This document shows, in pieces, positions 1 through 64,000 of a stretch of 64,000 bases of DNA. The translations under genes were made by a program, and so were the position numbers. The DNA comes from Pseudomonas sp. B21-040 (lineage in GTDB: Bacteria > Pseudomonadota > Gammaproteobacteria > Pseudomonadales > Pseudomonadaceae): positions 2,783,501 to 2,847,500 of the forward strand of contig NZ_CP087176.1 of assembly GCF_024748695.1 (NCBI RefSeq), read 5' to 3'. How positions within the stretch are numbered: the stretch's first letter is position 1; each line of letters opens with the position of its first letter. The notes below the pieces were generated by a model, which saw nothing but the letters and a program-made list of their open reading frames with translations, made no database searches and had not been told where the DNA came from.

Positions 1-34
1 CGAGGGTCAGGGAAGAAGTCGAGAGTTTGAACAT
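1..34 (-). CDS. 5' end of an unidentified gene running off the left edge
   Basis: A minus-strand ATG at 32-34 is preceded by a GGAG motif at good spacing (CGGAGTATCACC then ATG). It opens a frame reading MFKLSTSSLTL to the window edge. Only eleven residues are visible, so no family can be named. It is divergent from the ProA-like gene at 317. Confidence 0.45.
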   Translation of the reverse strand, partial: MFKLSTSSLTL

Positions 35-316
35 GGTGATACTCCGTAGCTTGAGTGAGTGGAGCGCTTTGATCGGCGTGGCCAATCGACTGGCGTAGTT
101 CATCAAGCGGGTGTATCTGCGATGTGTCGTTGCAGCGGGGTTTTATGGGCGAGGTGTGTCAGGAGGCTGGCTGTACACACACTGATACATAGCCACAACA
201 AACAGGGGATTTGTGGTGGATTTGAGGTTGTGTGGTGCCGGCCGGTCCGGCGCGTGACGCTCCGGGCAATTTCCTATACATTTTCCGGCCGCCCCCCTGC
301 ATGGTGAAACCGCTTC
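35..316. other. Divergent intergenic region
   Basis: This stretch separates the left-edge minus-strand gene from the ProA-like gene. An open frame at 59-307 has no good ribosome-binding site and a composition typical of noncoding DNA, so I do not call it. No clear operator or repeat was seen. Confidence 0.4.
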
Positions 317-1819
317 ATGTCTCTTGCGCTCGAACGTCTAGTCGCTGGCACGCCGATTCCTTTTTCCGGTAATCGTGTCACGGTTGTCAGCCCCGAACTG
401 GCCGCGCGGTTTCAGCCCGGGGACCACCTGCTGGTGGAGCAGGTCAGCGGCGAATTGTTGCTGATTCCGGTGGCCGACCAGCAAGCGGCCAGCGTGGCGA
501 TCGAGCGAGCAGAAGCCGCATTCACCGCGATGTCGACGGTGTCGGATCAAGCGATCAGCACCTTCTTCGACCTCTTTGCCCAGCGTCTGGAAACCCCGCA
601 ATGCTGGGACTTGATCGCGGCCGCCAACCTCGCCGACATCGAACGGGCCAAGGCTCGTGGGCGCTCCACCACGCGTTTGCTGGCCGATGAGCGCATGCGC
701 CGCGACATGATCGCCGGCCTGCGGGCCTGGCGCGATGCGCCAGCCTCACGCGGCAAAGTGATCAGTTGCGTTGAGCATGACGGCTGGAAAGTCGAACAAG
801 TGGTGTCGCCGCTGGGCATCGTCGCGTTTGTCTTCGAAGGCCGACCGAATGTGTTTGCCGACGCCGCCGGTGTCTTGCGCACCGGTAACACCGCCGTGCT
901 GCGCATTGGCAGCGATGCGTTGGGCACCGCCCAGGCGATCGTCACCCATGCATTGAATCCGGCATTGAGCGACGCCGGGTTGCCGGTCGGCGCGGTATCG
1001 CTGGTCGAAAGCGTCAATCATGCGGCCGGTTGGGCGATGTTCGCTGACCGGCGTCTGTCCCTGGCCGTGGCCCGAGGTTCAGGGCGTGCGGTCAGTCAAT
1101 TGGGCAGCATCGCTCAACAGGCGGGCACCGCCGTCAGCCTGCATGGCACTGGTGGCGCCTGGCTGATCGCTGACAAGGACGCCGACGCGACGCGTTTCGC
1201 CGCCGTGGTGCGCAATTCTCTGGACCGCAAGGTCTGCAACACGATGAACGTCTGCCTGATCCAGCGCGACCGCGCCGCCGATCTGGTGCCGTTGTTTCTC
1301 GATGCATTGCAACAAGCCGGCAGCGCGCGGGCCCAAGGCTGCAAATTGCACATCGTCGAAGGCAGCGAGTCGTACTTGCCGACGCACTGGTTGAGTGCGA
1401 GCGTCGAAGTATTGCGCGCCGAAGGTTACCGGACCGAGGCGATGGCCGAGCCACTGCCGGAGGATCAATTGGGTCGCGAGTGGGAATGGGAAGAAACCCC
1501 GGAAGCCAGCTTGATGATCGTCGATGACCTGGACCGTGCAATTGCCTTGTTCAATCGTTACAGCCCGCAATTCACGGTGTCGTTGATCAGTGAGAATGAC
1601 GCGGCGCATGAGCGTTTCTACAACGCGGTCAATGCTCCGTTTGTCGGTAACGGCATCACGCGTTGGGTCGACGGGCAGTACGCCTTGAACAAGCCGGAGT
1701 TGGGGCTTTCGAACTGGGAAAGCGGCCGGCTGTTTGCGCGCAGCGCGATTCTCTCGGGAGACGGGGTGTTCACGGTTCGTAGTCGCATGACGCAGACCTC
1801 TTTGTCGGTCAAACGCTAG
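317..1819 (+). CDS. ProA-like aldehyde dehydrogenase superfamily protein (glutamate-5-semialdehyde dehydrogenase-like)
   Basis: This 500-residue protein belongs to the aldehyde dehydrogenase superfamily and most resembles gamma-glutamyl phosphate reductase (ProA). ProA makes glutamate-5-semialdehyde in proline synthesis. The segment FEGRPNVFADAAG near residue 173 matches the conserved ProA region, and the probable catalytic cysteine is Cys307 in KVCNTMN. ProA is usually about 420 residues; here about 60 extra N-terminal residues precede the dehydrogenase fold. The gene is not next to proB or obg, so it is likely a paralogue rather than the housekeeping proA. The start follows GGTGA with about 10 bases of spacing. 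The true substrate is unknown. Confidence 0.75.
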   Translation: MSLALERLVAGTPIPFSGNRVTVVSPELAARFQPGDHLLVEQVSGELLLIPVADQQAASVAIERAEAAFTAMSTVSDQAISTFFDLFAQRLETPQCWDLIAAANLADIERAKARGRSTTRLLADERMRRDMIAGLRAWRDAPASRGKVISCVEHDGWKVEQVVSPLGIVAFVFEGRPNVFADAAGVLRTGNTAVLRIGSDALGTAQAIVTHALNPALSDAGLPVGAVSLVESVNHAAGWAMFADRRLSLAVARGSGRAVSQLGSIAQQAGTAVSLHGTGGAWLIADKDADATRFAAVVRNSLDRKVCNTMNVCLIQRDRAADLVPLFLDALQQAGSARAQGCKLHIVEGSESYLPTHWLSASVEVLRAEGYRTEAMAEPLPEDQLGREWEWEETPEASLMIVDDLDRAIALFNRYSPQFTVSLISENDAAHERFYNAVNAPFVGNGITRWVDGQYALNKPELGLSNWESGRLFARSAILSGDGVFTVRSRMTQTSLSVKR

Positions 1820-1832
1820 GCGAGGGGCACAC

Positions 1833-1838
1833 TATAAT
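1833..1838 (+). promoter_or_regulatory. Possible -10 box for the BON-domain gene
   Basis: A consensus TATAAT lies 40 bases before the ATG at 1878. No good -35 box sits at 16-18 bases upstream, so it would be an extended or activator-dependent promoter if used. Confidence 0.35.
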
Positions 1839-1877
1839 TAAGGTGTTTGCTCCTTCGTTCTGAAAGAGGGATACACC

Positions 1878-2213
1878 ATGAAACTTCGTTCCTTCGAGCA
1901 ATATTCTCATCACCTGGAGTCGGTCGCCCACGATGCATGGCTGACGACCCGGGTGAAATCGGTCCTGGCCATGGACGATCCAACCCTGGGACTGCAAATT
2001 CACGTCAAAACCCATGCGGGCACGGTGGCGTTGAGTGGCCGGGTCACTACCCATCGGCAATGTGAAAAGGTCGTTGCACTGACTCGTTCGGTTCAGGGGG
2101 TTGTCGATGTCGATGCCAGGGAGTTGCTGACTCACGTATTCACACCCGGCAGTTTTCCCGAACCACCTGACGCCGAAGAACGCAGTGAGCGTCGGCCACC
2201 GGATGACAAATGA
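1878..2213 (+). CDS. BON-domain protein
   Basis: This 111-residue protein has one BON domain at about residues 15-85, including WLTTRVKSVL, VKTHAGTVALSGRV and VQGVVDVD. BON domains occur in OsmY-like proteins and are thought to bind membranes or lipids. Unlike OsmY, there is no clear signal peptide, so a cytoplasmic location is likely. The tail is charged and probably disordered. The start follows GAAAGAGGGATACACC. It appears to be a single-gene unit ending at the hairpin at 2231-2259. Confidence 0.8.
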   Translation: MKLRSFEQYSHHLESVAHDAWLTTRVKSVLAMDDPTLGLQIHVKTHAGTVALSGRVTTHRQCEKVVALTRSVQGVVDVDARELLTHVFTPGSFPEPPDAEERSERRPPDDK

Positions 2214-2230
2214 GCCTGATGATCCCATCA

Positions 2231-2259
2231 GCAGCGCTCCTGTAAGCCAGGAGCGCTGC
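2231..2259. terminator. Hairpin between convergent genes
   Basis: GCAGCGCTCCTG and its exact reverse complement flank a 5-base loop, giving a 12-bp stem. It lies between the BON gene and the convergent cynT. There is no strong T-tract. Confidence 0.6.
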
Positions 2260-2273
2260 GCAGGGGAGGCGCA

Positions 2274-2933
2274 TCAGGCGGCTTGTACAGTTTTGCCGTA
2301 AACAGCGCAGGTAGCGGGATGTTCTGCCAGCGACACGAAAGTGCGGCTGCTGGCTTCCAGAGCGTCAATCGAACCGGTCTCGATGTCGTAGACCCAGCCA
2401 TGCAAATTCAACAGGCCTTTTTCTTGCGCCAGGCGCACGCTCGGGTGCGTCTGGATATTGGCCAGTTGCGCGATGACGTTTTCCCGGACCATTGAACTTA
2501 CCTTCGCCGCGTCAGTGGCGTGAGGGCGGGATTGGTTGATGACTTTTGCCGACTCGGCGTGCTGCAACCAGCCGCTGACCGCCGGCAGGTGATCCATGCA
2601 TTTACACGAGGCGATGGCGGTCATGGCGCCGCAATCCGAATGCCCACAGATCACAATGTCGCTGACACCGAGCACCGCAACCGCATATTCAACCGTGGCC
2701 GACACACCGCCGGGGTGCGGGCTGTATGACGGCACGATGTTGCCGGCGTTGCGGATGACGAACAATTCACCGGGTTCCTGCTGGGTCAGCAGTTCGGGGA
2801 CGACACGGCTGTCGGAACAGGTGATGAACAACGTGCCGGGATGCTGGGTGGTGGCCAGGTGTTTGAACAAATCGGTGCGTTGTGGAAAGGCTTCGTTCTG
2901 AAACTTCAAAAAGCCGTCGATGAGCGCTTTCAT
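2274..2933 (-). CDS. cynT: Beta-class carbonic anhydrase of the cyanate operon
   Basis: This 219-residue beta-carbonic anhydrase interconverts CO2 and bicarbonate. Cyanase uses bicarbonate as co-substrate and releases CO2, so CynT recycles the bicarbonate. The zinc ligands fit the family: Cys39 in TCSDSR with Asp41 and Arg43, then His98 and Cys101 in CGHSDCGA. Length and ligand positions match E. coli CynT. It lies downstream of cynS on the same strand, separated by 136 bases that hold an intergenic palindrome. The pair is divergent from cynR, which supports the assignment over a housekeeping carbonic anhydrase. Confidence 0.92.
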
Positions 2934-2955
2934 GGTGATGTCCTCACTATTGTGT

Positions 2956-3053
2956 GTAGCAGCTGTCGAGCCTGCGTTCGGCTGCGAAGCAGTCGCCTGG
3001 ATTGGCGAAGACTGCGTCTTCGGACGCAGCCTCGCGGGCTCGGCAGCTGCTAC
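2956..3053. repeat. Intergenic palindromic repeat (GTAGCAGCTG family), copy 1
   Basis: The outer arms begin GTAGCAGCTG and end CAGCTGCTAC. The inner parts GCCTGCGTTCGGCTGCG and GACGCAGCCTCGC are partly complementary. Related copies lie at 20825, 40523, 51939 and 63043. This one sits between cynS and cynT, inside a probable operon. Confidence 0.85.
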
Positions 3054-3069
3054 GGGGTTAGGGTGTTGG

Positions 3070-3537
3070 TTAGAACGGGCGCAGTGGCAGGAACTTGCCG
3101 TCGAGGGTGATCACCGCTCGGGAGCCACCTTCCGGGTCTTCGACTTTCTTCATGTCGAGCTTGAAGTTGATCGCGCTGATGATGCCGTCGCCAAATTGCT
3201 CATGAACCAGGGCTTTGAGGGTGGTGCCGTAGATCTGGATCATTTCGTAAAAGCGGTAGATGGTCGGGTCGGTCGGGACACCCGAGAGGCTGCCACGCAG
3301 CGGAATGATCTGCAGGCGGGCCACGGTGTCGGCGTCCAGGTCGAGTTTTTCGCCAATCACTTTGGCGGCGGTTTCCGGCAATGGATGCTGGCCGAGAAGG
3401 GCGGCGGTGACATAGGCCAGACCCAGGCCGGTGCCGTCGGTCAGGTCCTGCCAGGACAGATTTTTGCGGGCCTTGGCATCGAGAATCGAGGTGGTCAGGG
3501 CCAGACTCGGGTCGTTGTAAGCGTGGGACTGTTGCAT
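3070..3537 (-). CDS. cynS: Cyanase (cyanate hydratase)
   Basis: This enzyme converts cyanate and bicarbonate to ammonia and CO2, detoxifying cyanate and yielding nitrogen. It has 155 residues against 156 in E. coli. An N-terminal helical domain is followed by the catalytic C-terminus, with Arg95 and Glu98 in [11 protein letters not shown] and Ser121 in IISAIN matching the known triad. I chose the ATG at 3537 because AGGAG lies 8 bases upstream and the protein then aligns with the family. An open frame extends 24 codons further but lacks a ribosome-binding site. It is likely induced through CynR, encoded divergently. Confidence 0.95.
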
Positions 3538-3621
3538 GGTGATTCTCCTGTCGGCGTGGTGTCGCTTGGGTGTGAAGCCATCTTCTGCCGATTGACTCAT
3601 AGCGTCCAAGATCGATATACA

Positions 3622-3632
3622 ATGCTTTGCAT
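3622..3632. promoter_or_regulatory. Candidate CynR operator
   Basis: The palindrome ATGC-TTT-GCAT lies in the 120-base region between cynS and cynR, close to cynR. LysR-type regulators often bind dyads between divergent genes. The assignment rests on position and symmetry only. Confidence 0.4.
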
Positions 3633-3657
3633 AAGTCCTGCCTATAGATGAAGAGCC

Positions 3658-4563
3658 ATGCTGCTACGACATTTGCGTTACTTGCTGGCCGTCGCCGACC
3701 ACGGCGGTTTCACCCGGGCCGCCGAGGCGCTGCATGTTTCCCAGCCGACCCTGTCGCAGCAAATCCGCCAGCTTGAAGAAACCCTGGGGGTCAGCCTGTT
3801 CGACCGCACCTCGCGCACCGTCAAGCCGACCGATGCAGGAGAGGCCTATATCGAGTGCGCCCGCCGCGTATTGGTTGAGCTGGACGCCGGAAAACGTGCG
3901 CTGCATGACGTGAAGGACTTGTCTCGCGGCACCTTGCGCCTGGCCATGACGCCCACGTTCATGGCGTATCTGGTGGGGCCGTTGGTGCGCGATTACGTGG
4001 CGCGGTATCCGAATATCCATCTGGAGATTTTCGAGTTGTCGATGGACGACATCGAGGCGGGGTTGGCGGATGACTCGCTGGATATCGCCATCGCGTTCAA
4101 TGACGTCAGAAATGCCGACATCGAGTCGATTCCGGCCTTTACCGAGACGCTGGGCGTGATGGTGGGGCAGGGGCACCCGTTGTATGACAGCCAGGTCGCA
4201 TTGCCTGCTGAAGAGCTCGCTCAACTGGCGTTTGCGCTGTTGACCCCGGACTTCGTCACCCGCACCCGCATCAATGAGTATTTTGCTCAGGAACAGATCA
4301 CCCCCAAGGTGGTGATTGAGGTCAATTCTGTCAGCACGTTGCTGGAGGTCATTCGGCACACGGCCATTGCCACCATCCTCCCGGAGGCCATCGCCAGCCA
4401 GGAGCGCGCGCTGCGCAAGATTCCATTGCTGGGGGCAGCGCCTACCCGTGGGGCGGCGTTGCTTCGTCGTAAAAACAACTACCACAGTGCGGCGTCGGTG
4501 GCGTTCATGAATCTGGTGTTGGGGACGCCTGCGCTGGCGTCAACGACCTCAATCTTCCACTGA
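3658..4563 (+). CDS. cynR: LysR-family regulator of the cyanate genes
   Basis: This 301-residue LysR-type regulator has a winged helix-turn-helix at residues 1-60 ([19 protein letters not shown]) and a periplasmic-binding-like effector domain. It is divergent from cynS-cynT. In E. coli CynR activates the cyn operon in response to cyanate or azide and represses itself. The 3' end overlaps the convergent small gene at 4549 by 15 bases. Confidence 0.88.
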
Positions 4564-4848
4564 CTGGCACATGACTTTGCCGCTTTTGCTGGTGGCAGAC
4601 ACGACGACGGAATCGTCTTCGGCAAGGCTGATTGAAATCGTGACACCCGAACCCGTGGTTTCGAAGTGGCGATCATCGACGGCTTTGGTTTCGGCTTCTT
4701 TGTTGTTAATCAGTACCGGACCATCCTGATCCGCATGAACCGTAACGTTTGCGGGGCAGTCCGCATCGAATGGCGGGATGCCGGGGGTGGTGTTTGCAAG
4801 TGCGGCAATTGCAACCGGAAACAGCAGGAATGTCAGGGGGTTTTTCAT
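4549..4848 (-). CDS. Small exported protein of unknown function
   Basis: This 99-residue protein has an N-terminal signal peptide (MKNPLTFLLFPVAIAALAN) and a mature part with two cysteines that could form a disulfide. It probably acts in the periplasm. I do not recognise the family. A GGAG-like site precedes the ATG. It overlaps the end of cynR by 15 bases and transcribes towards it. Confidence 0.7.
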   Translation of the reverse strand: MKNPLTFLLFPVAIAALANTTPGIPPFDADCPANVTVHADQDGPVLINNKEAETKAVDDRHFETTGSGVTISISLAEDDSVVVSATSKSGKVMCQSVED

Positions 4849-4920
4849 TGCAAGCCTCCATAAATCCAGCAGCGCATACCGATAACCATAGCTTCATTTA
4901 CGGCGCACACGACAAACAAA

Positions 4921-4956
4921 AAAAGGCCCCGCTCGATATGACGAGCGGGGCCTTTT
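4921..4956. terminator. Strong bidirectional intrinsic terminator
   Basis: A 15-bp perfect stem (AAAAGGCCCCGCTCG and its complement) encloses a 6-base loop. A-rich and T-rich flanks make it work as a rho-independent terminator in both directions. It directly follows the minus-strand gene ending at 4991. Confidence 0.92.
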
Positions 4957-4990
4957 AATTTAGAGACGCTGGATAGAACCGTGGGGAGTA

Positions 4991-5320
4991 TCAGTAGAAC
5001 CGATCAATCACCCGAACTTCGTTCTGGTTTTGCAGCGATGCCCAGGCCTGTTTCAGCGTTTGCAGAACATTACCGATGAAGTCCTTGTCGGCTGCGGCTT
5101 TCTTGCCGACATAGCCATGGCCGCGACGGTACATCTTCAGTCGGGCCAGCAGGTTCTGGTTGTTCTGATCGAACTCCGCTTCGTGAGCATGAGGCGACAG
5201 GCAGTCGATATGAACCTGGCCCGATTTGCTGATCCACAGGATGTGGCTGTCGTGGCTGTCTTTTTGCGCAGCGAACATACGAGCCAGTTCATCGATAGTG
5301 GGTTGGTTGTTCAGATTCAT
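4991..5320 (-). CDS. Conserved small protein of unknown function
   Basis: I place the start at the ATG at 5320, preceded by AAGGGGCATATT, giving 109 residues. The longer frame to 5461 lacks a ribosome-binding site and has implausible sequence. The protein is soluble, starts MNLNNQPTIDELARMFA and has a basic middle (KMYRRGHGYVGKK). No domain is recognised. It ends before a strong terminator, so it is probably monocistronic. Confidence 0.8.
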   Translation of the reverse strand: MNLNNQPTIDELARMFAAQKDSHDSHILWISKSGQVHIDCLSPHAHEAEFDQNNQNLLARLKMYRRGHGYVGKKAAADKDFIGNVLQTLKQAWASLQNQNEVRVIDRFY

Positions 5321-5541
5321 AATATGCCCCTTGACCATTTGGTGATCTTTCAAAGTTGATTCGCTAATACAAGTAGCCCATCGGTTAGTTGATCCCTGGC
5401 ACCGAAACCAGGACGTCAGCGGTCGGCCGTTGAATTCAACGAGGTCGCGCATCTGTTGCATGTAGTCGTGTTGAATAACTGCTACGCAAAAGCGTCACAA
5501 CGAAGAGAAGCAGCGAATACCTTCTGGCCATTGCCGACTTT

Positions 5542-5694
5542 TCAGGGTCGGCCACAAGCTTCATGAGGATTGATCGCTAGCGCTTCTCGTCCTTGTACTG
5601 GACGTTCGGGCCAGGTCAGCTTCTTCAATCTGCCTTGTGGGCAGCGTGTATCCGGGAAAAACAGCTCGGCGGTCAGACGAGCTTGCTCAAACAT
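5542..5694 (-). CDS. Possible 50-residue protein
   Basis: A minus-strand ATG at 5694 follows GGGAG with about 9 bases of spacing. It opens a 50-codon frame starting MFEQARLTAELFFPDTRC, with ordinary, balanced amino-acid composition. No family is recognised. The palindrome at 5760-5789 lies about 65 bases upstream and could be its operator. Support is the ribosome-binding site and composition only. Confidence 0.35.
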   Translation of the reverse strand: MFEQARLTAELFFPDTRCPQGRLKKLTWPERPVQGREALAINPHEACGRP

Positions 5695-5759
5695 GTTGCG
5701 GTACTCCCGATCGGGGAGATGTCTGCATCATGCAAGGGCAAATCGGAGGCGTCAACAGT

Positions 5760-5789
5760 TATGTAGTGATTATTTTCAGTCACTACATA
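5760..5789. promoter_or_regulatory. Perfect 10-bp inverted repeat, candidate operator
   Basis: TATGTAGTGA and TCACTACATA flank a 10-base AT-rich spacer. The arms are perfectly complementary. No T-tract follows either arm, so a dimeric regulator site is more likely than a terminator. It lies between the GNAT gene and the possible small gene at 5542. Confidence 0.5.
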
Positions 5790-5838
5790 TTGTCTGACAA
5801 AACGGATTGGAATGAGAAAAGTCTGTAGGAGAAGCCCG

Positions 5839-6342
5839 TCAGGGTGACGGCGACGGACACTGGAAACGGTAGAAGGTGCAGGGATAACCGTCTACAGACC
5901 GCTGATGCAGGGTGAATTGGCCGCCTGCGAGATCAGGGATCACTTTGGCCCAGAACCGCCGTGCGGGCGGGTTCGCATCCAGATGGAAAATCTGCCATTG
6001 ACCGGGGAACTGGCTCAAGAGGGTGGAAACGACAAACTTCGCGACACCTTGGCCACGGAAACGCCGACTGACAAAGAAGTAGCCGATGTTGTATTCGGCA
6101 CCCTCGAGGTGGGTGTCGCCGTCCACGCTCACGAAACCGGCAAGCTCACCGTCGACTCTGATCAAAAACGGCCGGGTCGCGGGGGTGCGCCAATAACCCG
6201 GTTTGGGCTGGATGTTGAAAAAACCATGTTCACCCAGTTTCAGTGGCAGCCATTCGCTGAAGTCGTACACATAGAACTGCATCAGATTTTCGATGGTGTC
6301 CAGTTCGTCGCGCTTTGCGGCGTGCAGTTCTATCGAAGACAT
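5839..6342 (-). CDS. GNAT-family N-acetyltransferase
   Basis: This 167-residue protein is an acetyl-CoA-dependent acyltransferase. The acetyl-CoA-binding motif is the RRFRGQGVAKF segment, followed by a beta strand and HLDANPPARRFW, a layout typical of GNAT enzymes. I chose the ATG at 6342, giving MSSIELHAAKRDEL, over a TTG 45 bases upstream. The acceptor is unknown. The FVYDFSEWLP-like front end occurs in GNATs with small-molecule substrates. Confidence 0.75.
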   Translation of the reverse strand: MSSIELHAAKRDELDTIENLMQFYVYDFSEWLPLKLGEHGFFNIQPKPGYWRTPATRPFLIRVDGELAGFVSVDGDTHLEGAEYNIGYFFVSRRFRGQGVAKFVVSTLLSQFPGQWQIFHLDANPPARRFWAKVIPDLAGGQFTLHQRSVDGYPCTFYRFQCPSPSP

Positions 6343-6495
6343 GTCGGAGCGCTCCAGGTTGAGCAGGGCTGTCCGTGAATCATGCAATGTGGTGAGAAGT
6401 TGTACTTTGCGCCTTTCTTCAGCGCGTGAAAGTGGGGCTGTCGACGGGTTTGAAGAACACTAGACCATCACGATCCATTTGAAGTGCCATCAACC

Positions 6496-8439
6496 TTAAC
6501 TTGCCGGTTTCGCCGTGCGTTTGGTGCCCGTGGACGGTTTGCGTTTCGCCGGTTTGCGCTTGTTCTTCCACGGTGCGGCACCACGCCCGGCCGGGCTTGC
6601 CGGCCCGCTGATGGTCAGGCTCAGACCGGCGCAACGCGCGACTTGCTTGCTCATCCATGCCGCCTGTTTGGTGACGAATTCTTCCAGGCTCATTTCGCCG
6701 CTCTGCACCATGTCCAGCGCCTGCTCCCAGATCGCCGTGGTGCCGGGGTCGGCAATGGCGCGCGGCACGGCATCGATCAGGCTGAAGGCCGCCGGGGTGG
6801 CGGCCAGGGCCTTGCCGTTCTTGATCAGATAACCCCGGTCGAGCAAGCCCTGGATGATCGACGCGCGTGTCGCCTCGGTGCCGATACCGGTGGTGTCCTT
6901 GAGTTTCTGCTTGAGCAGCGGATCCTCCACCAGTTTGGCGACGTTCTTCATGGCCTTGATCAGGTCGCCTTCGGTGAACGGTTTGGGTGGTTGCGTCCAG
7001 AGGTCCTTGAGCTTCACGTCGGCCACGGCGCAATCAAGCCCTTCGGCCAATGCCGGTAGGGTTTGCGGCGCCGGCACCTCTCGGCCCTTGGCGGGGGCGA
7101 GGGCCTCCGGCAGCGCACGCTTCCAGCCGGGCTCGACGATCTGTTTGCCGACGGCGCGCAAGGCTTCACCGGCGCAGTCGAAGTCAGCCTGGGTGCGATC
7201 GTATTCATGATTGGGCAGGAACTGCGCCAGATAGCGGGCACGGATCAGCGTGTAGACCGCCCGTTGCTTGCCCACCAACCGATCAAGATTCTTCGCCGCG
7301 GCCGTTGGAATGATGCCGTGGTGCGCCGTGACCTTGGCATCGTTCCAGGCCCGTGAGCGCCGCTGGGGTTCAAGGTAATCGTTCAGCGCGTTCAGGGTTG
7401 GATCGGCTTGTCGCAGGGCGGCGAGGATGCCCGGGGCCTCGCTGTGCTGACTCATCGGCAGGAAACCGCAATCACTGCGCGGGTAGGTGATGACCTTGTG
7501 GGTTTCGTAGAGCGCCTGGGCAATATCGAGGGTTTCCTGGGCGCCGAGCCCGAGCTTCTTTGAACAGACTTCCTGCAAGGTGCCCAGATCAAAGGGCAAA
7601 GGCGCGACTTCACGCATGCGTTCGGTGCGCAGCTTTTTTACCCGTGCGCTAGCGGCGTTGCCAATGGCCTGGGCTGCGCTCTGTGCCAGAGACTGATTCA
7701 GGCAGCGATCCTGATCGTCGCAAGCGTCGGATGCCGCGCGCCACTGTGCAGTGAACGCCGTGCCATCGTGCAGCAGTTGCACGTCGATGGCCCAATAGGC
7801 CACGGGGACGAAGTCGGCAATGCTGCGATCACGATCCACGACCAGCCTCAGGGTCGGTGTTTGTACCCGACCCACCGGCAATACGCCCTGATAACCGGAT
7901 TGGCGGCCCAGCAGCGTAAACAACCGGCTCATGTTCATCCCGATCAACCAGTCGGCCCGGGAGCGGCCCAACGCCGAATGATAAAGGCTGAAGGTCTCCG
8001 CCCCTGGCTTCAAGGCGGCCAGTGCCTTGCGGATTGATGCATCGTCCAGCGCTGACAGCCACAGCCGGCGGATCGGCCCGCGATAACGGCAGTGCTCGAC
8101 CAGCTCGCGGGCGATCATTTCGCCTTCACGGTCGGCGTCGGTGGCGATCACCAGTTCATCGGCCTCGCCGAGCAAGCGTTTCACGGCTTTGTACTGGCTG
8201 GCGGTGCGCGGCTTGACGGTCATCTTCCATTTATCGGGAATGATCGGCAGGTCCGCCAATACCCAGCGTTTGTAGCGCGCGTCGTAGGCGTCCGGCGGTG
8301 CGGTTTCCAGCAGATGACCGATGCACCAGGTCACCGTGACGTCTGTTCCCAGCCAGCAGCCGTCGCCCCGGCGCTTGGCGCCGAGCACTGCTGCAATGTC
8401 TTTGGCCTGGGAAGGTTTTTCACAGAGGTACAGCCGCAT
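6496..8439 (-). CDS. topB: DNA topoisomerase III
   Basis: This type IA topoisomerase of 647 residues cuts one strand and decatenates DNA, mainly at replication and recombination intermediates. An N-terminal TOPRIM domain begins MRLYLCEKPSQAKDIA and carries the DADREGE metal site near residue 105. The catalytic tyrosine is Tyr319 in TYPRSD. Length matches E. coli TopB (653). The C-terminus is a lysine/arginine-rich tail with no cysteine zinc fingers. A start three codons upstream (8448) is equally possible, as neither has a strong ribosome-binding site. Confidence 0.93.
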   Translation of the reverse strand: MRLYLCEKPSQAKDIAAVLGAKRRGDGCWLGTDVTVTWCIGHLLETAPPDAYDARYKRWVLADLPIIPDKWKMTVKPRTASQYKAVKRLLGEADELVIATDADREGEMIARELVEHCRYRGPIRRLWLSALDDASIRKALAALKPGAETFSLYHSALGRSRADWLIGMNMSRLFTLLGRQSGYQGVLPVGRVQTPTLRLVVDRDRSIADFVPVAYWAIDVQLLHDGTAFTAQWRAASDACDDQDRCLNQSLAQSAAQAIGNAASARVKKLRTERMREVAPLPFDLGTLQEVCSKKLGLGAQETLDIAQALYETHKVITYPRSDCGFLPMSQHSEAPGILAALRQADPTLNALNDYLEPQRRSRAWNDAKVTAHHGIIPTAAAKNLDRLVGKQRAVYTLIRARYLAQFLPNHEYDRTQADFDCAGEALRAVGKQIVEPGWKRALPEALAPAKGREVPAPQTLPALAEGLDCAVADVKLKDLWTQPPKPFTEGDLIKAMKNVAKLVEDPLLKQKLKDTTGIGTEATRASIIQGLLDRGYLIKNGKALAATPAAFSLIDAVPRAIADPGTTAIWEQALDMVQSGEMSLEEFVTKQAAWMSKQVARCAGLSLTISGPASPAGRGAAPWKNKRKPAKRKPSTGTKRTAKPAS

Positions 8440-8720
8440 AACCACCATCGTTCATCAAATGTGCAAGAGGCGCACAGAATGGCGGGTGATGAGCGATGGA
8501 GCAATCATTATCTGTATGGATGTACAGCTAAAGCTGTTGCGTTTGTTTGCGGCAGTCAAAATGCCCCGTTTGGCTGCGAGGCAGGAGCAATGATGAATTT
8601 TGGGTTATACCTGAAAGTCGTGGTCTCAGGTTTTGGGGCTGCTGTGCGATCCATCGGGCAAGTCGGATCGCCGCACCGCACGCTCCCACAGGTTCATCAC
8701 CGTCATGAGGAACGTATTCC

Positions 8721-9089
8721 ATGAAAAGCTCCGGTCCCAGTCCTGTCATCACCATCGCAGAGCAGCCAGGCTGCCTGTTGGTGAAGTTTCATGGCATCCA
8801 GGTGGCCGCGTCTGCACGCGCACTGGTGCTGCTGGAAGCCAATTACCCGCCGGTGTACTACGTGCCGCGAGAGGACATCGACGAAAAGTATTACGCGCGC
8901 ACCGATCACACCAGCTATTGCCCCTACAAGGGCGATGCCAGCTATTTCAGTTTGCAGGTGCCGGGGCATGAAGGAGCTAACGCCGTGTGGAGTTACGAAA
9001 ATCCCAAGATCTCGGTGGCGCAGATTCGCGAGTACGTGGCGTTCTATCCGGATCAGGTGAAGTTTGAATTGCTCGACTCCGAGGTCTGA
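8721..9089 (+). CDS. DUF427 family protein
   Basis: This 122-residue protein matches the DUF427 family. Diagnostic blocks are YPPVYYVPREDID, HTSYCPYKGDASYFSL, NAVWSYENP and YVAFYPDQV. The biochemical role of the family is not established. The start gives MKSSGPSPVITIAEQPG. It is followed by a convergent hairpin and is likely monocistronic. Confidence 0.88.
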   Translation: MKSSGPSPVITIAEQPGCLLVKFHGIQVAASARALVLLEANYPPVYYVPREDIDEKYYARTDHTSYCPYKGDASYFSLQVPGHEGANAVWSYENPKISVAQIREYVAFYPDQVKFELLDSEV

Positions 9090-9107
9090 AGGGTAACAAA
9101 GCCACGC

Positions 9108-9135
9108 GTGGCGAGGGCACCAGCACCCTCGCCAC
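9108..9135. terminator. Hairpin between convergent genes
   Basis: GTGGCGAGGG and CCCTCGCCAC form a 10-bp perfect stem between the DUF427 gene and the convergent MFS gene. There is no T-tract. Confidence 0.55.
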
Positions 9136-9144
9136 AACGACCTG

Positions 9145-10767
9145 TCAGTTTTTGTCCAGGTCCACGTTCTTGGTTTCACGCAAGCAAATCATCCCCACCA
9201 CCAGGCTCACCGCGGTAATCACCACCGGGTACCAAAGCCCGTAGAAGATGTCGCCGGTGTAGACCACCAACGCAAACGACACTGTCGGCAGGAACCCGCC
9301 AAACCAGCCGTTACCGATGTGATAGGGCAGGGACATCGAGGTGTAGCGGATGCGCGTGGGGAACAGTTCGACCATCAATGCCGCCAGCGGGCCGTAGCAC
9401 ATGGCAGAGATGATGATCAGCACCACGATCAACGCGACGATCATCGGTTTGTTGATTTGCTGCATATCGGCTTGGGACGGATAGCCAGCCAGTGTCACCG
9501 CGCCACGCAGGGCGGCTTCGTCGTAACCGTCGATTTGTACCTCGCCGATGCTCACCTGCACGCCACTGCCGGCGGGTGCGGCTGCGCTGGCGTAGGGCAG
9601 GCCTTGTTTGACCAGGAAGGTTTTGACCTTGTCGCACGGGCTATCAAATTTCGCCTTGCCCACGGGGTCGAACTGGAAGGTGCAGGTGGCCGGGTCGGCC
9701 ATGACCGTGATCGGCGCCTGGCGGCTGGCCTGGTCAATGGCCGGGTTGGCGTAATGCGCCAGGGATTTGAAGATCGGGAAATACAGCGCGGTGGCCAGCA
9801 ACAGGCCGATCATCAATACCGGTTTGCGCCCGACCTTGTCCGACAGCCAACCAAAAAAGATGAAGAACGGCGCGCCGATGATCACGCTGACGATCAGCAA
9901 GCCGTTGGCCACGGCCGGGTCCATCTTCAGGAATTGTGTGAGGAAAAACAGCACGTAAAACTGCGCGGCATAGAAGGTCACCGCTTGCCCGGCATTGATG
10001 CTGAACAGGGCGATCAACACGACCTTGAGGTTTTCCCACTTGCCGAAGGAATCGCGCAGCGGCGACTTGCAGAGTTTGCCTTCTTCTTTCATTTTCACGA
10101 AAGCAGGCGACTCATGCAGGCTCAAGCGGATCCAGGTCGAGATGCCCAGCAAAATGATCGAAAACAGGAACGGAATCCGCCAGCCCCACACTTCGAACTG
10201 ATCGCCCGTGAAGTAGCGGCAACCGAGCACTACCAGCAGCGACAGCAGCAAACCGAGGGTCGCCGTGGACTGAATCCAACTGGTGTGGAAACCGCGTTTG
10301 CCCATCGGCGCGTGCTCCGCGACATAGGTGGCAGCGCCGCCATATTCACCACCCAGGGCCAGGCCCTGAAGCATGCGCAGCACCACGAGGATGATCGGCG
10401 CGGCGATGCCGATGCTCGCGTAGGTCGGCAGCAAGCCGACGCAGAAGGTCGCCAGGCCCATGAGCACAATGGTCGCGAGGAACGTGTATTTACGCCCGAT
10501 CATGTCTCCCAGTCGCCCAAATACCAGCGCACCGAAGGGCCGCACGATGAAGCCTGCAGCAAAAGCCATCAGCGCAAAAATGAACGCCGTGGTGTCATTC
10601 ACCCCGGCGAAAAACTGTTTACTGATCACCGCCGCAAGGGCGCCATAGAGGAAAAAGTCGTACCACTCGAAGACCGTCCCGAGCGACGACGCGAAGATGA
10701 CTTTGCGGGTGCCGTGGCTGATGGCCGCGACGGGTATGGCTTCCATTGGCTGAACATGTTCTGACAT
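9145..10767 (-). CDS. MHS-family MFS transporter (proton symporter)
   Basis: This inner-membrane major facilitator of 540 residues belongs to the metabolite:H+ symporter group (ShiA, ProP, KgtP relatives). Markers are FEWYDFFLYGALA near the start, the GRLGDMIGRKYTF loop 2-3 motif and LQGLALGGEYGGAA. A hydrophilic insert of roughly 100 residues (about 345-440) with two cysteines interrupts the second half before the last four helices. The ATG at 10767 follows GAGGGATACCGAT. It lies just downstream of the GMC oxidoreductase on the same strand, so it may import that enzyme's substrate. The substrate is not determined. Confidence 0.85.
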   Translation of the reverse strand: MSEHVQPMEAIPVAAISHGTRKVIFASSLGTVFEWYDFFLYGALAAVISKQFFAGVNDTTAFIFALMAFAAGFIVRPFGALVFGRLGDMIGRKYTFLATIVLMGLATFCVGLLPTYASIGIAAPIILVVLRMLQGLALGGEYGGAATYVAEHAPMGKRGFHTSWIQSTATLGLLLSLLVVLGCRYFTGDQFEVWGWRIPFLFSIILLGISTWIRLSLHESPAFVKMKEEGKLCKSPLRDSFGKWENLKVVLIALFSINAGQAVTFYAAQFYVLFFLTQFLKMDPAVANGLLIVSVIIGAPFFIFFGWLSDKVGRKPVLMIGLLLATALYFPIFKSLAHYANPAIDQASRQAPITVMADPATCTFQFDPVGKAKFDSPCDKVKTFLVKQGLPYASAAAPAGSGVQVSIGEVQIDGYDEAALRGAVTLAGYPSQADMQQINKPMIVALIVVLIIISAMCYGPLAALMVELFPTRIRYTSMSLPYHIGNGWFGGFLPTVSFALVVYTGDIFYGLWYPVVITAVSLVVGMICLRETKNVDLDKN

Positions 10768-10846
10768 ATCGGTATCCCTCACAGTGATTGTTTTTGTTGT
10801 TCCACTGTCGGCGCCGGTCTTGTGGGCTGGCGCCGCTATTCCTTGA

Positions 10847-12496
10847 TCAAGAGACTGCGGTCAGTGCGGTTTCGTTCGGGGCAAAACTCCTTGTGGGTGA
10901 GTCGAGCATCAACTGCGCGGCTTTTTCGGCAATCATCAGCGTTGGCGAACAGGTATTGCCGGAGGTGATGCGCGGCATGATCGACGCATCGGCAATGCGC
11001 AGACCGGGAACGCCGTGGACACGCAGTTCGGCGTCGACCACTGCGTCTGCGTCGTTGCCCATCCGGCACGTGCCGACCGGGTGAAAAATGGTGGTGCCGA
11101 TTTGCGCGGCGGCCTGGTGCAATTCTTCCTCGGTCTGCAAACGATCGCCGGGCAAGTACTCGACCGGATTGAAGGCCTGCAGGGCCGGTGCGGCGACGAT
11201 GCGGCGGGTCAGGCGAATGGCGTCGGCGGCGACGCGCAGATCCTCTGGGTGGCTCAGATAGTTGGGCTGGATCAGCGGCGCTTGCTGTGGGTCGGCTGAA
11301 CGAATGTCCACTCGGCCACGGCTTTGCGGCCGCAAATCACAGACAGAGGCGGTAAAGGCGGGGAAGGGGTGCAACGGTTCGCCGAAGCGTTCCAGCGACA
11401 AGGGTTGCACGTGGTATTCGAGATTCGCCGAGGTCTGTTCCGGCCCCGAGCGGGCGAAGGCCCCCAGTTGACTCGGCGCCATGGAGAGCGGGCCGCTGCG
11501 GTCATACAAATAGCGCAGGCCCATGCCCATCTTGCCCCACACGCTGCCGGCGATCTGATTTAGCGTGCGCGCGTTTTCCAACTTATAGATCAGTCGCAGT
11601 TGCAGGTGATCCTGCAGGTTACCGCCCACGCCCGGCAGCTCATGGGCAACGTCGATCCCCAGTTTTTGCAGCAGCGGGCGAGGGCCAATCCCCGAGCGCT
11701 GGAGGATGCCCGGTGAGCCGACGGAGCCGGCACACAAGACGATTTCCCTACGTGCCTTGAAGGTTTTCGCCTGGCCTTGCCAGCGTGTGAGGACGGCGCA
11801 GGCGCGGCCGTTTTCCAGCAGCACACGGTCGACCTCAACGTCGGTCAGCACCGTCAGGTTGGCACGGTGGCGGATCGGTTTGAGAAACGCCTTGGCCGCG
11901 TTCCAGCGGATTCCGGCCTTCTGATTGACCTGAAAGTAACCGCAGCCTTCGTTATCGCCCTGGTTGAAATCGTCGATGCTGGCGATACCGCTTTGCTCGG
12001 CAGCGCTGCGGAAGGCATCCAGAATCGGCCACGACAACCGCTGACGTTCGACCCGCCAGTCGCCAGCGGCACCGTGAAATTCCGAATCGCCGGCAAAATG
12101 GTTTTCGCTCTTCTTGAATAGCGGCAATACGTCGTTCCAGCTCCAGCCCGGATTGCCGTCAGCGGCCCAGCGATCATAGTCGCCCGCCTGGCCACGCATG
12201 TAGATCATGCCGTTGATCGAGGAACACCCGCCGAGGACCTTGCCGCGTGGGTAACTCAGCGTCCGCCCCTGCAGGCCGGGTTGCGCCTCGGTTTTGAAGC
12301 ACCAGTCGGTGCGCGGGTTGCCGATGCAGAACAGGTAACCCACGGGGATGTGAATCCACGCGTAGTTATCGCGGCCGCCGGCTTCGAGCAGCAAGACCCG
12401 GTGTTGCGGGTTGGCCGACAGTCGATTGGCCAACAAACAACCGGCCGGCCCGGCACCGACCACGATGTAGTCGTATTCATCTGGGGAAGTCGACAT
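10847..12496 (-). CDS. GMC-family FAD-dependent alcohol/choline dehydrogenase
   Basis: This 549-residue glucose-methanol-choline oxidoreductase oxidises an alcohol to an aldehyde with FAD. The N-terminal dinucleotide fold carries [16 protein letters not shown], the GMC signature [17 protein letters not shown] follows, and the catalytic His is in [12 protein letters not shown]. It resembles choline dehydrogenase and PEG or alcohol dehydrogenases, but its substrate cannot be read from sequence. I chose the ATG at 12496, preceded by GAGGTCAGGG, over one 36 bases upstream. It is divergent from a LysR gene and followed by an MFS transporter, suggesting a small catabolic unit. Confidence 0.87.
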
Positions 12497-12617
12497 CCCT
12501 GACCTCGTCTTGTTGTTCTTGTTGTCAGTCATCCTAGTTGTTAGCTTTCGTCAAAAGAATGTTAGTTTTTGCGCAGCCGCTGTGCGTTTTTAAACAGCAT
12601 CACTTCAAGGACGGATC

Positions 12618-13502
12618 ATGTTCGACTGGAATGACTTGCGGTTTTTTCTCGAGTTGCAGCGCAGCGGGCGTTTGCTCACCGCCGCGCGCCGTTTGAACAC
12701 TACCCACGCCACGGTCGCGCGGCACATCGAGGCCATCGAAAAGAGCCTCGGCACGGCGCTGTTCGTCCAGCATGCGCAGGGTTACGAATTGACGCCGGCC
12801 GGCGAAGCGCTGCTCAAACACGCCGAAGCGATGGAAAACGTCGCGCTGCTGGCCCAGGAAGAAATCACCCAGTCCACGGCACCGCTGGGCAAGATTCGCG
12901 TCGGGGTGACGGAAGGGCTGGGCATCATGTTCCTGGCCAGCCGCATGAACGGTTTGTTCGAACGCTACCCGGGGCTGGAAGTGGAGCTGGTGGCGGTGCC
13001 GCGCTTCGTCAGCATCCTCAACCGCGAAGCCGAGATCAGCATCCACCTCGAACGCCCGTCCGCCGACATGCTGGTCACCCGCAAACTCACCGACTATCGC
13101 CTGGCGCTGTACGCCAGCCAAGCCTATCTGGACCGCGCACCGCCCTTGCACAGCCGCGAAGACCTCGCTCGTCACGCCTGGATCGGCTATGTCGACGACC
13201 TGCTGTTCAGCCAGGAACTGATGTTCCTCAACAGCTTCTGCCGCAATCCCCAGGTGGTGTTCCACAGCACCAGCGTCATCGCCCAGCAACAGGCAGCGCG
13301 TTCTGGGTTGGGGATTGCGGTGTTGCCGTGCTACATGGCCAGCGCAGATCCGGAACTCGTGCCGTTGCTGCCGGAGGAGAGCATCCAGCGCAGCTACTGG
13401 ATCAGTACGCGGCGCGAGCTGCACAAATCGGTGCGGCTGCGCGTGCTGTGGGATTACGTGGTGGAGTTGTGTGAAGTTGAGCAGGCGTTGTTGTTGGGCT
13501 AA
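12618..13502 (+). CDS. LysR-family transcriptional regulator
   Basis: This 294-residue LysR-type regulator has an N-terminal helix-turn-helix (LLTAARRLNTTHATVARHI) and an effector-binding domain. It is divergent from the GMC oxidoreductase and MFS transporter with a 121-base gap, the usual arrangement for a local regulator. The inducer is unknown. Confidence 0.85.
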   Translation: MFDWNDLRFFLELQRSGRLLTAARRLNTTHATVARHIEAIEKSLGTALFVQHAQGYELTPAGEALLKHAEAMENVALLAQEEITQSTAPLGKIRVGVTEGLGIMFLASRMNGLFERYPGLEVELVAVPRFVSILNREAEISIHLERPSADMLVTRKLTDYRLALYASQAYLDRAPPLHSREDLARHAWIGYVDDLLFSQELMFLNSFCRNPQVVFHSTSVIAQQQAARSGLGIAVLPCYMASADPELVPLLPEESIQRSYWISTRRELHKSVRLRVLWDYVVELCEVEQALLLG

Positions 13503-13578
13503 TGTTTTTGCGTCCAGCCAATGGATGACGACAAGGAGCGTTATCCGACACTCCGTCGTGATAAAGGGAGCTTGCAGC

Positions 13579-13794
13579 ATGACCGATGAGACAACAGTAA
13601 AAGGGCCCGCGTCGTACTTCCCGTCCATTGAGAAAAAGTATGGACAGCCCATCAGCCACTGGCTGGATTTGCTTGGGGCAGTGAGTGGCAAGAAGCACAT
13701 GGAAATGGTGGCCTGGCTGAAGGCTGAGCACGGTATGGGGCATGGGCATGCCAATGCTTTGGTTGCGCATTATTTAGCGGCCGGCAAGAAGTGA
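13579..13794 (+). CDS. DUF4287 family small protein
   Basis: This 71-residue protein contains the DUF4287 pattern: YFPSIEKKYGQPISHW, then MVAWLKAEHGMGHGHANALV. The function of the family is unknown. The ATG at 13579 follows GGGAGCTTGCAGC. The longer open frame starting inside the LysR gene is not used, because the LysR gene covers it in another frame. Confidence 0.85.
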   Translation: MTDETTVKGPASYFPSIEKKYGQPISHWLDLLGAVSGKKHMEMVAWLKAEHGMGHGHANALVAHYLAAGKK

Positions 13795-13856
13795 CTGAGC
13801 CGGGCGGGCAGGGCATGTTCATGCCCTCCCAACACCCTTCAGACAAAACACCAAAC

Positions 13857-13963
13857 CCTGTGGGAGCCGAGCTTGCTCGCGATGACGGAGGCCCATTCAA
13901 CATCGATGCCGCTGACACACCGATATCGTCGGTACGCCGCCCGGAGCAAGGTCGCTCCCCCAT
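13857..13963. repeat. Inverted pair of CGAGCTTGCTCGCGAT-type repeats
   Basis: A CCTGTGGGAGCCGAGC...TCGCGAT unit at 13857-13882 is followed about 60 bases later by an imperfect inverted partner (GGAGCAAGGTCGCTCCCCC). The element family also appears at 35682, 44306 and 61891. Confidence 0.7.
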
Positions 13964-14149
13964 GGATTTCGATCGGCTGACGCAGCGAGAGAATCCTCTG
14001 TTTCACTTACGCTTAAACAACAAAAATCCTGACTGTTTAAACGAAGCCTCCTGTTACCACCCAAAGGCTACAACGCCTTGCGCCGCTGCCCACAGGTAAG
14101 ACAGAATCCGCCGGCTTGTGCGTCCAGGGGGCCGTCGGTAACTTGATTC

Positions 14150-14372
14150 CCGTCACTGCTCATCAGTGATCGGGTCTGCAAGCCCGCCGGAATACCAGTC
14201 GCATAGCCCAGCCAAGGACGCTTGTTTATGTCCGCTCAATGGCGGCTTTGTGCGGGAGACCTTCGGGTCTGCCGGGTTCCTGGTTTCCCGGTCTTGCAGA
14301 CCCGCGCATAGCTGCCACCCATCATCTGCAAGTGATGTCGGTAGCTCCTAATGAACAATCAGGAGTTTCACC
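14150..14372 (+). ncRNA. Candidate structured leader RNA of the DUF6124 gene
   Basis: An 11-bp perfect inverted repeat, GGGTCTGCAAG at 14172-14182 and CTTGCAGACCC at 14293-14303, closes a domain of about 130 bases. Inside it, CGGGAGACC at 14253-14261 and GGTCTGCCG at 14266-14274 form a hairpin with a TTCG tetraloop. TCACTG/CAGTGA just upstream and CATCA/TGATG at 14320-14337 form smaller hairpins. The region ends at the ribosome-binding site AGGAGTTTCACC. No open frame in it is convincing. I recall similar leaders before other Pseudomonas genes of this family, but cannot verify that here. Confidence 0.55.
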
Positions 14373-14735
14373 ATGATCAAACCAACACCCAATCCACCGG
14401 AAACCGATCCGGCATCTCCCTACGAATCCCTCGATTCCAAAAAACTCCACGAAGCCGCCGAGCGCGCTCTCGACCACTACCTCAACCCGGCCGCCCAAAT
14501 CATGGCCAGCTCCCACCAACCCGAACCGATGTTCCTCGCCAACCCTAAGTGCGACACCGAATCCCTGCTGGCCAACGCCAGCGAATCATTGGGCTCGGCG
14601 ACCACCATGCTCAGCAATCTTGCGGCGTTATTGGACAACTCAAACCGCAAGACCCTGCTGGGGATTACGCAAGTGGTGATGTTGGGGGAACTGGCGGTGA
14701 ATCAGGCGTTGGATAACGTGGAGCCGACGGCGTAA
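14373..14735 (+). CDS. DUF6124/DUF3077-like Pseudomonas small protein
   Basis: This 120-residue protein resembles the Pseudomonas-restricted DUF6124 group. A proline-rich start (MIKPTPNPPETDP) is followed by EAAERALDHYL, MFLANPKCDTESLLANASESL, SNLAALLDNSNRKTLLGI and a final helix EMAVNQAL-like segment. It is likely soluble and helical; no biochemical role is known to me. The ATG follows AGGAGTTTCACC. A long structured leader precedes it and a hairpin at 14746-14775 follows, so it is probably a single-gene unit controlled at RNA level. Confidence 0.8.
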   Translation: MIKPTPNPPETDPASPYESLDSKKLHEAAERALDHYLNPAAQIMASSHQPEPMFLANPKCDTESLLANASESLGSATTMLSNLAALLDNSNRKTLLGITQVVMLGELAVNQALDNVEPTA

Positions 14736-14745
14736 GAAAAATCCC

Positions 14746-14775
14746 GCGTGGCGAACGGTTCGCCCGTTGCCACGC
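14746..14775 (+). terminator. Hairpin downstream of the DUF6124 gene
   Basis: GCGTGGC and GCCACGC enclose an inner AACGG/CCGTT stem with a TTCG-containing loop. The T-tract is weak. Confidence 0.55.
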
Positions 14776-14911
14776 AGGGAGGTAGCACGTCCACATCGGT
14801 ATGCGTGAAGTATCAACGTTTTGGAAAAGCCGAATCAGTAGCGGCTGTTATCGGGCATTCAAGACCCTCTCGCTCCAACCCTCAGGTGGTCTGTGCATCA
14901 GACGATTTGCA

Positions 14912-14963
14912 TAGGTATAGGGGGTATGCCTATCATGCGCAATGCATAGGTGAGGGGGGTATC
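14912..14963 (+). promoter_or_regulatory. Candidate RcnR/DmeR-type operator
   Basis: TAGGTATA-GGGGG-TATGCCTA at 14912-14932 is an inverted repeat with one mismatch around a G-tract. A related half, TAGGTGAGGGGGGTATC, lies at 14947-14963 and overlaps the ribosome-binding site. CsoR/RcnR-family repressors bind such G-tract inverted repeats, so autorepression in the absence of Ni or Co is likely. Confidence 0.65.
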
Positions 14964-14965
14964 AA

Positions 14966-15241
14966 ATGGGTCACATCGCAGCCAACAAAGACGAACTGCT
15001 CAAGCGCGTAAAACGTATCGCCGGACAAATCCAGGCGGTTGAACGGGCATTGGAATCGGATCTCGATTGCGCCAAAACGCTGCACCTGGTGGCCGCCACC
15101 CGCGGAGCCATCAACGGGCTGATGGAGGAAATCATTGAGGACCATGCCCGGGAGCACGTCGCGAACCCGGCACTCAGTGCAGAGGAGCGAAACAAGGGCG
15201 TCGAAGAGCTTCTTGAAGCCATACGCCGTTACTCGAAGTGA
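14966..15241 (+). CDS. CsoR/RcnR-family nickel/cobalt-sensing repressor
   Basis: This all-helical repressor of 91 residues belongs to the DUF156 family (CsoR, RcnR, FrmR). Metal-site residues His3, Cys35, His60 and His64 sit at exactly the RcnR positions, which favours Ni(II)/Co(II) sensing over Cu(I) (CsoR) or formaldehyde (FrmR). It starts after GAGGGGGGTATCAA. The next gene, a CDF exporter, follows with overlap or a 20-base gap, forming a dmeR-dmeF-like unit. Metal binding should release it from the G-tract operator upstream. Confidence 0.82.
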   Translation: MGHIAANKDELLKRVKRIAGQIQAVERALESDLDCAKTLHLVAATRGAINGLMEEIIEDHAREHVANPALSAEERNKGVEELLEAIRRYSK

Positions 15242-15261
15242 ACGCATCCAGGTACCCACTC

Positions 15262-16179
15262 ATGAGTAGCTCCCGTATCCACTACACACACGACCATATG
15301 TTCCTTGGCTCAGCGCACGACGAAAATGCCAAGCGTACGCTTTGGGTTGTGGCACTGACCGTTGTGATGATGGTTGGTGAGATCACCGCCGGCTATATCA
15401 CGGGCTCGATGGCGTTACTGGCCGATGGCTTCCATATGGCAACCCATGCCGGCGCATTGGGTATTGCGGCGGCCGCCTACGGTTACGCAAAACGCCACGC
15501 TTCCAGCCAGCGCTACAGTTTCGGTACCGGAAAGGTTGGAGACTTGGGCGGGTTCGCCTCGGCGCTGATTCTCGGTATGGTTTCCCTGGGAATTGGCGTT
15601 GAGTCTGTCATGCGCCTCTTGCAGCCTACGGACGTTCAGTTCGGCACCGCTACGCTCATCGCGATTGCCGGTTTGATCGTCAACATTGTCAGTGCCCTGC
15701 TGCTGGGCCACGGACACAGTCATGGCCACGATCATGATGATCATGCCCATGCTCATCACGGGAACGACAACAACCTGAAATCGGCCTACGTCCACGTCAT
15801 CGCGGACGCGCTGACTTCGGTTCTGGCCATCGCTGCACTGCTCGCTGGCCGGTATCTCGGTTGGGTGTGGCTGGACCCGGTCATGGGCATCGTCGGCGCC
15901 ATCGTTATTGCGCGTTGGGCATGGACATTGATGGGGGTCACCGCAGGTGTACTGCTGGATCAGACCGATGCGCACGTTGCCGAGGAAATTCGCGAACTGG
16001 TTGAGAAACCGGGGGATGCCACCATCACCGACTTGCACGTCTGGCGGGTCGGACCGCAAGCCCATGCGGCCATCGTCAGCGTCCTTGGTGAGGCCACTGC
16101 GAACGCCGACAGCATTCGTGAACGTCTCAAGCCGGTTCACGAAGTCAGCCATCTGACGGTCGAATTTCGACCGGTCTGA
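15262..16179 (+). CDS. dmeF: DmeF-type cation diffusion facilitator (Co/Ni efflux)
   Basis: This inner-membrane CDF exporter of 305 residues uses the proton gradient to expel divalent metal. Six membrane segments are predicted, with transport-site motifs LLADGFHMATH and HVIADALTSV. A His/Asp-rich cytoplasmic loop (HGHSHGHDHDDHAHAHH) and a C-terminal metal-binding domain are present. I chose the ATG at 15262, after AGGTACCCACTC; a GTG at 15238 would overlap the regulator stop. DmeF proteins export cobalt and nickel, and the adjacent RcnR-like gene agrees. Confidence 0.85.
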   Translation: MSSSRIHYTHDHMFLGSAHDENAKRTLWVVALTVVMMVGEITAGYITGSMALLADGFHMATHAGALGIAAAAYGYAKRHASSQRYSFGTGKVGDLGGFASALILGMVSLGIGVESVMRLLQPTDVQFGTATLIAIAGLIVNIVSALLLGHGHSHGHDHDDHAHAHHGNDNNLKSAYVHVIADALTSVLAIAALLAGRYLGWVWLDPVMGIVGAIVIARWAWTLMGVTAGVLLDQTDAHVAEEIRELVEKPGDATITDLHVWRVGPQAHAAIVSVLGEATANADSIRERLKPVHEVSHLTVEFRPV

Positions 16180-16218
16180 TTCAGCGCCTCCCCTTAATTG
16201 TCTCCAAAGGAACCCGCA

Positions 16219-16590
16219 ATGCCCCCAGGGAAACGTGAACTGGCGCGGATCGAACGCCGGTTGATAACCACGCTCACCGACGCGTGCGAAACAGCAAAAG
16301 GTGAAATCAAAGGGTTTGCCTGGCTCACTCACACCGCTGACCTGAACGCGTTGGCTGAGACCCTGAAGGTCATCTGGGTATTTGAAACCTTGGCCGATAA
16401 AAAACTCGCCCTGGCTGACACCAAGACGCGCATCTTTGAGCTGACGGCTATCGCGTTGAATGAGGCCAATATCGACCTGAACCCTTCAGACCACAGTGTC
16501 CGTTTCGACTCCGAGGAAGAGTGCCAACGCACTCACGGTGGCGATTGGCAAAAGCGCCTGGCTCAATCACGTGCGGCCAAGGGGGACTGA
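16219..16590 (+). CDS. Conserved protein of unknown function
   Basis: This 123-residue protein starts at the ATG at 16219, after AAAGGAACCCGCA. It is soluble and mostly helical by composition, with segments FAWLTHTADLNALAETLKV and a C-terminal FDSEEECQRTHGGDW. I do not recognise a domain. It lies 2 bases before the DUF1289 gene and 39 after dmeF, so all may be one transcript. Confidence 0.75.
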   Translation: MPPGKRELARIERRLITTLTDACETAKGEIKGFAWLTHTADLNALAETLKVIWVFETLADKKLALADTKTRIFELTAIALNEANIDLNPSDHSVRFDSEEECQRTHGGDWQKRLAQSRAAKGD

Positions 16591-16592
16591 CA

Positions 16593-16772
16593 ATGGCTAA
16601 AGAAATCGAAAATCCCTGCATCTCGGTATGTCAACTGAGTGGGGATCTGTGCGTGAGTTGCGGGCGAAGCAAGGAAGACATCAAAAAGTGGAAGCGCATG
16701 AAGCGGCCTGAAAAAATGGCCGCTGTGCAAAGGGCGAAAGTGCGCTTGAAAGGGCTGAAGAAAACATTCTGA
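16593..16772 (+). CDS. DUF1289 family small cysteine-rich protein
   Basis: This 59-residue protein begins MAKEIENPCISVC and has four cysteines (9, 13, 20 and 23) in the DUF1289 pattern, then a basic C-terminus. The cysteines could bind a metal or cluster, but the family role is unknown. It is tightly coupled to the gene before it. Confidence 0.85.
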   Translation: MAKEIENPCISVCQLSGDLCVSCGRSKEDIKKWKRMKRPEKMAAVQRAKVRLKGLKKTF

Positions 16773-17149
16773 TCGGACCCGCCCGCACAGTGGGAGGTTA
16801 ATCAGTGCCTGCATTTGTAGCCTCTGCCGAGTCCGCCAGGCTGCGTTCGAGGACGTAGTCCTCGCCATCGGCAAACGCGGTTTTCCTGTAAGCACCTGTT
16901 GCCTCTACCGTTAGCTGGGCCTGGCCGTGCTCGAGGCGTCATCGCAGACTATTCTTGATCTGGGTAATCGACCGGTCGCACCGAAGGAGGTCAGTCGTTT
17001 ATGCACTGTGTCCTTTTCGAAATCCGTCGCGGTTCGATCTGATACAAAAAGGCCAATCGATCCGCGCTGTCATCGAGTTCCGATGAACTACCGGTCTGGG
17101 GCACGGCCCCAGGCACTTTTGTCTGACACCCTGAATCGGAGACGCCAGC
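16773..17149. other. 377-base intergenic region with a degenerate repeat half
   Basis: 16816-16892 resembles one degraded arm of the GTAGCAGCTG palindrome family (TTGTAGCCTCTGCCGAG, AGGCTGCGTTCGAG). No gene, terminator or clear promoter was seen in the rest. A plus-strand frame at 16927-17286 has no ribosome-binding site and runs into the next gene. Confidence 0.45.
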
Positions 17150-17728
17150 ATGAGCACCTTGCAACTTCACCCAGCACTGGACAACGGTATCCAACCTGCC
17201 GCCGCGAATTTCACAGGTGGCACCCTGCAATGCCTGTGTGCGACCGACAAGGTCGAGGTCAAGATCGACGCACAAACCCTGCATAACCACGCGTGCGGCT
17301 GCAGCAAATGCTGGAAACCACAAAACGCGACATTCGCCGTCATCGCCGTGGTGCCTCGAGATAAGGTCAGCGTCATTGCCCACGGCGAAAAACTGGCGAT
17401 TGTCGACGAGTCCGCCACCATCCAGCGCCACGCCTGCAAGCAATGTCACGCCCATCTCTTTGGGCGCATCGAGAACAAGAACCATGCGTTTTATGGCCTG
17501 GATTTCGTCCACACCGAGCTTTCGCCACAGCGCGGATGGGCTGCGCCAGGATTCGCGGCGTTCGTGTCCTCCATCATCGAAACCGGCACACCGCCAGCGC
17601 AAATGAAGGCTATCCGCGAGCGCTTGCGCTCGATCGGCCTGGAACCCTATGACTGCCTGTCCCCGGATTTGATGGACGCAATGGCGACTCATGTCGCCAA
17701 ACAGAAAGGCTTGCTCCCCGCCGCCTGA
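17150..17728 (+). CDS. gfa: Gfa-like S-(hydroxymethyl)glutathione synthase
   Basis: This 192-residue protein of the glutathione-dependent formaldehyde-activating family binds zinc through [18 protein letters not shown] and [15 protein letters not shown]. The length fits Gfa (about 190). In Paracoccus it speeds the addition of formaldehyde to glutathione before FrmA-type oxidation, though that activity has been questioned. No frmA neighbour is present in the window. The start follows GGAGACGCCAGC. Confidence 0.85.
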
Positions 17729-17870
17729 TTGTTCGGTCGCCGCGGTTTCTTTTGCGGACCGCGGCTCCGATTCACTGCATCAGGCAGATAACGGTCAATT
17801 CCTGACATTTTCCCCCCGGCTCGCCAGCCGTTGTTTTCGAAGCTTTTCCAGCATCTGGCGGCCTTGGTAA

Positions 17871-18125
17871 ATGCAGGCATTGGCTATCGCGCCAAGTGTA
17901 TTTGCCCAGAATGACCTGCAAGACCCCGTTGCGCATATCTCAGCTGTCGAATACCACTACGGGATGGAAATCGATGTGCAGAGGGTACTGCAACGTACCG
18001 ATACTTCCGACAAGACTGGCCTGGTACCGGTGACCCTGGTCTACGCAGATAGCGAGGGCGAGGTTCACAAAATCCGTTTCCTTGAATGGGGCGCAAGCCC
18101 GGCCAACTCCACCAGCATTGCCTGA
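17871..18125 (+). CDS. DUF2790-like protein with shortened signal peptide
   Basis: The frame encodes 84 residues, with the DUF2790 core in VEYHYGMEIDVQRVL and VPVTLVYADSEGEVHKIRFLEW. Family members are small periplasmic proteins with a full signal peptide. Here the front is only MQALAIAPSVFAQ, without the usual basic residue, and a TAA lies directly upstream. No ribosome-binding site precedes the ATG. It may be a 5'-damaged copy that is no longer exported or translated. The paralogue at 42923 has an intact signal peptide. Confidence 0.55.
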   Translation: MQALAIAPSVFAQNDLQDPVAHISAVEYHYGMEIDVQRVLQRTDTSDKTGLVPVTLVYADSEGEVHKIRFLEWGASPANSTSIA

Positions 18126-18520
18126 TCCGCTCGCCGAAAGTGGTCTGAGCCTCGCCTGTACCCAGAAGCGGAAGTTAAACCTCATATGCACTCAGTGCGA
18201 ATCAGGTTTTTGTTATCTCGAAATGAAAATAATCGAATGAGTAAAAGTTCATTCGCGAAGCTTTCCATTAATTTGGTGGCACAATACTGCAAGATTAATG
18301 AGTGGAAATTACTGGGCCTTAATTGTAGTCAGTAACGGCAAGCTCCAATCAAGTTGTGCTGAGAGCCATGTTGATTCGCTGTTGTCACCAACAGGTCATG
18401 TGTTCTCTTTGTCCGCCGTGGAGTATTTACGTGATGAAATCAAGTTGAATAAGGCGGTTCGGTTTTGGCCAGTAGTGCCCACTGTTAGCTGTTTACAAAG
18501 TCTCACTTGAGGATACCCAA
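18126..18520. other. 395-base AT-rich intergenic region
   Basis: The middle (about 18180-18310) is clearly more AT-rich than its surroundings. It contains a 7-bp inverted repeat, CGAATGA at 18234-18240 and TCATTCG at 18249-18255. A 70-codon plus-strand frame at 18298-18510 has no ribosome-binding site and is not supported. Confidence 0.4.
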
Positions 18521-18727
18521 ATGAAATCCATGAAAGCTCTCTTGGTAGTCGCCACGCTGACCGCTTCTTCTCTGGCTATGGCCACAGGTGGCGGTGATCG
18601 CACCTTCACACGCATGGAGGCGGCCCGGAAAATCTCGATGGAAGCCTTCCAGGTTGCACAGAAACAGAAGGCTGAAGGCGCTGTAGCTGAAAGTAAAGTC
18701 AGGACGATCAATCAGGCCAAAAGCTAA
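18521..18727 (+). CDS. Small exported PtrA-like protein
   Basis: This 68-residue protein has a clear signal peptide (MKSMKALLVVATLTASSLAMA) and a short mature part rich in Gln, Ala and Lys. It resembles proteins annotated with the PtrA N-terminal domain in Pseudomonas. PtrA was described as a copper-induced small protein, but this link is from memory and the mature part is short. The ATG follows GAGGATACCCAA. Confidence 0.7.
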   Translation: MKSMKALLVVATLTASSLAMATGGGDRTFTRMEAARKISMEAFQVAQKQKAEGAVAESKVRTINQAKS

Positions 18728-19122
18728 TCTGTGCAGCGCGTCCCCGACTGACAGAGATGTACAGTCTCAAGTCTCAGATGCAGCACGCAAGGTGCTGCTA
18801 GTGTCGGTTTAACCGAGACTCCGTTCACACAACATCCGGTGTGTTGCATCGTCCAGTCGAATCCACAGTCGTTTGCTGCCTTCGCGACAGGCAGCAATCG
18901 GCCCAGACTGTGTCAAAAACGAATGTCGGCTTGAAGCTATCGCTTATACGTTGAATCTGAAAACGCTCAGTTAGTCAGCATGGATTTCGAGAACAAAATG
19001 ACCGGCCTACATAGGACCATTGGTCGTATTCACTGAACATAGGTAGCAAAATAGCAGAAACCCGCTATTACGTTAGTAACTGCCACTTCGTTCATTGCAG
19101 ATCGTCACAGGAACGCCCCACG
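18728..19122. other. 395-base intergenic region, possibly a mobile-element relic
   Basis: Short dyads occur: AGCAC/GTGCT near 18784, TCGGTT/AACCGA near 18805, and GCTGCC/GGCAGC near 18876. AGACTGTGTCAAAAACG near 18906 resembles termini of some IS elements. No transposase frame is present. No gene is supported. Confidence 0.35.
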
Positions 19123-19530
19123 ATGCGAAACGCACTTAAGCATTCGAAACTTCGTTTGGGTTTTTTACTGGGTGTTATTTCAATGGGACTGGCCGCTTGC
19201 GCCAGCGACGATAACATTACTGCACCTACTAAAGTCATTACTCAGCCACCTATCGATGACAGCGAGACTTCGTCTGTGCGTGTCACTACTAGTTGGCTGC
19301 AACACTCGTTTAGCCAGTCTGACTGCCTGAAGCACGCCAGAGCGGCTCTTACAAAAGCGAGATATTTTGTTGATGCAGGGGACCGATCAGTCTTTGGGTT
19401 GCGTGAAGGTATGACTTTTTCGATTCGCTGTGACTACGAAGGCGTTGCTTTTTTCGCAGTGGCTTATCGCCACAGGCCAAGTCCTCAAGCCCAGGATCGG
19501 GTCTTGAATGAAATCACCCGGCTATTTTAA
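19123..19530 (+). CDS. Putative lipoprotein of unknown function
   Basis: This 135-residue protein has a signal peptide ending in lipobox LAAC with lipidated Cys26 followed by Ala-Ser, which predicts outer-membrane sorting. The mature part starts with a Thr/Pro-rich linker, then a small domain with two cysteines. No family is recognised. The ATG follows AGGAACGCCCCACG. Its codon use and AT content differ slightly from neighbours, as for the region before it. Confidence 0.7.
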   Translation: MRNALKHSKLRLGFLLGVISMGLAACASDDNITAPTKVITQPPIDDSETSSVRVTTSWLQHSFSQSDCLKHARAALTKARYFVDAGDRSVFGLREGMTFSIRCDYEGVAFFAVAYRHRPSPQAQDRVLNEITRLF

Positions 19531-19560
19531 GGACTACAGGCTAGAGGTATAGGGGCCGCT

Positions 19561-20634
19561 TTATGGAATGGACGCATCAGGTGTGAAGAAAAACGCCAGG
19601 CCAAGGATCAGGTACACCGCCAGCAATTGCACACCTTTGAGCCAGTCCGAACGGCCATCGCCGGCGACCTGCCCGGTAATCAGCACCGCCAACAGGACGC
19701 TCAGCACCAACCCTGCGGAAAAGGCCAACCCCATGGGCGTCGGACCAATGAAATGGCTGGCCAATACCAGAATGGGAGCGACCAGCAGGGCCACCTGGAC
19801 GCTGGAGCCGATCGCGATCGACAGCGCAAGGTCCATGCGGTTTTTCATGGCGGCCGAGACGGCTGAGACATGCTCGGCGGCATTGCCGAGGATGGCCACG
19901 ACAAATACACCGACAAAGAGGTTGCTCAGGCCGAGCTGATGAGCACTGGGTTCGATGGCGCCGACCAGAATCTCGCTGATCCACGCGATCAGTACCGTCG
20001 ACCCGCCAAGCACCAGCAACGCTTTGCGCGTTGACCAGGGACGCGGTTGATCCGGGCTTTGCTCGGTGTTGGATGTACCGGAAAACAGGCTTTTGTGGGT
20101 GACCAGCGAATACACCAGGAACAAGCCGTATACCACCAGCAAAATCAGCGAGATGTACAGACTCAGCGACTGCAGACCCTGTGGATTTCGGGGCGTGATG
20201 ACGGCGTTGTAGGCAGCCGGGAGAATCAGCGCGATGGTAGCCAGGGTCAGCAGGGTAGCCTGGGAGCGCGCCCCGGAGATGTTGTATTGCTGTTCATGGT
20301 GACGACACCCGCCAGCCAGCATGGCCACGCCCAACACCAGCAGGATGTTGCCGACGATGGACCCGACGATAGACGCCTTCACCACATCAAAGAGACCCGC
20401 GCGCAAGGCGCTCAGGGCAATGATCAGCTCGGTCGCGTTGCCGAACGTCGCATTCAGCAGCCCGCCAACGCCCTCGCCGGAGCGTTCCGCCAGATGCTCG
20501 GTAGCCCGTCCCAACCAACCTGCGAGCGGCACTATGGCCAGGGCCGCCATCAGGAAGACCAGCAGGTGGAAGTCTGCTGCGACATATTCCACGACAATGG
20601 CGATGGGAACGAAAACCAGCATCCAGTTGAGCAT
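19561..20634 (-). CDS. Calcium/proton exchanger (CaCA/CAX family)
   Basis: This inner-membrane cation/H+ antiporter of 357 residues has two alpha repeats with [10 protein letters not shown] near residue 65 and [10 protein letters not shown] near 245, the CAX ion-binding signature. About eleven membrane segments are predicted. It exports Ca2+ in exchange for H+. I chose the ATG at 20634 (MLNWMLVF), preceded by GAGGAAG, over a frame 114 bases longer. It stands alone and is convergent with the lipoprotein gene. Confidence 0.85.
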
Positions 20635-20824
20635 CGAAGTCTTCCTCGCGCTGATGCGAAGTGATCCATGGGGACGGAAGTCTCGTAAGGATGGTCGGCA
20701 AACGTCATCTCGTCTAAAAACTTTGTGAAGTTGACGTCGGGCCGCCAAGTCGGGTCAGCGAGGTATTGGAAATGGTTCTGGATAACTCAGGCATCAACTA
20801 ACGGGACGGATGTATTGATAGTTT

Positions 20825-21024
20825 GTAGCAGCGCTATGTCCGCTGTAGCAGCTGTAGCAGCTGTAGCAGCTGTCGAGCCTGCGAGGCTGCGTTCGGCTGC
20901 GTAGCAGTCGCAAAACCTGCATACGCGGTCTTTCTGAAACACCGCGCGGCCTGATTTCACGACAACTGCGCTGCCGAACGCAGCCTCGCAGGCTCGGCAG
21001 CTGCTACAGCGGACGAGCTGCTAC
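20825..21024. repeat. GTAGCAGCTG palindromic repeat, copy 2, with tandem 9-mers
   Basis: Three exact tandem copies of GCTGTAGCA (20842-20868) plus a partial fourth form the left arm. GTCCGCTGTAGCAGC and its exact complement GCTGCTACAGCGGAC bound the element. The inner arms CGAGGCTGCGTTCGGC and GCCGAACGCAGCCTCG pair as in the other copies. Confidence 0.85.
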
Positions 21025-21027
21025 AAG

Positions 21028-22131
21028 CTAAGCGAGGATTTCGAATGAGGTGCTGGCCAGGCGTTCGCCGTTCACCAGAATGTGCACCGTGTGTTTGCCC
21101 ACATAGTGTTTGCGAGTAGTGAGCTCTTTGATCTGCTGAGAGCGACTGACGAACTCTGTGGCCTTGCCCGGCAACGTCAACGCCTTGAGCTTGAACACCT
21201 TCGCCGATGTACCGCCGTTGGCTTTGACGTAATCAATCGCGTAATCGATTACCAGTCGCTGACTCTCTGACACCGTGGATTTCATAGTGAACGAGAGGGA
21301 GATTTTCTCCCCCAGACGAATCACTGCCGGTTCAACTTTAACCCCGACCATCTCGACCTCAGCCTTGCCGCTGGCGCCAATGACGGCCAACGCTCGCTGA
21401 TTGCCCTGTTTGATCAGACTGCGCAACGCATGTTTGGCAATCCACGCTGTGTGCTTGTTATCCAGCGGCCACCCTTCAATCAGGTCCAGCACCCAGTCGG
21501 GATGATCCTTGGTGATGTCATTGAGGTGGTTGGCCACGGACTTGCGCACATACAGGCTTTCATCAGCCTTTAGGTTGTCGAGGATCGACGCAGCCAGTGT
21601 CGGATCGGCCTGGATCTGTTCGAGTCGGAATGACCACGGCAAACGCGGGCGGCAACCTTCGCTGGCCAGGCGCCGCACGTGTTCGTTGTCATCGAGCGAC
21701 CATTGCTGCATCAGCGTTAATGAACGCTGAAGGTCGCTGCGCAGAAAGTGCCGGATCGCAAATTCCGAAGACCCAAACGCGGTGAAATACTTAAGCGCAT
21801 CCATCGACTGCTCGAAATCATGAGCGCCATACATCGCCACATACTGCGGCAACGAGATGCTGACGAAGCTGCTGTTGAGGCGCGGGGCGAGGGCGCGCAA
21901 CAGGTCAAGGGATTCGTCATATCCCAGCGGCAGCACCGCGTACAGGCATTCGCTGACCCGGGCCATGCGTTGCATGATCGACAGGTCGGCGAGGCCTTCG
22001 TTGGCCATCTTCAGGAAGGCTATGGCGTTGAACCGGGGGTAAACCGCCGTCATTTCGGTCGCGATGTGTTTGAGGCGCTCGGCGTTGAAGATTTCCTTCA
22101 GCGCCGGGGCGGTCTGTTCGACGGCGGTCAT
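21028..22131 (-). CDS. DNA alkylation repair protein (AlkD-like, HEAT repeats)
   Basis: This 367-residue protein belongs to the HEAT-repeat alkylation-repair family. The N-terminal two-thirds are helical repeats with characteristic blocks LNSSFVSISLPQYVAMYG, FGSSEFAIRHFL, RLASEGCRPRLPW and ESLYVRKSVANHLND. A C-terminal beta-rich region of about 110 residues extends beyond the AlkD core. AlkC/AlkD-type glycosylases remove alkylated purines without base flipping; SEGCRPRLPW is typical of the AlkC-like branch. It stands near the GST gene on the same strand but with 25 bases between. Confidence 0.85.
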   Translation of the reverse strand: MTAVEQTAPALKEIFNAERLKHIATEMTAVYPRFNAIAFLKMANEGLADLSIMQRMARVSECLYAVLPLGYDESLDLLRALAPRLNSSFVSISLPQYVAMYGAHDFEQSMDALKYFTAFGSSEFAIRHFLRSDLQRSLTLMQQWSLDDNEHVRRLASEGCRPRLPWSFRLEQIQADPTLAASILDNLKADESLYVRKSVANHLNDITKDHPDWVLDLIEGWPLDNKHTAWIAKHALRSLIKQGNQRALAVIGASGKAEVEMVGVKVEPAVIRLGEKISLSFTMKSTVSESQRLVIDYAIDYVKANGGTSAKVFKLKALTLPGKATEFVSRSQQIKELTTRKHYVGKHTVHILVNGERLASTSFEILA

Positions 22132-22156
22132 GGGAGAGTCCGGTGGGCTGGGCGGC

Positions 22157-22768
22157 TCAGGTTATCGGGGTATTGATAAATGCCTCAAGCGTTTCCGCTT
22201 GTGCCGTGAATTTCGCGATCTGCGGGAAGCGCGCGGCATCGACCTGATCCGGCACCACCAGGTTGGTGAAGCTCCAGGCGACCGCTACTGTGATGCCGTC
22301 CTGTGCAATCGAGGCGCCGCCAGCCAGCGGCTGTTTTTCCAATTCGCGCTCAAGTGCCGCATAGGCCGCCGCCAATTGGCCTTCGACGCGTTCCACCCAT
22401 GGTTGAAATTGAATATCGACGGGGCGCAGGTTGCGTTCGTAATAGAGCTGCACTGATTTTTCACAGGCCGCCAACGCCAGGCCGGTCACGCGCAGTGCGC
22501 GCAGCCGTTGCTTGAGGTCGCTGGGCATCAGGCTTTTGCCAGGGCCGGCCAAGGCTTCCAGGTAGTCGATGATCAGGGTCGAATCCATCAACACATCACC
22601 ATCGTCCAACACCAGCGTCGGCGCCTTGACCACCGGGTTGATCTGCTGGAACTGCTCGAAGTGCCGGAACACCGATACCGATTGGTGCTCCAGGTCGATA
22701 CCCAGGTGTTGGGCGCAAATGGCCACACGCCGTACATAAGGCGAATCCAGCATGCCGATCAGCTTCAT
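22157..22768 (-). CDS. Glutathione S-transferase family protein
   Basis: This cytosolic GST of 203 residues has an N-terminal thioredoxin-like domain (MKLIGMLDSPYVRRVAI), the cis-proline in VKAPTLVLDDG, the glutathione contact D-S in LMDSTLIIDYLE, and an all-helical C-terminal domain. I chose the ATG at 22768, with AAGGA upstream, over a 64-codon extension. The substrate is unknown. It lies upstream of the alkylation-repair gene, and co-transcription would fit a shared role in handling alkylating electrophiles. Confidence 0.85.
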   Translation of the reverse strand: MKLIGMLDSPYVRRVAICAQHLGIDLEHQSVSVFRHFEQFQQINPVVKAPTLVLDDGDVLMDSTLIIDYLEALAGPGKSLMPSDLKQRLRALRVTGLALAACEKSVQLYYERNLRPVDIQFQPWVERVEGQLAAAYAALERELEKQPLAGGASIAQDGITVAVAWSFTNLVVPDQVDAARFPQIAKFTAQAETLEAFINTPIT

Positions 22769-23132
22769 TAATGCATTCCTTTTAAAGGCCATTTCGGGAC
22801 GGACAACCTTAGCTGAGCTTGCGCTAGCTGCAAACGGGTGGGGCTGGCGCAGCCGTTTGTCTTCTATATACAGCCGCTCGACGGAATTTCTTGCTATAAA
22901 CGCACTCCGATAACCGCCGCAACGGTTGCTATAGAGCACTTTGCACACCTTGTCGGACAAATTCGCTGACTTTTCAGTTGCTGGGGCCTCACGTCGGCCT
23001 TAGACTGCCGCCCCTCGTAAATTGAGTGCCGGGTGGCGCTTGGAATTAAACGGCGCCTTTCCGATGGCCTCACCCGGTCAGCCGGAACGCTCCCTAATTC
23101 GCCTTAATGCACGTTTTTTTATAGAGATATCA
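22769..23132. other. 364-base divergent intergenic region
   Basis: This region lies between the GST gene and the DksA-like gene and must hold both promoters. I looked for a Zur-type site (GTTATA-NN-ATAAC-like) because dksA2 is zinc-regulated in P. aeruginosa, and found no convincing one. A GC-rich leader runs about 110 bases before 23133. No gene is supported. Confidence 0.4.
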
Positions 23133-23537
23133 ATGACAAAGGACAAGTTGCTGGCCATGCCGGCGGATGACTACATGAATGCTGAGCAACATGCTTTTTT
23201 CTCCGAGCTGTTGCAGAACATGAAAGTCGAAACCCATGAGCGCATCGAACAGAACCGCATCGCCATCGAGAGCCTGGACACTCCGGCCGATCCGGCAGAT
23301 GCAGCTTCTGTTGAAGAAGAGCGCACCTGGCTGGTAAACGCGATCGATCGCGACCAGCGCATGCTGCCTCAGTTGGAACAGGCTCTGGAACGCATCAAAG
23401 AAGACAGCTTCGGCTGGTGCGACGACAGCGGCGAGGCCATTGGCCTGAAGCGCTTGCTGATCAGCCCGACCACCAAGTACTGCATCGAAGCTCAAGAGCG
23501 TCACGAACAGATCGACAAGCACCAGCGTCAGGCCTGA
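23133..23537 (+). CDS. dksA2: DksA2-like RNA polymerase-binding factor
   Basis: This 134-residue TraR/DksA family protein binds in the RNA polymerase secondary channel and aids the stringent response. It has the coiled-coil region with DPADAASVEEER and the globular C-terminus. Of the four zinc-finger cysteines only two remain (WCDDS and YCIEA). That is the pattern of P. aeruginosa DksA2, which works without zinc. I place the start at MTKDKLLAMPADDYM, although its ribosome-binding site is weak; an upstream frame reaches 23022. It may instead be another DksA paralogue. Confidence 0.78.
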   Translation: MTKDKLLAMPADDYMNAEQHAFFSELLQNMKVETHERIEQNRIAIESLDTPADPADAASVEEERTWLVNAIDRDQRMLPQLEQALERIKEDSFGWCDDSGEAIGLKRLLISPTTKYCIEAQERHEQIDKHQRQA

Positions 23538-23551
23538 TTTCGTAGCGCCAC

Positions 23552-23608
23552 GCATCGCGGGCGAGCCTCACTCCTGAAGGAGCAAGGCTGGCCCGCGATG
23601 CTTTTTTT
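23552..23608 (+). terminator. Intrinsic terminator after dksA2-like gene
   Basis: GCATCGCGGGC and GCCCGCGATGC form an 11-bp stem, with an inner partial CTCCT/AGGAG pairing, followed by seven T residues. The sequence derives from the CGCGGGCGAGC repeat type. Confidence 0.88.
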
Positions 23609-23735
23609 CGTCCGTAGAAAACTCGTGCCCCTCTATTGATCTGCTGCAATACCCACTACTAATGGACCATAGATAATGGCGTTGTAGTGGCGTTAAATGC
23701 GAAGACAACAATTAGAAGATCGTGGGGTGACGAAG

Positions 23736-25340
23736 ATGACGAGAGACGGATCTCTGGCGGCGGCAGCGCCTGCGCCAGTGCTTTTGCCGAAAAACCCTTG
23801 GCTGACGCCGACCCTGCAAAGCATCGCCCTGATGCTTTTGTTGTGTGGCATGACATTGGGTTACGGGTCGCTTTACCTTGGCCTGCCCTTGGCCGTGTTG
23901 ATTATCTGGTTGCCTCGCCTGCGCTCGCGCGCTAATCCGCAAGACAACCCTGCGGACAGTGCCAGCGCCATCAGCGAATTGACTCGCGATCTTTCCTACA
24001 CCACCAGTCATAACGCGTTGTCGGCGGCCGGAGTGGCCTATTCGGTCAAGCAACTGGCGGACAAACTGCAATCGCAGCTCAACGCGGCGGCGCAAATTGT
24101 CAGCAACGCCGAAGTGATGATCGCTACCGAACAAGTCACCTCCAAACTCAGCCGCGACGCCCTCGACGCCGCCAGCGAAGCGCATCAAAGCGGCGCAGCG
24201 GGGCGTAAAGAGCTGGTTGAGTCCATCGCCCGAATGCATCAACTCAGCCAGCGCGCCAGCAACAGTCGCGAGCTGATCGAGGCCCTGAGCCTGCGCAGTG
24301 ACGATATCCAGCGGGTGACGCTGGTGATCCAGTCCATCGCCAACCAGACCAATCTGTTGGCGTTGAACGCCGCAATCGAAGCGGCGCGGGCCGGGGAACA
24401 TGGTCGCGGGTTCGCAGTGGTGGCCGATGAAGTGCGTGGCCTGGCGGCGCGAACCGCGACGGCGACCGGCGAAGTCGGCGAGATGGTTGCCGATATCCAG
24501 CAACGCACGGCTCAGGTCGTGGAGCAGATCCGCCAACTGTCCAGCGACCTCGACACGGGTGTCGAGCAAGTCGAGCACACGGGGCAGCACCTGGAAAACA
24601 TTGCGCGATTGGCCGCTGGCGTCGAAAGCCAGGTCGGGGAAATCGCCCGGGGCGCGGACACCAATCGCGAACAACTCGACAGCCTGTTTCATGCGATCGA
24701 GCAGATGCGCAGCGATCTGGCGATCAGCGACCAACAGACCCAGCGCCTGGCCCAGGCCGCCGTGCAGATGGAAGGTCAGGCTGAGTCCATCAGCGAGCGC
24801 TTGGCCGAAGTCGGGCTGGATGACTATCACCAGCGGGTCTATGACTTGGCCCGCGAGGGCGCGATGCAGATTGCGGCGCGCTTTGAAGCGGACATCAGCC
24901 AGGGGCGAGTCAGCCTCGATGACCTGTTTGATCGCAATTACCAGGCGATCCCGAACACCAGCCCGCCCAAGTTCCAGACCCGCTTCGACCGCTATACCGA
25001 TCAAGTCTTGCCGGCGATACAGGAACCGTTATTGCCGCTTCATGAAGGCTTGGTGTTTGCCATCGCCTGCACTCAACAGGGATATGTGCCGACGCATAAC
25101 AACGTCTTCAGCCAGTCGCTGACCGGCGACGTGCAGGTCGATACGCTGCAAAACCGCACCAAACGCAAATTCGCCGACCGCACCGGTATCCGTTGTGGCA
25201 GCCATCAAAAGCCAGTGCTGTTGCAGACGTATACCCGCGACACAGGTGAATTGATGCACGATCTTTCGGTGCCGATCATGGTCAAGGGCCGGCATTGGGG
25301 CGGTTTGCGCTTGGGTTACAAGCCCCAAGTTCCTCGCTGA
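23736..25340 (+). CDS. Methyl-accepting chemotaxis protein with C-terminal domain
   Basis: This 534-residue receptor has two adjacent membrane segments at about residues 25-65 and almost no periplasmic sensor. The cytoplasmic coiled coil carries the signalling tip in [34 protein letters not shown] near residue 215 to 245. After the coiled coil a C-terminal domain of about 170 residues follows ([16 protein letters not shown] to [10 protein letters not shown]), which looks like a Cache/PAS-like fold. A cytoplasmic ligand or redox signal is therefore likely. I chose the ATG at 23736, with GGGG 8 bases upstream. Cognate che genes are not nearby. Confidence 0.85.
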
Positions 25341-25460
25341 AAGGGGGCGATTGTTACGATTTTGGTAACGAAGCTATACAAGCTCGTTGCTGTTTCCTCG
25401 CGAATGAACTCATTAACATGCCTATGTAGTTAGGTTGCTAATTAAATTCGAGAGGCCAGC

Positions 25461-25664
25461 ATGCAAAGCAAAGTGGATGTCGCCGTCATGATTGGTAGCG
25501 GTGTGCCCGCCTGTTTGCGCGCGATGGGGCAGAGTGTCTGTTGGGTTGTACTGCTCAACGGTGAGCGCCGGGGGACGGCGTTTTCCAGCCGCGATGAGGC
25601 CGAAGAGTGCAGGGCTGCCTGGTTGGCGCAATTGAGCGCTGAATCACCTGACAGCCTGCATTGA
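25461..25664 (+). CDS. Small protein of unknown function
   Basis: The 67-residue frame starts at an ATG after GAGAGGCCAGC. An AT-rich promoter-like stretch (CTAATTAAAT) lies just upstream. Segments CWVVLLNGERRGTAFSSRDEAEECR suggest a small beta-alpha fold similar to short Pseudomonas proteins of unknown role. It is convergent with the DUF2789 gene. Confidence 0.62.
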   Translation: MQSKVDVAVMIGSGVPACLRAMGQSVCWVVLLNGERRGTAFSSRDEAEECRAAWLAQLSAESPDSLH

Positions 25665-25673
25665 TTGCGCGAG

Positions 25674-25913
25674 CTAGTGAAGCTGGTGCAAGCGCAAGTT
25701 CAAGTCATCGACCACCCGCGCCCAATCGGCGTCTTCGCGCAGTTGCTCTTTCAGAAAGCCGGCTTGTTGCGGGGTCCAGAACTCGGCGTCGATCATTTTC
25801 TTGTCGTCGGCCAACGGTGAATGGCTGGCGATGAAATCATCGATGGCCTTCTGGCTGGAGTCCAGGCCGAGTTGGTCGAACAAGCCTTTCAAGTCGTGTG
25901 TGGGTGAATCCAT
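25674..25913 (-). CDS. DUF2789 family protein
   Basis: This 79-residue protein fits DUF2789: LKGLFDQLGLDSSQKAIDDFI, then AEFWTPQQAGFLKEQLRED and DWARVVDDLNLRL. Function unknown. The ATG at 25913 has AGGAG 6 bases upstream; the ATG two codons earlier directly abuts the AGGAG and cannot use it. Confidence 0.85.
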   Translation of the reverse strand: MDSPTHDLKGLFDQLGLDSSQKAIDDFIASHSPLADDKKMIDAEFWTPQQAGFLKEQLREDADWARVVDDLNLRLHQLH

Positions 25914-26043
25914 GTTCATCTCCTTGCGGGCCGCGTCGAGTGCGAGATCTGAAGGGCAGCTTCATTGCATCTGAGGAGGCCGCGCTTCAGGAGTTCGATG
26001 GCTGTGCCAAAGCAGGAAAGAGCATAGACGGCAAATTCGATGA

Positions 26044-26340
26044 TCAGGCTTTCAATGCCCCCGCATCGACGGCAGCCTTCAGTTCCTTGGCCGACTCCTG
26101 AGCGGCGATAGCGGCGACTTCCGCTGTTTTGAACCAGCGATCTTTCTCGACCTGGTGATACGTCACCGTGGTCAATTTCGGTTTGGCGCGCATGACAATC
26201 ACTGCCTGGAATTCGCCATCGATCTCTCTGGCTTCACCCCGGATCATAAACTCGCCGATATCAAATTCCGTCACGTAGCAGCCTTCCCTTGGAAATGTTT
26301 TGTTGTTTTGAACGCCGTCCGACGTGGGAACGGGTTTCAT
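26044..26340 (-). CDS. Conserved small protein of unknown function
   Basis: This 98-residue soluble protein has a beta-rich middle (VTEFDIGEFMIRGEAREIDG, VIVMRAKPKLTTVTYHQ) and a helical Ala/Lys-rich C-terminus. It could be a small domain protein of the Pseudomonas core set. No name can be given. The ribosome-binding site is weak, so the start is uncertain by a few codons. Confidence 0.68.
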   Translation of the reverse strand: MKPVPTSDGVQNNKTFPREGCYVTEFDIGEFMIRGEAREIDGEFQAVIVMRAKPKLTTVTYHQVEKDRWFKTAEVAAIAAQESAKELKAAVDAGALKA

Positions 26341-26432
26341 GGGGCGGGCAGTATGGCAGTTGTTGCCCGCCGGCGGCTGAGTTAAGTCGAGCGTTTGACG
26401 AAACGTCTATTGAAATGAATTCGGTGGACGCT

Positions 26433-26681
26433 TCATTCGCGTGATTCAAGTGAGCGAGCAAGTGCACACGCCTGGTTATGATCGCCGCGGAAACCTCTGA
26501 CGCGTCCTGTGGCGGTTTCCTTTATGTGGAAGAATGCAATACCTGCCGGAACCACCTGAAACCTTGGTCGGGCAGGCTCTTCTGGGTGAAACCGAGGTGC
26601 TTCGAGCAACCCCTGATGCAGCGGCGAGGCGTTGTGAGCGTAAGGTGGCTGGGCGGTTGCAAAGTGAGTCATCGTGCACAT
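26433..26681 (-). CDS. Small protein of unknown function
   Basis: This 82-residue frame starts at an ATG after AAAGGACTTCAT, a good site. Its C-terminal half, FHIKETATGRVRGFRGDHNQ then ACALARSLE, reads like a compact domain I associate with short uncharacterised Pseudomonas proteins. The proline-rich first half is probably flexible. A 7-bp palindrome lies about 25 bases upstream. Confidence 0.62.
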   Translation of the reverse strand: MCTMTHFATAQPPYAHNASPLHQGLLEAPRFHPEEPARPRFQVVPAGIAFFHIKETATGRVRGFRGDHNQACALARSLESRE

Positions 26682-27110
26682 ATGAAGTCCTTTTCTTTAT
26701 TTTACCGACGTATGTACGTCGTTATGGGTAGTCTCTGTGAGCGTCGCTGCTCTAGAATCGCCACCACGGGTTGGCGAATGGTGTTCATCTAAAGCAATTT
26801 TTTGCGGCTGATATGTCGGAAAAGTGCTTTTCTTGAAGCGTTTTTTCCTTACAGTTGGTAATCCGGTTTCCTCTGGCGGTAAGAAGGGCAATTTCCTTCA
26901 ACATCTGACGACTTTGACGGAAGACGGCGCGAGCGATATTCCAGTAGGCTCGCTGACCTCGCGATGCATGAGCCCTCAGCCAGGATCAGGATTTCAACCC
27001 GGTTTTTTGAAAGACCATCGGCATGGCCGCTATTTTCTGCCGTGCGCTTTTTTGCGTGCGGCATCAATTTCAGATGTGGGGATGTTTCCTTGGCAGTAAG
27101 TAATCTCGAT
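26682..27110. other. 429-base intergenic region
   Basis: Apart from the palindrome at 26706-26721 no site is clear. The region is richer in T-tracts than its surroundings. The plus-strand frame at 26824-27099 has no ribosome-binding site and implausible composition, so no gene is called. Confidence 0.4.
26706..26721. promoter_or_regulatory. CGACGTA-TG-TACGTCG palindrome, candidate operator
   Basis: A perfect 7-bp inverted repeat with a 2-base centre lies about 25 bases before the ATG of the minus-strand gene at 26681. A TAAAAT -10-like box is located between them on that strand. Symmetric sites of this size suit TetR- or LuxR-type dimers. Inference from symmetry and position. Confidence 0.45.
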
Positions 27111-27560
27111 ATGCATGCTTTGTTCGTGCTAGGTGATTTGCGCGCAAAGTTGGTTAAACAGTTTCAATCTCGTTTCGTCTACATCACCGAACAGAATGCC
27201 GAAGGCATTTATATTGCCGAGATCGACACCGAAGAAGCGCTGGTGGTGGACGATAAACCAGGGCTCAAACTGAAGGTCGGTGATCATTTCAGCGCTTCTG
27301 TTCTACCCAGTCGCGAAGGCGGCAAGCTGGACATCAAGTTCCGCGAAATCAAACTGACGGTGTATGGATTGGGTGATTACGCATTTGTCACCACGCCCGA
27401 CGGTCAGGCGATTGTGTTCAAGGAAGGTCATAGCGTGGTGATGGTGTTCGCCGCTCATCAACAATTGCAGGAAGGCCTGACCAAGACCCTGAAAGCCGTG
27501 ACTGCCAAAGCCGCCAAGTGGCGCAAGGGCGAACTGGTGACGTTCAAGGCCAGTGAGTGA
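27111..27560 (+). CDS. Conserved protein of unknown function
   Basis: The protein has 149 residues from the ATG at 27111. It looks beta-rich (IYIAEIDTEEALVVDD, LDIKFREIKLTVYGLGDYAFV), with an Ala/Lys-rich helix at the end (TKTLKAVTAKAAKWRKGEL). No domain is recognised. The ribosome-binding site is weak and a TTG seven codons upstream is an alternative. Its stop overlaps the ATG of the next gene, so the two are translationally coupled. Confidence 0.75.
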   Translation: MHALFVLGDLRAKLVKQFQSRFVYITEQNAEGIYIAEIDTEEALVVDDKPGLKLKVGDHFSASVLPSREGGKLDIKFREIKLTVYGLGDYAFVTTPDGQAIVFKEGHSVVMVFAAHQQLQEGLTKTLKAVTAKAAKWRKGELVTFKASE

Positions 27561-27763
27561 TGTCGGTGACCCGCGCCGATTTCCATGAACAGAACCAGGC
27601 CAGTGCCCACACTGAAGCCCTGCGGCTGTTCGAGCAGAAGGCAGTTCTGCAGGGAGCCTGGCTGAGTTGGGTGGCGTCACAGATCTATACGCTGCGTCCG
27701 GCGGCGTACGCCAGCATGGTCAGAAGAGAGCTGGCCCGTTTGCAGGAATCTTCCGAAACGTAA
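27560..27763 (+). CDS. Small protein coupled to the preceding gene
   Basis: This 67-residue protein starts at an ATG overlapping the previous stop by one base (GTGATG). It is helical by composition, with FEQKAVLQGAWLSWVASQIYTL and VRRELARLQE. Function unknown. The tight coupling suggests it acts with the 149-residue protein before it. Confidence 0.7.
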   Translation: MSVTRADFHEQNQASAHTEALRLFEQKAVLQGAWLSWVASQIYTLRPAAYASMVRRELARLQESSET

Positions 27764-27880
27764 TTCGCACCCCTCGAAATCAGGATCCTCTACTACAGTC
27801 AATTGACTGAATATTTTGAGACTTGTGGTCGTTTATCAGGCCATCCTGCTATTGCTGTGAACAGCACGAGGTGCAAAAGC

Positions 27881-28897
27881 ATGAGAGGATTTCGACGGTT
27901 GCTGGCGGCGTCCCTGGCCAGCGTCGGATTGTTAACATCTCCCGTCCCGATATTCGCGGCCCAGGCACCGATCCACTTCGCCGACCTGAATTGGGAAAGT
28001 GGCAGCCTGATCACCGATATCCTGCGGATCATCGTCGAGAAGGGCTACGGGTTGCCGACCGATACCCTGCCGGGAACCACCATTACCCTGGAGACTGCAC
28101 TGGCCAACAATGACATTCAGGTCATAGGTGAAGAATGGGCCGGTCGCAGCCCGGTCTGGGTCAAGGCGGAGGCTGAAGGCAAGGTCGCGAGCCTGGGCGA
28201 TACGGTCAAGGGCGCAACCGAAGGCTGGTGGGTCCCGGAGTATGTGGTCAAGGGTGACCCGGCCAAAGGCATCAAGGCGTTAGCGCCGGATTTGCGCAGT
28301 GTCAGCGACCTGCCTAAATATAAAGACGTGTTCAGCGACCCGGAAAGCCCGGGCAAGGGGCGCTTCCTCAACAGCCCGATCGGCTGGACGTCGGAAGTGG
28401 TCAACAAGCAGAAGCTCACCGCCTATGGCCTGAACGACAGCTACGTGAACTTTCGCAGCGGTTCCGGGGCCGCGCTGGATGCAGAAATCACTTCATCGAT
28501 CCATCGGGGCAAGCCGGTGCTGTTCTATTACTGGTCACCGACGCCATTGCTCGGACGCTTCAAGTTGATTCAACTGGAAGAACCCCCCTTCGACGCCGAA
28601 GCCTGGAAAACCCTGACCGATGCCGACAATCCAAACCCGCAGCCGACGCGTTCGCTGCCCTCGAAGCTGTCCATTGGCGTGTCCACGCCGTTCCAGAAAC
28701 AGTACCCGCAGATCGTCGAGTTCTTCAGCAAGGTCGATTTCCCCATCGATTCACTGAACAAGGCACTGGCCGATATGAGCGAAAAACACACCCCGCCACG
28801 CCAGGCAGCGGAAGCGTTCATGAAGACGCATCCGGATATCTGGCAGGCTTGGGTGCCAAAGCAGGTGGCTGACAAGGTCTCCGCCGAACTGAAGTAA
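27881..28897 (+). CDS. Glycine betaine/choline-type ABC substrate-binding protein (orphan)
   Basis: This 338-residue periplasmic protein of the OpuAC family has a signal peptide (MRGFRRLLAASLASVGLL) cleaved near FAAQA. Trp and Tyr residues that cage quaternary amines in this family occur in NWESGSLITD, GEEWAGRSPVWV, EGWWVPEYV and FYYWSPTPLL. The ATG at 27881 follows GAGGTGCAAAAGC. No permease or ATPase is adjacent, so it must serve a transporter encoded elsewhere. Ligand likely betaine, choline, carnitine or proline betaine. Confidence 0.85.
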   Translation: MRGFRRLLAASLASVGLLTSPVPIFAAQAPIHFADLNWESGSLITDILRIIVEKGYGLPTDTLPGTTITLETALANNDIQVIGEEWAGRSPVWVKAEAEGKVASLGDTVKGATEGWWVPEYVVKGDPAKGIKALAPDLRSVSDLPKYKDVFSDPESPGKGRFLNSPIGWTSEVVNKQKLTAYGLNDSYVNFRSGSGAALDAEITSSIHRGKPVLFYYWSPTPLLGRFKLIQLEEPPFDAEAWKTLTDADNPNPQPTRSLPSKLSIGVSTPFQKQYPQIVEFFSKVDFPIDSLNKALADMSEKHTPPRQAAEAFMKTHPDIWQAWVPKQVADKVSAELK

Positions 28898-28982
28898 GTC
28901 TGTGCCGCACACGTTTGTATTTCACCGAGTATCGCTATCACCGCCCGGAGCACGTTCGCTCCCTCTGGATGGATGCCCGAAG

Positions 28983-29420
28983 ATGAATCTGCTGGTCGCA
29001 CAATGGATGGCTTCAATTTTTCTGATAATCAGCCTGGTCCACGTGTATTGGGCCTCGGGCGGCAAGCTGGGCAGCGAGGCGGCGGTGCCGCGAGTGCCCG
29101 GGGAGGGCGGCGCGCAATCAAGGCCTGCGTTCAAGCCGTCGGGAATCGTGACGTTGCTGGTGGCGGGGGCGCTGTTACTGATCGCCATGCTGGTGTGTCT
29201 GCGGGTCGGGCTTTGTTTGCCGGCTGTGCATGACAAGTGGCTGCAATGGGTGCTCAGTGCCATTGCGATACTGATGTTCGCCCGGGCGATTGGCGATTCG
29301 GAACTGGTGGGGTTCTTCAAAGAGGTCAAGAATTCGACGTTTGCCCGGCTCGATACCTGGGTCTATTCACCACTGTGCGTGGTGTTGGGGGCCGGGTTGC
29401 TGACGGTTGCCTGGGTTTGA
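28983..29420 (+). CDS. DUF3995 family membrane protein
   Basis: This 145-residue inner-membrane protein has about four hydrophobic segments. The first helix with HVYWASGGKLG and the later FARAIGDSELVGFFKEVKNSTFARLDTWVYSPLC are typical of DUF3995. Function unknown. It is convergent with the mrp operon, separated by a hairpin. Confidence 0.82.
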   Translation: MNLLVAQWMASIFLIISLVHVYWASGGKLGSEAAVPRVPGEGGAQSRPAFKPSGIVTLLVAGALLLIAMLVCLRVGLCLPAVHDKWLQWVLSAIAILMFARAIGDSELVGFFKEVKNSTFARLDTWVYSPLCVVLGAGLLTVAWV

Positions 29421-29424
29421 AATG

Positions 29425-29460
29425 CCCGGATTGGCGCATGGCCGGGCAGGCCAATCCGGG
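29425..29460. terminator. Hairpin between DUF3995 gene and mrp operon
   Basis: CCCGGATTGGC and GCCAATCCGGG form an 11-bp perfect stem, and both convergent transcripts end here. No T-tract is present. Confidence 0.6.
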
Positions 29461-29477
29461 TGATTCAGCGTGTAACC

Positions 29478-29840
29478 TTAGCTTCTGCCATCCGTGCGCC
29501 GACTACTCACCTCGGCCGGCACATCGTCGCCGGCCATGCGCTTGCGGAACAACGCCGCGCGCGCCAGCAGCAAGGTGGTCACCGGTACGGTTATCGCCAA
29601 CAGGATTGGAATCAGCCAGGCATGCACCACTGGTGTCGATTTGAGCGCCGAAAAGTAAATGATCGACGCCAGTGCCACACACCATGCCCCCAATGTCGAG
29701 GCCAACGCTGGCGGGTGCATGCGCTGGAAGTAATCCTTCATCCGCACCAGGCCAATGGCGCCGACCAGCGCAAACAGACTGCTGAGCAGCAGCAGGATCG
29801 CCACTGGAATCTCGACCCACAGCGACAGTTCGCCATTCAT
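29478..29840 (-). CDS. mrpG: Mrp-type cation/H+ antiporter subunit G
   Basis: This 120-residue subunit has three membrane helices (IPVAILLLLSSLFALVGAIG, MHPPALASTLGAWCVALAS and a third). It includes the RMKDYFQRMHPPALASTLG block typical of MnhG/PhaG. It is the last gene of the operon and overlaps mrpF by 4 bases. All Mrp subunits are needed for Na+(K+)/H+ exchange by the assembled complex. Confidence 0.9.
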   Translation of the reverse strand: MNGELSLWVEIPVAILLLLSSLFALVGAIGLVRMKDYFQRMHPPALASTLGAWCVALASIIYFSALKSTPVVHAWLIPILLAITVPVTTLLLARAALFRKRMAGDDVPAEVSSRRTDGRS

Positions 29841-30115
29841 TCGATCACCTCGCCACGCAGCAGGAATTTCGCCAGGGCAAACGAGCCGACGAAACCGAAC
29901 AGGGCGATCAACAACGCCGCCTCGAAGTAGGTATCACTGGCATAACGAATGCCCAGCGTCAGCATCATCAGCATCGCGATGATGTACAGATAGTCCAGGG
30001 CCAGAACCCGGTCCTGGGCTGAGGGGCCCTTGAACAGACGGATCAGCGTCAGAATCATCGCCACGGAAAACATGAACAGGCTCAGCAGGACGGCGTTCGA
30101 CAGCAGTGGGCTCAT
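29837..30115 (-). CDS. mrpF: Mrp-type cation/H+ antiporter subunit F
   Basis: This 92-residue subunit has three predicted helices. The block FKGPSAQDRVLALDYLYIIAM carries the conserved acidic residue of the MrpF family. It overlaps mrpE and mrpG by 4 bases each. Confidence 0.9.
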   Translation of the reverse strand: MSPLLSNAVLLSLFMFSVAMILTLIRLFKGPSAQDRVLALDYLYIIAMLMMLTLGIRYASDTYFEAALLIALFGFVGSFALAKFLLRGEVIE

Positions 30116-30600
30116 TCGAAGATCTCCATCAAGGGGCGCTCGTAGGTTGCCTTGAAGTGCTGGATGAACACGGCTTCGTCATCCAGATCGAACACATGCA
30201 GCAACAGGATGCTGCGATCCAGCGCCAGTTCCGACCAAACGGTGCCCGGGACCACGGTGCAGATCGCCGAGAGTGCGGCGAGGCCGTTGGCGTCGCGCAG
30301 GTCCAGCGGCACTTTGATGAAGCGTGAGCGTGGCGCGCGGCGACCGGCGTTCAGCACGCCCCAGGCCACGGCGAGGTTGGACGCCAGCACGTCTCGACCG
30401 ACCACCAGGAGCAAGCGCAAGATGACGCCGGGGCGACGGATACGAATCGGCAGCGGTCGCAATCGGCGCATCATCAACGGTGCGCAGAAGCCCAGCATCG
30501 CGCCGAGCAACAGATTGCCGGGGCTCATCGACTGGTTCAGCACCAGCCACAACACCCCTAACGCCAGCGATAGCCAAGGGGCAGGAAACAGGCGTTTCAC
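30112..30600 (-). CDS. mrpE: Mrp-type cation/H+ antiporter subunit E
   Basis: This 162-residue membrane subunit begins with two helices (WLSLALGVLWLVLNQSMS and GNLLLGAMLGF), followed by a cytoplasmic part with SRFIKVPLDLRD and TVVPGTVWSEL, both typical of MrpE/PhaE. Overlaps its neighbours by 4 bases, implying translational coupling. Confidence 0.9.
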   Translation of the reverse strand: MKRLFPAPWLSLALGVLWLVLNQSMSPGNLLLGAMLGFCAPLMMRRLRPLPIRIRRPGVILRLLLVVGRDVLASNLAVAWGVLNAGRRAPRSRFIKVPLDLRDANGLAALSAICTVVPGTVWSELALDRSILLLHVFDLDDEAVFIQHFKATYERPLMEIFE

Positions 30601-32282
30601 GGTTGCACCTCCAACATTGCCGCTTTGGCTTCCGGGCTTGGCACTACGCGTGTGCCGAGCACGGCCATCACGTATTGCTGCGGGTTGTTCAAGGCATCGG
30701 CGGCCGCCTGGGTGTAACGCAGCAGCGGTTCAGCCTTGAAGGTCAGCGCAATACTCAGCCCCAGGAGAATGATGATCGGCACGCTTTCCAAACGGTGCAG
30801 CAGCGGCGATGGACGTTCTTGCGGGGTCCAGAAGCGCTGGATGCCCAGGCGCGAGAAGGCGATCAGTGAGGCGAGCCCTGACAGAATCAACAGTGCGAGC
30901 AACCCCCATGCAGCGTTCGACACCGGTTCGCCAGCGCCATTGCCCAAGCCCAGCGGGTTGAGGAGGGCGTTGAGCAGGCTGAGCTTGCCGATGAAACCGG
31001 AGAGCGGCGGCATGCCGATGATCAGCAGCGCGCAGGCAATGAAGCTCAAGCCGAGGAAGGCCATGGTCCAGGGAATCACCTGGCCGACCACGGCTTTCTG
31101 ATCGTCATCGAGGTTGAAGCCTTTGGGCGGTTGCTCGGACAGCCTCGGTCGTGCGATCAGGTCGGCGTCATCGAACAGCGGCGCTTCATTGACCGAACGG
31201 GAACGTTCGATCAACTCGGCCAGCAGGAACAGCGCGCTCAGCGCCAGGGTCGAGCTGACCAGGTAAAACAGCGCCGCGGCGATCAGGTTCGGCTGGGCGA
31301 AGCCGACGGCTGACAGCAGAATCCCTGCCGACACCAGAATGCTCAAACTGGCCATGCGCTCCAGGCGTTGGGCCGCCAGAATCGCGAGCGCTGCGCAGAC
31401 GATTGTTGCCATGCCGCCGTAGATCAGCCAGTCACCGCCAAAGTAGGCCGATGCCCCGGCCTGGCCGGAGAACAGCAACGTCCACAGACGCAGCAGGGTG
31501 TAGACGCCGACCTTGGTCATGATCGCGAACATGGCCGCTACTGGCGCGCTGACCGAGGAGTAGGCCGGTACCAGCCAGAAGTTCAGCGGCCACATCCCGG
31601 CCTTGGCCAGGAACGCCACCGCGAGAATCCCCGCGCCGGCATGCAGCAAGCCGCGATCGGCTTGTGGCACCAGCGGGATTTTCAACGCCAGGTCGGCCAT
31701 GTTCAGGGTGCCGGTGACGCCGTAAATCAGCGCCGCGCCAATCAGGAACAGCGACGACGCCAACAGGTTGATCGAGATGTAATGCAACCCCGCCGACACT
31801 CGCGGTCGACCCGAACCGTGGAGCATCAAACCGTAGGAAGCGGCCAGCAGCACTTCGAAAAACACGAACAGGTTGAACAGGTCGGCGGTCAGGAACGCGC
31901 CGTACAGCCCCATCAATTGAATCTGGAACAGCGCGTGGAAGCTGGAACCGGCGCCGTCCCAGCGGGCCATGGCGAACAGCAAGGCGCTGACGCCGATGAT
32001 CCCGGTCAGCACCAGCATCAACGCTGACAGGCGATCAACCACCAGCACCAGGCCGAATGGCACCTGCCAGTTGCCCGGCAGGTACACACCGATAGAGCCG
32101 GGAACGCCGGTGGTCTGTGTCCATTGCAGCAGCAACACCGAAATCCCCAGGCCCAGAAGGCTGGAGAACAGGTTGATCCTGGCTTTCAGCGGACGGTGTT
32201 TTTCGCCGAGCATCAACATGATGGCGGCAGTCAGCAGCGGTAGCAGGATCGGGGCGGCGATCAGGTGCGTCATTGGATTCAT
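30597..32282 (-). CDS. mrpD: Mrp-type cation/H+ antiporter subunit D
   Basis: This 561-residue homologue of the NuoL/M/N proton-channel subunits has about 14 membrane helices. Conserved charged residues of the channel lie in the VDRLSALMLVLTGI and FLAKAGMWPLNFWLVPAY segments. The C-terminal extension beyond the usual 500 residues includes a charged loop with DDADLIARPRLSE. Fourth in gene order after mrpA and mrpC when read 5'-3', with 4-base overlaps on both sides. Confidence 0.93.
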   Translation of the reverse strand: MNPMTHLIAAPILLPLLTAAIMLMLGEKHRPLKARINLFSSLLGLGISVLLLQWTQTTGVPGSIGVYLPGNWQVPFGLVLVVDRLSALMLVLTGIIGVSALLFAMARWDGAGSSFHALFQIQLMGLYGAFLTADLFNLFVFFEVLLAASYGLMLHGSGRPRVSAGLHYISINLLASSLFLIGAALIYGVTGTLNMADLALKIPLVPQADRGLLHAGAGILAVAFLAKAGMWPLNFWLVPAYSSVSAPVAAMFAIMTKVGVYTLLRLWTLLFSGQAGASAYFGGDWLIYGGMATIVCAALAILAAQRLERMASLSILVSAGILLSAVGFAQPNLIAAALFYLVSSTLALSALFLLAELIERSRSVNEAPLFDDADLIARPRLSEQPPKGFNLDDDQKAVVGQVIPWTMAFLGLSFIACALLIIGMPPLSGFIGKLSLLNALLNPLGLGNGAGEPVSNAAWGLLALLILSGLASLIAFSRLGIQRFWTPQERPSPLLHRLESVPIIILLGLSIALTFKAEPLLRYTQAAADALNNPQQYVMAVLGTRVVPSPEAKAAMLEVQP

Positions 32283-32623
32283 TCTTTAGGCTCCCGGCCA
32301 TCGACATGGTCGGTCCCGGTCAAGCCCCGGGATGCGAGCAGCACCACCAGAAACAACGCGGTCATGGCGAAGCTGATCACAATCGCGGTCAGCACCAGTG
32401 CTTGCGGCAGTGGATCGGTGTAGTGCAGCAAGTCCTGCGGCACGCCGTCCTTGATGATCGGCTCCCTGCCGATGAACAGGCTGCCCATGCTGAAAATGAA
32501 CAGGTTGACGCCATAGGACAGCAGGCACAGGCCCATCACCACCTGAAAGGTTCGCGGCCGCAGGATCAGCCAGACGCCGGACGCCGCGAGAACGCCGATG
32601 GCGATTGCGATGACTTCTTCCAT
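32279..32623 (-). CDS. mrpC: Mrp-type cation/H+ antiporter subunit C
   Basis: This 114-residue NuoK-like subunit has three helices. Family-typical blocks are GVYLILRPRTFQVVMGL-like near the start and LVLTAIVISFAMTALF in the third helix. Its ATG overlaps the stop codon of mrpA by one base. Confidence 0.92.
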   Translation of the reverse strand: MEEVIAIAIGVLAASGVWLILRPRTFQVVMGLCLLSYGVNLFIFSMGSLFIGREPIIKDGVPQDLLHYTDPLPQALVLTAIVISFAMTALFLVVLLASRGLTGTDHVDGREPKE

Positions 32624-35541
32624 CAGACGGCTCCTTGTGTGGCGACGGGTTTGGGCTGGGCTGCGGTTTTGTGGCCGCGAACCGATTGGTGAGCGAGGGC
32701 GGTGAGGATCAACAGCGTCGAACCGACCACCACGCCATACACGCCGATGTCGAAGAACAGCGCGCTGGCAATGTGAATGTCACCCAGTACCGGCAGGGTG
32801 AAATGCCAGGTGTGGGTGGTCAGGAACGGATAGCCGACCGCCATGGCCCCAAGCCCCGTGACCGTGGCAAACAGCAACCCGATGCCCATCCAGCGCAGCG
32901 GTCGCAGGCTCATTTGCGCCTCGACCCACTGCGTGCCGGCGACCATGTATTGCAGGATGAACGCGACCGACATCACCAGCCCCGCGACAAAACCGCCCCC
33001 CGGTTGATTGTGTCCACGCATGAACAAGTAGAACGACACCACCAGCGCAATCGGCAGCAGCAGACGCACCAGCACTGCCGGGACCATCATGAAGCCCAGC
33101 GCGGTGTCGCTGGCGTGGCGCGGGTTGACCAGGTCGGTGACCACGTCCGGTGCCAGCAAGCGTTGCTGGGCTGGCAATTGCAGGCTTTCCTTGGGCGGGC
33201 GGAAGCGTCGCAGCAGGGCGAACACGGTCAGGGCCACTGCCACCAGCACAGTGATTTCACCGAGGGTGTCGAAGCCACGAAAATCCACCAGCATCACGTT
33301 GACCACGTTGCTGCCGCCACCTTCGGGCAGGGCACGGCTGAGGTAAAACGAGGAAATATCGTTAGGCGTCTGACGCGTCAGCATCGCGTAGGCCAGCAAG
33401 GCCATGCCGCCACCGACCACGGTCGACAACAGCAAGTCGCGGATACGCCGGATGCGCGCCTTGCGCAGGCTGCTTGGCAGTGGCGACACCTCTTCGATCC
33501 GCCGTGGCAGCCAGCGCAAACCGAGCAGGATCAGCACGGTGGTCACCACTTCGACGGCCAGTTGCGTCAGTGCCAGGTCTGGCGCGGAGAACCAGACGAA
33601 GGTCACGCAGGTCATCAGGCCGCAGACGCTGACCATGGTCAGGGCCGCGAGCCGGTGATACTTGGCCTGCCACGCCGCGCCGAGGGCGCAGGCAATCGCC
33701 AGCAGCCACAGGGTCACGAACACGATAGAGCCCGGAATTTTCGGTCGATCCCCCCAACTCAGACTGCTGTGGAGCATCGGAATCAAGCCGGCCAACACGG
33801 CAGCGAGGACCATCAGGAACAATTGGGTTTGCAGGCGATGGGTGCTGATCCGGCGCACCAGACGGCGGGCCAGGCGCATCATGATCACCAGGCTGCGTTC
33901 GAACAGGCGCTTGCCATTCAACCGGCCAATGACCGGCGGGTATTTGAAGCGCCCGCGCTTGAACTGATTGCGCAGCAGCAGATAGAGCACGATGCCGCCG
34001 GACATGGCGATCAGGCTCATGATCATTGGCGCATTCAAGCCGTGCCAGATCGCCAGGCTGTACTCCGGCAGCGTCCCGCCTACTACTGGCAGGGCTGCGG
34101 CGGCCAGTATGGAACCGACCACTTGCGCCGGGAACATCCCCACGACCAGGCACGTGAACACCAGCAACTCAACAGGTGCGCGCATCCAGCGTGGCGGCTC
34201 GTGCGGGGTGTGCGGCAGATCGGTGGCGGTCGGGCCGAAGAACACATCGACGGTGAAGCGTAATGAGTAGGCGACACTGAATGTGCCGGCGATGGTCGCG
34301 ACGATTGGCAGGCTCCACTCGATCCACGCCGTGGCATTGATGAACACGGTTTCGGCAAAGAACATTTCTTTGGAGAGGAAACCGTTGAGCAGCGGCACGC
34401 CGGCCATCGAGGCGCTGGCGACCATGGCCAGGGTGGCGGTGAACGGGATGAGCTTGATCAGGCCGCTGAGTTTGCGGATGTCGCGGGTGCCGCTTTCGTG
34501 GTCAATGATCCCGGCGGCCATGAACAACGAGGCCTTGAAGGTGGCGTGGTTAAGAATGTGGAACACCGCGGCCACGGCGGCCAGCGGGCTGTTCAAGCCC
34601 AGCAGCAGGGTGATCAGGCCCAGATGGCTGATGGTCGAGTAGGCCAGCAACCCTTTGAGGTCGTTCTGGAACATCGCGCAATACGCACCCAGCAACAGGG
34701 TGCAGGCACCGGCGCCGCTGACGATGTAGAACCATTCTTCGCTGCCGGATAACGAAGGCCAAAGTCGCGCCAGCAGAAACACCCCGGCCTTGACCATGGT
34801 CGCCGAGTGCAGATAGGCCGAGACCGGTGTCGGCGCCGCCATCGCGTGGGGCAACCAGAAGTGGAAAGGGAATTGCGCACTTTTGCTCAAGGCGCCGATC
34901 AGGATCAGGGGTAACAGAAGCGGGTAGAGGGCATGTGCGCGAATCAGATCGCCGGCGGCCAGGACCTTGTCCAGGTCATAGCTGCCGACCACATGGCCGA
35001 GCAGCATGACCCCCGCCAGCAGGCACAAACCACCCGCGCCGGTGACCATCAACGCCATGTAGGCGCCGCGTCGTGCGTCGGCACGGTGATGCCAGTAGCC
35101 GATCAGCAGGAACGAGAAGAGGCTGGTCAGCTCCCAGAAAAACACGATCTGGATCAGGTTGCCGGAAATCACCAACCCGAGCATGGCGCCCATGAACGCC
35201 AGGAAAAATGCGAAGAACCGCGGCACCGGATCGTCCGGCGACATGTAATAGCGTGCGTACAGCGAGACCAGTGTGCCGATGCCCAGCACCAGCATCGAGA
35301 ACAGCCACGCGAACCCGTCCATGCGCAAGACGAAGTTCAGGCCGAGGCTTGGCAGCCAGAAGAATTCTTCGCGGATTACGCCGCCATGGGCGATTTGCGG
35401 GTACAGGAACGCGACCTGAACGGTGCCGATCAGTGCGATCAGGCCCGCGAGCAAGGGGGCTGTATTGCGTGCGTTGTGCGGCAGGACGGCTGCCAGACAG
35501 CTGCCAATAAATGGCAGAAGCAGTAGAACTATCAGGGACAT
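32623..35541 (-). CDS. mrpA: Mrp-type cation/H+ antiporter subunit A (fused MrpA-MrpB)
   Basis: The large subunit has 972 residues. The first 500 or so form the NuoL-like channel with YWHHRADARRGAYMALMVTG and FPFHFWLPHAMAAPTPVSAYLHSATMVKAG. An MrpA-specific C-terminal region follows, and the end corresponds to MrpB (FYLFMRGHNQPGGGFVAGLV). This fusion defines group-2 Mrp operons such as sha/pha in Pseudomonas and rhizobia. It is the first gene of a six-gene operon with overlapping junctions. The complex exchanges Na+ or K+ for protons and supports salt and alkali tolerance. The cation cannot be decided from sequence. Confidence 0.94.
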   Translation of the reverse strand: MSLIVLLLLPFIGSCLAAVLPHNARNTAPLLAGLIALIGTVQVAFLYPQIAHGGVIREEFFWLPSLGLNFVLRMDGFAWLFSMLVLGIGTLVSLYARYYMSPDDPVPRFFAFFLAFMGAMLGLVISGNLIQIVFFWELTSLFSFLLIGYWHHRADARRGAYMALMVTGAGGLCLLAGVMLLGHVVGSYDLDKVLAAGDLIRAHALYPLLLPLILIGALSKSAQFPFHFWLPHAMAAPTPVSAYLHSATMVKAGVFLLARLWPSLSGSEEWFYIVSGAGACTLLLGAYCAMFQNDLKGLLAYSTISHLGLITLLLGLNSPLAAVAAVFHILNHATFKASLFMAAGIIDHESGTRDIRKLSGLIKLIPFTATLAMVASASMAGVPLLNGFLSKEMFFAETVFINATAWIEWSLPIVATIAGTFSVAYSLRFTVDVFFGPTATDLPHTPHEPPRWMRAPVELLVFTCLVVGMFPAQVVGSILAAAALPVVGGTLPEYSLAIWHGLNAPMIMSLIAMSGGIVLYLLLRNQFKRGRFKYPPVIGRLNGKRLFERSLVIMMRLARRLVRRISTHRLQTQLFLMVLAAVLAGLIPMLHSSLSWGDRPKIPGSIVFVTLWLLAIACALGAAWQAKYHRLAALTMVSVCGLMTCVTFVWFSAPDLALTQLAVEVVTTVLILLGLRWLPRRIEEVSPLPSSLRKARIRRIRDLLLSTVVGGGMALLAYAMLTRQTPNDISSFYLSRALPEGGGSNVVNVMLVDFRGFDTLGEITVLVAVALTVFALLRRFRPPKESLQLPAQQRLLAPDVVTDLVNPRHASDTALGFMMVPAVLVRLLLPIALVVSFYLFMRGHNQPGGGFVAGLVMSVAFILQYMVAGTQWVEAQMSLRPLRWMGIGLLFATVTGLGAMAVGYPFLTTHTWHFTLPVLGDIHIASALFFDIGVYGVVVGSTLLILTALAHQSVRGHKTAAQPKPVATQGAV

Positions 35542-35681
35542 AGGCTTCTAATCTGCGGGAGTTTGTGAAGCATCATACGTGCCAGCTCCCGGATCACCAA
35601 ACGCGAAGCTGTCGCAGAATCCTACACGGTAGACGGAAAAAGGCTGATTCACATTGTTTCAACGGGCCGGTTTAAACCCTT

Positions 35682-35780
35682 CTGGCCCCATCGCGAGCAA
35701 GCTCGCACACAGGGGCCAGTTGTGTTCACACTCTGGTGGCACAACGCAGAACCCATGTGGGAGCGAGCTTGCTCGCGATA
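35682..35780. repeat. Inverted CGAGCTTGCTCGCGAT-type repeats upstream of mrpA
   Basis: CTGGCCCC...GGGGCCAG bounds an ATCGCGAGCAAGCTCGC unit (35682-35719). An opposed GTGGGAGCGAGC...CGCGATAG unit ends at 35780. The two face each other across about 35 bases. Confidence 0.7.
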
Positions 35781-35810
35781 GCTATTATCAGACGCCACAG
35801 ATCTCGCGGT

Positions 35811-36746
35811 TTAACCCTGTGTTTCCCGCTCCAACTCCTCCGCCGCCGCAGCACCTTTACCCTTGGTCTTCAACTCACTCACAATCACCGCCGCCACGAT
35901 CAAACCGGCACCCACCAGTGCAATCGCCGGCAGCCGCTCCCCGGCAATTCGCCCGACAATCCCGGCCCACACCGGCTCCCCGGCATAAATCAAGGTCGCG
36001 CGTGTCGGCGAGACACTCTTCTGCGCCCAGTTCATCGCCACCTGAATCGCCGCGCTCGCAGCGCCAAGGCCCAGCGCGCTGCACAACAGCAGCCATGAGA
36101 AGTCCGGAATGTGTTCCTGGGTCGGCACCACCATCAAGAACGACAACACCGACGTGGTCGCCAATTGCACCACGGTCACTCGACGCACATCGACCTGACC
36201 GGCATAGGTGCTGATCAGGATGATTTCTGCGGCAATCGCGATGGCGCTGATCAGCGTAGCGATTTCGCCAGGGCTGAAATTGAACGAAGCGCCGGCGGGT
36301 CCCGACAGCAGCATCAACCCGGTAAACGCCAGCATGATCCCGATGCTTGGCATCAGCCCCGGACGCCGCCCCAGTACCAACCATTGCAGCAACGGCACGA
36401 AGGGTACGTACAACGCGGTAATAAACGCCGACTGACTGCTGGGAATGCTCTGCAAACCCACCGTCTGCAAGCCATAACCGAGCATGATCGCCACCCCGAT
36501 AAACGCCCCGGCCTTGAGTTCGAACAGGGTCAGTGCCCGCAGGTGTCGCCAGGAGAACAGCGCGACCAGACTCGCGGCAGCGGCAAAGCGCAGACCGACG
36601 AAAAACATCGGTCCACTGACGGTCATCGCATGCTGCACCAACAAAAAGGTTCCGCCCCAGACCATGGTGATCAGCACCAGCACGCACTCGGCTTTGCTGA
36701 ACCGTGAGACGCGGGGGGAGGTGGGAGAAGAGTTCACTGACGTCAT
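35811..36746 (-). CDS. EamA/DMT-family transporter
   Basis: This 311-residue inner-membrane protein has ten predicted helices in two EamA repeats (ITMVWGGTFLLVQHAM near the start; ALGLGAASAAIQVAMNWAQ in the second). Family members export amino acids or other metabolites. I chose the ATG at 36746 over a longer frame that would overlap the divergent regulator. The regulator at 36831 is probably specific to it. Substrate unknown. Confidence 0.83.
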   Translation of the reverse strand: MTSVNSSPTSPRVSRFSKAECVLVLITMVWGGTFLLVQHAMTVSGPMFFVGLRFAAAASLVALFSWRHLRALTLFELKAGAFIGVAIMLGYGLQTVGLQSIPSSQSAFITALYVPFVPLLQWLVLGRRPGLMPSIGIMLAFTGLMLLSGPAGASFNFSPGEIATLISAIAIAAEIILISTYAGQVDVRRVTVVQLATTSVLSFLMVVPTQEHIPDFSWLLLCSALGLGAASAAIQVAMNWAQKSVSPTRATLIYAGEPVWAGIVGRIAGERLPAIALVGAGLIVAAVIVSELKTKGKGAAAAEELERETQG

Positions 36747-36793
36747 GACCTTGCGCGCTACTTGAGGGCGACGCACAATGCGCCGAATGTTGC

Positions 36794-36805
36794 GCAGTAT
36801 ACTGC
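36794..36805. promoter_or_regulatory. GCAGTATACTGC palindrome, candidate operator
   Basis: A perfect 12-bp palindrome lies between the EamA gene and the divergent XRE-cupin gene, where a helix-turn-helix dimer could control both promoters. Based on symmetry and location. Confidence 0.45.
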
Positions 36806-36830
36806 CCAACCCCACCAAGTGAGCAATATA

Positions 36831-37394
36831 GTGCACAAAGATTCCACCCCGCGGGCTTCGGTCCTCCAGCACGTCAGCCAGAACGTCCGGCGCTTGCGCC
36901 ACGCCGCTGACATGAGCCAGACCGTGCTGGCCGAAAAGTCCGGGGTCAGCCGCCGGATGCTGGTGGCCATCGAAGCCGGCGACAACAACGTCAGCCTGAC
37001 CACCCTCGACCGCGTGGCCGAGGCACTGGACGTGAGGTTCAGCGACCTCATCCAGGCCCCGGACGCCCGTGACACGAGCCGCATCAACGAAGTGGCGTGG
37101 GCCGGAGTAATCCCCGGCAGCAAAGCCGTTTTACTGTCCAAGGCCACCGCCACCCGCGAAGTGGAACAATGGGAATGGTGCCTGCAACCGGGGGAAATTT
37201 ACCCGTCGCAACCGGACGCCGAAGGCTGGAGCGAACAGATCTACGTGTTCGAAGGCTGCCTGACCCTGATGTTGGGTGACACCCCGCAGCACATTGCTGC
37301 CGGTGAGTTCTTTATGTTCGCCAGCAACCAGCCCCATGCCTATCGCAATGACGGGCCGGTGGCGGCGCGGTTTGTGCGCAACGTGGTGATTTGA
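36831..37394 (+). CDS. XRE-family regulator with C-terminal cupin domain
   Basis: This 187-residue regulator has a helix-turn-helix at about residues 12-65 (MSQTVLAEKSGVSRRMLVAIE) and a cupin domain at about 100-185 (GEIYPSQPDAEGWSEQIYVFEG, GEFFMFASNQPHAYRN). The cupin probably senses a small ligand or metal. I place the start at a GTG (36831). An in-frame ATG at 36762 would overlap the promoter region and lacks a ribosome-binding site. The divergent EamA transporter is the likely target. Confidence 0.8.
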   Translation: MHKDSTPRASVLQHVSQNVRRLRHAADMSQTVLAEKSGVSRRMLVAIEAGDNNVSLTTLDRVAEALDVRFSDLIQAPDARDTSRINEVAWAGVIPGSKAVLLSKATATREVEQWEWCLQPGEIYPSQPDAEGWSEQIYVFEGCLTLMLGDTPQHIAAGEFFMFASNQPHAYRNDGPVAARFVRNVVI

Positions 37395-37443
37395 CTGTTG
37401 GCTCATCAACAGTGGATAGACACTTTGCTCTTTTAAAGCTGAT

Positions 37444-37481
37444 GTTATTTCTTGGAAAGCACCTCAACCTGTTGAAATAAC
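37444..37481. promoter_or_regulatory. GTTATTTC/GAAATAAC inverted repeat before the LLM gene
   Basis: Perfect 8-bp arms are separated by 22 bases in an AT-rich stretch 70 bases before the LLM monooxygenase start. It could be an operator or an RNA hairpin. No homologue for comparison in the window. Confidence 0.4.
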
Positions 37482-37551
37482 TTGCAATCATGTTCAGGCA
37501 CGACTTCTGCAAATGCGAACAGAGCATTCACCAGAAACCCGGAGCCGGTCC

Positions 37552-38982
37552 ATGACAACCCCCGCCAAACCCCCAAGCATCCGCCGCGAAATTCGTCTGA
37601 ACGCGTTTGACATGAACTGCGTCGGCCACCAGTCGCCGGGCTTGTGGGCGCACCCGCGCGATCGTTCGTGGCAGTACAAGGATCTCGAATACTGGACCGA
37701 TCTGGCGAAGATCCTTGAGCGTGGCAAGTTCGACGGTCTGTTCATTGCCGATGTGCTCGGCATCTACGACGTTTACAACGGCAATGGTGACGCGGCGATC
37801 CGCCAGGCCGCGCAGGTGCCGGTCAACGATCCGCTGCAACTGATTCCGCCAATGGCGCTGGTCACCGAGCATCTGGGGTTCGGCCTGACCGCGTCGTTGT
37901 CTTTCGAGCACCCGTATCCATTCGCCCGGCGCCTGTCGACGCTCGACCACCTGACCAAGGGCCGGGCCGGCTGGAACATCGTCACCTCGTATCTGGAAAG
38001 CGGCGCCAAGAATATTGGCCAGAAAAACCAGACCGAACACGACGCCCGCTACGACTTCGCCGAGGAATACCTGGAGGTTTGCTACAAACTCTGGGAAGGC
38101 AGTTGGGAAGAGGGCGCGATTCTGCGCGATCGCGAGCGGCGGGTCTTCAGCGACCCGCGCAAAATTCACGAGATCCGCCACGTTGGCAAACATTTCCAGG
38201 TGCCGGGCATTCACCTTTGTGAGCCTTCGCCGCAGCGCACACCGGTGCTTTACCAAGCGGGAGCATCGAGTCGTGGCAAACAATTTGCGGCCGAGCATGC
38301 CGAATGCGTCTTCGTCGCCGCACCGTCGAAAGTGCTGCTCAAGAAAACCGTGGCAGACATTCGTCGCCGTGCCGCCGAGGCTGGGCGCGATCCGCGCAAG
38401 ATCCTGATCTTCAACCTGCAAACGGTGATCCTTGGCGAAACCGACGCGAAGGCCAAAGCCAAGTTCGAGGAGTACAAAACCTGGGTCAGCTACGAAGGTG
38501 CCATGGCGCTGATTTCCGGCTGGACCGGCATCGACTTCAGCCAGTTCAAACCGGATGAACCGCTCAAGCATGTGCACACCAATGCCATTCAATCGGCGGT
38601 GGAGGCGTTTTCCACGGCGGATCCGAACAAGGTCTGGACGCCCAATGAACTGGCGGACTGGGTCGGCATTGGCGGGTTCGGGCCATTGTTTGTCGGCAGC
38701 CCCGAGACAGTCGCCGATCTTCTGCAAGAGTGGGTGGAGGAGACCGACGTGGACGGTTTCAACCTGGCCTATGCACTGACCCACGAAACCTTTATCGACG
38801 CGGTGGAGTTGCTGGTGCCGGAGTTGCAGAAGCGTGGGGTGTACAAGACCGACTATGCGCCGGGGACCTTGCGTGAAAAATTGTTTGGGGAGGGGCCGCG
38901 TTTGGCAGACGTTCATCCCGCAGCGGGTTATCGGGATCTGGCGGCGTTGCGGCAGCAGGAGAAGAAGGTGGTATCTGCTTAG
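37552..38982 (+). CDS. LLM-class flavin-dependent monooxygenase (NtaA/SnaA/DszA type)
   Basis: This 476-residue bacterial-luciferase-like oxygenase uses reduced flavin supplied by a separate reductase. The family oxidises nitrilotriacetate, dibenzothiophene sulfone, dimethyl sulfide and similar compounds. Diagnostic segments are WAHPRDRSWQYKDLEYW, FDGLFIADVLGIYDVYNG, GRAGWNIVTSYL and PVLYQAGASSRGKQFAAEHAE broken across short motifs. The ATG at 37552 follows GGAGCCGGTCC. The FAD/NAD(P)-binding gene downstream on the same strand may work with it. Substrate unknown. Confidence 0.86.
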   Translation: MTTPAKPPSIRREIRLNAFDMNCVGHQSPGLWAHPRDRSWQYKDLEYWTDLAKILERGKFDGLFIADVLGIYDVYNGNGDAAIRQAAQVPVNDPLQLIPPMALVTEHLGFGLTASLSFEHPYPFARRLSTLDHLTKGRAGWNIVTSYLESGAKNIGQKNQTEHDARYDFAEEYLEVCYKLWEGSWEEGAILRDRERRVFSDPRKIHEIRHVGKHFQVPGIHLCEPSPQRTPVLYQAGASSRGKQFAAEHAECVFVAAPSKVLLKKTVADIRRRAAEAGRDPRKILIFNLQTVILGETDAKAKAKFEEYKTWVSYEGAMALISGWTGIDFSQFKPDEPLKHVHTNAIQSAVEAFSTADPNKVWTPNELADWVGIGGFGPLFVGSPETVADLLQEWVEETDVDGFNLAYALTHETFIDAVELLVPELQKRGVYKTDYAPGTLREKLFGEGPRLADVHPAAGYRDLAALRQQEKKVVSA

Positions 38983-38986
38983 ACGC

Positions 38987-39017
38987 CATCGCGAGCAGGC
39001 TCACTCCTGCAAAGGAG
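38987..39017. repeat. Partial CGCGAGCAGGCTCACTCCTGC repeat unit
   Basis: A single unit of the CGAGCAAGCTCGC-type family lies between the LLM gene and the next gene. It is not in an inverted pair here. Confidence 0.5.
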
Positions 39018-39101
39018 GGGTGTTTGTGTGCTGGAGGGCAAAACATTAAGGTGGCAGACAGTGGATTTTTATTCAGGGAGTCATTGACCGGTGAGTATGG
39101 A

Positions 39102-40526
39102 ATGAGCGAAATCCAAAGCGGACAGGCCAACGACGCCATCCGCCATGCAGACATTCTGATTATCGGCGGCGGCCTCAGTGGCGCAATGCTGGCCGCGCAG
39201 TTGTTGCGCTTGCCTGGCCGGCGCTCGGTGCTGGTGATCGAGCCGCGCGCCGAGCTGGGTCGGGGCGAAGCCTATAGCGCGGTCGAGTTGGGCCATACGC
39301 TGAACGGCAACGCGGCGCGCATGAGTGTCGACCCGGACAACGCCGATGACCTGACGCAATGGCTGACCGAACACATCGCCGCCGGTGGCTGGCCGGAATC
39401 GGCCGAGCAACCTGTGCCGATCAGCGAGTTGTTCCCGCCACGCGGCCTGTTCGGCGTGTACGTGCAACAACGCCTGGCCGAGGCGCAAGCCGTCGGGGCG
39501 TTGAATGGCTCGACGGTCGAGCATGTGCAGGCCGAGGTGATTGATCTGCAAGCAGGCAATGATTCTGTACGGCTGACATTGAGTGACGGTCAACGCTTGC
39601 AGGGCGCTTATGCGGTGTTGGCGACGGGGATGTTTCCCGCGGCGCGCACACCGCAGACCGAGTCCAGCGGTTTGAACGCCGCGGCGCTGGATCCGTGGGA
39701 TGTGGCCGCCATGCGCCAGCTCGATCCGCAGTCCACAGTGCTGATCATCGGTTCCGGCCTGACCATGGTCGATGCCGTGGTGTCGCTGGAGCAGGCTGGG
39801 CATCGTGGGCCGATCGAAGTGTTTTCGCGTCACGGCTTGCTGCCGCATGTGCGTCGCCAACCGCCGGCCTGGGTGGATTTCCTGGCCGAGGACCAGAGCA
39901 TTCGCACACCTCGGCAGTTAGTGCGTGAACTGCGCCGGCACTGCCGGCAGGCCATCGCTGAAGGCATCGACTGGCAAGCACCACTCGACACCGTGCGTGC
40001 ACACATTGGCCGGTTGTGGAATCAGGCGACGGACCGCCAGCGTCGGCAATTTGTGCGGCATGTTCGGCCGTGGTGGGAAAGTCATCACCATCGCTCGCCA
40101 CCGCTGAGCGCTGCCTTGGTGGAACGGTTGCACAGGGAAGGGCGGTTGCGGATTCAGGCGGCGTCGTTCAAGGGCCTTGAGCCCGTGTCGCAGGGCGGCG
40201 TCAGCATCCGCATTCGTCGCCGTGGCGAAGAGGGCACCTGTGTGGTTCAGGGCGCAGCGTTGATCAATTCCAGCGGCATCGAATATGACTGGCGCCGGGT
40301 TGCTCGACCGTTGCCACAACAACTGTTGGCGCGCGGGTTGATCCGACCGGGGCCGTTGGCCTTGGGGATTGCAGCGGCTGCAGACGGCGCCGTGCTGGAT
40401 GCCGGTGGTCAGGTTGCCACTCGCCTGTTCGCCATGGGCCCCCCGTTGCGCGGCATGTGGTGGGAAAGCACGGCGGTCACCGACGTCGCACTACAAGCCA
40501 AGGCCCTCGCCGCACGACTGACGTAG
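39102..40526 (+). CDS. FAD/NAD(P)-binding protein
   Basis: This 474-residue flavoprotein of the FAD-NAD(P)-binding family begins with the dinucleotide-binding segment ADILIIGGGLSGAMLAAQLL. A second Rossmann segment, STVLIIGSGLTMVDAVVSL, binds NAD(P). It resembles putative flavin monooxygenases and hydroxylases of unknown substrate. It could supply reduced flavin to, or act after, the LLM monooxygenase upstream. The chosen ATG follows GAGTATGGA. The gene ends inside the left arm of the next intergenic repeat. Confidence 0.8.
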   Translation: MSEIQSGQANDAIRHADILIIGGGLSGAMLAAQLLRLPGRRSVLVIEPRAELGRGEAYSAVELGHTLNGNAARMSVDPDNADDLTQWLTEHIAAGGWPESAEQPVPISELFPPRGLFGVYVQQRLAEAQAVGALNGSTVEHVQAEVIDLQAGNDSVRLTLSDGQRLQGAYAVLATGMFPAARTPQTESSGLNAAALDPWDVAAMRQLDPQSTVLIIGSGLTMVDAVVSLEQAGHRGPIEVFSRHGLLPHVRRQPPAWVDFLAEDQSIRTPRQLVRELRRHCRQAIAEGIDWQAPLDTVRAHIGRLWNQATDRQRRQFVRHVRPWWESHHHRSPPLSAALVERLHREGRLRIQAASFKGLEPVSQGGVSIRIRRRGEEGTCVVQGAALINSSGIEYDWRRVARPLPQQLLARGLIRPGPLALGIAAAADGAVLDAGGQVATRLFAMGPPLRGMWWESTAVTDVALQAKALAARLT

Positions 40527-40668
40527 GAGCTGCCGAGCCTGCGAGGCTGCGTCCGGCCGCGCAGCGGTCGTAAAATCAGGCGATGCGGTGTTTCAGTCAA
40601 ACCGAGTGAGTAGGGTTTACGACCGCTGCGCGGCCGGACGCAGCCTCGCGGGCTCGGCAGCTGCTACA
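40523..40668. repeat. GTAGCAGCTG palindromic repeat, copy 3
   Basis: The left arm GTAGGAGCTGCCGAGCC with GAGGCTGCGTCCGGCC is matched by GGCCGGACGCAGCCTCG and GCTCGGCAGCTGCTAC on the right, around an AT-richer centre with a second stem (GCAGCGGTCG/CGACCGCTGC). It overlaps the stop codon of the preceding gene. Confidence 0.88.
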
Positions 40669-40688
40669 GGAGCCGGTGTGTTTCCAGG

Positions 40689-40726
40689 AAAAACCCCGGG
40701 TAGATTGGGTCTGCCCGGGGTTTTTT
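40689..40726 (+). terminator. Intrinsic terminator
   Basis: AAACCCCGGG and CCCGGGGTTTTTT form a GC-rich stem with a T-run, separated by a 13-base loop. It can end the plus-strand transcript, and also the minus-strand one from 40753. Confidence 0.9.
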
Positions 40727-40752
40727 GTGTGTAAGCGGCGCAAAGCTGTTGA

Positions 40753-40977
40753 TCAATAACGCTGATATTTCGAACCGAACTCAGGGCGGTTTTCAGCGAC
40801 GTACAACGTGGTCGGCTGGCTGTCCTTTTTATCGACTTCGACAGTGTTCACATTGAGGGTGGCCGGTTGGCTGACTTTCACTGCCGCGACAACCTGCGAG
40901 GTGGCGTGGGGGGCGGCGATAGCGGACGTTGCGCCAAGAACCGAGAGGGCGAAACCAAGACCGATGAGGCTTTTCAT
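40753..40977 (-). CDS. Small exported protein of unknown function
   Basis: This 74-residue protein starts at the ATG at 40977, after GGAGCAACCCC. A signal peptide (MKSLIGLGFALSVLGATSAIA) is followed by a mature part of about 50 residues, Val/Thr-rich with a Tyr-rich end (FGSKYQRY). No family is recognised. Confidence 0.75.
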   Translation of the reverse strand: MKSLIGLGFALSVLGATSAIAAPHATSQVVAAVKVSQPATLNVNTVEVDKKDSQPTTLYVAENRPEFGSKYQRY

Positions 40978-41084
40978 GGGGTTGCTCCAGAGCGTGGGAA
41001 GAAGATGTCGCCACTGTAGTGCTGGAGCCCGGCCATGAAAAAACACCCTTGGGCATAGTCGTTATCGAGCGCGCTGATCCGTTG

Positions 41085-41819
41085 TCAGCGAGGCGTGCGG
41101 TCGATCAGCCAGCGCTGCTTGATATGTTCCAAGCGTCCGTCGCGCCTCATCTCGTCCAGCGCCAGTTGCCAGCGCGCCACTTGAGCGGCATCGGTCTGCG
41201 GTGAAAATGCGATGTACGTACTTTGCTTCATCAGGGGCATCTGGTAGTGCAGCCGACTGGGCGCCAGCCTGACTTCTCGCGCCATCGCCGTGATGGACAG
41301 GGTATCGGCCACCACAAATTCTGCACGGCCCAGACTCGCCAGGCGCATCATTTGTTCGGGCGTTTCGACGCCGTACAGGTTGTTCAGGCCTTGCTGTTGC
41401 AAGTAGCTGTAGGCCAGCCATTTTCGCGGAACGGCGATTCGGCCCAGGCTGGCGGTCTCGCTCAGGGCGCGGACAGGGGGCAGGGTGCTGTCGGTGGCGT
41501 AGAGGGCCGTTTCCACCTCCATCAGCGGGCCGACCCACTGGTACAGGCCTTCGCGCTCGGCGGTGCGAAAGATAGTGAACACCCCGGTGGCGGGCTCGGT
41601 CCCGGCATCGCGCAAGGCCCGCAGCAAAGGGACTTGCTGCAAATGCACCGCGTCGCCCGTGCGTTGGGCCAACGCCTGCACCACATCCACACCAAAACCC
41701 ACCAGTGTGTCGCCTTGCTGAAAGTGCAACGGTGGGTGGTTGTCGGTGAGCAGTTTCAGGTCTGCTGCGACTGCGCCAACACTCAGCAACAGCAGCAAGC
41801 AACCGGCAATGCGCTTCAT
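41085..41819 (-). CDS. Periplasmic substrate-binding protein (PBPb/amino-acid type)
   Basis: This 244-residue protein has a signal peptide (MKRIAGCLLLLLSVGAVAA) and a two-lobed PBP type 2 fold: NHPPLHFQQGDTLVGFGVDVVQAL near the start and a C-terminal lobe ending LEHIKQRWL. There is no permease or ATPase beside it, and such stand-alone proteins often act as sensors or accessory binding proteins. The ATG at 41819 follows AGGGACGATTT. It lies 147 bases downstream of the response-regulator gene. Confidence 0.78.
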   Translation of the reverse strand: MKRIAGCLLLLLSVGAVAADLKLLTDNHPPLHFQQGDTLVGFGVDVVQALAQRTGDAVHLQQVPLLRALRDAGTEPATGVFTIFRTAEREGLYQWVGPLMEVETALYATDSTLPPVRALSETASLGRIAVPRKWLAYSYLQQQGLNNLYGVETPEQMMRLASLGRAEFVVADTLSITAMAREVRLAPSRLHYQMPLMKQSTYIAFSPQTDAAQVARWQLALDEMRRDGRLEHIKQRWLIDRTPR

Positions 41820-41965
41820 AAATCGTCCCTGATGAAATGAATCGCGCAGCTTAGTACGAGCGGGCGGCACTGTCCCGAGGAATTGCCGGGGCTTTTGTGT
41901 CAGATCGTAGGATTTAAAGGCTGTGGGATTTGCGTATGTTTTGCCAGTTTCTATATACAAAACCC

Positions 41966-42709
41966 CTAGGAAGATTCTGCGCCAAGCAATTCCACCGGGT
42001 ACGAGAACACGTAGCCTTCGCTGCGCACGGTCTTGATGTAGGTCGGCTCGCGTGAATCATCCAGCAAGCGTTGACGCAAACGGCTCACCAGCAAGTCGAT
42101 GGAACGCTCGAACAGGTCGGCGTCGCGGCCTTGGGTCAGGTTGAGCAATTGGTCGCGGCTGAGTACCCGCTGCGGGTGATCGAGGAAGACGCGCAGCAAA
42201 CGGTATTCCGCGCCACTGAGGGCCACCAGCGTGTCGTCTTCGTCCAGTAAGTGGCGGGCTGTGGTATCGAGGCGCCAGCGGCCGAAACCGAGCAGCCGGC
42301 CGGTTTCGGTGATGAGCAGGTTCGGCGGCAACATTCGCGTGCGGCGCAATACCGCATTGATCCGCGCCAATAACTCGCGGGCGGCGAAGGGTTTGGTCAG
42401 GTAATCGTCGGCGCCCATTTCCAGGCCGAGGATGCGATCGGTTTCGTCGTTGCGCGCAGTGAGCATCAAAATCGGTGTGGCTTTGTGTTTGCCGGCGCGT
42501 AATTCTCGGCACAACACCAGGCCGTCATCGCCGGGCATCATTAGGTCCAGCACAATCAGGTCCACCTGATTGGCTTCCAGAAAACTGCGCATCTGCCGGC
42601 CATCGGCAACCACTGTGGTGCGCAGGCCGTTTTTCTTCAGGTAATTGCCCACCAGCTCGCGGATCTCCCGATCGTCATCGACGATCAGGATGTGGTTCAC
42701 ATGGTCCAT
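41966..42709 (-). CDS. OmpR-family response regulator (orphan)
   Basis: This 247-residue response regulator has a receiver with phospho-acceptor Asp55 in LIVLDLMMPGDDG and a conserved Lys in LTKPFAARELL. The OmpR-type winged helix ends IKTVRSEGYVFS. No histidine kinase gene lies next to it in the window. It is divergent from a DUF2790 gene and an epoxide-hydrolase-like gene, which may be targets. The ATG follows GAGGTTTGTGCA. Confidence 0.88.
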   Translation of the reverse strand: MDHVNHILIVDDDREIRELVGNYLKKNGLRTTVVADGRQMRSFLEANQVDLIVLDLMMPGDDGLVLCRELRAGKHKATPILMLTARNDETDRILGLEMGADDYLTKPFAARELLARINAVLRRTRMLPPNLLITETGRLLGFGRWRLDTTARHLLDEDDTLVALSGAEYRLLRVFLDHPQRVLSRDQLLNLTQGRDADLFERSIDLLVSRLRQRLLDDSREPTYIKTVRSEGYVFSYPVELLGAESS

Positions 42710-42922
42710 TGCACAAACCTCTTCTTATTAGTTCGCTGCGTGCTACACGGCGCCATGCAGATTTGTATCGCACTGTATCGGGCGCGCTGTTTGACACCTT
42801 ACGCCTTAATAACGCCGTTTTGACGACACATGGCAGATACCTTGGGGCGGTTGAATGGGCTCCATCGAGACAAGACGACTTGCCTCACCACCACCGCCTA
42901 TCGCAGCCCTGAGGAAATCACC

Positions 42923-43183
42923 ATGAACTGGAACACACTCGTTGCCGCCAGCTTCTTCGCTGTCCTGAACATCGCTGCGTTTTCAGCCCATGCCGATGAT
43001 CAAACCCAGGCGCAGGTCACTGCTCACGGCGCGCATCTGGATATCAAGAAAGTGCTGTCCACTGAAGACTCCGGCAGTGGTTGCGGCATTGTCAATGCTC
43101 GCCTGAACTACCTTGATTCCAGCGGCACGCACAAGGTTCTCGATTACAGCAAACTCGCGGACTGCGCCAATCAGGGCGGTTGA
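42923..43183 (+). CDS. DUF2790 family periplasmic protein
   Basis: This 86-residue protein has an intact signal peptide (MNWNTLVAASFFAVLNIAA, cleaved near AHA-DD). The DUF2790 core contains LDIKKVLSTEDSGSGCGIV and ARLNYLDSSGTHKVLDY, with two cysteines. Function unknown; the family is nearly restricted to Pseudomonas. The ATG follows GAGGAAATCACC. The hydrolase gene starts 55 bases after it. Confidence 0.85.
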   Translation: MNWNTLVAASFFAVLNIAAFSAHADDQTQAQVTAHGAHLDIKKVLSTEDSGSGCGIVNARLNYLDSSGTHKVLDYSKLADCANQGG

Positions 43184-43237
43184 TCGGCCCACTACGTCGT
43201 CCAAAACAATCGTTGAATGACTTATAGGGAAATCACC

Positions 43238-44296
43238 ATGAAGATGAATGTGTCGGGCAATAAAACCGAATCACGAGGCCGCCGTTTGATGGGACCCGCG
43301 GTGCTCGCCTTTGCGCTGATGCAGTTCGGTGTTCTCGGTGCGGCCAGCGCCCAAACCAGCACCACGGCCACCGCAGACTCGGCGGTGGCCAAGAAGGACA
43401 CCTTCGGCGCGCTGAAACATGTCAAGGCTGGCTTGCTGGACGTGGCTTACGCCGAGGTCGGCCCCGCCAATGGCCCGGTGGTGATTCTCCTGCACGGTTG
43501 GCCCTACGACATTCACAGCTATAGCGAAGTGGCGCCATTGCTGGCGGCCAAGGGCTACCGAGTGCTGATCCCGTATGCGCGGGGGTATGGCGACACGCAG
43601 TTCCTGTCCGCCAAGACCTTGCGCAATGGCCAGCCTTCCGCGCTGGCGAGCGACGTCATCGATTTCATGGATGCCCTGAACATCAAACAGGCCGTGCTTG
43701 GCGGCTACGATTGGGGCGCGCGTTCGGCAGACATTGTGTCGGCGTTGTGGCCGGAGCGGGTCAAGGCGTTGGTCTCGGTCAGTGGCTATCTGATCGGCAA
43801 TCAGGCAGCGGGCAAGAACCCGTTACCGCCCAAGGCCGAGTTGCAATGGTGGTATCAGTTCTATTTCGCGACCGAGCGCGGCCAGGCCGGCTACGAAAAA
43901 AATCGTCACGACTTCGCCAGGTTGATCTGGGAACTGGCGTCCCCGAAATGGAAATTCGACGACGCGACCTACGACCGCAGCGCCGCTGCCCTGGACAACC
44001 CGGACCATGTCGCGATCACGATTTTCAACTATCGCTGGCGGTTGGGCATGGTTCAGGGAGAGCCGCAATACGAAGCACTGGAGCAACGCCTGGCCAAGGC
44101 TCCGTCCATCACGGTGCCCACCATTACGATGGAAGGTGACGCCAACGGCGCACCGCACCCGGCAGCCGAGGATTATGCCAAGCGTTTTACCGGCAAGTAT
44201 GAGTACCGGCTCATCACCGGCGGCATCGGCCACAACCTGCCACAGGAAGATCCGCAAGCCTTTGCCAAAGCGGTGATTGACGCTGATCACCTGTAG
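43238..44296 (+). CDS. Exported alpha/beta hydrolase (epoxide hydrolase-like)
   Basis: This 352-residue enzyme has an N-terminal twin-arginine-poor leader with a hydrophobic segment ending GAASAQ, so it is likely exported. The oxyanion motif HGWP is at residues 86-89. The nucleophile is Asp158 in GGYDWGAR, which favours epoxide hydrolase or dehalogenase chemistry over a serine esterase. The catalytic His is near GGIGHNLPQE. The ATG at 43238 follows AGGGAAATCACC. It may be co-transcribed with the DUF2790 gene. Confidence 0.8.
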   Translation: MKMNVSGNKTESRGRRLMGPAVLAFALMQFGVLGAASAQTSTTATADSAVAKKDTFGALKHVKAGLLDVAYAEVGPANGPVVILLHGWPYDIHSYSEVAPLLAAKGYRVLIPYARGYGDTQFLSAKTLRNGQPSALASDVIDFMDALNIKQAVLGGYDWGARSADIVSALWPERVKALVSVSGYLIGNQAAGKNPLPPKAELQWWYQFYFATERGQAGYEKNRHDFARLIWELASPKWKFDDATYDRSAAALDNPDHVAITIFNYRWRLGMVQGEPQYEALEQRLAKAPSITVPTITMEGDANGAPHPAAEDYAKRFTGKYEYRLITGGIGHNLPQEDPQAFAKAVIDADHL

Positions 44297-44305
44297 CCAC
44301 GTTAA

Positions 44306-44337
44306 CCCCTGTAGGAGTGAGCTTGCTCCTACAGGGG
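44306..44337. terminator. Hairpin between convergent genes (repeat-derived)
   Basis: CCCCTGTAGGAG and CTCCTACAGGGG form a 12-bp perfect stem with an 8-base loop containing GAGCTTG. It is a compact member of the CGAGCTTGCTCGCGAT-type family and ends both convergent genes. Confidence 0.65.
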
Positions 44338-44361
44338 TAAATAGTGTTGGTCAGGTCGAGG

Positions 44362-45735
44362 TTATGCCACGACCTGATAACACGGCACATACGCCGCGCC
44401 GCCCGGCAGCTTCATGCGGTGCTGGGCGACGAAGGCTTTGAGCAGTTGATCCAGCGGACGCATGATCGCCGCATCGCCCCGGATCTGGTACGGCCCGTGT
44501 TGTTCGATCAGGCGGATGCCTTTGTCCTTGACGTTGCCGGCGACAATGCCGGAGAACGCGCGACGCAGGTTGGCGGCCAGTTCGTGGGCCGGCAGGGTCA
44601 GGCTCAGTTTCAGGTTGGCCATGTTTTCGTGGGTCGGGTCGAACGGGCGCTGGAAGCCTTCGTCGATTTTCAGCAGCCAGTTGAAATGGAACGCGTCATT
44701 GCGCTCGCGACGGAACTGTTTGACCGCTTTGAGCCCCTGCGTCATCTGCCGTGCGACTTCAGCCGGATCGTCGATGATGATCTCGTAATGTTTCTTCGCC
44801 GCGTCACCCAGCGTGGCGCCGACAAACGCGTCCAGTTGTTCCAGATACGGTGCGGCATGTTTCGGCCCGGTGAGAATGACCGGGAAGGGCAGGCCTTCGT
44901 TGTCCGGGTGCATCAGGATGCCGAGCAGGTACAGGAACTCTTCGGCCGTGCCTGCACCGCCGGGGAAAATGATTATGCCGTGGCCGACGCGCACGAACGC
45001 TTCCAGACGTTTTTCGATGTCCGGCAGGATCACCAGCTCATTGACGATCGGGTTCGGCGCTTCGGCGGCGATGATGCCCGGCTCGGTCAAGCCCAGATAG
45101 CGACCGCCGTGGATACGCTGTTTGGCGTGGGCGATGGTCGCGCCTTTCATCGGGCCTTTCATCACGCCGGGGCCGCAACCGGTGCAGATGTCGAGGCTGC
45201 GCAGGCCCAGTTCGTGGCCGACTTTCTTGGTGTATTTGTATTCTTCGGTGTTGATCGAGTGGCCGCCCCAGCAGACCACGATCTTCGGCTCGACGCCGGG
45301 GCGCAGGGTGCGGGCGTTGCGCAACAGATGGAACACGTAGTCGCTGATGCCCTGGGAAGTGCTCAGGTCGATGCGCTGGCTGTCGAGTTCGTTTTCGGTG
45401 TAGACGATGTCACGCAGGGCGCTGAAGAGCATTTCGCGGGTGCTGGCGATCATTTCGCCGTCGACGAAGGCGTCGGCCGGGGCATTCAACAGTTCCAGGC
45501 GTACGCCGCGGTCCTGCTGGTGGATGCGGATTTCAAAATCCTTGTAGGCTTCGAGGATGGTCTTGGCGTTGTCGACATGGGCGCCGGTATTGAGGATGGC
45601 CAGGGCGCACTGGCGGAAAATGTTGTAGGTGCTGCCGGAACCGGCTTCGCTCAGTTGTTGGACTTCGCGTTGGGAGAGGGTTTCCAGGCTACCTTTTGGG
45701 CTGACCGAGGCGTTGATTACTTGTCGTTGGGTCAT
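44362..45735 (-). CDS. ppnN: Pyrimidine/purine nucleotide 5'-monophosphate nucleosidase
   Basis: This 457-residue LOG-family enzyme (E. coli PpnN/YgdH, 454 residues) splits nucleoside monophosphates to base and ribose-5-phosphate. PpnN is stimulated by (p)ppGpp. The LOG signature is PGGAGTAEEFLYLLG near residue 265; WGGHSI and the CTGCGPGVMKGPMKGA segment line the nucleotide site. A DUF3412-like C-terminal domain is present. The ATG follows AAGGATCTTTGA. Confidence 0.92.
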   Translation of the reverse strand: MTQRQVINASVSPKGSLETLSQREVQQLSEAGSGSTYNIFRQCALAILNTGAHVDNAKTILEAYKDFEIRIHQQDRGVRLELLNAPADAFVDGEMIASTREMLFSALRDIVYTENELDSQRIDLSTSQGISDYVFHLLRNARTLRPGVEPKIVVCWGGHSINTEEYKYTKKVGHELGLRSLDICTGCGPGVMKGPMKGATIAHAKQRIHGGRYLGLTEPGIIAAEAPNPIVNELVILPDIEKRLEAFVRVGHGIIIFPGGAGTAEEFLYLLGILMHPDNEGLPFPVILTGPKHAAPYLEQLDAFVGATLGDAAKKHYEIIIDDPAEVARQMTQGLKAVKQFRRERNDAFHFNWLLKIDEGFQRPFDPTHENMANLKLSLTLPAHELAANLRRAFSGIVAGNVKDKGIRLIEQHGPYQIRGDAAIMRPLDQLLKAFVAQHRMKLPGGAAYVPCYQVVA

Positions 45736-45951
45736 TCAAAGATCCTTAAAACGATGTCATTCACTGAACGGCGGGAATGGCATCTGAATAGTGTGTATCC
45801 ATGGATGAAGATGGCACGAACCGAGCTGTATCGCCATGTTCCCCGTTTGACGATGAAAAGATGAAAAGGAGCCCCAGCATAGCTAAATCCCGCGCAGAGG
45901 CGATAATGCGCCGCAGTCTTTTTGTTCATGCCCCCAAGGAACCCTGTCGCG

Positions 45952-46482
45952 ATGTTCGAAATCCAGCCGAAGAATGCCCAAACCTATCGACAACAGACGC
46001 GACGCAGTACGGTGATAATTGCCCTGATTTTCCTGGCGCTGGCGATGGGGCTGTCCACGGCCGCGGTGGCGTTGTTCGGTGAACCCGGTGGCGACAACCT
46101 GCGATTTAACGTCGGCGGCGTTTTCGTCGCGGTGCTGCTGATAGTGGCGCTGATGCGCGGCAAACTCTGGAGCCAGCCATGGATGGCCGCGGCGGTCTAC
46201 GGCTGGCAGCTCAAGCGCAGCCTGATGAGCGTGACCAACATCATGCATCAGGTCACCGCAGCGGTGGCAACCGGTGATCCAGTGGCCATGAAACTGCTGC
46301 GTTTCTACCACCTGGGTTTGCACCAGATGCATGAGTTGGACGGCAACTCCAGCGACCACGGCCAGTTGACTCGTGAGATGGATGAGCACAAGGCGCGCAT
46401 GCAAGCATTGGGCATCGATACCGAACAAACCCGCCTGGATCCGGCCTGGCTTGAGGCGGTGAAACAGTCCGGCAAGTCATGA
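45952..46482 (+). CDS. DUF3087 family membrane protein
   Basis: This 176-residue protein has two membrane helices (VIIALIFLALAMGLSTAAVA and GGVFVAVLLIVALM) and a cytoplasmic C-terminal helical part with KLLRFYHLGLHQMHELDGNSS-type sequence typical of DUF3087. The ATG at 45952 follows AAGGAACCCTGTCGCG. Function unknown. Confidence 0.82.
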   Translation: MFEIQPKNAQTYRQQTRRSTVIIALIFLALAMGLSTAAVALFGEPGGDNLRFNVGGVFVAVLLIVALMRGKLWSQPWMAAAVYGWQLKRSLMSVTNIMHQVTAAVATGDPVAMKLLRFYHLGLHQMHELDGNSSDHGQLTREMDEHKARMQALGIDTEQTRLDPAWLEAVKQSGKS

Positions 46483-46596
46483 CCTCAGGGCGGATTCCCG
46501 CCACAAACCCCGTCACGCGGTCAGTAAATCACCTATCGTGTTGTTGCGATGGGCGAACAGGAAAAGTCGCCTTGTCATCACCAGTCAGGGATTGTC

Positions 46597-48201
46597 ATGG
46601 GGTACTCGTCCATTAAAGATCCGATTGAAAGCCCCCAGCCCGCCACGCCCGGGGCGCCCGGTCAGCTCGAGTCACGGCTCAAGGTCCGATACGCGGTGGT
46701 GCTGCTCGTGGCGGTGTGCCTGTCGATGACGGCGATTGTGATCTGGGAAGCCTGGACCTCGCGCCAATACCACCTGCATGACAAAGAAGTGGCGATGTCC
46801 AACCTGGCCCAGACTCTGGCGTCGCAGGCGCAGTCGTCGATCAAACAGGCCGATACGCTGCTCTTTGCCTTGGTAGACCGCCTCGAACACGAAGGCATCG
46901 ACGCGCAGCAATTGCCCAGGTTGCAGCGATTGCTCAGCGCCGAGCGTGATGAGCTGAAGCAACTTCATGGCCTGTTTGTCTATGACGAACACGGGAACTG
47001 GATCGCCAATTCCAATGGTGCGGAAGGGACCAATGCCAATAATTCCGACCGTGAATATTTCATCTTCCATCGTGATCATCCTGACCGTGGCCCGCACATC
47101 GGTCGGTCGATAAAAAGTCGCTCGAGCGGTGAATGGATCATGACCGTCTCTCGCCGGGTCAATCATGCCGATGGCCGGTTCGCCGGTGTGGCCCTGGCGA
47201 CGATTTATCTCAGTCATTTCCTGGACCTGTACGACAACATCGACATGGGCAACAACGGGGTCATCAACCTGATTGCCGATGACGCCAGCATCATTGTTCG
47301 CCGGCCATTCAATGAGGCCGACATTGGCAGCAGTGTCGCCAAGGGGCCGCTGTTTACCGAGTTGTTACCCAAAAGCGATGCCGGCACCGCGACGGTCAAG
47401 TCTTCTGTGGATGGAGTCGAACGGGTGACGGGGTATCGCCGTGTCGACGGCTATCCACTGATCATCTTCGCCGCGCTGGACAAGAAGGAAGTGCTGGCCG
47501 GCTGGCGTGGCGAGACAGCGCTCAGCGCCGGGATCATGTTGTCGCTGCTGGCATTTCTGGGCGCGCTCGGTTACCGCCTCATTCGCTTCATGAAGCAGCA
47601 ACATCATGTCCAGAGTGTCTTGCTCGATGCGCGGGAGAAGCTCATCGAGGTCAATCGCAGCCTTGAGTTGCTGGCTCTTGAGGACGCATTGACCGGGCTG
47701 TCCAACCGGCGTCAGTTCGACGTGTTTATCCTCGCGGAAATGGGCCGTGCCCGGCGCACGCTGACCCCACTGGCGCTGCAGATGATCGACGTTGATCACT
47801 TCAAGAGTTTCAACGACCGCTACGGCCATGTCGCCGGCGATGAGTGTTTGCGCAGGGTCAGCGCGATCATCAAGGACAATATCAAGCGTCCCGGTGACCT
47901 TGCGGCTCGTTATGGCGGTGAGGAGTTCACGGTGGTGCTGCCGGGTACTGACTATGTAGGCGCGTTTCTGGTGGCCGAAAAAATACGCCTCGCGGTCCTG
48001 AGCGCGGGCATCGAGCACAGCGAAGGCGTCGAGGGCCGGATAACGGTCAGCATTGGTGTGTGTGCCTTCAACCCGGCTTCACAAGATCAGCCCGACGATT
48101 TGGTCAGCGCCGCGGACAAGGCGCTGTATGTGGCCAAGGCCAGCGGGCGGAACATGAGCGTGATTGCCGACGGCGTTCAGACAAACCGGTCACTGCCCTG
48201 A
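46597..48201 (+). CDS. Membrane diguanylate cyclase with periplasmic Cache sensor
   Basis: This 534-residue protein makes cyclic di-GMP. A first membrane helix (about 25-45) is followed by a periplasmic dCache-type sensor of about 250 residues with YDEHGNWIANSNG and a second helix near 315-335. A C-terminal GGDEF domain has the active-site motif RYGGEEFTVVLPG. The ATG at 46597 follows AGGGATTGTC. The ligand is unknown. Its 3' end overlaps the convergent LysR gene by 25 bases. Confidence 0.87.
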   Translation: MGYSSIKDPIESPQPATPGAPGQLESRLKVRYAVVLLVAVCLSMTAIVIWEAWTSRQYHLHDKEVAMSNLAQTLASQAQSSIKQADTLLFALVDRLEHEGIDAQQLPRLQRLLSAERDELKQLHGLFVYDEHGNWIANSNGAEGTNANNSDREYFIFHRDHPDRGPHIGRSIKSRSSGEWIMTVSRRVNHADGRFAGVALATIYLSHFLDLYDNIDMGNNGVINLIADDASIIVRRPFNEADIGSSVAKGPLFTELLPKSDAGTATVKSSVDGVERVTGYRRVDGYPLIIFAALDKKEVLAGWRGETALSAGIMLSLLAFLGALGYRLIRFMKQQHHVQSVLLDAREKLIEVNRSLELLALEDALTGLSNRRQFDVFILAEMGRARRTLTPLALQMIDVDHFKSFNDRYGHVAGDECLRRVSAIIKDNIKRPGDLAARYGGEEFTVVLPGTDYVGAFLVAEKIRLAVLSAGIEHSEGVEGRITVSIGVCAFNPASQDQPDDLVSAADKALYVAKASGRNMSVIADGVQTNRSLP

Positions 48202-49094
48202 ACGAGCTGGGTGCAAAGGTACGACTGCTTGAGTTTTTCCAGCCACCAGCCCAATGCACGACCGTCATGATCGCCACGCCAGCCGGCATACAGAATGTTT
48301 GGCTCGCGCGGGTCAGCCATCAGCTTCTCAATCAGCGTGCCGTTTTTCAGTAGCGAGCCCACCCGATGCCGGGGTAACCAGCCGACGCCCAGGCCATCGC
48401 ATTGAGCAAGAATTTTGGCACGCATGGTCGGCACGGCCAAAACCGGTTGGCCGCCAGACACACCGTAGGTGCTGCCTTCGGTGCCCCGGGACGAATCGGC
48501 CACCACAATCGCCCGATGTTGCGCCACCATCGCCCGTGAAATCGGCTCCTTGGCCTTGGCCAGCGGGTGTTTGGGCGACACCGCGAACACCCACTCCATT
48601 TCCCCCAGTTGCATCCAGCGCAAGGTCGGGATTGTCGGTGGTTCGTTAGTGGCGCCAATGATCAAGTCGGCGCGGCCTTCGCGCAGGGCTTCCCAGACAC
48701 CTTTGAGCACTTCCTGGGTGATGCGCAGCGGCACGCCGGACGCCAGCGCATCGAACTCGTGGATCACCGGAATCAGGGTTTCGAATTCGAGCAGTTCGTC
48801 GGTGACAATCCACAGCCGGCTTTCCCAGCCGTTGGCCACTTGCTGGACCCGTTGGGTCAGCCGGGACACGTCCTGCATCAACCGCGCTGCCTCGTTTACC
48901 AATAATTCGCCGGCCGGGGTGAGCTGCAAGCGATAACGACGGCGATCGAAAAGCAGCGCGTCGAAGCGCTCCTCCAATTGCCTCGCGGCGTAGGACACGG
49001 TCGATGGTGCCTTGCCCAGGTGAGCGGCGGCCCGCGACAGGCTGCCGGTCTCGCGGATGGCTTGGAGCAATGTCAGGTCTTCAAGCGACAACAT
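48177..49094 (-). CDS. LysR-family transcriptional regulator
   Basis: This 305-residue LysR-type regulator has a helix-turn-helix (LSRAAAHLGKAPSTVSYAARQL). The effector domain is of the type with WVFAVSPKHPLAKAKEPIS. The ATG follows GAGGATTGAATCC. Target not clear: the upstream neighbour DUF2784 gene is on the same strand, not divergent. It overlaps the diguanylate cyclase gene tail-to-tail. Confidence 0.82.
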   Translation of the reverse strand: MLSLEDLTLLQAIRETGSLSRAAAHLGKAPSTVSYAARQLEERFDALLFDRRRYRLQLTPAGELLVNEAARLMQDVSRLTQRVQQVANGWESRLWIVTDELLEFETLIPVIHEFDALASGVPLRITQEVLKGVWEALREGRADLIIGATNEPPTIPTLRWMQLGEMEWVFAVSPKHPLAKAKEPISRAMVAQHRAIVVADSSRGTEGSTYGVSGGQPVLAVPTMRAKILAQCDGLGVGWLPRHRVGSLLKNGTLIEKLMADPREPNILYAGWRGDHDGRALGWWLEKLKQSYLCTQLVQGSDRFV

Positions 49095-49117
49095 GGATTC
49101 AATCCTCGGCGTTTGTT

Positions 49118-49492
49118 TCAGGCGGCCCGGCGCAGTTTCCAGCGCCGGATCAGCCGAAGATAAACCAGCACGTTGATCGCCAGCACCACGCTACCCAGCG
49201 CCAGTTGAAGGGTGGGCGTCAGGCCGGCCGGGTAAATCACCGGCCACACGTAGTGTTCGATAAAACCGCCGCCGTAACCGGCTTGCCCGGCCGCCTGGCG
49301 CATCAGGTTTTCCCATTGAGTCAGCGGGCAGGTCAGGTGCATGACTTCTACCGTCACGCCCCACGCCGCGGCGGGCAGGTGCGCCCAGATCAACGGCCGC
49401 CATTTGAGCACCAGCAAGCCGCCGAACAGGACGAACAGAATGAACAGCAAATGAAGCAGCAGCAGCCCATCGGCGGCGATCCGGTACAGCAT
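49118..49492 (-). CDS. DUF2784 family membrane protein
   Basis: This 124-residue protein has three or four membrane helices. The block VEVMHLTCPLTQWENLMRQ followed by FIEHYVWPVIYP is diagnostic of DUF2784. Function unknown. It starts after AGGGAGTCGAC and is 23 bases before the LysR gene, so they may share a transcript. Confidence 0.85.
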   Translation of the reverse strand: MLYRIAADGLLLLHLLFILFVLFGGLLVLKWRPLIWAHLPAAAWGVTVEVMHLTCPLTQWENLMRQAAGQAGYGGGFIEHYVWPVIYPAGLTPTLQLALGSVVLAINVLVYLRLIRRWKLRRAA

Positions 49493-49566
49493 GTCGACTC
49501 CCTGACCCGTTATGCGAATGGCTCCATGGTACTCGGGCGCTGGCGGCTGCTCTATGGGGAGTGTGC

Positions 49567-50499
49567 TCAGCGAAAATCAGCGAATTCGGCGCGCATCCTG
49601 CCGTTGTGTTTGGCTCGATAGAGCAACTTGTCGACCTGCTCGATGAACGCCAGTGCGTTCGCCTGCAGCGGGGCGACGGTGGTGCCGACACCCAGGCTCA
49701 CGGTCAACAGTGGCGCCACCGGGGAATATTCATGGGCAATGTGCTGCTGACGAATCAGGTGCAGGCATTTGCGCGCCACGAGCCTTGCCGATTCAGCATC
49801 GGTTTCCGGGAGTAGCCAGACAAATTCTTCACCGCCGATCCGGGCGATGAAATCACGCGGTCGATTGGCGGCCTGGGACAACGTCTGGGCGACCTGGCGC
49901 AAGCATTCATCACCCTTGATGTGGCCGTAGTGGTCGTTGAATTGCTTGAAGTAGTCGATGTCCAGGATCAGCAACGAAAGCGGCAGGCCTGTGCGCTGGG
50001 CATGGCCCCATTCGCGCGCCATCACCGTATCGAACATGCGTCGGTTGGCGATGCCGGTGAGGCCGTCCTGGAAGGAATACTCTTCGAGTTGCTTTTGCAG
50101 TCGGCTCAAGTGCTCCTCGGTTTTCTTGCGTTCGCTGATGTCGAACATGAAGCCCACCAGTGCCTCGACTTCTCCGTCCTTGCGCACCACGTGCACCACG
50201 TCGCGTATCCACACGTAGTCGCCGCTTTGCGTCAGCGCCCGATAATCCGCCTCATGATCGACCCCGGCCCGTGATTGCGAGACACAGAACTCCACCACGT
50301 AATCGCGATCATCCGGGTGCATGCGCTCGACCCAATCATTGACCGTCACCCAACTGTCCTGCTTCCAACCCAGCAGCGCCTCGATCTGAGGGCCGATATA
50401 GCTGAACGTCATGGTGTTCCAGTCGATTCGCCAGGGGATCGCATTGGTCGACTCAAGCAGGGTTTTATAGACGGCACTGGCGGGTTCGAGTGAGCTCAT
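49567..50499 (-). CDS. PAS-GGDEF diguanylate cyclase
   Basis: This soluble 310-residue protein has an N-terminal PAS domain (about 10-125, with IGPQIEALLGW, HPDDRDYV and a PAC motif FMFDISERKKTEE). A GGDEF domain (about 140-305) has active-site RIGGEEFVWLLP. It should synthesise cyclic di-GMP in response to a signal sensed by PAS. The ribosome-binding site is weak. Confidence 0.87.
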   Translation of the reverse strand: MSSLEPASAVYKTLLESTNAIPWRIDWNTMTFSYIGPQIEALLGWKQDSWVTVNDWVERMHPDDRDYVVEFCVSQSRAGVDHEADYRALTQSGDYVWIRDVVHVVRKDGEVEALVGFMFDISERKKTEEHLSRLQKQLEEYSFQDGLTGIANRRMFDTVMAREWGHAQRTGLPLSLLILDIDYFKQFNDHYGHIKGDECLRQVAQTLSQAANRPRDFIARIGGEEFVWLLPETDAESARLVARKCLHLIRQQHIAHEYSPVAPLLTVSLGVGTTVAPLQANALAFIEQVDKLLYRAKHNGRMRAEFADFR

Positions 50500-50685
50500 G
50501 AAGGGCCTGGTCTCTGGGGAATATTCAGCGCCATCATGTTGCTACTATCGAGGCGAAGCAAGCGCCAAGCCGATGAATGGAACACCTTCGCTGCACACGC
50601 TCACCGCGCAAATGCGCAAGATTGTTCAAGCCTTCGGGCGCGGCGGCTGGCACAGTCTCAGGTCTTTCACCGGTTGTAGGGCGTT

Positions 50686-51387
50686 ATGTCGAATTTACTC
50701 ATGCCACGCAGTGCGTTTCTTCGTGGTGCCGCGGCGATCATGCCGCTGTCCCTGGCCACCGCGCCTTGGGGGTTGCTGGCCGGGTCCATGGCCATCGAGG
50801 CCAATCTCACGCCGCTGCAAGGCCAGGGCTTGTCGAGCATTGTGTTTGCCGGTGCCGCGCAACTGGTCGCCATCGGCATGCTCAAGGGTGGCGCCGGGAT
50901 CTTTTCGATATTGCTGACCACTTTATTGCTGACTTCTCAACATTTGCTGTACGGCATGAGCATGCGTTCGGTGATTTCCCCGTTGCCGGGGCGTTGGCGG
51001 GTAGGGCTGGGCTTTTTACTGACTGACGAACTGTTCGCCTTGACCAGTCAGCACGACAAGCAGCAATTCAATCGCTGGTACGCGTTGGGGGTAGGGCTGA
51101 CGTTTTACATCGCCTGGAACCTGTTCACGCTTGCGGGCATCGTGCTGGGCAGCAGCATTCCGGGGCTGGAGCATTTGGGCCTCGACTTCTCCATCGCCGC
51201 CACCTTCATCGCCTTGATCACGCCGGTGGTGCGCAATGTGCCAACCGTGGTGTGTGTCGCGGTGTCGCTGTTCTGTTCGGTGTTGTTCAGCTACTGGCAA
51301 TGGGGCTCGGCGCTGGTGCTGTCGGGATTGGCAGGCATGACCGCCGGTTTTATCTGCAACAAACTCTACGTGGGACGCACAGCATGA
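50686..51387 (+). CDS. azlC: AzlC-type branched-chain amino acid exporter, large subunit
   Basis: This 233-residue inner-membrane protein of the AzlC/YgaZ family has about eight helices. Typical blocks are PLSLATAPWGLLAGSMA and SSIVFAGAAQLVAIGML, then LLLTSQHLLYGMSM. AzlCD-type pairs (YgaZH) export valine or methionine. The ATG follows TAGGGCGTT, and its stop overlaps azlD (ATGA). Confidence 0.87.
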   Translation: MSNLLMPRSAFLRGAAAIMPLSLATAPWGLLAGSMAIEANLTPLQGQGLSSIVFAGAAQLVAIGMLKGGAGIFSILLTTLLLTSQHLLYGMSMRSVISPLPGRWRVGLGFLLTDELFALTSQHDKQQFNRWYALGVGLTFYIAWNLFTLAGIVLGSSIPGLEHLGLDFSIAATFIALITPVVRNVPTVVCVAVSLFCSVLFSYWQWGSALVLSGLAGMTAGFICNKLYVGRTA

Positions 51388-51698
51388 TCGTTTGGGCGGT
51401 AATTTTCGGAATGGGCGTGCTGGTGTTTCTCAACCGCTACGTGTTTCTTGAACCCCGGCTGCCGGTGCGGTTGAGCAGCAATGCCCGGCAGTTCCTCGGT
51501 TTTGCAGTGCCGGGCATGTTGACCGCGATCTGCGGGCCCATCGTGTTCATGCCTGACAAACAGCTGAACCTGCAATGGGACAACCCGTACCTGATCAGTT
51601 CGCTGGTGGCGGTGGGGTTGGTGCTTTACACCCGTAATACCTTGCTCAGCATGCTCCTGAGCATGGGGTTTTTCTTTTTGCTGCGCTGGTGGCTCTGA
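51384..51698 (+). CDS. azlD: AzlD-type branched-chain amino acid exporter, small subunit
   Basis: This 104-residue protein has four helices and the AzlD pattern (MGVLVFLNRYVFLE, LGFAVPGMLTAI). The start overlaps the azlC stop by 4 bases, so both subunits are coupled. Confidence 0.85.
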   Translation: MIVWAVIFGMGVLVFLNRYVFLEPRLPVRLSSNARQFLGFAVPGMLTAICGPIVFMPDKQLNLQWDNPYLISSLVAVGLVLYTRNTLLSMLLSMGFFFLLRWWL

Positions 51699-51757
51699 AT
51701 CGAACGTCCGAATTTGTTCTACGCTTAATGAATCCCTTCACAGGAAGAGAGGTGCGC

Positions 51758-51910
51758 ATGGCTAACGATCAAAAAAGTCCGGATTTTGAAGATGAAGATG
51801 AACCCTCGGAGGAAGAGATCAAGCGTCAGGAACGTTCGCGGCAGGACTGGAAACATGATGACAGTCGTGAGCTGTCGGACCGCGATGAAGAGCGTCCGCT
51901 TAAGCCCTGA
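51758..51910 (+). CDS. Small, highly charged acidic protein
   Basis: The ATG at 51758 follows AAGAGAGGTGCGC and gives 50 residues, more than half of them Asp, Glu, Lys or Arg (DFEDEDEPSEEEIKRQERSR). It is likely disordered. The function is unknown. A possible promoter (TTGTTCTACGCTTAAT) lies just upstream. Confidence 0.65.
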   Translation: MANDQKSPDFEDEDEPSEEEIKRQERSRQDWKHDDSRELSDRDEERPLKP

Positions 51911-51938
51911 CTGATCCCTCCAAGACACGCCTAACCTT

Positions 51939-52069
51939 GTAGCAGCTGGCGAAGCCTGCGTCCGGCTGCGTAGCAGTCGTAAAATCTGACGCCGCGGTGT
52001 TTCAGAAAATCCGTGCATTCAGGATTGACGACTGCTACGCAGCCGGACGCAGGCTACGCCAGCTGCTAC
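51939..52069. repeat. GTAGCAGCTG palindromic repeat, copy 4
   Basis: The arms GTAGCAGCTGGCGAAGCCTGCGTCCGGCTGCG-like (left) and GCAGCCGGACGCAGGC plus GCCAGCTGCTAC (right) are nearly perfect complements around GTAGCAGTCGT/ACGACTGCTAC inner arms. Confidence 0.87.
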
Positions 52070-52087
52070 GGATTGTGCCTGGATGAA

Positions 52088-52591
52088 TCACACCGCCTCG
52101 TTCCAGCGTATGTGCGTGATGCCCAGTTGCTGAGCCATCAAGCGAGCCGTTTCAAGGGTGGCGTGTGCCGCGATCTTTCGTTCGGACTGTGGATAGGCAT
52201 GGGCGGAGGCCGAATGAATCGCGTCCACGAAAGAAGGAGGCCCGTAGGCCTCTACTACTGAGAGTGCAACGCTGTGCGGTTCGTTCAGCTCTTCTGCTGA
52301 GCGGGACCGGGGATCATTTCAAAGGTCTTCCAGACACGGAAAATCCGGGTGGGAAGCCCGATAGCCCAAGGCCTTGTCGATCCATGCATTCAGCTCGTTG
52401 ACCATGACCGGCGGTTGGCCGGCGTAGTTCGAGAGGGTTGAACGCAGTATGTCGTCGATATTGGGGGTAGAGCGCAGGTTTCGGGTCTGTATGTATTGCC
52501 CGATAAAGCAGTCAAGTTGATAGCGTTCCGTCATCGACAGGTACACACACTCCAGGCTGCTGACTTGATTGATTACAAGATCGTCGCGCAA
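52088..52591 (-). pseudogene. Gene interrupted by one in-frame TGA
   Basis: The minus-strand frame from 52591 reads 90 codons, ending CLEDL, meets TGA at 52319-52321, and continues in the same frame for 76 more codons to a TGA at 52088-52090. The second part has no early start codon but clearly protein-like sequence: SAEELNEPHSVALSVVEAYG, then ETARLMAQQLGITHIRWNEAV in pieces. Together they read as one protein of about 167 residues. A stop substitution, a sequencing error or recoding could explain it. The start is uncertain: TTG at 52591, or ATG at 52534. No family is recognised. Confidence 0.6.
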
Positions 52592-52865
52592 CTTAGTTCT
52601 CTGCAGGCTTGTTGATATTTAAGGATTTCCTTCTTTGTTGACTGTTTGGTCAACTGGGCGGTGCCACGGGAAACGCGGCGCGCATCCTAGCTTTAGTGTT
52701 TCTAAATGTATGTATGGCGAATGGATTGTCAGACAAGCGGTAATTGGGACAATAAGGCATACAACGGGAAGTGTTTCTAATATGAAACAGTCTGTGTAAC
52801 GTTTATGCCGGGCATAGGTTTAGTTAAAACTTGCCTATATAGACAAACCTGCTTGGGCGGTCAGT

Positions 52866-53546
52866 TTAAATAAGCTTATTAATCAATGAACAACCTTGAT
52901 TCCTGACATCCCCGACAGCTTTGTCGACCCTGTACCACTCAAACGTTTCGCTAGGTTCACCCTGTAAAAGCACCATCTGCTCGGCACGTTCCCTGGGTGT
53001 GGCCGGATCGAGCCATTCCCGTGCCAGCTCTGGGGACAACACCACCGGTCGCCGGTCATGTATGTCGAGCATGCCGCCCGCGCTGTCCGCCGTGATGATG
53101 ACAAAACCGTCGTCGCTGCGCGGCTTGTTGCCAGCGCCGGGAAACTGACCAATGGCCGCGCAGCAAATCGGCGCGCAATCGCGTCGGCGAATCAACCATG
53201 GCAATCGCGTCGAATCCCCGGCATCGACCCATTCAAACCAGTTGTCGATCGGCACAATCGCCCGGTGTGGCCAGATTGCGCGGAAGAACGGCCCGTGAGC
53301 GACTTTCTCAACCCGCGCGTTGATTGGCGCCGCGCGATCTTTTGCCCAGTGCGGCCGCCATCCCCAGCGCACCGGATCGGCGTGCAATCCGTCAGGCTCA
53401 AGGTGCAGCAGGGCGAGTTGGGTGGTGGGCGCCGCGTTATAGCGCGCCAAGGGTTCGTTCCCGACGTGATTGATCATCGCGTCGGGAATACTCAGCACGG
53501 CGACAAAATCATGAATGCCACGGTATTGCGACAGTCGTCCACACAT
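52866..53546 (-). CDS. yedK: SRAP-domain abasic-site protein (YedK/HMCES family)
   Basis: This 226-residue protein shields abasic sites in single-stranded DNA by covalent attachment through Cys2. Key residues match E. coli YedK: Cys2 after the initiator Met, Asn76 in INARVEK, Glu105 in NWFEWVD and His163 in DIHDRRPVVL. The ATG follows AGGGTCAGCCG. No LexA box was identified upstream in the visible sequence. Confidence 0.92.
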   Translation of the reverse strand: MCGRLSQYRGIHDFVAVLSIPDAMINHVGNEPLARYNAAPTTQLALLHLEPDGLHADPVRWGWRPHWAKDRAAPINARVEKVAHGPFFRAIWPHRAIVPIDNWFEWVDAGDSTRLPWLIRRRDCAPICCAAIGQFPGAGNKPRSDDGFVIITADSAGGMLDIHDRRPVVLSPELAREWLDPATPRERAEQMVLLQGEPSETFEWYRVDKAVGDVRNQGCSLINKLI

Positions 53547-53596
53547 CGGCTGACCCTGCGGTTGGAAAGCACTGGCGGGAATGCTCAGCTTAGCCT

Positions 53597-54310
<714 letters not shown>

Positions 54311-54313
54311 GGC

Positions 54314-55156
54314 TCAGTCCTCGGCGCTTTGGCCATTAAAAGTGTCGCGCCAGGCCAGGAAACGTTTCTCCAGGCTGGCGAGGAGGCCGTCACTGAGCTT
54401 ACCCAGCAGCGCCAACACGATGATGGCGGCCAGTACGATGTCCGGGCGCGATGTCTCACGACCATCACTGAGCAGATAGCCCAGGCCTTTGGTGGCCGCG
54501 ATCAATTCGGCCGCCACCAGAAACATCCACGCCAGGCTCATGCCGCTGCGCAACCCGGTGAACAGACCGGGCAGGGCGGCGGGCAGGAGAACTCGCCGGA
54601 CCAGCCGACGGCGACTGAAGCCATACATTTGCCCCACTTCCACCAGTTTGCGATCAATGTCGCGGATGGCCGCGACGCCGTTCAGGTACACCGGAAAGAA
54701 TGCGCCGATCGCGATCAGGACGATTTTCGAGGTCTCGTCGATGCCTAGCCAGAGCAACAACAGCGGCACCCAGGCCAGACTCGGAATCGAGCGCAAACCT
54801 GCAAACGTCGGTTCCAGATACGCCTCGGCTTCACGGCTCAACCCCACCCATGCGGCGAACCCCAACGCCAGGCTGGCGCCGATAGCGAAACCGAGTAGCA
54901 CCCGCAGCAGACTGGCGCTGATGTGCTTCCACAGCGCACCGTCGGCCAAGTCTGCGAGGGTCAACGCGACCTCGCTCGGGGCCGGCATTTGGTATGACGG
55001 CAACCAGCCGATACGCACGACGAATTCCAGAAACAGAACGATCAGCACCGGCAACGCCAGACCCTTGAGGCGCAGGCGCCAGGCGTTGTTCAGGGACACG
55101 CTGGCGCGGCGCGATGGGAGCCGTTCGAGTGGCAGGTGTTTGCTTTTGCTGGTCAT
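54314..55156 (-). CDS. ABC transporter permease, aliphatic sulfonate/taurine type
   Basis: This 280-residue inner-membrane permease of the SsuC/TauC group has about six helices. The EAA-like loop is at AAIRDIDRKLVEVGQMYGFSRR and RRVLLPAALPGLFTGLRSGMS, split across a helix. It lies between the binding-protein gene and the ATPase gene, with gaps of 10 and 3 bases. Confidence 0.87.
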   Translation of the reverse strand: MTSKSKHLPLERLPSRRASVSLNNAWRLRLKGLALPVLIVLFLEFVVRIGWLPSYQMPAPSEVALTLADLADGALWKHISASLLRVLLGFAIGASLALGFAAWVGLSREAEAYLEPTFAGLRSIPSLAWVPLLLLWLGIDETSKIVLIAIGAFFPVYLNGVAAIRDIDRKLVEVGQMYGFSRRRLVRRVLLPAALPGLFTGLRSGMSLAWMFLVAAELIAATKGLGYLLSDGRETSRPDIVLAAIIVLALLGKLSDGLLASLEKRFLAWRDTFNGQSAED

Positions 55157-55166
55157 GAGCCCCCCG

Positions 55167-56153
55167 TTACTGACGGGCCACGGTTTCTTTGAAACCGGTA
55201 TCGATCAGTTGATCGATGACCTGATCGACGTTCACCCCACGGCGAACCAATTCTTCGGACACGAGTATCGGTGCCGCGGCTTTAGAGGCGATCACATCCC
55301 TGGCGGTCAATTGCGGGCTGCTCAGGTCGGTGCGCGACAGTTGCAGCTTGGCCACTTCCAGTGGCAGGCCGGATTCGCTGGCCAGTAACTTCGCCAGTTC
55401 GTCAGGGTTTTTTACCGCCCAGACGCGGGCTTGTTCATAGGCATCCAGCACGGTATCGATGGTGTGCGGATGCTCCTTGGCATAGGTGTCCGTCACGCTG
55501 ACCACGCCATAACTGTTGAATTGCGTATTGCGATACAGCAGGCGCGAACCGGCCTGAACTTCGCTGGCGGCCATGTGCGGATCAAGCCCGGCCCAAGCGT
55601 CGACGTCACCTTTCTCCAATGCGATGCGACCGTCCGGGTGCTGCAAATGCACCAGTTCGACATCGTCCTTGCTCAAGCCCGCCTGTTGCAGGCTGCGCAA
55701 GGTGAACAGGTAGGGGTCGGTGCCTTTGGTGGCAGCGATTTTCTTGCCTTTGAGATCGGCCACGGTTTTGTACGGCGAATCCTTGCGCACCACCAAGGCT
55801 GTCCACTCGGCCCGGCTGTAGACGTAAACCGACTTGATCGGGCTGCCATTGGCGCGGCTGAGCACGGCGGCCAGGCTGGCGGATGAAGCGAAATCGACGC
55901 CGCCGCTGTTGAGGTATTCCAGCGAACGGTTACTGCCCTGACTCAGGACCCAACTGACCTTGGTCTGTGGCAGGGCCTTTTCGAGGAAACCGAAGTGCTT
56001 GAGCACCAGACTCACCGGCGAGTAATAGGCGTAATCCAGATGCACTTCGGCCGGTGGCGTTTCGGCTGCCTGGGCCAGCGGTTGCAGACTCAGGGCCAGT
56101 GCGCAGGCCCCCAGCAGAGACTTGAAGGCGGGAAAGCGGAAGGTCGGTTTCAT
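55167..56153 (-). CDS. ABC transporter substrate-binding protein, aliphatic sulfonate type
   Basis: This 328-residue periplasmic protein has a signal peptide (FKSLLGACALALSLQPLAQAA) and the SsuA/NMT1-type fold: DYAYYSPVSLVLKHFGFLEK, YLNSGGVDFASSASLAAV and ADLKGKKIAATKGTDPY. It is the first gene of the operon, with GGAG before the ATG. The second binding protein, divergent at 56441, may feed the same permease. Confidence 0.87.
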   Translation of the reverse strand: MKPTFRFPAFKSLLGACALALSLQPLAQAAETPPAEVHLDYAYYSPVSLVLKHFGFLEKALPQTKVSWVLSQGSNRSLEYLNSGGVDFASSASLAAVLSRANGSPIKSVYVYSRAEWTALVVRKDSPYKTVADLKGKKIAATKGTDPYLFTLRSLQQAGLSKDDVELVHLQHPDGRIALEKGDVDAWAGLDPHMAASEVQAGSRLLYRNTQFNSYGVVSVTDTYAKEHPHTIDTVLDAYEQARVWAVKNPDELAKLLASESGLPLEVAKLQLSRTDLSSPQLTARDVIASKAAAPILVSEELVRRGVNVDQVIDQLIDTGFKETVARQ

Positions 56154-56440
56154 GGGCTGCTCCGGGCAAGGCTGGTTATATCCAAAAATTTATTATGTAG
56201 AGTCGCTTCCTGCGTAAAAGGAATATTGCAGGCTCTGTGCCATGTTCCGGGGCTACTGGTTTCTCGAGGGTTTTCGCTCATCAACGGTGTGAAGGATGTC
56301 GCTGGGCAAACAGTCTGTTGAGGTGCTGTTGCAGGGCCGACACTGTTTGTTTCTGGTCATTAACTTATGCCTAAATCGAATTTATAAAGGCTCTTGTAAT
56401 AGCGGTAGGGTCTATAAGAAATAGCACTCTGGAGCCTTTG
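56154..56440. other. Divergent promoter region of the sulfonate-type operon
   Basis: An AT-rich stretch of 287 bases lies between the two binding-protein genes. TATATCCAAAAATTTATTATG at 56174-56195 could serve the minus-strand operon and TTATAAAGGCTCTTGTAATAG near 56382 the plus-strand gene. No gene is supported. A CysB or sulfur-starvation site cannot be assigned by eye. Confidence 0.4.
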
Positions 56441-57388
56441 ATGAACCTGTCCCGATTCGTGCGTGGTCTATTGACCAGCGCACTGTTTGCCGCCCCGATC
56501 ACCTATGCCGCCGAGCCGGTGGTCCTGCATATCGGCGATCAGAATTACTACAACGTGCGTGCCTCGGTTGAGGCCTCGGGTGTATTGGAGGGCGCGCCCT
56601 ACACCGTCGACTGGAAGCACTTCCAGGCGGCTGCGCCATTGGCCGAAGCGCTGAACACTGGCGCGCTGGACGTGGGGTTTCTCGGTGATTCCGGCTTTCT
56701 GTTCCTGGCGGCCAAACAGGCGCCGGTGAAACTGATCGGTGTGTCGCGGCAGAACCCGGACACCATTGCCTTGCTCGTGCCCAAGGATTCACCGGTCCAT
56801 AGCATCGCGGATCTCAAGGGCAAGAAAGTCGCTTACTGGCCCGGTGCCTGGAGCCAGCAGTTGACCCTGCGCGCACTGGAGAAAGCCGACCTGCCGGAAG
56901 ACTACGTCGACTTCATCAAATTGATGCCGATTGACGCCGCCGCGGCGTTGCCTCAAGGCAGCATCGACGCGTTCCCGGTATGGGAACCGTACATTTCCCA
57001 ACAGATTCTGTTCTCCGGCGCGCGACCGATTCTGACCGCTAAAAACCTGATGCCCGGCTTGAGCGCCATCGCCGCGTCGACACCGGCCATCGACAGTAAG
57101 CACGCCGCCATCGCCGACTTCCTGGTGCGCCTGAAAAAAGCCCGGGCCTGGGTCGACAGCCATACCGACGAGTACGCCGATCTGTGGGCGAAAAAGGCCA
57201 ATCTGGATCAGGACGTGTCTCGCCATTGGTTGCGTCAGGCGCACATGACCGTTGGCCCGGTGGATCAACAAGCGGCGGCGGATTTGCAGAGCACGGCGGA
57301 CTTCCTGTTCAAGGTCAAGGCGCTGCCGACGGAACTGGCGACCGCCCCGATCATCGACCACTCGTTCCAGCAGGCATTGGTGCAATAA
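56441..57388 (+). CDS. ABC substrate-binding protein (NMT1/SsuA-like), second copy
   Basis: This 315-residue periplasmic protein has a signal peptide (LTSALFAAPITYAA) and the NMT1/aliphatic-sulfonate-binding fold: LNTGALDVGFLGDSGFLFLAA, IADLKGKKVAYWPGAW and DAFPVWEPYISQQ. It is divergent from the sulfonate-type operon and has no own permease. The ATG at 56441 follows GGAGCCTTTG; a TTG one codon earlier is less likely. Confidence 0.84.
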   Translation: MNLSRFVRGLLTSALFAAPITYAAEPVVLHIGDQNYYNVRASVEASGVLEGAPYTVDWKHFQAAAPLAEALNTGALDVGFLGDSGFLFLAAKQAPVKLIGVSRQNPDTIALLVPKDSPVHSIADLKGKKVAYWPGAWSQQLTLRALEKADLPEDYVDFIKLMPIDAAAALPQGSIDAFPVWEPYISQQILFSGARPILTAKNLMPGLSAIAASTPAIDSKHAAIADFLVRLKKARAWVDSHTDEYADLWAKKANLDQDVSRHWLRQAHMTVGPVDQQAAADLQSTADFLFKVKALPTELATAPIIDHSFQQALVQ

Positions 57389-57436
57389 GCGAAGAGGGGG
57401 CTGCGGAACCAAACACTGTGTACCCTGATCCAACCT

Positions 57437-57459
57437 CGGCCCGCGCCATTGGCGGGCCG
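57437..57459 (+). terminator. GC-rich hairpin between binding protein and deacetylase genes
   Basis: CGGCCCGC and GCGGGCCG form an 8-bp stem with a 7-base loop. There is no T-tract, so it may be an attenuator or mRNA-stability element rather than a full terminator. Confidence 0.45.
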
Positions 57460-57530
57460 GCGAAGGAAGAACGGGCGAAGGACTTTGCCGTTTGAAGTGT
57501 TGACCGTCACGGTCTGACCCAAGGCAAAAC

Positions 57531-58430
57531 ATGAAACAACTGTTCAACGCATTTTGTGCACTCGCCATTGCCATCGGGCTGGCGGGCTGCATCGCTGCCC
57601 CCATCGAGCTGACCCCGCAGACGGAACAACGTCTACAGGCGCAGGCGCCAATTCGTTTTCTGCTGACCTATGACGACGGTCCCAGCGCGTCGAGTTTCTG
57701 GAACCCTACCGCGACGGTCCTCGACAGCCTGAAGGACAATCCTCTGCAGCCCGGTATCAAAGCGGTGTTTTTCGTGCAGACCGGTGCGCCGAGGGCCGGC
57801 GACAGTGACATCGGGCGGGCGCTGATGCACCGCGAGCATGAAGAGGGGCACGTGCTGGGTTTTCACACCGCTACTCATTGGCACACCAATCACCGTTCAC
57901 TGACCCCGCAAGAACTGGAGCAGTCGCTGAGCAAAGGCAGTGCTGACATCGCCGCCATCACCGGCGCGCCACCGACATTGGTGCGTCCGCCGTTCTGGAA
58001 TTACGACAAACGCGTCTTCGCGGCCTATCAGCAGCACGGCATGCACGTGTTGCTGACCGATTTGAGCGCCAATGACGGCAAAATCTGGGGATTCAACGCC
58101 AGCCCCCGACGCCGCTCGCACATGCTGCGTTCGATGTCCGAAGTGCGCGAGCGCATCGCGCTGGGCCAGTTGCCGACTGTGGACGGGGTGATTCCGGTGG
58201 TGGTGACCTTCCACGACCTCAATCGCTACACCGCCCGGCACGCGCGCGAATACCTGCAAATCCTGATCGACAGCGCCAGGGCCACCGGCGTGCCACTGGC
58301 GCAGAAGCCGTTTTACGACGATCGCGACGCGGTGCTGCAAGCGGCGATGGCGCGCACCGTCAAGGACAGTTCGCAGCCAGTAGAACTGCCGGGTTTCTGG
58401 AACTGGTTCTGGGACAAAAACTCCCATTAA
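57531..58430 (+). CDS. Polysaccharide deacetylase-family lipoprotein
   Basis: This 299-residue protein has lipobox LAGC (Cys20) and the NodB-homology motif LTYDDGPS, then the metal-binding H-x3-H in FHTATHWHTNH and the RPPFWNYD motif. Such enzymes deacetylate carbohydrate polymers at the cell envelope. Its substrate is unknown. The start follows AAGGCAAAAC. The 3' end overlaps catR by 4 bases tail to tail. Confidence 0.84.
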   Translation: MKQLFNAFCALAIAIGLAGCIAAPIELTPQTEQRLQAQAPIRFLLTYDDGPSASSFWNPTATVLDSLKDNPLQPGIKAVFFVQTGAPRAGDSDIGRALMHREHEEGHVLGFHTATHWHTNHRSLTPQELEQSLSKGSADIAAITGAPPTLVRPPFWNYDKRVFAAYQQHGMHVLLTDLSANDGKIWGFNASPRRRSHMLRSMSEVRERIALGQLPTVDGVIPVVVTFHDLNRYTARHAREYLQILIDSARATGVPLAQKPFYDDRDAVLQAAMARTVKDSSQPVELPGFWNWFWDKNSH

Positions 58431-59317
58431 AACCTGGCCTGCGGTTGCAGCTCCTCGATCACCTTCAAACAGTGACTCAACCCCGGTGAAACATCGCCCA
58501 CCCGCCGACTGAGAATGATCGGTGACGTGGCGTTGTCTTCCAGCAATGGGGTAAAGCCAATGTCGTCGCGGTGCAGCAACTGCACCGAGGCGGGCACCAG
58601 CGTGACGCCGATCCCGGCCCCCACCAGTCCGATTGCCGTTTGCAGTTCGTTGGTCCATTGCGCCACGTGAATGCTCACGCCATAGGATTCGAACAGTGCA
58701 ATCACATGGTCGGCATAGCTGGGGCGCGGGTTGCCGGGGTACAGCACAAAGGGCTCCTTCGCCAGTTCGCGAAGGCTGATCGGCCCGGCCAGCAGGGGAT
58801 GGCCGGCGGGCAGGGCGGCGACCAGCCGGTCTTGGGTGAGCACGGTTTGAATGATCGCCGGGTCGTCGATGTGAATACGGCCGAAGCCGATATCGATACG
58901 CCCGGCCTTGAGCGCCTGCACCTGTTGCAACGTGGTCATTTCCGACAGCCCCAATTCAAGCTCCAGAGGCTCGCCGCTGCGTAAACGGCGGATCAATTCC
59001 GGCAGCACTCCGTAAAGGGTCGAAGGCGCGAAGCCGATGCCCAGCCAGGTCTTTTCCCCCAGGCCGATCCGTCGCGTGTTGTCGCAGACCTTGTTCAGTT
59101 GCTCTAGCAGGGCGGTGGAGTGCTCATGGAAAAACCGCCCGGCCTCCGTCAACTTCAGTGGCCGGCCACGCTCCAGCAACAACACCCCGAGTTCGTCTTC
59201 CAGTTGCTGGATCTGCCGGCTCAGGGGCGGCTGGGCGATGTGCAGCAGTTCGGCGGCGCGGGTGAAATTGAGGGTTTGAGCCAATACCTGAAAATAGCGC
59301 AGGTGACGCAGTTCCAT
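58427..59317 (-). CDS. catR: LysR-family activator of the catechol ortho-cleavage genes
   Basis: This 296-residue LysR-type activator responds to cis,cis-muconate in known relatives. The helix-turn-helix is FTRAAELLHIAQPPLSRQI, followed by the effector domain. It is divergent from catBCA, and an ATAC-N7-GTAT site lies between them. Length and N-terminus (MELRHLRYFQVLAQTLNF) match CatR of P. putida. Confidence 0.93.
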   Translation of the reverse strand: MELRHLRYFQVLAQTLNFTRAAELLHIAQPPLSRQIQQLEDELGVLLLERGRPLKLTEAGRFFHEHSTALLEQLNKVCDNTRRIGLGEKTWLGIGFAPSTLYGVLPELIRRLRSGEPLELELGLSEMTTLQQVQALKAGRIDIGFGRIHIDDPAIIQTVLTQDRLVAALPAGHPLLAGPISLRELAKEPFVLYPGNPRPSYADHVIALFESYGVSIHVAQWTNELQTAIGLVGAGIGVTLVPASVQLLHRDDIGFTPLLEDNATSPIILSRRVGDVSPGLSHCLKVIEELQPQARF

Positions 59318-59343
59318 GGGGCCTCCAGACGTCAGTCGTTTGC

Positions 59344-59382
59344 ATACCTTAAAGGTATCAAGTCAGACCAATTCTATATTGG
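59344..59382. promoter_or_regulatory. CatR recognition and activation sites
   Basis: ATACCTTAAAGGTAT at 59344-59358 fits the ATAC-N7-GTAT consensus for CatR/CatM/BenM regulators and contains a 7-bp inverted repeat. CCAATTCTATATTGG at 59368-59382 is a second dyad next to a possible -35 (TTGGCA, 59379-59384). The order and spacing suit a recognition site followed by an activation site before catB. Confidence 0.7.
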
Positions 59383-59444
59383 CATCGGCAAAAAAGCCGT
59401 ACGAGAATCGGTTCCAGAACTTTAAGAACCTGATGGGTATCGAC

Positions 59445-60593
59445 ATGCGTGCAACAGCCATTGAATCGATCGAGACGATCATCGTCGATCTGCCGACCAT
59501 CCGCCCGCACAAGCTGGCGATGCACACGATGCAGAATCAGACCCTGGTGATCATTCGCGTGCGCTGCGCCGATGGCATCGAAGGGATCGGTGAGTCCACC
59601 ACCATCGGTGGCCTGGCCTATGGCAACGAAAGCCCGGACAGCATCAAGACCAACATCGACAAACACTTCGCGCCCCTGCTGATCGGTCAGGACAGCGGTA
59701 ATGTGAATGCCGCCATGTTGCGTCTGGAGCGCAGCATCCGCGGCAATACCTTTGCCAAATCCGGGATCGAAACCGCCTTGCTCGATGCACTGGGCAAACG
59801 CCTCGGCCTGCCGGTCAGCGAACTGCTGGGCGGGCGGGTGCGTGATGCCTTGCCGGTGGCCTGGACCCTGGCCAGCGGCGACACCGAAAAAGACATCGCC
59901 GAAGCGGAAAAAATGCTCGACTTGCGCCGCCATCGAATTTTCAAACTGAAAATCGGTGCCGGTGAAGTCAACCGCGACCTGGCGCACGTCATCGCGATCA
60001 AAAAAGCCCTGGGTGATCGCGCCAGCGTGCGGGTCGATGTCAATCAGGCCTGGGACGAAGCGGTCGCATTGCGCGCTTGCCGGATCCTCGGCACCAACGG
60101 CATCGACCTGATCGAACAGCCGATCTCGCGCAACAACCGTGCTGGCATGGCGCGCCTGAATGCGATGAGCCCGGCGCCGATCATGGCGGACGAATCCATT
60201 GAATGCGTGGAAGACGCTTTCAACCTGGCGCGCGAAGGCGCGGCCTCGGTGTTTGCCTTGAAGATCGCCAAGAACGGCGGCCCCCGTGCCGTGCTGCGTA
60301 CCGCCGCGATCGCCGAAGCAGCGGGCATCGCCCTGTACGGCGGCACCATGCTGGAAGGCGGCATCGGTACGCTGGCCTCGGCCCATGCCTTTGTCACGCT
60401 GAATAAACTGGCCTGGGACACTGAACTGTTCGGCCCGTTGCTGCTGACCGAAGACATTCTCAGCGAGCCGTTGGTGTATCGCGATTTCGAACTGCATGTG
60501 CCGCAAACACCAGGTCTGGGCCTGAGCCTGGACGAAGAACGCCTGGCGTTTTTCCGTCGCGACAAAACATCCACTTCCGTTCATCAAGCCTGA
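59445..60593 (+). CDS. catB: Muconate cycloisomerase
   Basis: This enzyme converts cis,cis-muconate to muconolactone in the ortho-cleavage pathway. It has 382 residues and belongs to the enolase superfamily. Metal ligands Asp198, Glu224 and Asp249 and catalytic Lys169 (KLKIGA) and Lys273 (LKIAKNGG) match the numbering of P. putida CatB. I chose the ATG at 59445 (MRATAIESIETIIVDLP), with GGG 9 bases upstream; another ATG is four codons earlier. First gene of catBCA. Confidence 0.95.
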   Translation: MRATAIESIETIIVDLPTIRPHKLAMHTMQNQTLVIIRVRCADGIEGIGESTTIGGLAYGNESPDSIKTNIDKHFAPLLIGQDSGNVNAAMLRLERSIRGNTFAKSGIETALLDALGKRLGLPVSELLGGRVRDALPVAWTLASGDTEKDIAEAEKMLDLRRHRIFKLKIGAGEVNRDLAHVIAIKKALGDRASVRVDVNQAWDEAVALRACRILGTNGIDLIEQPISRNNRAGMARLNAMSPAPIMADESIECVEDAFNLAREGAASVFALKIAKNGGPRAVLRTAAIAEAAGIALYGGTMLEGGIGTLASAHAFVTLNKLAWDTELFGPLLLTEDILSEPLVYRDFELHVPQTPGLGLSLDEERLAFFRRDKTSTSVHQA

Positions 60594-60602
60594 GGAGAGA
60601 TC

Positions 60603-60893
60603 ATGCTATTCCACGTAAAAATGACCGTGAATCTACCGGTCGACATGAACCCCGAAGTGGCCGCCAAACTCAAGGCTGACGAAAAAGCCCTGGCCCAGCG
60701 CCTGCAAGAGCAGGGTAAGTGGCGTCACCTGTGGCGCATCGCCGGGCACTACGCCAACTACAGCGTTTTCGATGTCGACAGCGTCCAGGAATTGCACGAC
60801 CTGCTGATGCAACTGCCGCTGTTTCCCTATATGGCGATCGAGATCGACGCAATGTGCCGGCACCCGTCTTCCATCCGCGAGGATGACCGCTGA
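60603..60893 (+). CDS. catC: Muconolactone delta-isomerase
   Basis: This 96-residue protein converts muconolactone to 3-oxoadipate enol-lactone. The start MLFHVKMTVNLPVDM and the YSVFDVDSVQELHDLL and LPLFPYM blocks match CatC, which forms a decamer. The ATG follows GAGGAGAGATC, 9 bases after catB, within the operon. Confidence 0.95.
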   Translation: MLFHVKMTVNLPVDMNPEVAAKLKADEKALAQRLQEQGKWRHLWRIAGHYANYSVFDVDSVQELHDLLMQLPLFPYMAIEIDAMCRHPSSIREDDR

Positions 60894-60944
60894 ACCCAGC
60901 TTGTTCAGTTCGCTACGCTAATAATTACAAGATGAGGAACCACC

Positions 60945-61874
60945 ATGAACGTCAAGATTTCCCACACTGCCAACGCCCAGAAGTTTCTTGAAGACGCCAG
61001 CGGCCTGCTCAATGACGCCGGCAACCCGCGCGTCAAAGCCCTGATTTACCGCATCCTGCGTGACTCGGTGAACATCATCGAAGACCTGGCGGTGACTCCG
61101 GAAGAATTCTGGAAAGCCGTCAACTACCTCAACGTGCTGGGTGCGCGTCAGGAAGCAGGGCTGTTGGTGGCCGGGTTGGGCCTGGAGCATTACCTCGATC
61201 TGCTGATGGATGCCGAGGATGAGCAGGCCGGCAAGTCCGGCGGCACGCCACGGACCATCGAAGGTCCGCTGTACGTAGCCGGCGCGCCGTTGTCCGAAGG
61301 CGAAGCGCGACTCGATGACGGTCTCGATCCAGGTGTCACGCTGTTCATGCAAGGGCGCGTGTTCAATACCGCTGGCGAGCCATTGGCCGGTGCCGTGGTC
61401 GACGTTTGGCACGCCAATACCGGCGGCACTTACTCGTATTTTGATACCGCGCAATCGGAGTTCAACCTGCGCCGCCGGATCGTTACCGATACCGAAGGTC
61501 GCTATCGTTTCCGCAGCATTGTGCCGTCGGGTTACGGCTGCCCGCCGGACGGTCCGACCCAGCAACTGCTCGATCAACTGGGCCGTCACGGCCAGCGTCC
61601 AGCACACGTGCACTTCTTCATCTCGGCACCGGATCACCGCCACCTGACCACCCAGATCAACCTCGATGGCGATCAATACCTGCACGACGATTTCGCCTAC
61701 GCCACCCGTGACGAGCTGATCGCCCACATCACGTTCAGCGACGACCAGCAACGCGCCGCAGCGCATGGCGTCAGCGGGCGGTTTGCTGAAATCGAGTTCG
61801 ATTTCACGCTGCAGTCGACCGCCCAGCCCGAAGAGCAACAACGTCACGAACGGGTTCGCGCACTGGAAGATTGA
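60945..61874 (+). CDS. catA: Catechol 1,2-dioxygenase
   Basis: This intradiol dioxygenase splits catechol to cis,cis-muconate with Fe(III). It has 309 residues with iron ligands Tyr163 (GTYSYFD), Tyr197 (PSGYGCP), His221 and His223 (HVHFF). The helical N-terminal dimerisation domain is complete. The ATG follows GAGGAACCACC. Last gene of catBCA; the inverted repeat at 61891 follows directly. Confidence 0.95.
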   Translation: MNVKISHTANAQKFLEDASGLLNDAGNPRVKALIYRILRDSVNIIEDLAVTPEEFWKAVNYLNVLGARQEAGLLVAGLGLEHYLDLLMDAEDEQAGKSGGTPRTIEGPLYVAGAPLSEGEARLDDGLDPGVTLFMQGRVFNTAGEPLAGAVVDVWHANTGGTYSYFDTAQSEFNLRRRIVTDTEGRYRFRSIVPSGYGCPPDGPTQQLLDQLGRHGQRPAHVHFFISAPDHRHLTTQINLDGDQYLHDDFAYATRDELIAHITFSDDQQRAAAHGVSGRFAEIEFDFTLQSTAQPEEQQRHERVRALED

Positions 61875-61890
61875 TAGCGCGGTACTCCTA

Positions 61891-61988
61891 CCCTGTGGGA
61901 GCCGAGCTTGCTCGCGATAGCGGTTTAACATTCAACATCTATGTTGATTGGCACTCTGTCATCGCGAGCAAGCTCGGCTCCCACAGGG
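61891..61988. repeat. Perfect 28-bp inverted repeat (CGAGCTTGCTCGCGAT family)
   Basis: Two exact 28-bp inverted arms at 61891-61918 and 61961-61988 begin CCCTGTGGGAGCCGAGC and end in ATCGCGAGCAAGC orientation. The 42-base centre contains a small ACAT/ATGT dyad. It lies after catA and may help end that transcript. Confidence 0.85.
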
Positions 61989-62050
61989 ATTTTCAGTCAA
62001 TGTTCTAGAATGGAACTGACACCGCCGATAACAACAACGAGAGTGACCCG

Positions 62051-63010
62051 ATGATGCACGCGCAACTGTTGAGTCAGCGCAGCAGAGTATTCGACCATGC
62101 CGACCCTTATGCGGTCTCGGGTTACGTCAATCAGCATGTCGGCAACCATTGCATCCTGATGCCCAGGGTCGGCCGACCGCTGGCCAGCCTCGATCACCGC
62201 AAATTCGCCAGCCTGGACCTGTGCCGCATCAGTTACGGCGCCAGCGTGCGCGTGACGTCGGGCGCGCTCGACAGCATTTATCACCTGCAAGTGCTGCTGC
62301 GGGGCAACTGCCTTTCGCGCGGAAGGGGCGAGGACCATTACTTTGCGCCGGGTGAGCTGCTGCTGATCAACCCCGATGAGCCGGTCGATCTTACCTACTC
62401 CGACGATTGCGAAAAATTCATCCTCAAAGTTCCCACCCGCTTGTTCGAGTCCGTGTGCGATGAACAGCGCTGGCGTTATCCGGGGCAGGGCGTGCGGTTT
62501 CTGGAGAACCGTTATCAGCTCGATGAGCTGGAAGGTTTTGTCAGCCTGCTGGCAATGATTTGCCAGGAAGCCGAGGCCACCGAACAGATTCCCCGGGTGC
62601 AGGAGCATTACGCGCAGATCATCGTCAGCAAGATGCTCAGCCTGATGAAAACCAACGTGATCCGCACCAGCCCGAGTGCGCCGTCGGTCACGTTCGAGGC
62701 GATTGCCGATTACATCGCGCGCCACCTCAAACAAGACATCGACAGTGAAGAGCTGGCACGCCAGGCGCGGATGAGTCTTCGGTCGTTGTATGGGTTGTTC
62801 GAACGCAACGCGGGCACTTCACCGCAACACTACATCCGGCAGAAGAAACTCGAACGCATCCACCTGTGCCTGAGTGATCCGACCTGCAACGTGCGCAACG
62901 TTACGGAAGTGGCCATGGATTATGGCTTTCTTCACTTGGGGCGGTTCTCCGACAACTACCGCAAACAGTTCGGCGAGTTGCCGTCTGACACCCTCAAACG
63001 CCGGTATTGA
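62051..63010 (+). CDS. benR: AraC/XylS-family activator of benzoate degradation
   Basis: This 319-residue AraC/XylS-family regulator has an N-terminal ligand-sensing domain (AraC_binding_2 type) and two helix-turn-helix motifs at the C-terminus (SEELARQARMSLRSLYGLF and VTEVAMDYGFLHLGRFSDNY). The length fits BenR and XylS. BenR activates benABC in response to benzoate. Its neighbour benA and the TGCA-N6-GGATA sites before it support the name. AntR (anthranilate) is a related alternative. Confidence 0.9.
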   Translation: MMHAQLLSQRSRVFDHADPYAVSGYVNQHVGNHCILMPRVGRPLASLDHRKFASLDLCRISYGASVRVTSGALDSIYHLQVLLRGNCLSRGRGEDHYFAPGELLLINPDEPVDLTYSDDCEKFILKVPTRLFESVCDEQRWRYPGQGVRFLENRYQLDELEGFVSLLAMICQEAEATEQIPRVQEHYAQIIVSKMLSLMKTNVIRTSPSAPSVTFEAIADYIARHLKQDIDSEELARQARMSLRSLYGLFERNAGTSPQHYIRQKKLERIHLCLSDPTCNVRNVTEVAMDYGFLHLGRFSDNYRKQFGELPSDTLKRRY

Positions 63011-63042
63011 CAGACCGCCAAACCCTCGTAACAGCCGAGCTT

Positions 63043-63214
63043 GTAGCAGCTGTCGAGCTTGCGAGGCTGCGTTCGAGTGCGCAGCGCTCGCCGAGGAGCA
63101 ATGCGGTCTGGCTGAAATATCGTGGGAAGCATTCTGCGAGTGCTGCGCACTCGAACGCAGCCTCGCAAGCTCGACAGCTGCTACACGCAGGCACGCAAGC
63201 TCGGCAGCTGCTAC
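63043..63214. repeat. GTAGCAGCTG palindromic repeat, copy 5
   Basis: The left arm GTAGCAGCTGTCGAGC and right arm GCTCGACAGCTGCTAC enclose GAGGCTGCGTTCGAG/CTCGAACGCAGCCTC. A further half unit (GCTCGGCAGCTGCTAC) follows on the right, so it is one and a half elements. It lies between benR and the benA promoter. Confidence 0.87.
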
Positions 63215-63235
63215 ATGAATCTGTGCATTCAATGC

Positions 63236-63298
63236 TGCACTAAACGGATACACGTCTGCACCCAACGGATAGTCCGTCATTCCCCCGCGTCCTAGCAT
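63236..63298 (+). promoter_or_regulatory. Double BenR/XylS operator and -10 box of the ben promoter
   Basis: Two direct repeats fit TGCA-N6-GGNTA: TGCA-CTAAAC-GGATA (63236-63250) and TGCA-CCCAAC-GGATA (63257-63271), with exactly 6 bases between. A TAGCAT -10-like box at 63293-63298 starts 21 bases after the second repeat. This is the spacing of the XylS-dependent Pm promoter. Confidence 0.85.
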
Positions 63299-63334
63299 GG
63301 CCCTGCCTGAATAAAAACAATGGAGGCGGCGGCC

Positions 63335-64000
63335 ATGTCCCTGCGACCCGAATACCTTCACTCCCTGCTTGAAGATGACAAGGAAAACGGCATCTATCGC
63401 TGCAAGCGCGAGATGTTTACCGACCCCCGGTTGTTCGATCTGGAGATGAAACACATCTTCGAAGGCAACTGGCTGTACCTGGCCCACGACAGTCAGATCC
63501 CCAACGTCAACGATTTCTACACCACCACCATGGGGCGCCAGTCGATCTTCATCGCGCGCAACAAGGACGGTGTGCTCAATGCCTTTATCAATGCCTGCAG
63601 CCATCGCGGTGCGACGCTGTGCCGGCACAAAACCGGCAACAAAAGCTCCTACACCTGCCCCTTCCACGGCTGGACCTTCAATAACTCCGGCAAGTTGCTC
63701 AAGGTCAAAGACCCGGCGGCGGCTGGCTACCCGGCGAGCTTCAATTGCGAAGGCTCCCACGACCTGACCAAACTCGCGCGGTTCGAGTCCTATCGCGGTT
63801 TCCTGTTTGGCAGCCTCAACGCGGATGTCGTGCCGCTGGTCGAGCACTTGGGCGAGTCAGCAAAAATCATCGACATGATCGTCGACCAGTCCGCCGATGG
63901 CCTGGAAGTGCTGCGCGGTTCTTCGAGCTACATCTACGAAGGCAACTGGAAACTCACCGCCGAAAACGGCGCCGACGGTTACCACGTCAGCTCCGTGCAC
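63335..64000 (+). CDS. benA: Benzoate 1,2-dioxygenase alpha subunit (partial, runs off window)
   Basis: The first 222 residues of the oxygenase large subunit are present; the full protein is about 450. It adds O2 to benzoate to give the cis-diol that BenD converts to catechol. The Rieske centre ligands are Cys88, His90, Cys108 and His111 (CSHRG and CPFHGW). The mononuclear iron histidines are His217 and His222 in DGYHVSSVH at the window edge. The ATG follows GGAGGCGGCGGCC. AntA, the anthranilate homologue, is a less likely alternative. Confidence 0.93.

Follow-up and report, generated by a model that had tools for sequence, protein, structure and literature searches.

In the window analysed here, a stretch of 64,000 nucleotides from the chromosome of Pseudomonas sp. 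B21-040, a 223-nt leader (14150-14372) lies directly ahead of a small gene, which raises the question of what kind of RNA this leader encodes and what it does to the gene. The initial annotation described a structured RNA, possibly an undescribed motif, placed before a DUF6124/DUF3077-like gene. Several of the features that it named are present: an 11-bp perfect inverted repeat (GGGTCTGCAAG at 14172-14182 and CTTGCAGACCC at 14293-14303, 11/11 paired, with 110 bases between), an internal hairpin with a TTCG tetraloop (AGACC-TTCG-GGTCT, 14257-14270), flanking hairpins, of which one was located at 14152-14170, and a good ribosome-binding site (RBS), AGGAG, ahead of the gene start at 14373. Its statement that the leader holds no coding frame has to be softened, as a mechanical 61-aa GTG frame (14166-14351) crosses the leader; nothing supports this frame as a gene. 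The leader folds at -94.8 kcal/mol (z -4.58), and none of 200 shuffles was as stable. The repeat alone proves little because 11-bp inverted repeats with 60-150 bases between are not rare in the window (105 overlapping positions).

The leader contains a member of a known RNA family. The covariance model of the C4 antisense RNA (Rfam RF01695) matches the forward strand at 14235-14322 over its full length (model positions 1-87 of 87) with 78.3 bits (cut-off 45, E 1.2e-13), and no other match in the 64-kb window is above its Rfam cut-off. For reference, phage P1 scores 68.8 bits for its own C4 and 51.0 for its own a1b1. The idea of an undescribed motif is therefore abandoned, while the other part of the initial proposal, a structured regulatory RNA, stands. 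Covariation among homologous leaders is also found, since 12 of the 22 predicted C4 pairs changed on both sides among the 43 copies of this genome.

C4 is the antisense RNA that sets the immunity of one coliphage apart from that of another; the work on C4 of P1 and P7 is said to originate with Citron and Schuster in 1990. The P1 record has the order a1, b1, C4, a2, b2, icd, ant1, with a2 starting four bases past the C4 end and b2 ending ten bases ahead of icd, and our pairing script recovers the annotated a1, a2 and b2 and 7/8 bases of b1 from it. Our locus, compared with P1 and not with P7, has the same RNA fold and the same layout: a putative promoter just upstream of a1, then a1 and a possible b1, C4, a2 just 3' of C4, a candidate b2 at the ribosome-binding site near the start codon, and the gene. 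The 11-bp inverted repeat consists of the a' strand of C4 and its a1 target: an antisense strand facing the first of its targets is a better reading of it than a stem of purely local nature. In contrast to the P1-type immI operon, which carries an icd frame and an antirepressor, the locus has neither: its gene belongs to DUF6124 (PF19619) and has no PHROG match up to E 0.1. It also differs from P1/P7 in that the predicted C4 target is the DUF6124 gene read directly, on a chromosome that holds tens of copies with different specificities.

All parts of the module lie on the forward strand. A putative sigma-70-type promoter (14116-14144) combines a -35 box TTGTGC (14116-14121), a 17-nt spacer and a -10 box TAACTT (14139-14144). 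A comparable layout precedes 41 of the 43 C4 loci of this genome, the -10 pattern TAnnnT being the search anchor and hence fixed by construction, and a strict consensus promoter scan of 13500-15500 found none. By eye, CCTACA/GCTACA and TTTCCNAC words recur about 40-75 nt upstream of the -10 box in many C4 loci and might be a shared activator site. Further upstream, a repeat stretch at 13850-13965 (GTGGGAGC..GAGCTTGCTCGCGATG type) resembles what we take to be a Pseudomonas REP element; positions 300-440 of a query spanning 13540-14040, which are part of this stretch, have many matches in this genome and in relatives.

The a1 target (14152-14182) consists of a hairpin (GTCACTG..CAGTGAT) followed by the 11-nt strand of the repeat, which forms perfect pairs with 14293-14303 at -19.8 kcal/mol. 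This hairpin with a complementary strand upstream of C4 is what the c4-a1b1 family (RF03163) also has; however, the match at 14139-14190 scores 29.0 bits, under the cut-off of 46.7. The cut-off is passed in 2 of 20 relatives' loci and in 7 of 20 loci from IMG/VR. A possible b1 target, ACCAG (14194-14198), placed according to the P1 order, is weak (5 pairs with the C4 loop, -6.6 kcal/mol). By analogy with P1, mature C4 would extend from about 14241 to 14319, with a GG start and a CCACC end. The TTCG hairpin belongs to it according to the sequence, the C4 alignment and the covariation of the stem. The variable loop b' (14277-14286, TTCCTGGTTT) could pair with the RBS at 14357-14365 (9 bp including two G-U, -10.4 kcal/mol), and the unpaired strand a' (14293-14300, CTTGCAGA) has 8 perfect pairs with a2 (-10.5 kcal/mol) besides the 11 with a1. 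The a2 target lies at 14325-14332 (TCTGCAAG). The ribosome-binding region (14344-14365) includes GCTCCT (14344-14349) and the b2 target AATCAGGAG (14357-14365). When folded from 14238 onward, C4 is predicted to adopt the Rfam consensus, six of the eight a2 bases to lie in the loop of a hairpin, and AGGAG to pair with GCTCCT. The loop region of this locus finds its best duplex and its longest perfect run at the start of the coding sequence and not at the RBS, and its own zone ranks 13th of 43. Judged from sequence, the a' contacts (8 and 11 perfect pairs) would carry the case at this locus, the contact between loop and RBS appearing weak to modest.

This module is one of many. The genome of the strain (6.75 Mb, one contig) contains 43 C4 matches over the cut-off, and 34 of them have a DUF6124 (29) or DUF3077 (5) gene at most 500 nt downstream on the same strand. 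Conversely, C4 lies at most 500 nt upstream of 29 of the 33 DUF6124 matches of the genome, none being matched for the other four, which bears out the earlier belief that similar leaders precede other members of the family. Eight of the remaining nine C4 loci precede a third small-protein family that is linked by local profiles (no Pfam match in the 5 proteins tested), and the ninth, C08, is left unassigned. Frames of 28-38 aa lie behind the C4 targets of C02, C05 and C08; those of C02 and C05 precede a DUF3077 gene, as icd precedes ant in P1. At about 803.5 kb (L043), a DUF6124 gene and an a1b1-like hairpin (41.5 bits, below the cut-off) occur with no C4 match, perhaps as a module that lost its C4. 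A role of this locus as a trans target is not supported: among the C4s of this genome, only C28, C29 and C15 give 7-nt a' matches, and these all hit the stem of the hairpin instead of the target strand. At about 4.436 Mb, a PrrF small RNA (L045, 1391-1539, 155 bits) shares a 2.6-kb stretch with a DUF6124/DUF3077-like gene without a C4 match.

Each of the 43 C4s was compared with the targets of every locus, using 10,000 permutations. The longest perfect Watson-Crick run between a' and a2 was 7.23 for cognate against 4.31 for non-cognate combinations, with at least 7 nt in all 43 loci, and that between the loop and the ribosome-binding zone was 7.02 against 4.57. For the upstream region, the corresponding values were 7.30 against 5.10 (a') and 6.44 against 4.70 (loop). 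In each of these four tests, no permutation reached the observed cognate sum. The same holds for downstream duplex energy (-16.4 kcal/mol for cognate and -12.0 for non-cognate, 0/10,000), by which the own target comes first for only 8 of the 43 C4s and in the top three for 25, and the upstream one first for a single C4. At the best-pairing position of a2, every one of the 43 loci has Watson-Crick pairs at positions 2-7 of a', and each of these positions shows between two and four types of pair; position 1 of the fixed window is paired in 14. With a2 and the RBS taken together, the own target is strictly best for 33/43 C4s, compared with 18/43 for the upstream sites alone and 37/43 for all four sites. 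By a2 and RBS, it is also strictly best for 22/30 C4s in genome G010 and 28/30 in G019 (best 30 of 36 and 42 matches, respectively).

The code words differ between loci. Each of the 43 loops is unique, and a' is shared by 22 of 903 pairs. Among eleven hand-picked pairs of close paralogs, the loop has 0.53 differences per column, a' 0.37, the first hairpin 0.31 and the stem 0.21, gaps being counted as differences, which favours the loop. Since the a' and loop words differ in this way, the roughly 40 copies would be largely separate switches. A known RNA family is deployed unusually, as about forty probable switches in one chromosome with matching targets beside each. Selection against shared codes within a genome was also considered and finds no support: the same loop occurs in 2/1773 within-genome pairs (43, 30 and 30 loci) and 9/3480 between-genome pairs (Fisher p 0.35). 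One tandem pair in G010 shares both code words.

From these data, we think it highly probable that the leader is a C4-type antisense module that would silence the translation of its DUF6124 gene in cis and probably in trans. We assign the C4 module itself confidently, and control of DUF6124 by a block of translation is likely. This reading is based on what is observed for family membership, layout, cognate pairing with covariation, conservation and purifying selection on the protein. A single transcript would begin just upstream of a1, and C4 would be cut out of it, as by RNase P in P1, to an RNA of about 77 nt. The a' strand of C4 would then bind a2 just 3' of C4 and its loop the RBS, so that DUF6124 would not be translated; C4 would act in this way in cis and probably also in trans. 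The upstream a1/b1 could hold uncut C4 and may be a decoy or timing element.

The untranslated start of the gene may furthermore let Rho end transcription. In the icd-ant operon of P1, the untranslated icd is terminated by Rho, and a C-rich gene start would fit this scheme. The first 80 nt of the gene (14373-14452) contain 31 C and 9 G, an excess of C over G that is matched by 0.16% of the 80-nt windows on both strands; the same count gives 23 C and 11 G for P1 icd. In 51 genes with a PxPP start, C and G make up 39% and 15% of the first 80 nt and 31% and 30% later, and C is more than twice G in 42/51 of them in the first 80 nt and in 0/51 later. The C-rich and G-poor first 180 nt or so of the DUF6124 gene may therefore resemble a Rho loading region.

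The module is widespread in the genus. In a genus sample that includes this strain, C4 is matched in 110 of 119 genomes (above the cut-off in 109) and DUF6124 in 95 (above it in 94); at most the best 33 C4 matches per genome were counted, so that 33 stands for at least 33. In a class sample, again including this strain and scored for the best 15 matches per genome, C4 occurs in 22 of 281 genomes, the other 21 having 1-4 copies (nineteen genomes), 6 (one) or 10 (one), and DUF6124 in this genome only. A scan of named genomes gave at least 513 relatives, of which the best 80 are all Pseudomonas. Among 80 relatives' loci, taken mostly from the top of the score-ranked list and thus biased to high scores, the pairing of a' with a2 reaches at least 7 nt in 75 and that of the loop with the RBS zone in 54. 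By a2 and RBS, the own target is strictly best in 25/80 and best or tied in 52/80, a lower share that probably reflects orthologs of different genomes sharing codes. Downstream of these loci are DUF6124 (25), DUF3077 (31, with 5 in both), the third family (7) or none of these (22); some of the last have frames similar to a Pfam Bro-N protein, one of which was tested by Pfam.

Homology in 9 of the 11 loci compared runs from about 13985-14053 to about 14722-14824 of the window, and no transposase or clean boundary was found at shared insertion ends among the 11. C4 lies at most 1.5 kb from a DUF4287 gene in 5/20 relatives' loci; L095 has LysR and DUF4287 genes but no C4, and presence at this site therefore varies. 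Some cassettes are found in prophages. Against 50,697 phage records, DUF6124 gave one match, which lies at a prophage record's edge; plasmids gave none. IMG/VR contains 50 loci with a relative, many of them at contig ends, which may be host flank, and an Rfam scan of 20 of these loci found C4 in all 20. In nine of the 50 (L319, L320, L323-L328, L331), the gene is preceded by a tail-fibre match and followed by a sheath match; in L329 and L332 only the sheath match is present, and in L312, L313 and L315-L317 a different tail protein lies downstream. The PHROG names were verified for L319 and L313 only. In the prophages of L325 and L326, DUF6124 is identical over the 118 residues compared, the C4 loops differ, and each loop matches its own RBS by 6 nt. 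L328 (1864-3381) has two tandem C4-DUF6124 cassettes in one prophage, with proteins 97% identical, different codes and a piece matching the sheath gene between them. A switch from one immunity type to another would be expected to leave such patterns.

Since C4 is a phage immunity RNA, the module could also be left over from prophage immunity, or could serve superinfection immunity by silencing incoming phages with the same C4 type, with DUF6124 as a passenger. Cassettes among the tail genes of several prophages and relatives' C4s before Bro-N proteins speak for this explanation, which we nevertheless regard as unlikely. The 43 loci are scattered over the genome (smallest gaps 1.0 and 5.3 kb), which rules out one prophage holding all copies. 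Moreover, of ten neighbouring frames at nine loci, six belong to ordinary cellular families, two have only helix-turn-helix/STAND-type matches and two have none; no ant gene follows at our locus. Finally, the DUF6124 protein is under purifying selection, with dN/dS of 0.05-0.18 in 7 equal-length paralog pairs (0.13 against paralog C11).

Silencing by a C4 that acts also in trans is compared next with attenuation in cis only, in which nascent a1 would pair with a' in an uncut transcript, the winning pairing would set the accessibility of a2 and the RBS, and no free C4 would be made. The full leader indeed folds with a1 and a' paired (11 bp), and since cognate pairs lie within one locus, the same covariation would be expected. 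However, C4 is conserved as a whole fold, including the long stem that closes it and the CCACC end, and attenuation would not obviously need all of this. In Acinetobacter baumannii, moreover, the available text of a study by Weiss (2016) describes C4-like regions whose read numbers greatly exceed those of the transcript upstream, as if they were excised, and 21 C4-like sRNAs with RNase P-like ends (PMC5320573). We consequently hold attenuation in cis only to be rather improbable. The A. baumannii Group 1 sRNAs resemble our set in their many copies per genome (21) and in a variable a' loop, but a matched downstream gene family is not reported in that text (PMC5320573), whereas here 34/43 precede DUF6124/DUF3077 and a cognate a2 site is present in 43/43. 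IsrK of Gifsy-1 (RF01394) is similar as a prophage RNA on a small frame, orf45, and the next gene, anrP, according to the consulted part of a 2025 review (PMC12197685). It was rejected as an identity, its match over the a1 region being weak (19.7 bits against a cut-off of 50).

The gene itself (14373-14735, forward strand) encodes 120 aa and is assigned by profile to PF19619 (69.5 bits, gathering score 27), which settles the DUF6124/DUF3077-like label on DUF6124. The start MxKxTPNPP is near-fixed in 48 DUF6124 proteins, with M1, K3, P6 and P8 invariant; the third-family proteins C22, C42 and C43 have a similar PDPP start and differ in their later parts. An AlphaFold2 model (mean pLDDT 77.9, pTM 0.51, helices 62-86 and 89-114) predicts a helical hairpin that follows an N-terminal part of lower certainty, and comparison with the PDB was uninformative (best E 0.78 by Foldseek and 0.11 by profile). 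DUF6124 has no match in PADLOC, NCBIfam or PHROG, and was rejected as a known defence gene. These properties bear on a further explanation, a pair resembling a type I toxin-antitoxin system that addiction would maintain and that would spread as a moron, with the C4 RNA as the antitoxin and DUF6124 as the toxin. An RNA that would silence a small protein, the many copies, the carriage by prophages and the annotation of icd, the C4 target of P1, as a cell division inhibitor are all compatible with such a pair. However, a 120-aa protein with a predicted helical hairpin is unlike a short hydrophobic peptide, and PADLOC has no match for it; we give this explanation little credence. An undescribed structured leader or riboswitch, suggested by the strong fold and the absence of an evident coding role, was dropped upon the full-length RF01695 match far over the cut-off and the P1-like layout of the targets, and has next to no likelihood left.

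The available parts of earlier publications list c4 and its a1b1 target (Weinberg et al. 2010, PMC2864571), state that Ant synthesis is repressed in trans by c4 RNA (PMC8546580) and present c4 as a P1/P7 RNA (PMC12197685). Our search of the open-access literature found no paper linking C4 to DUF6124/DUF3077; such a link may already be known from subscription journals or from the supplementary material of Weinberg et al. Likewise, the only open-access paper found on DUF3077/DUF6124 mentions, in the part available, a base insertion in a DUF3077 gene of a furfural-tolerant strain (PMC9630843).

The C4 device thus fronts a large uncharacterised family of small genes in a genus that is common in soil and on plants, and dozens of DUF6124/DUF3077 genes gain a testable mode of control. 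One chromosome offers about forty largely distinct RNA codes together with a natural record of their co-evolution, and this set of antisense pairs is a resource for finding the minimal sequence that makes two RNA regulators ignore each other. Tentatively, we suggest that a phage immunity RNA may have been turned, in this genus, into the control part of a family of mobile cassettes with private codes, moves between hosts and phages, and proteins of phage competition. If so, the richest genomes would hold 30-40 or more C4-gene cassettes, each silenced by its own, largely private antisense code, and these cassettes would travel between chromosomes and the moron sites of phages. Any incoming cassette would be silenced by a resident C4 of its own type, and therefore only new types would be expressed on entry. 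Hence, the cassette set would act as dozens of co-resident heteroimmunity groups, and the DUF6124, DUF3077 and third-family proteins would act in competition between phage and host or between phages.
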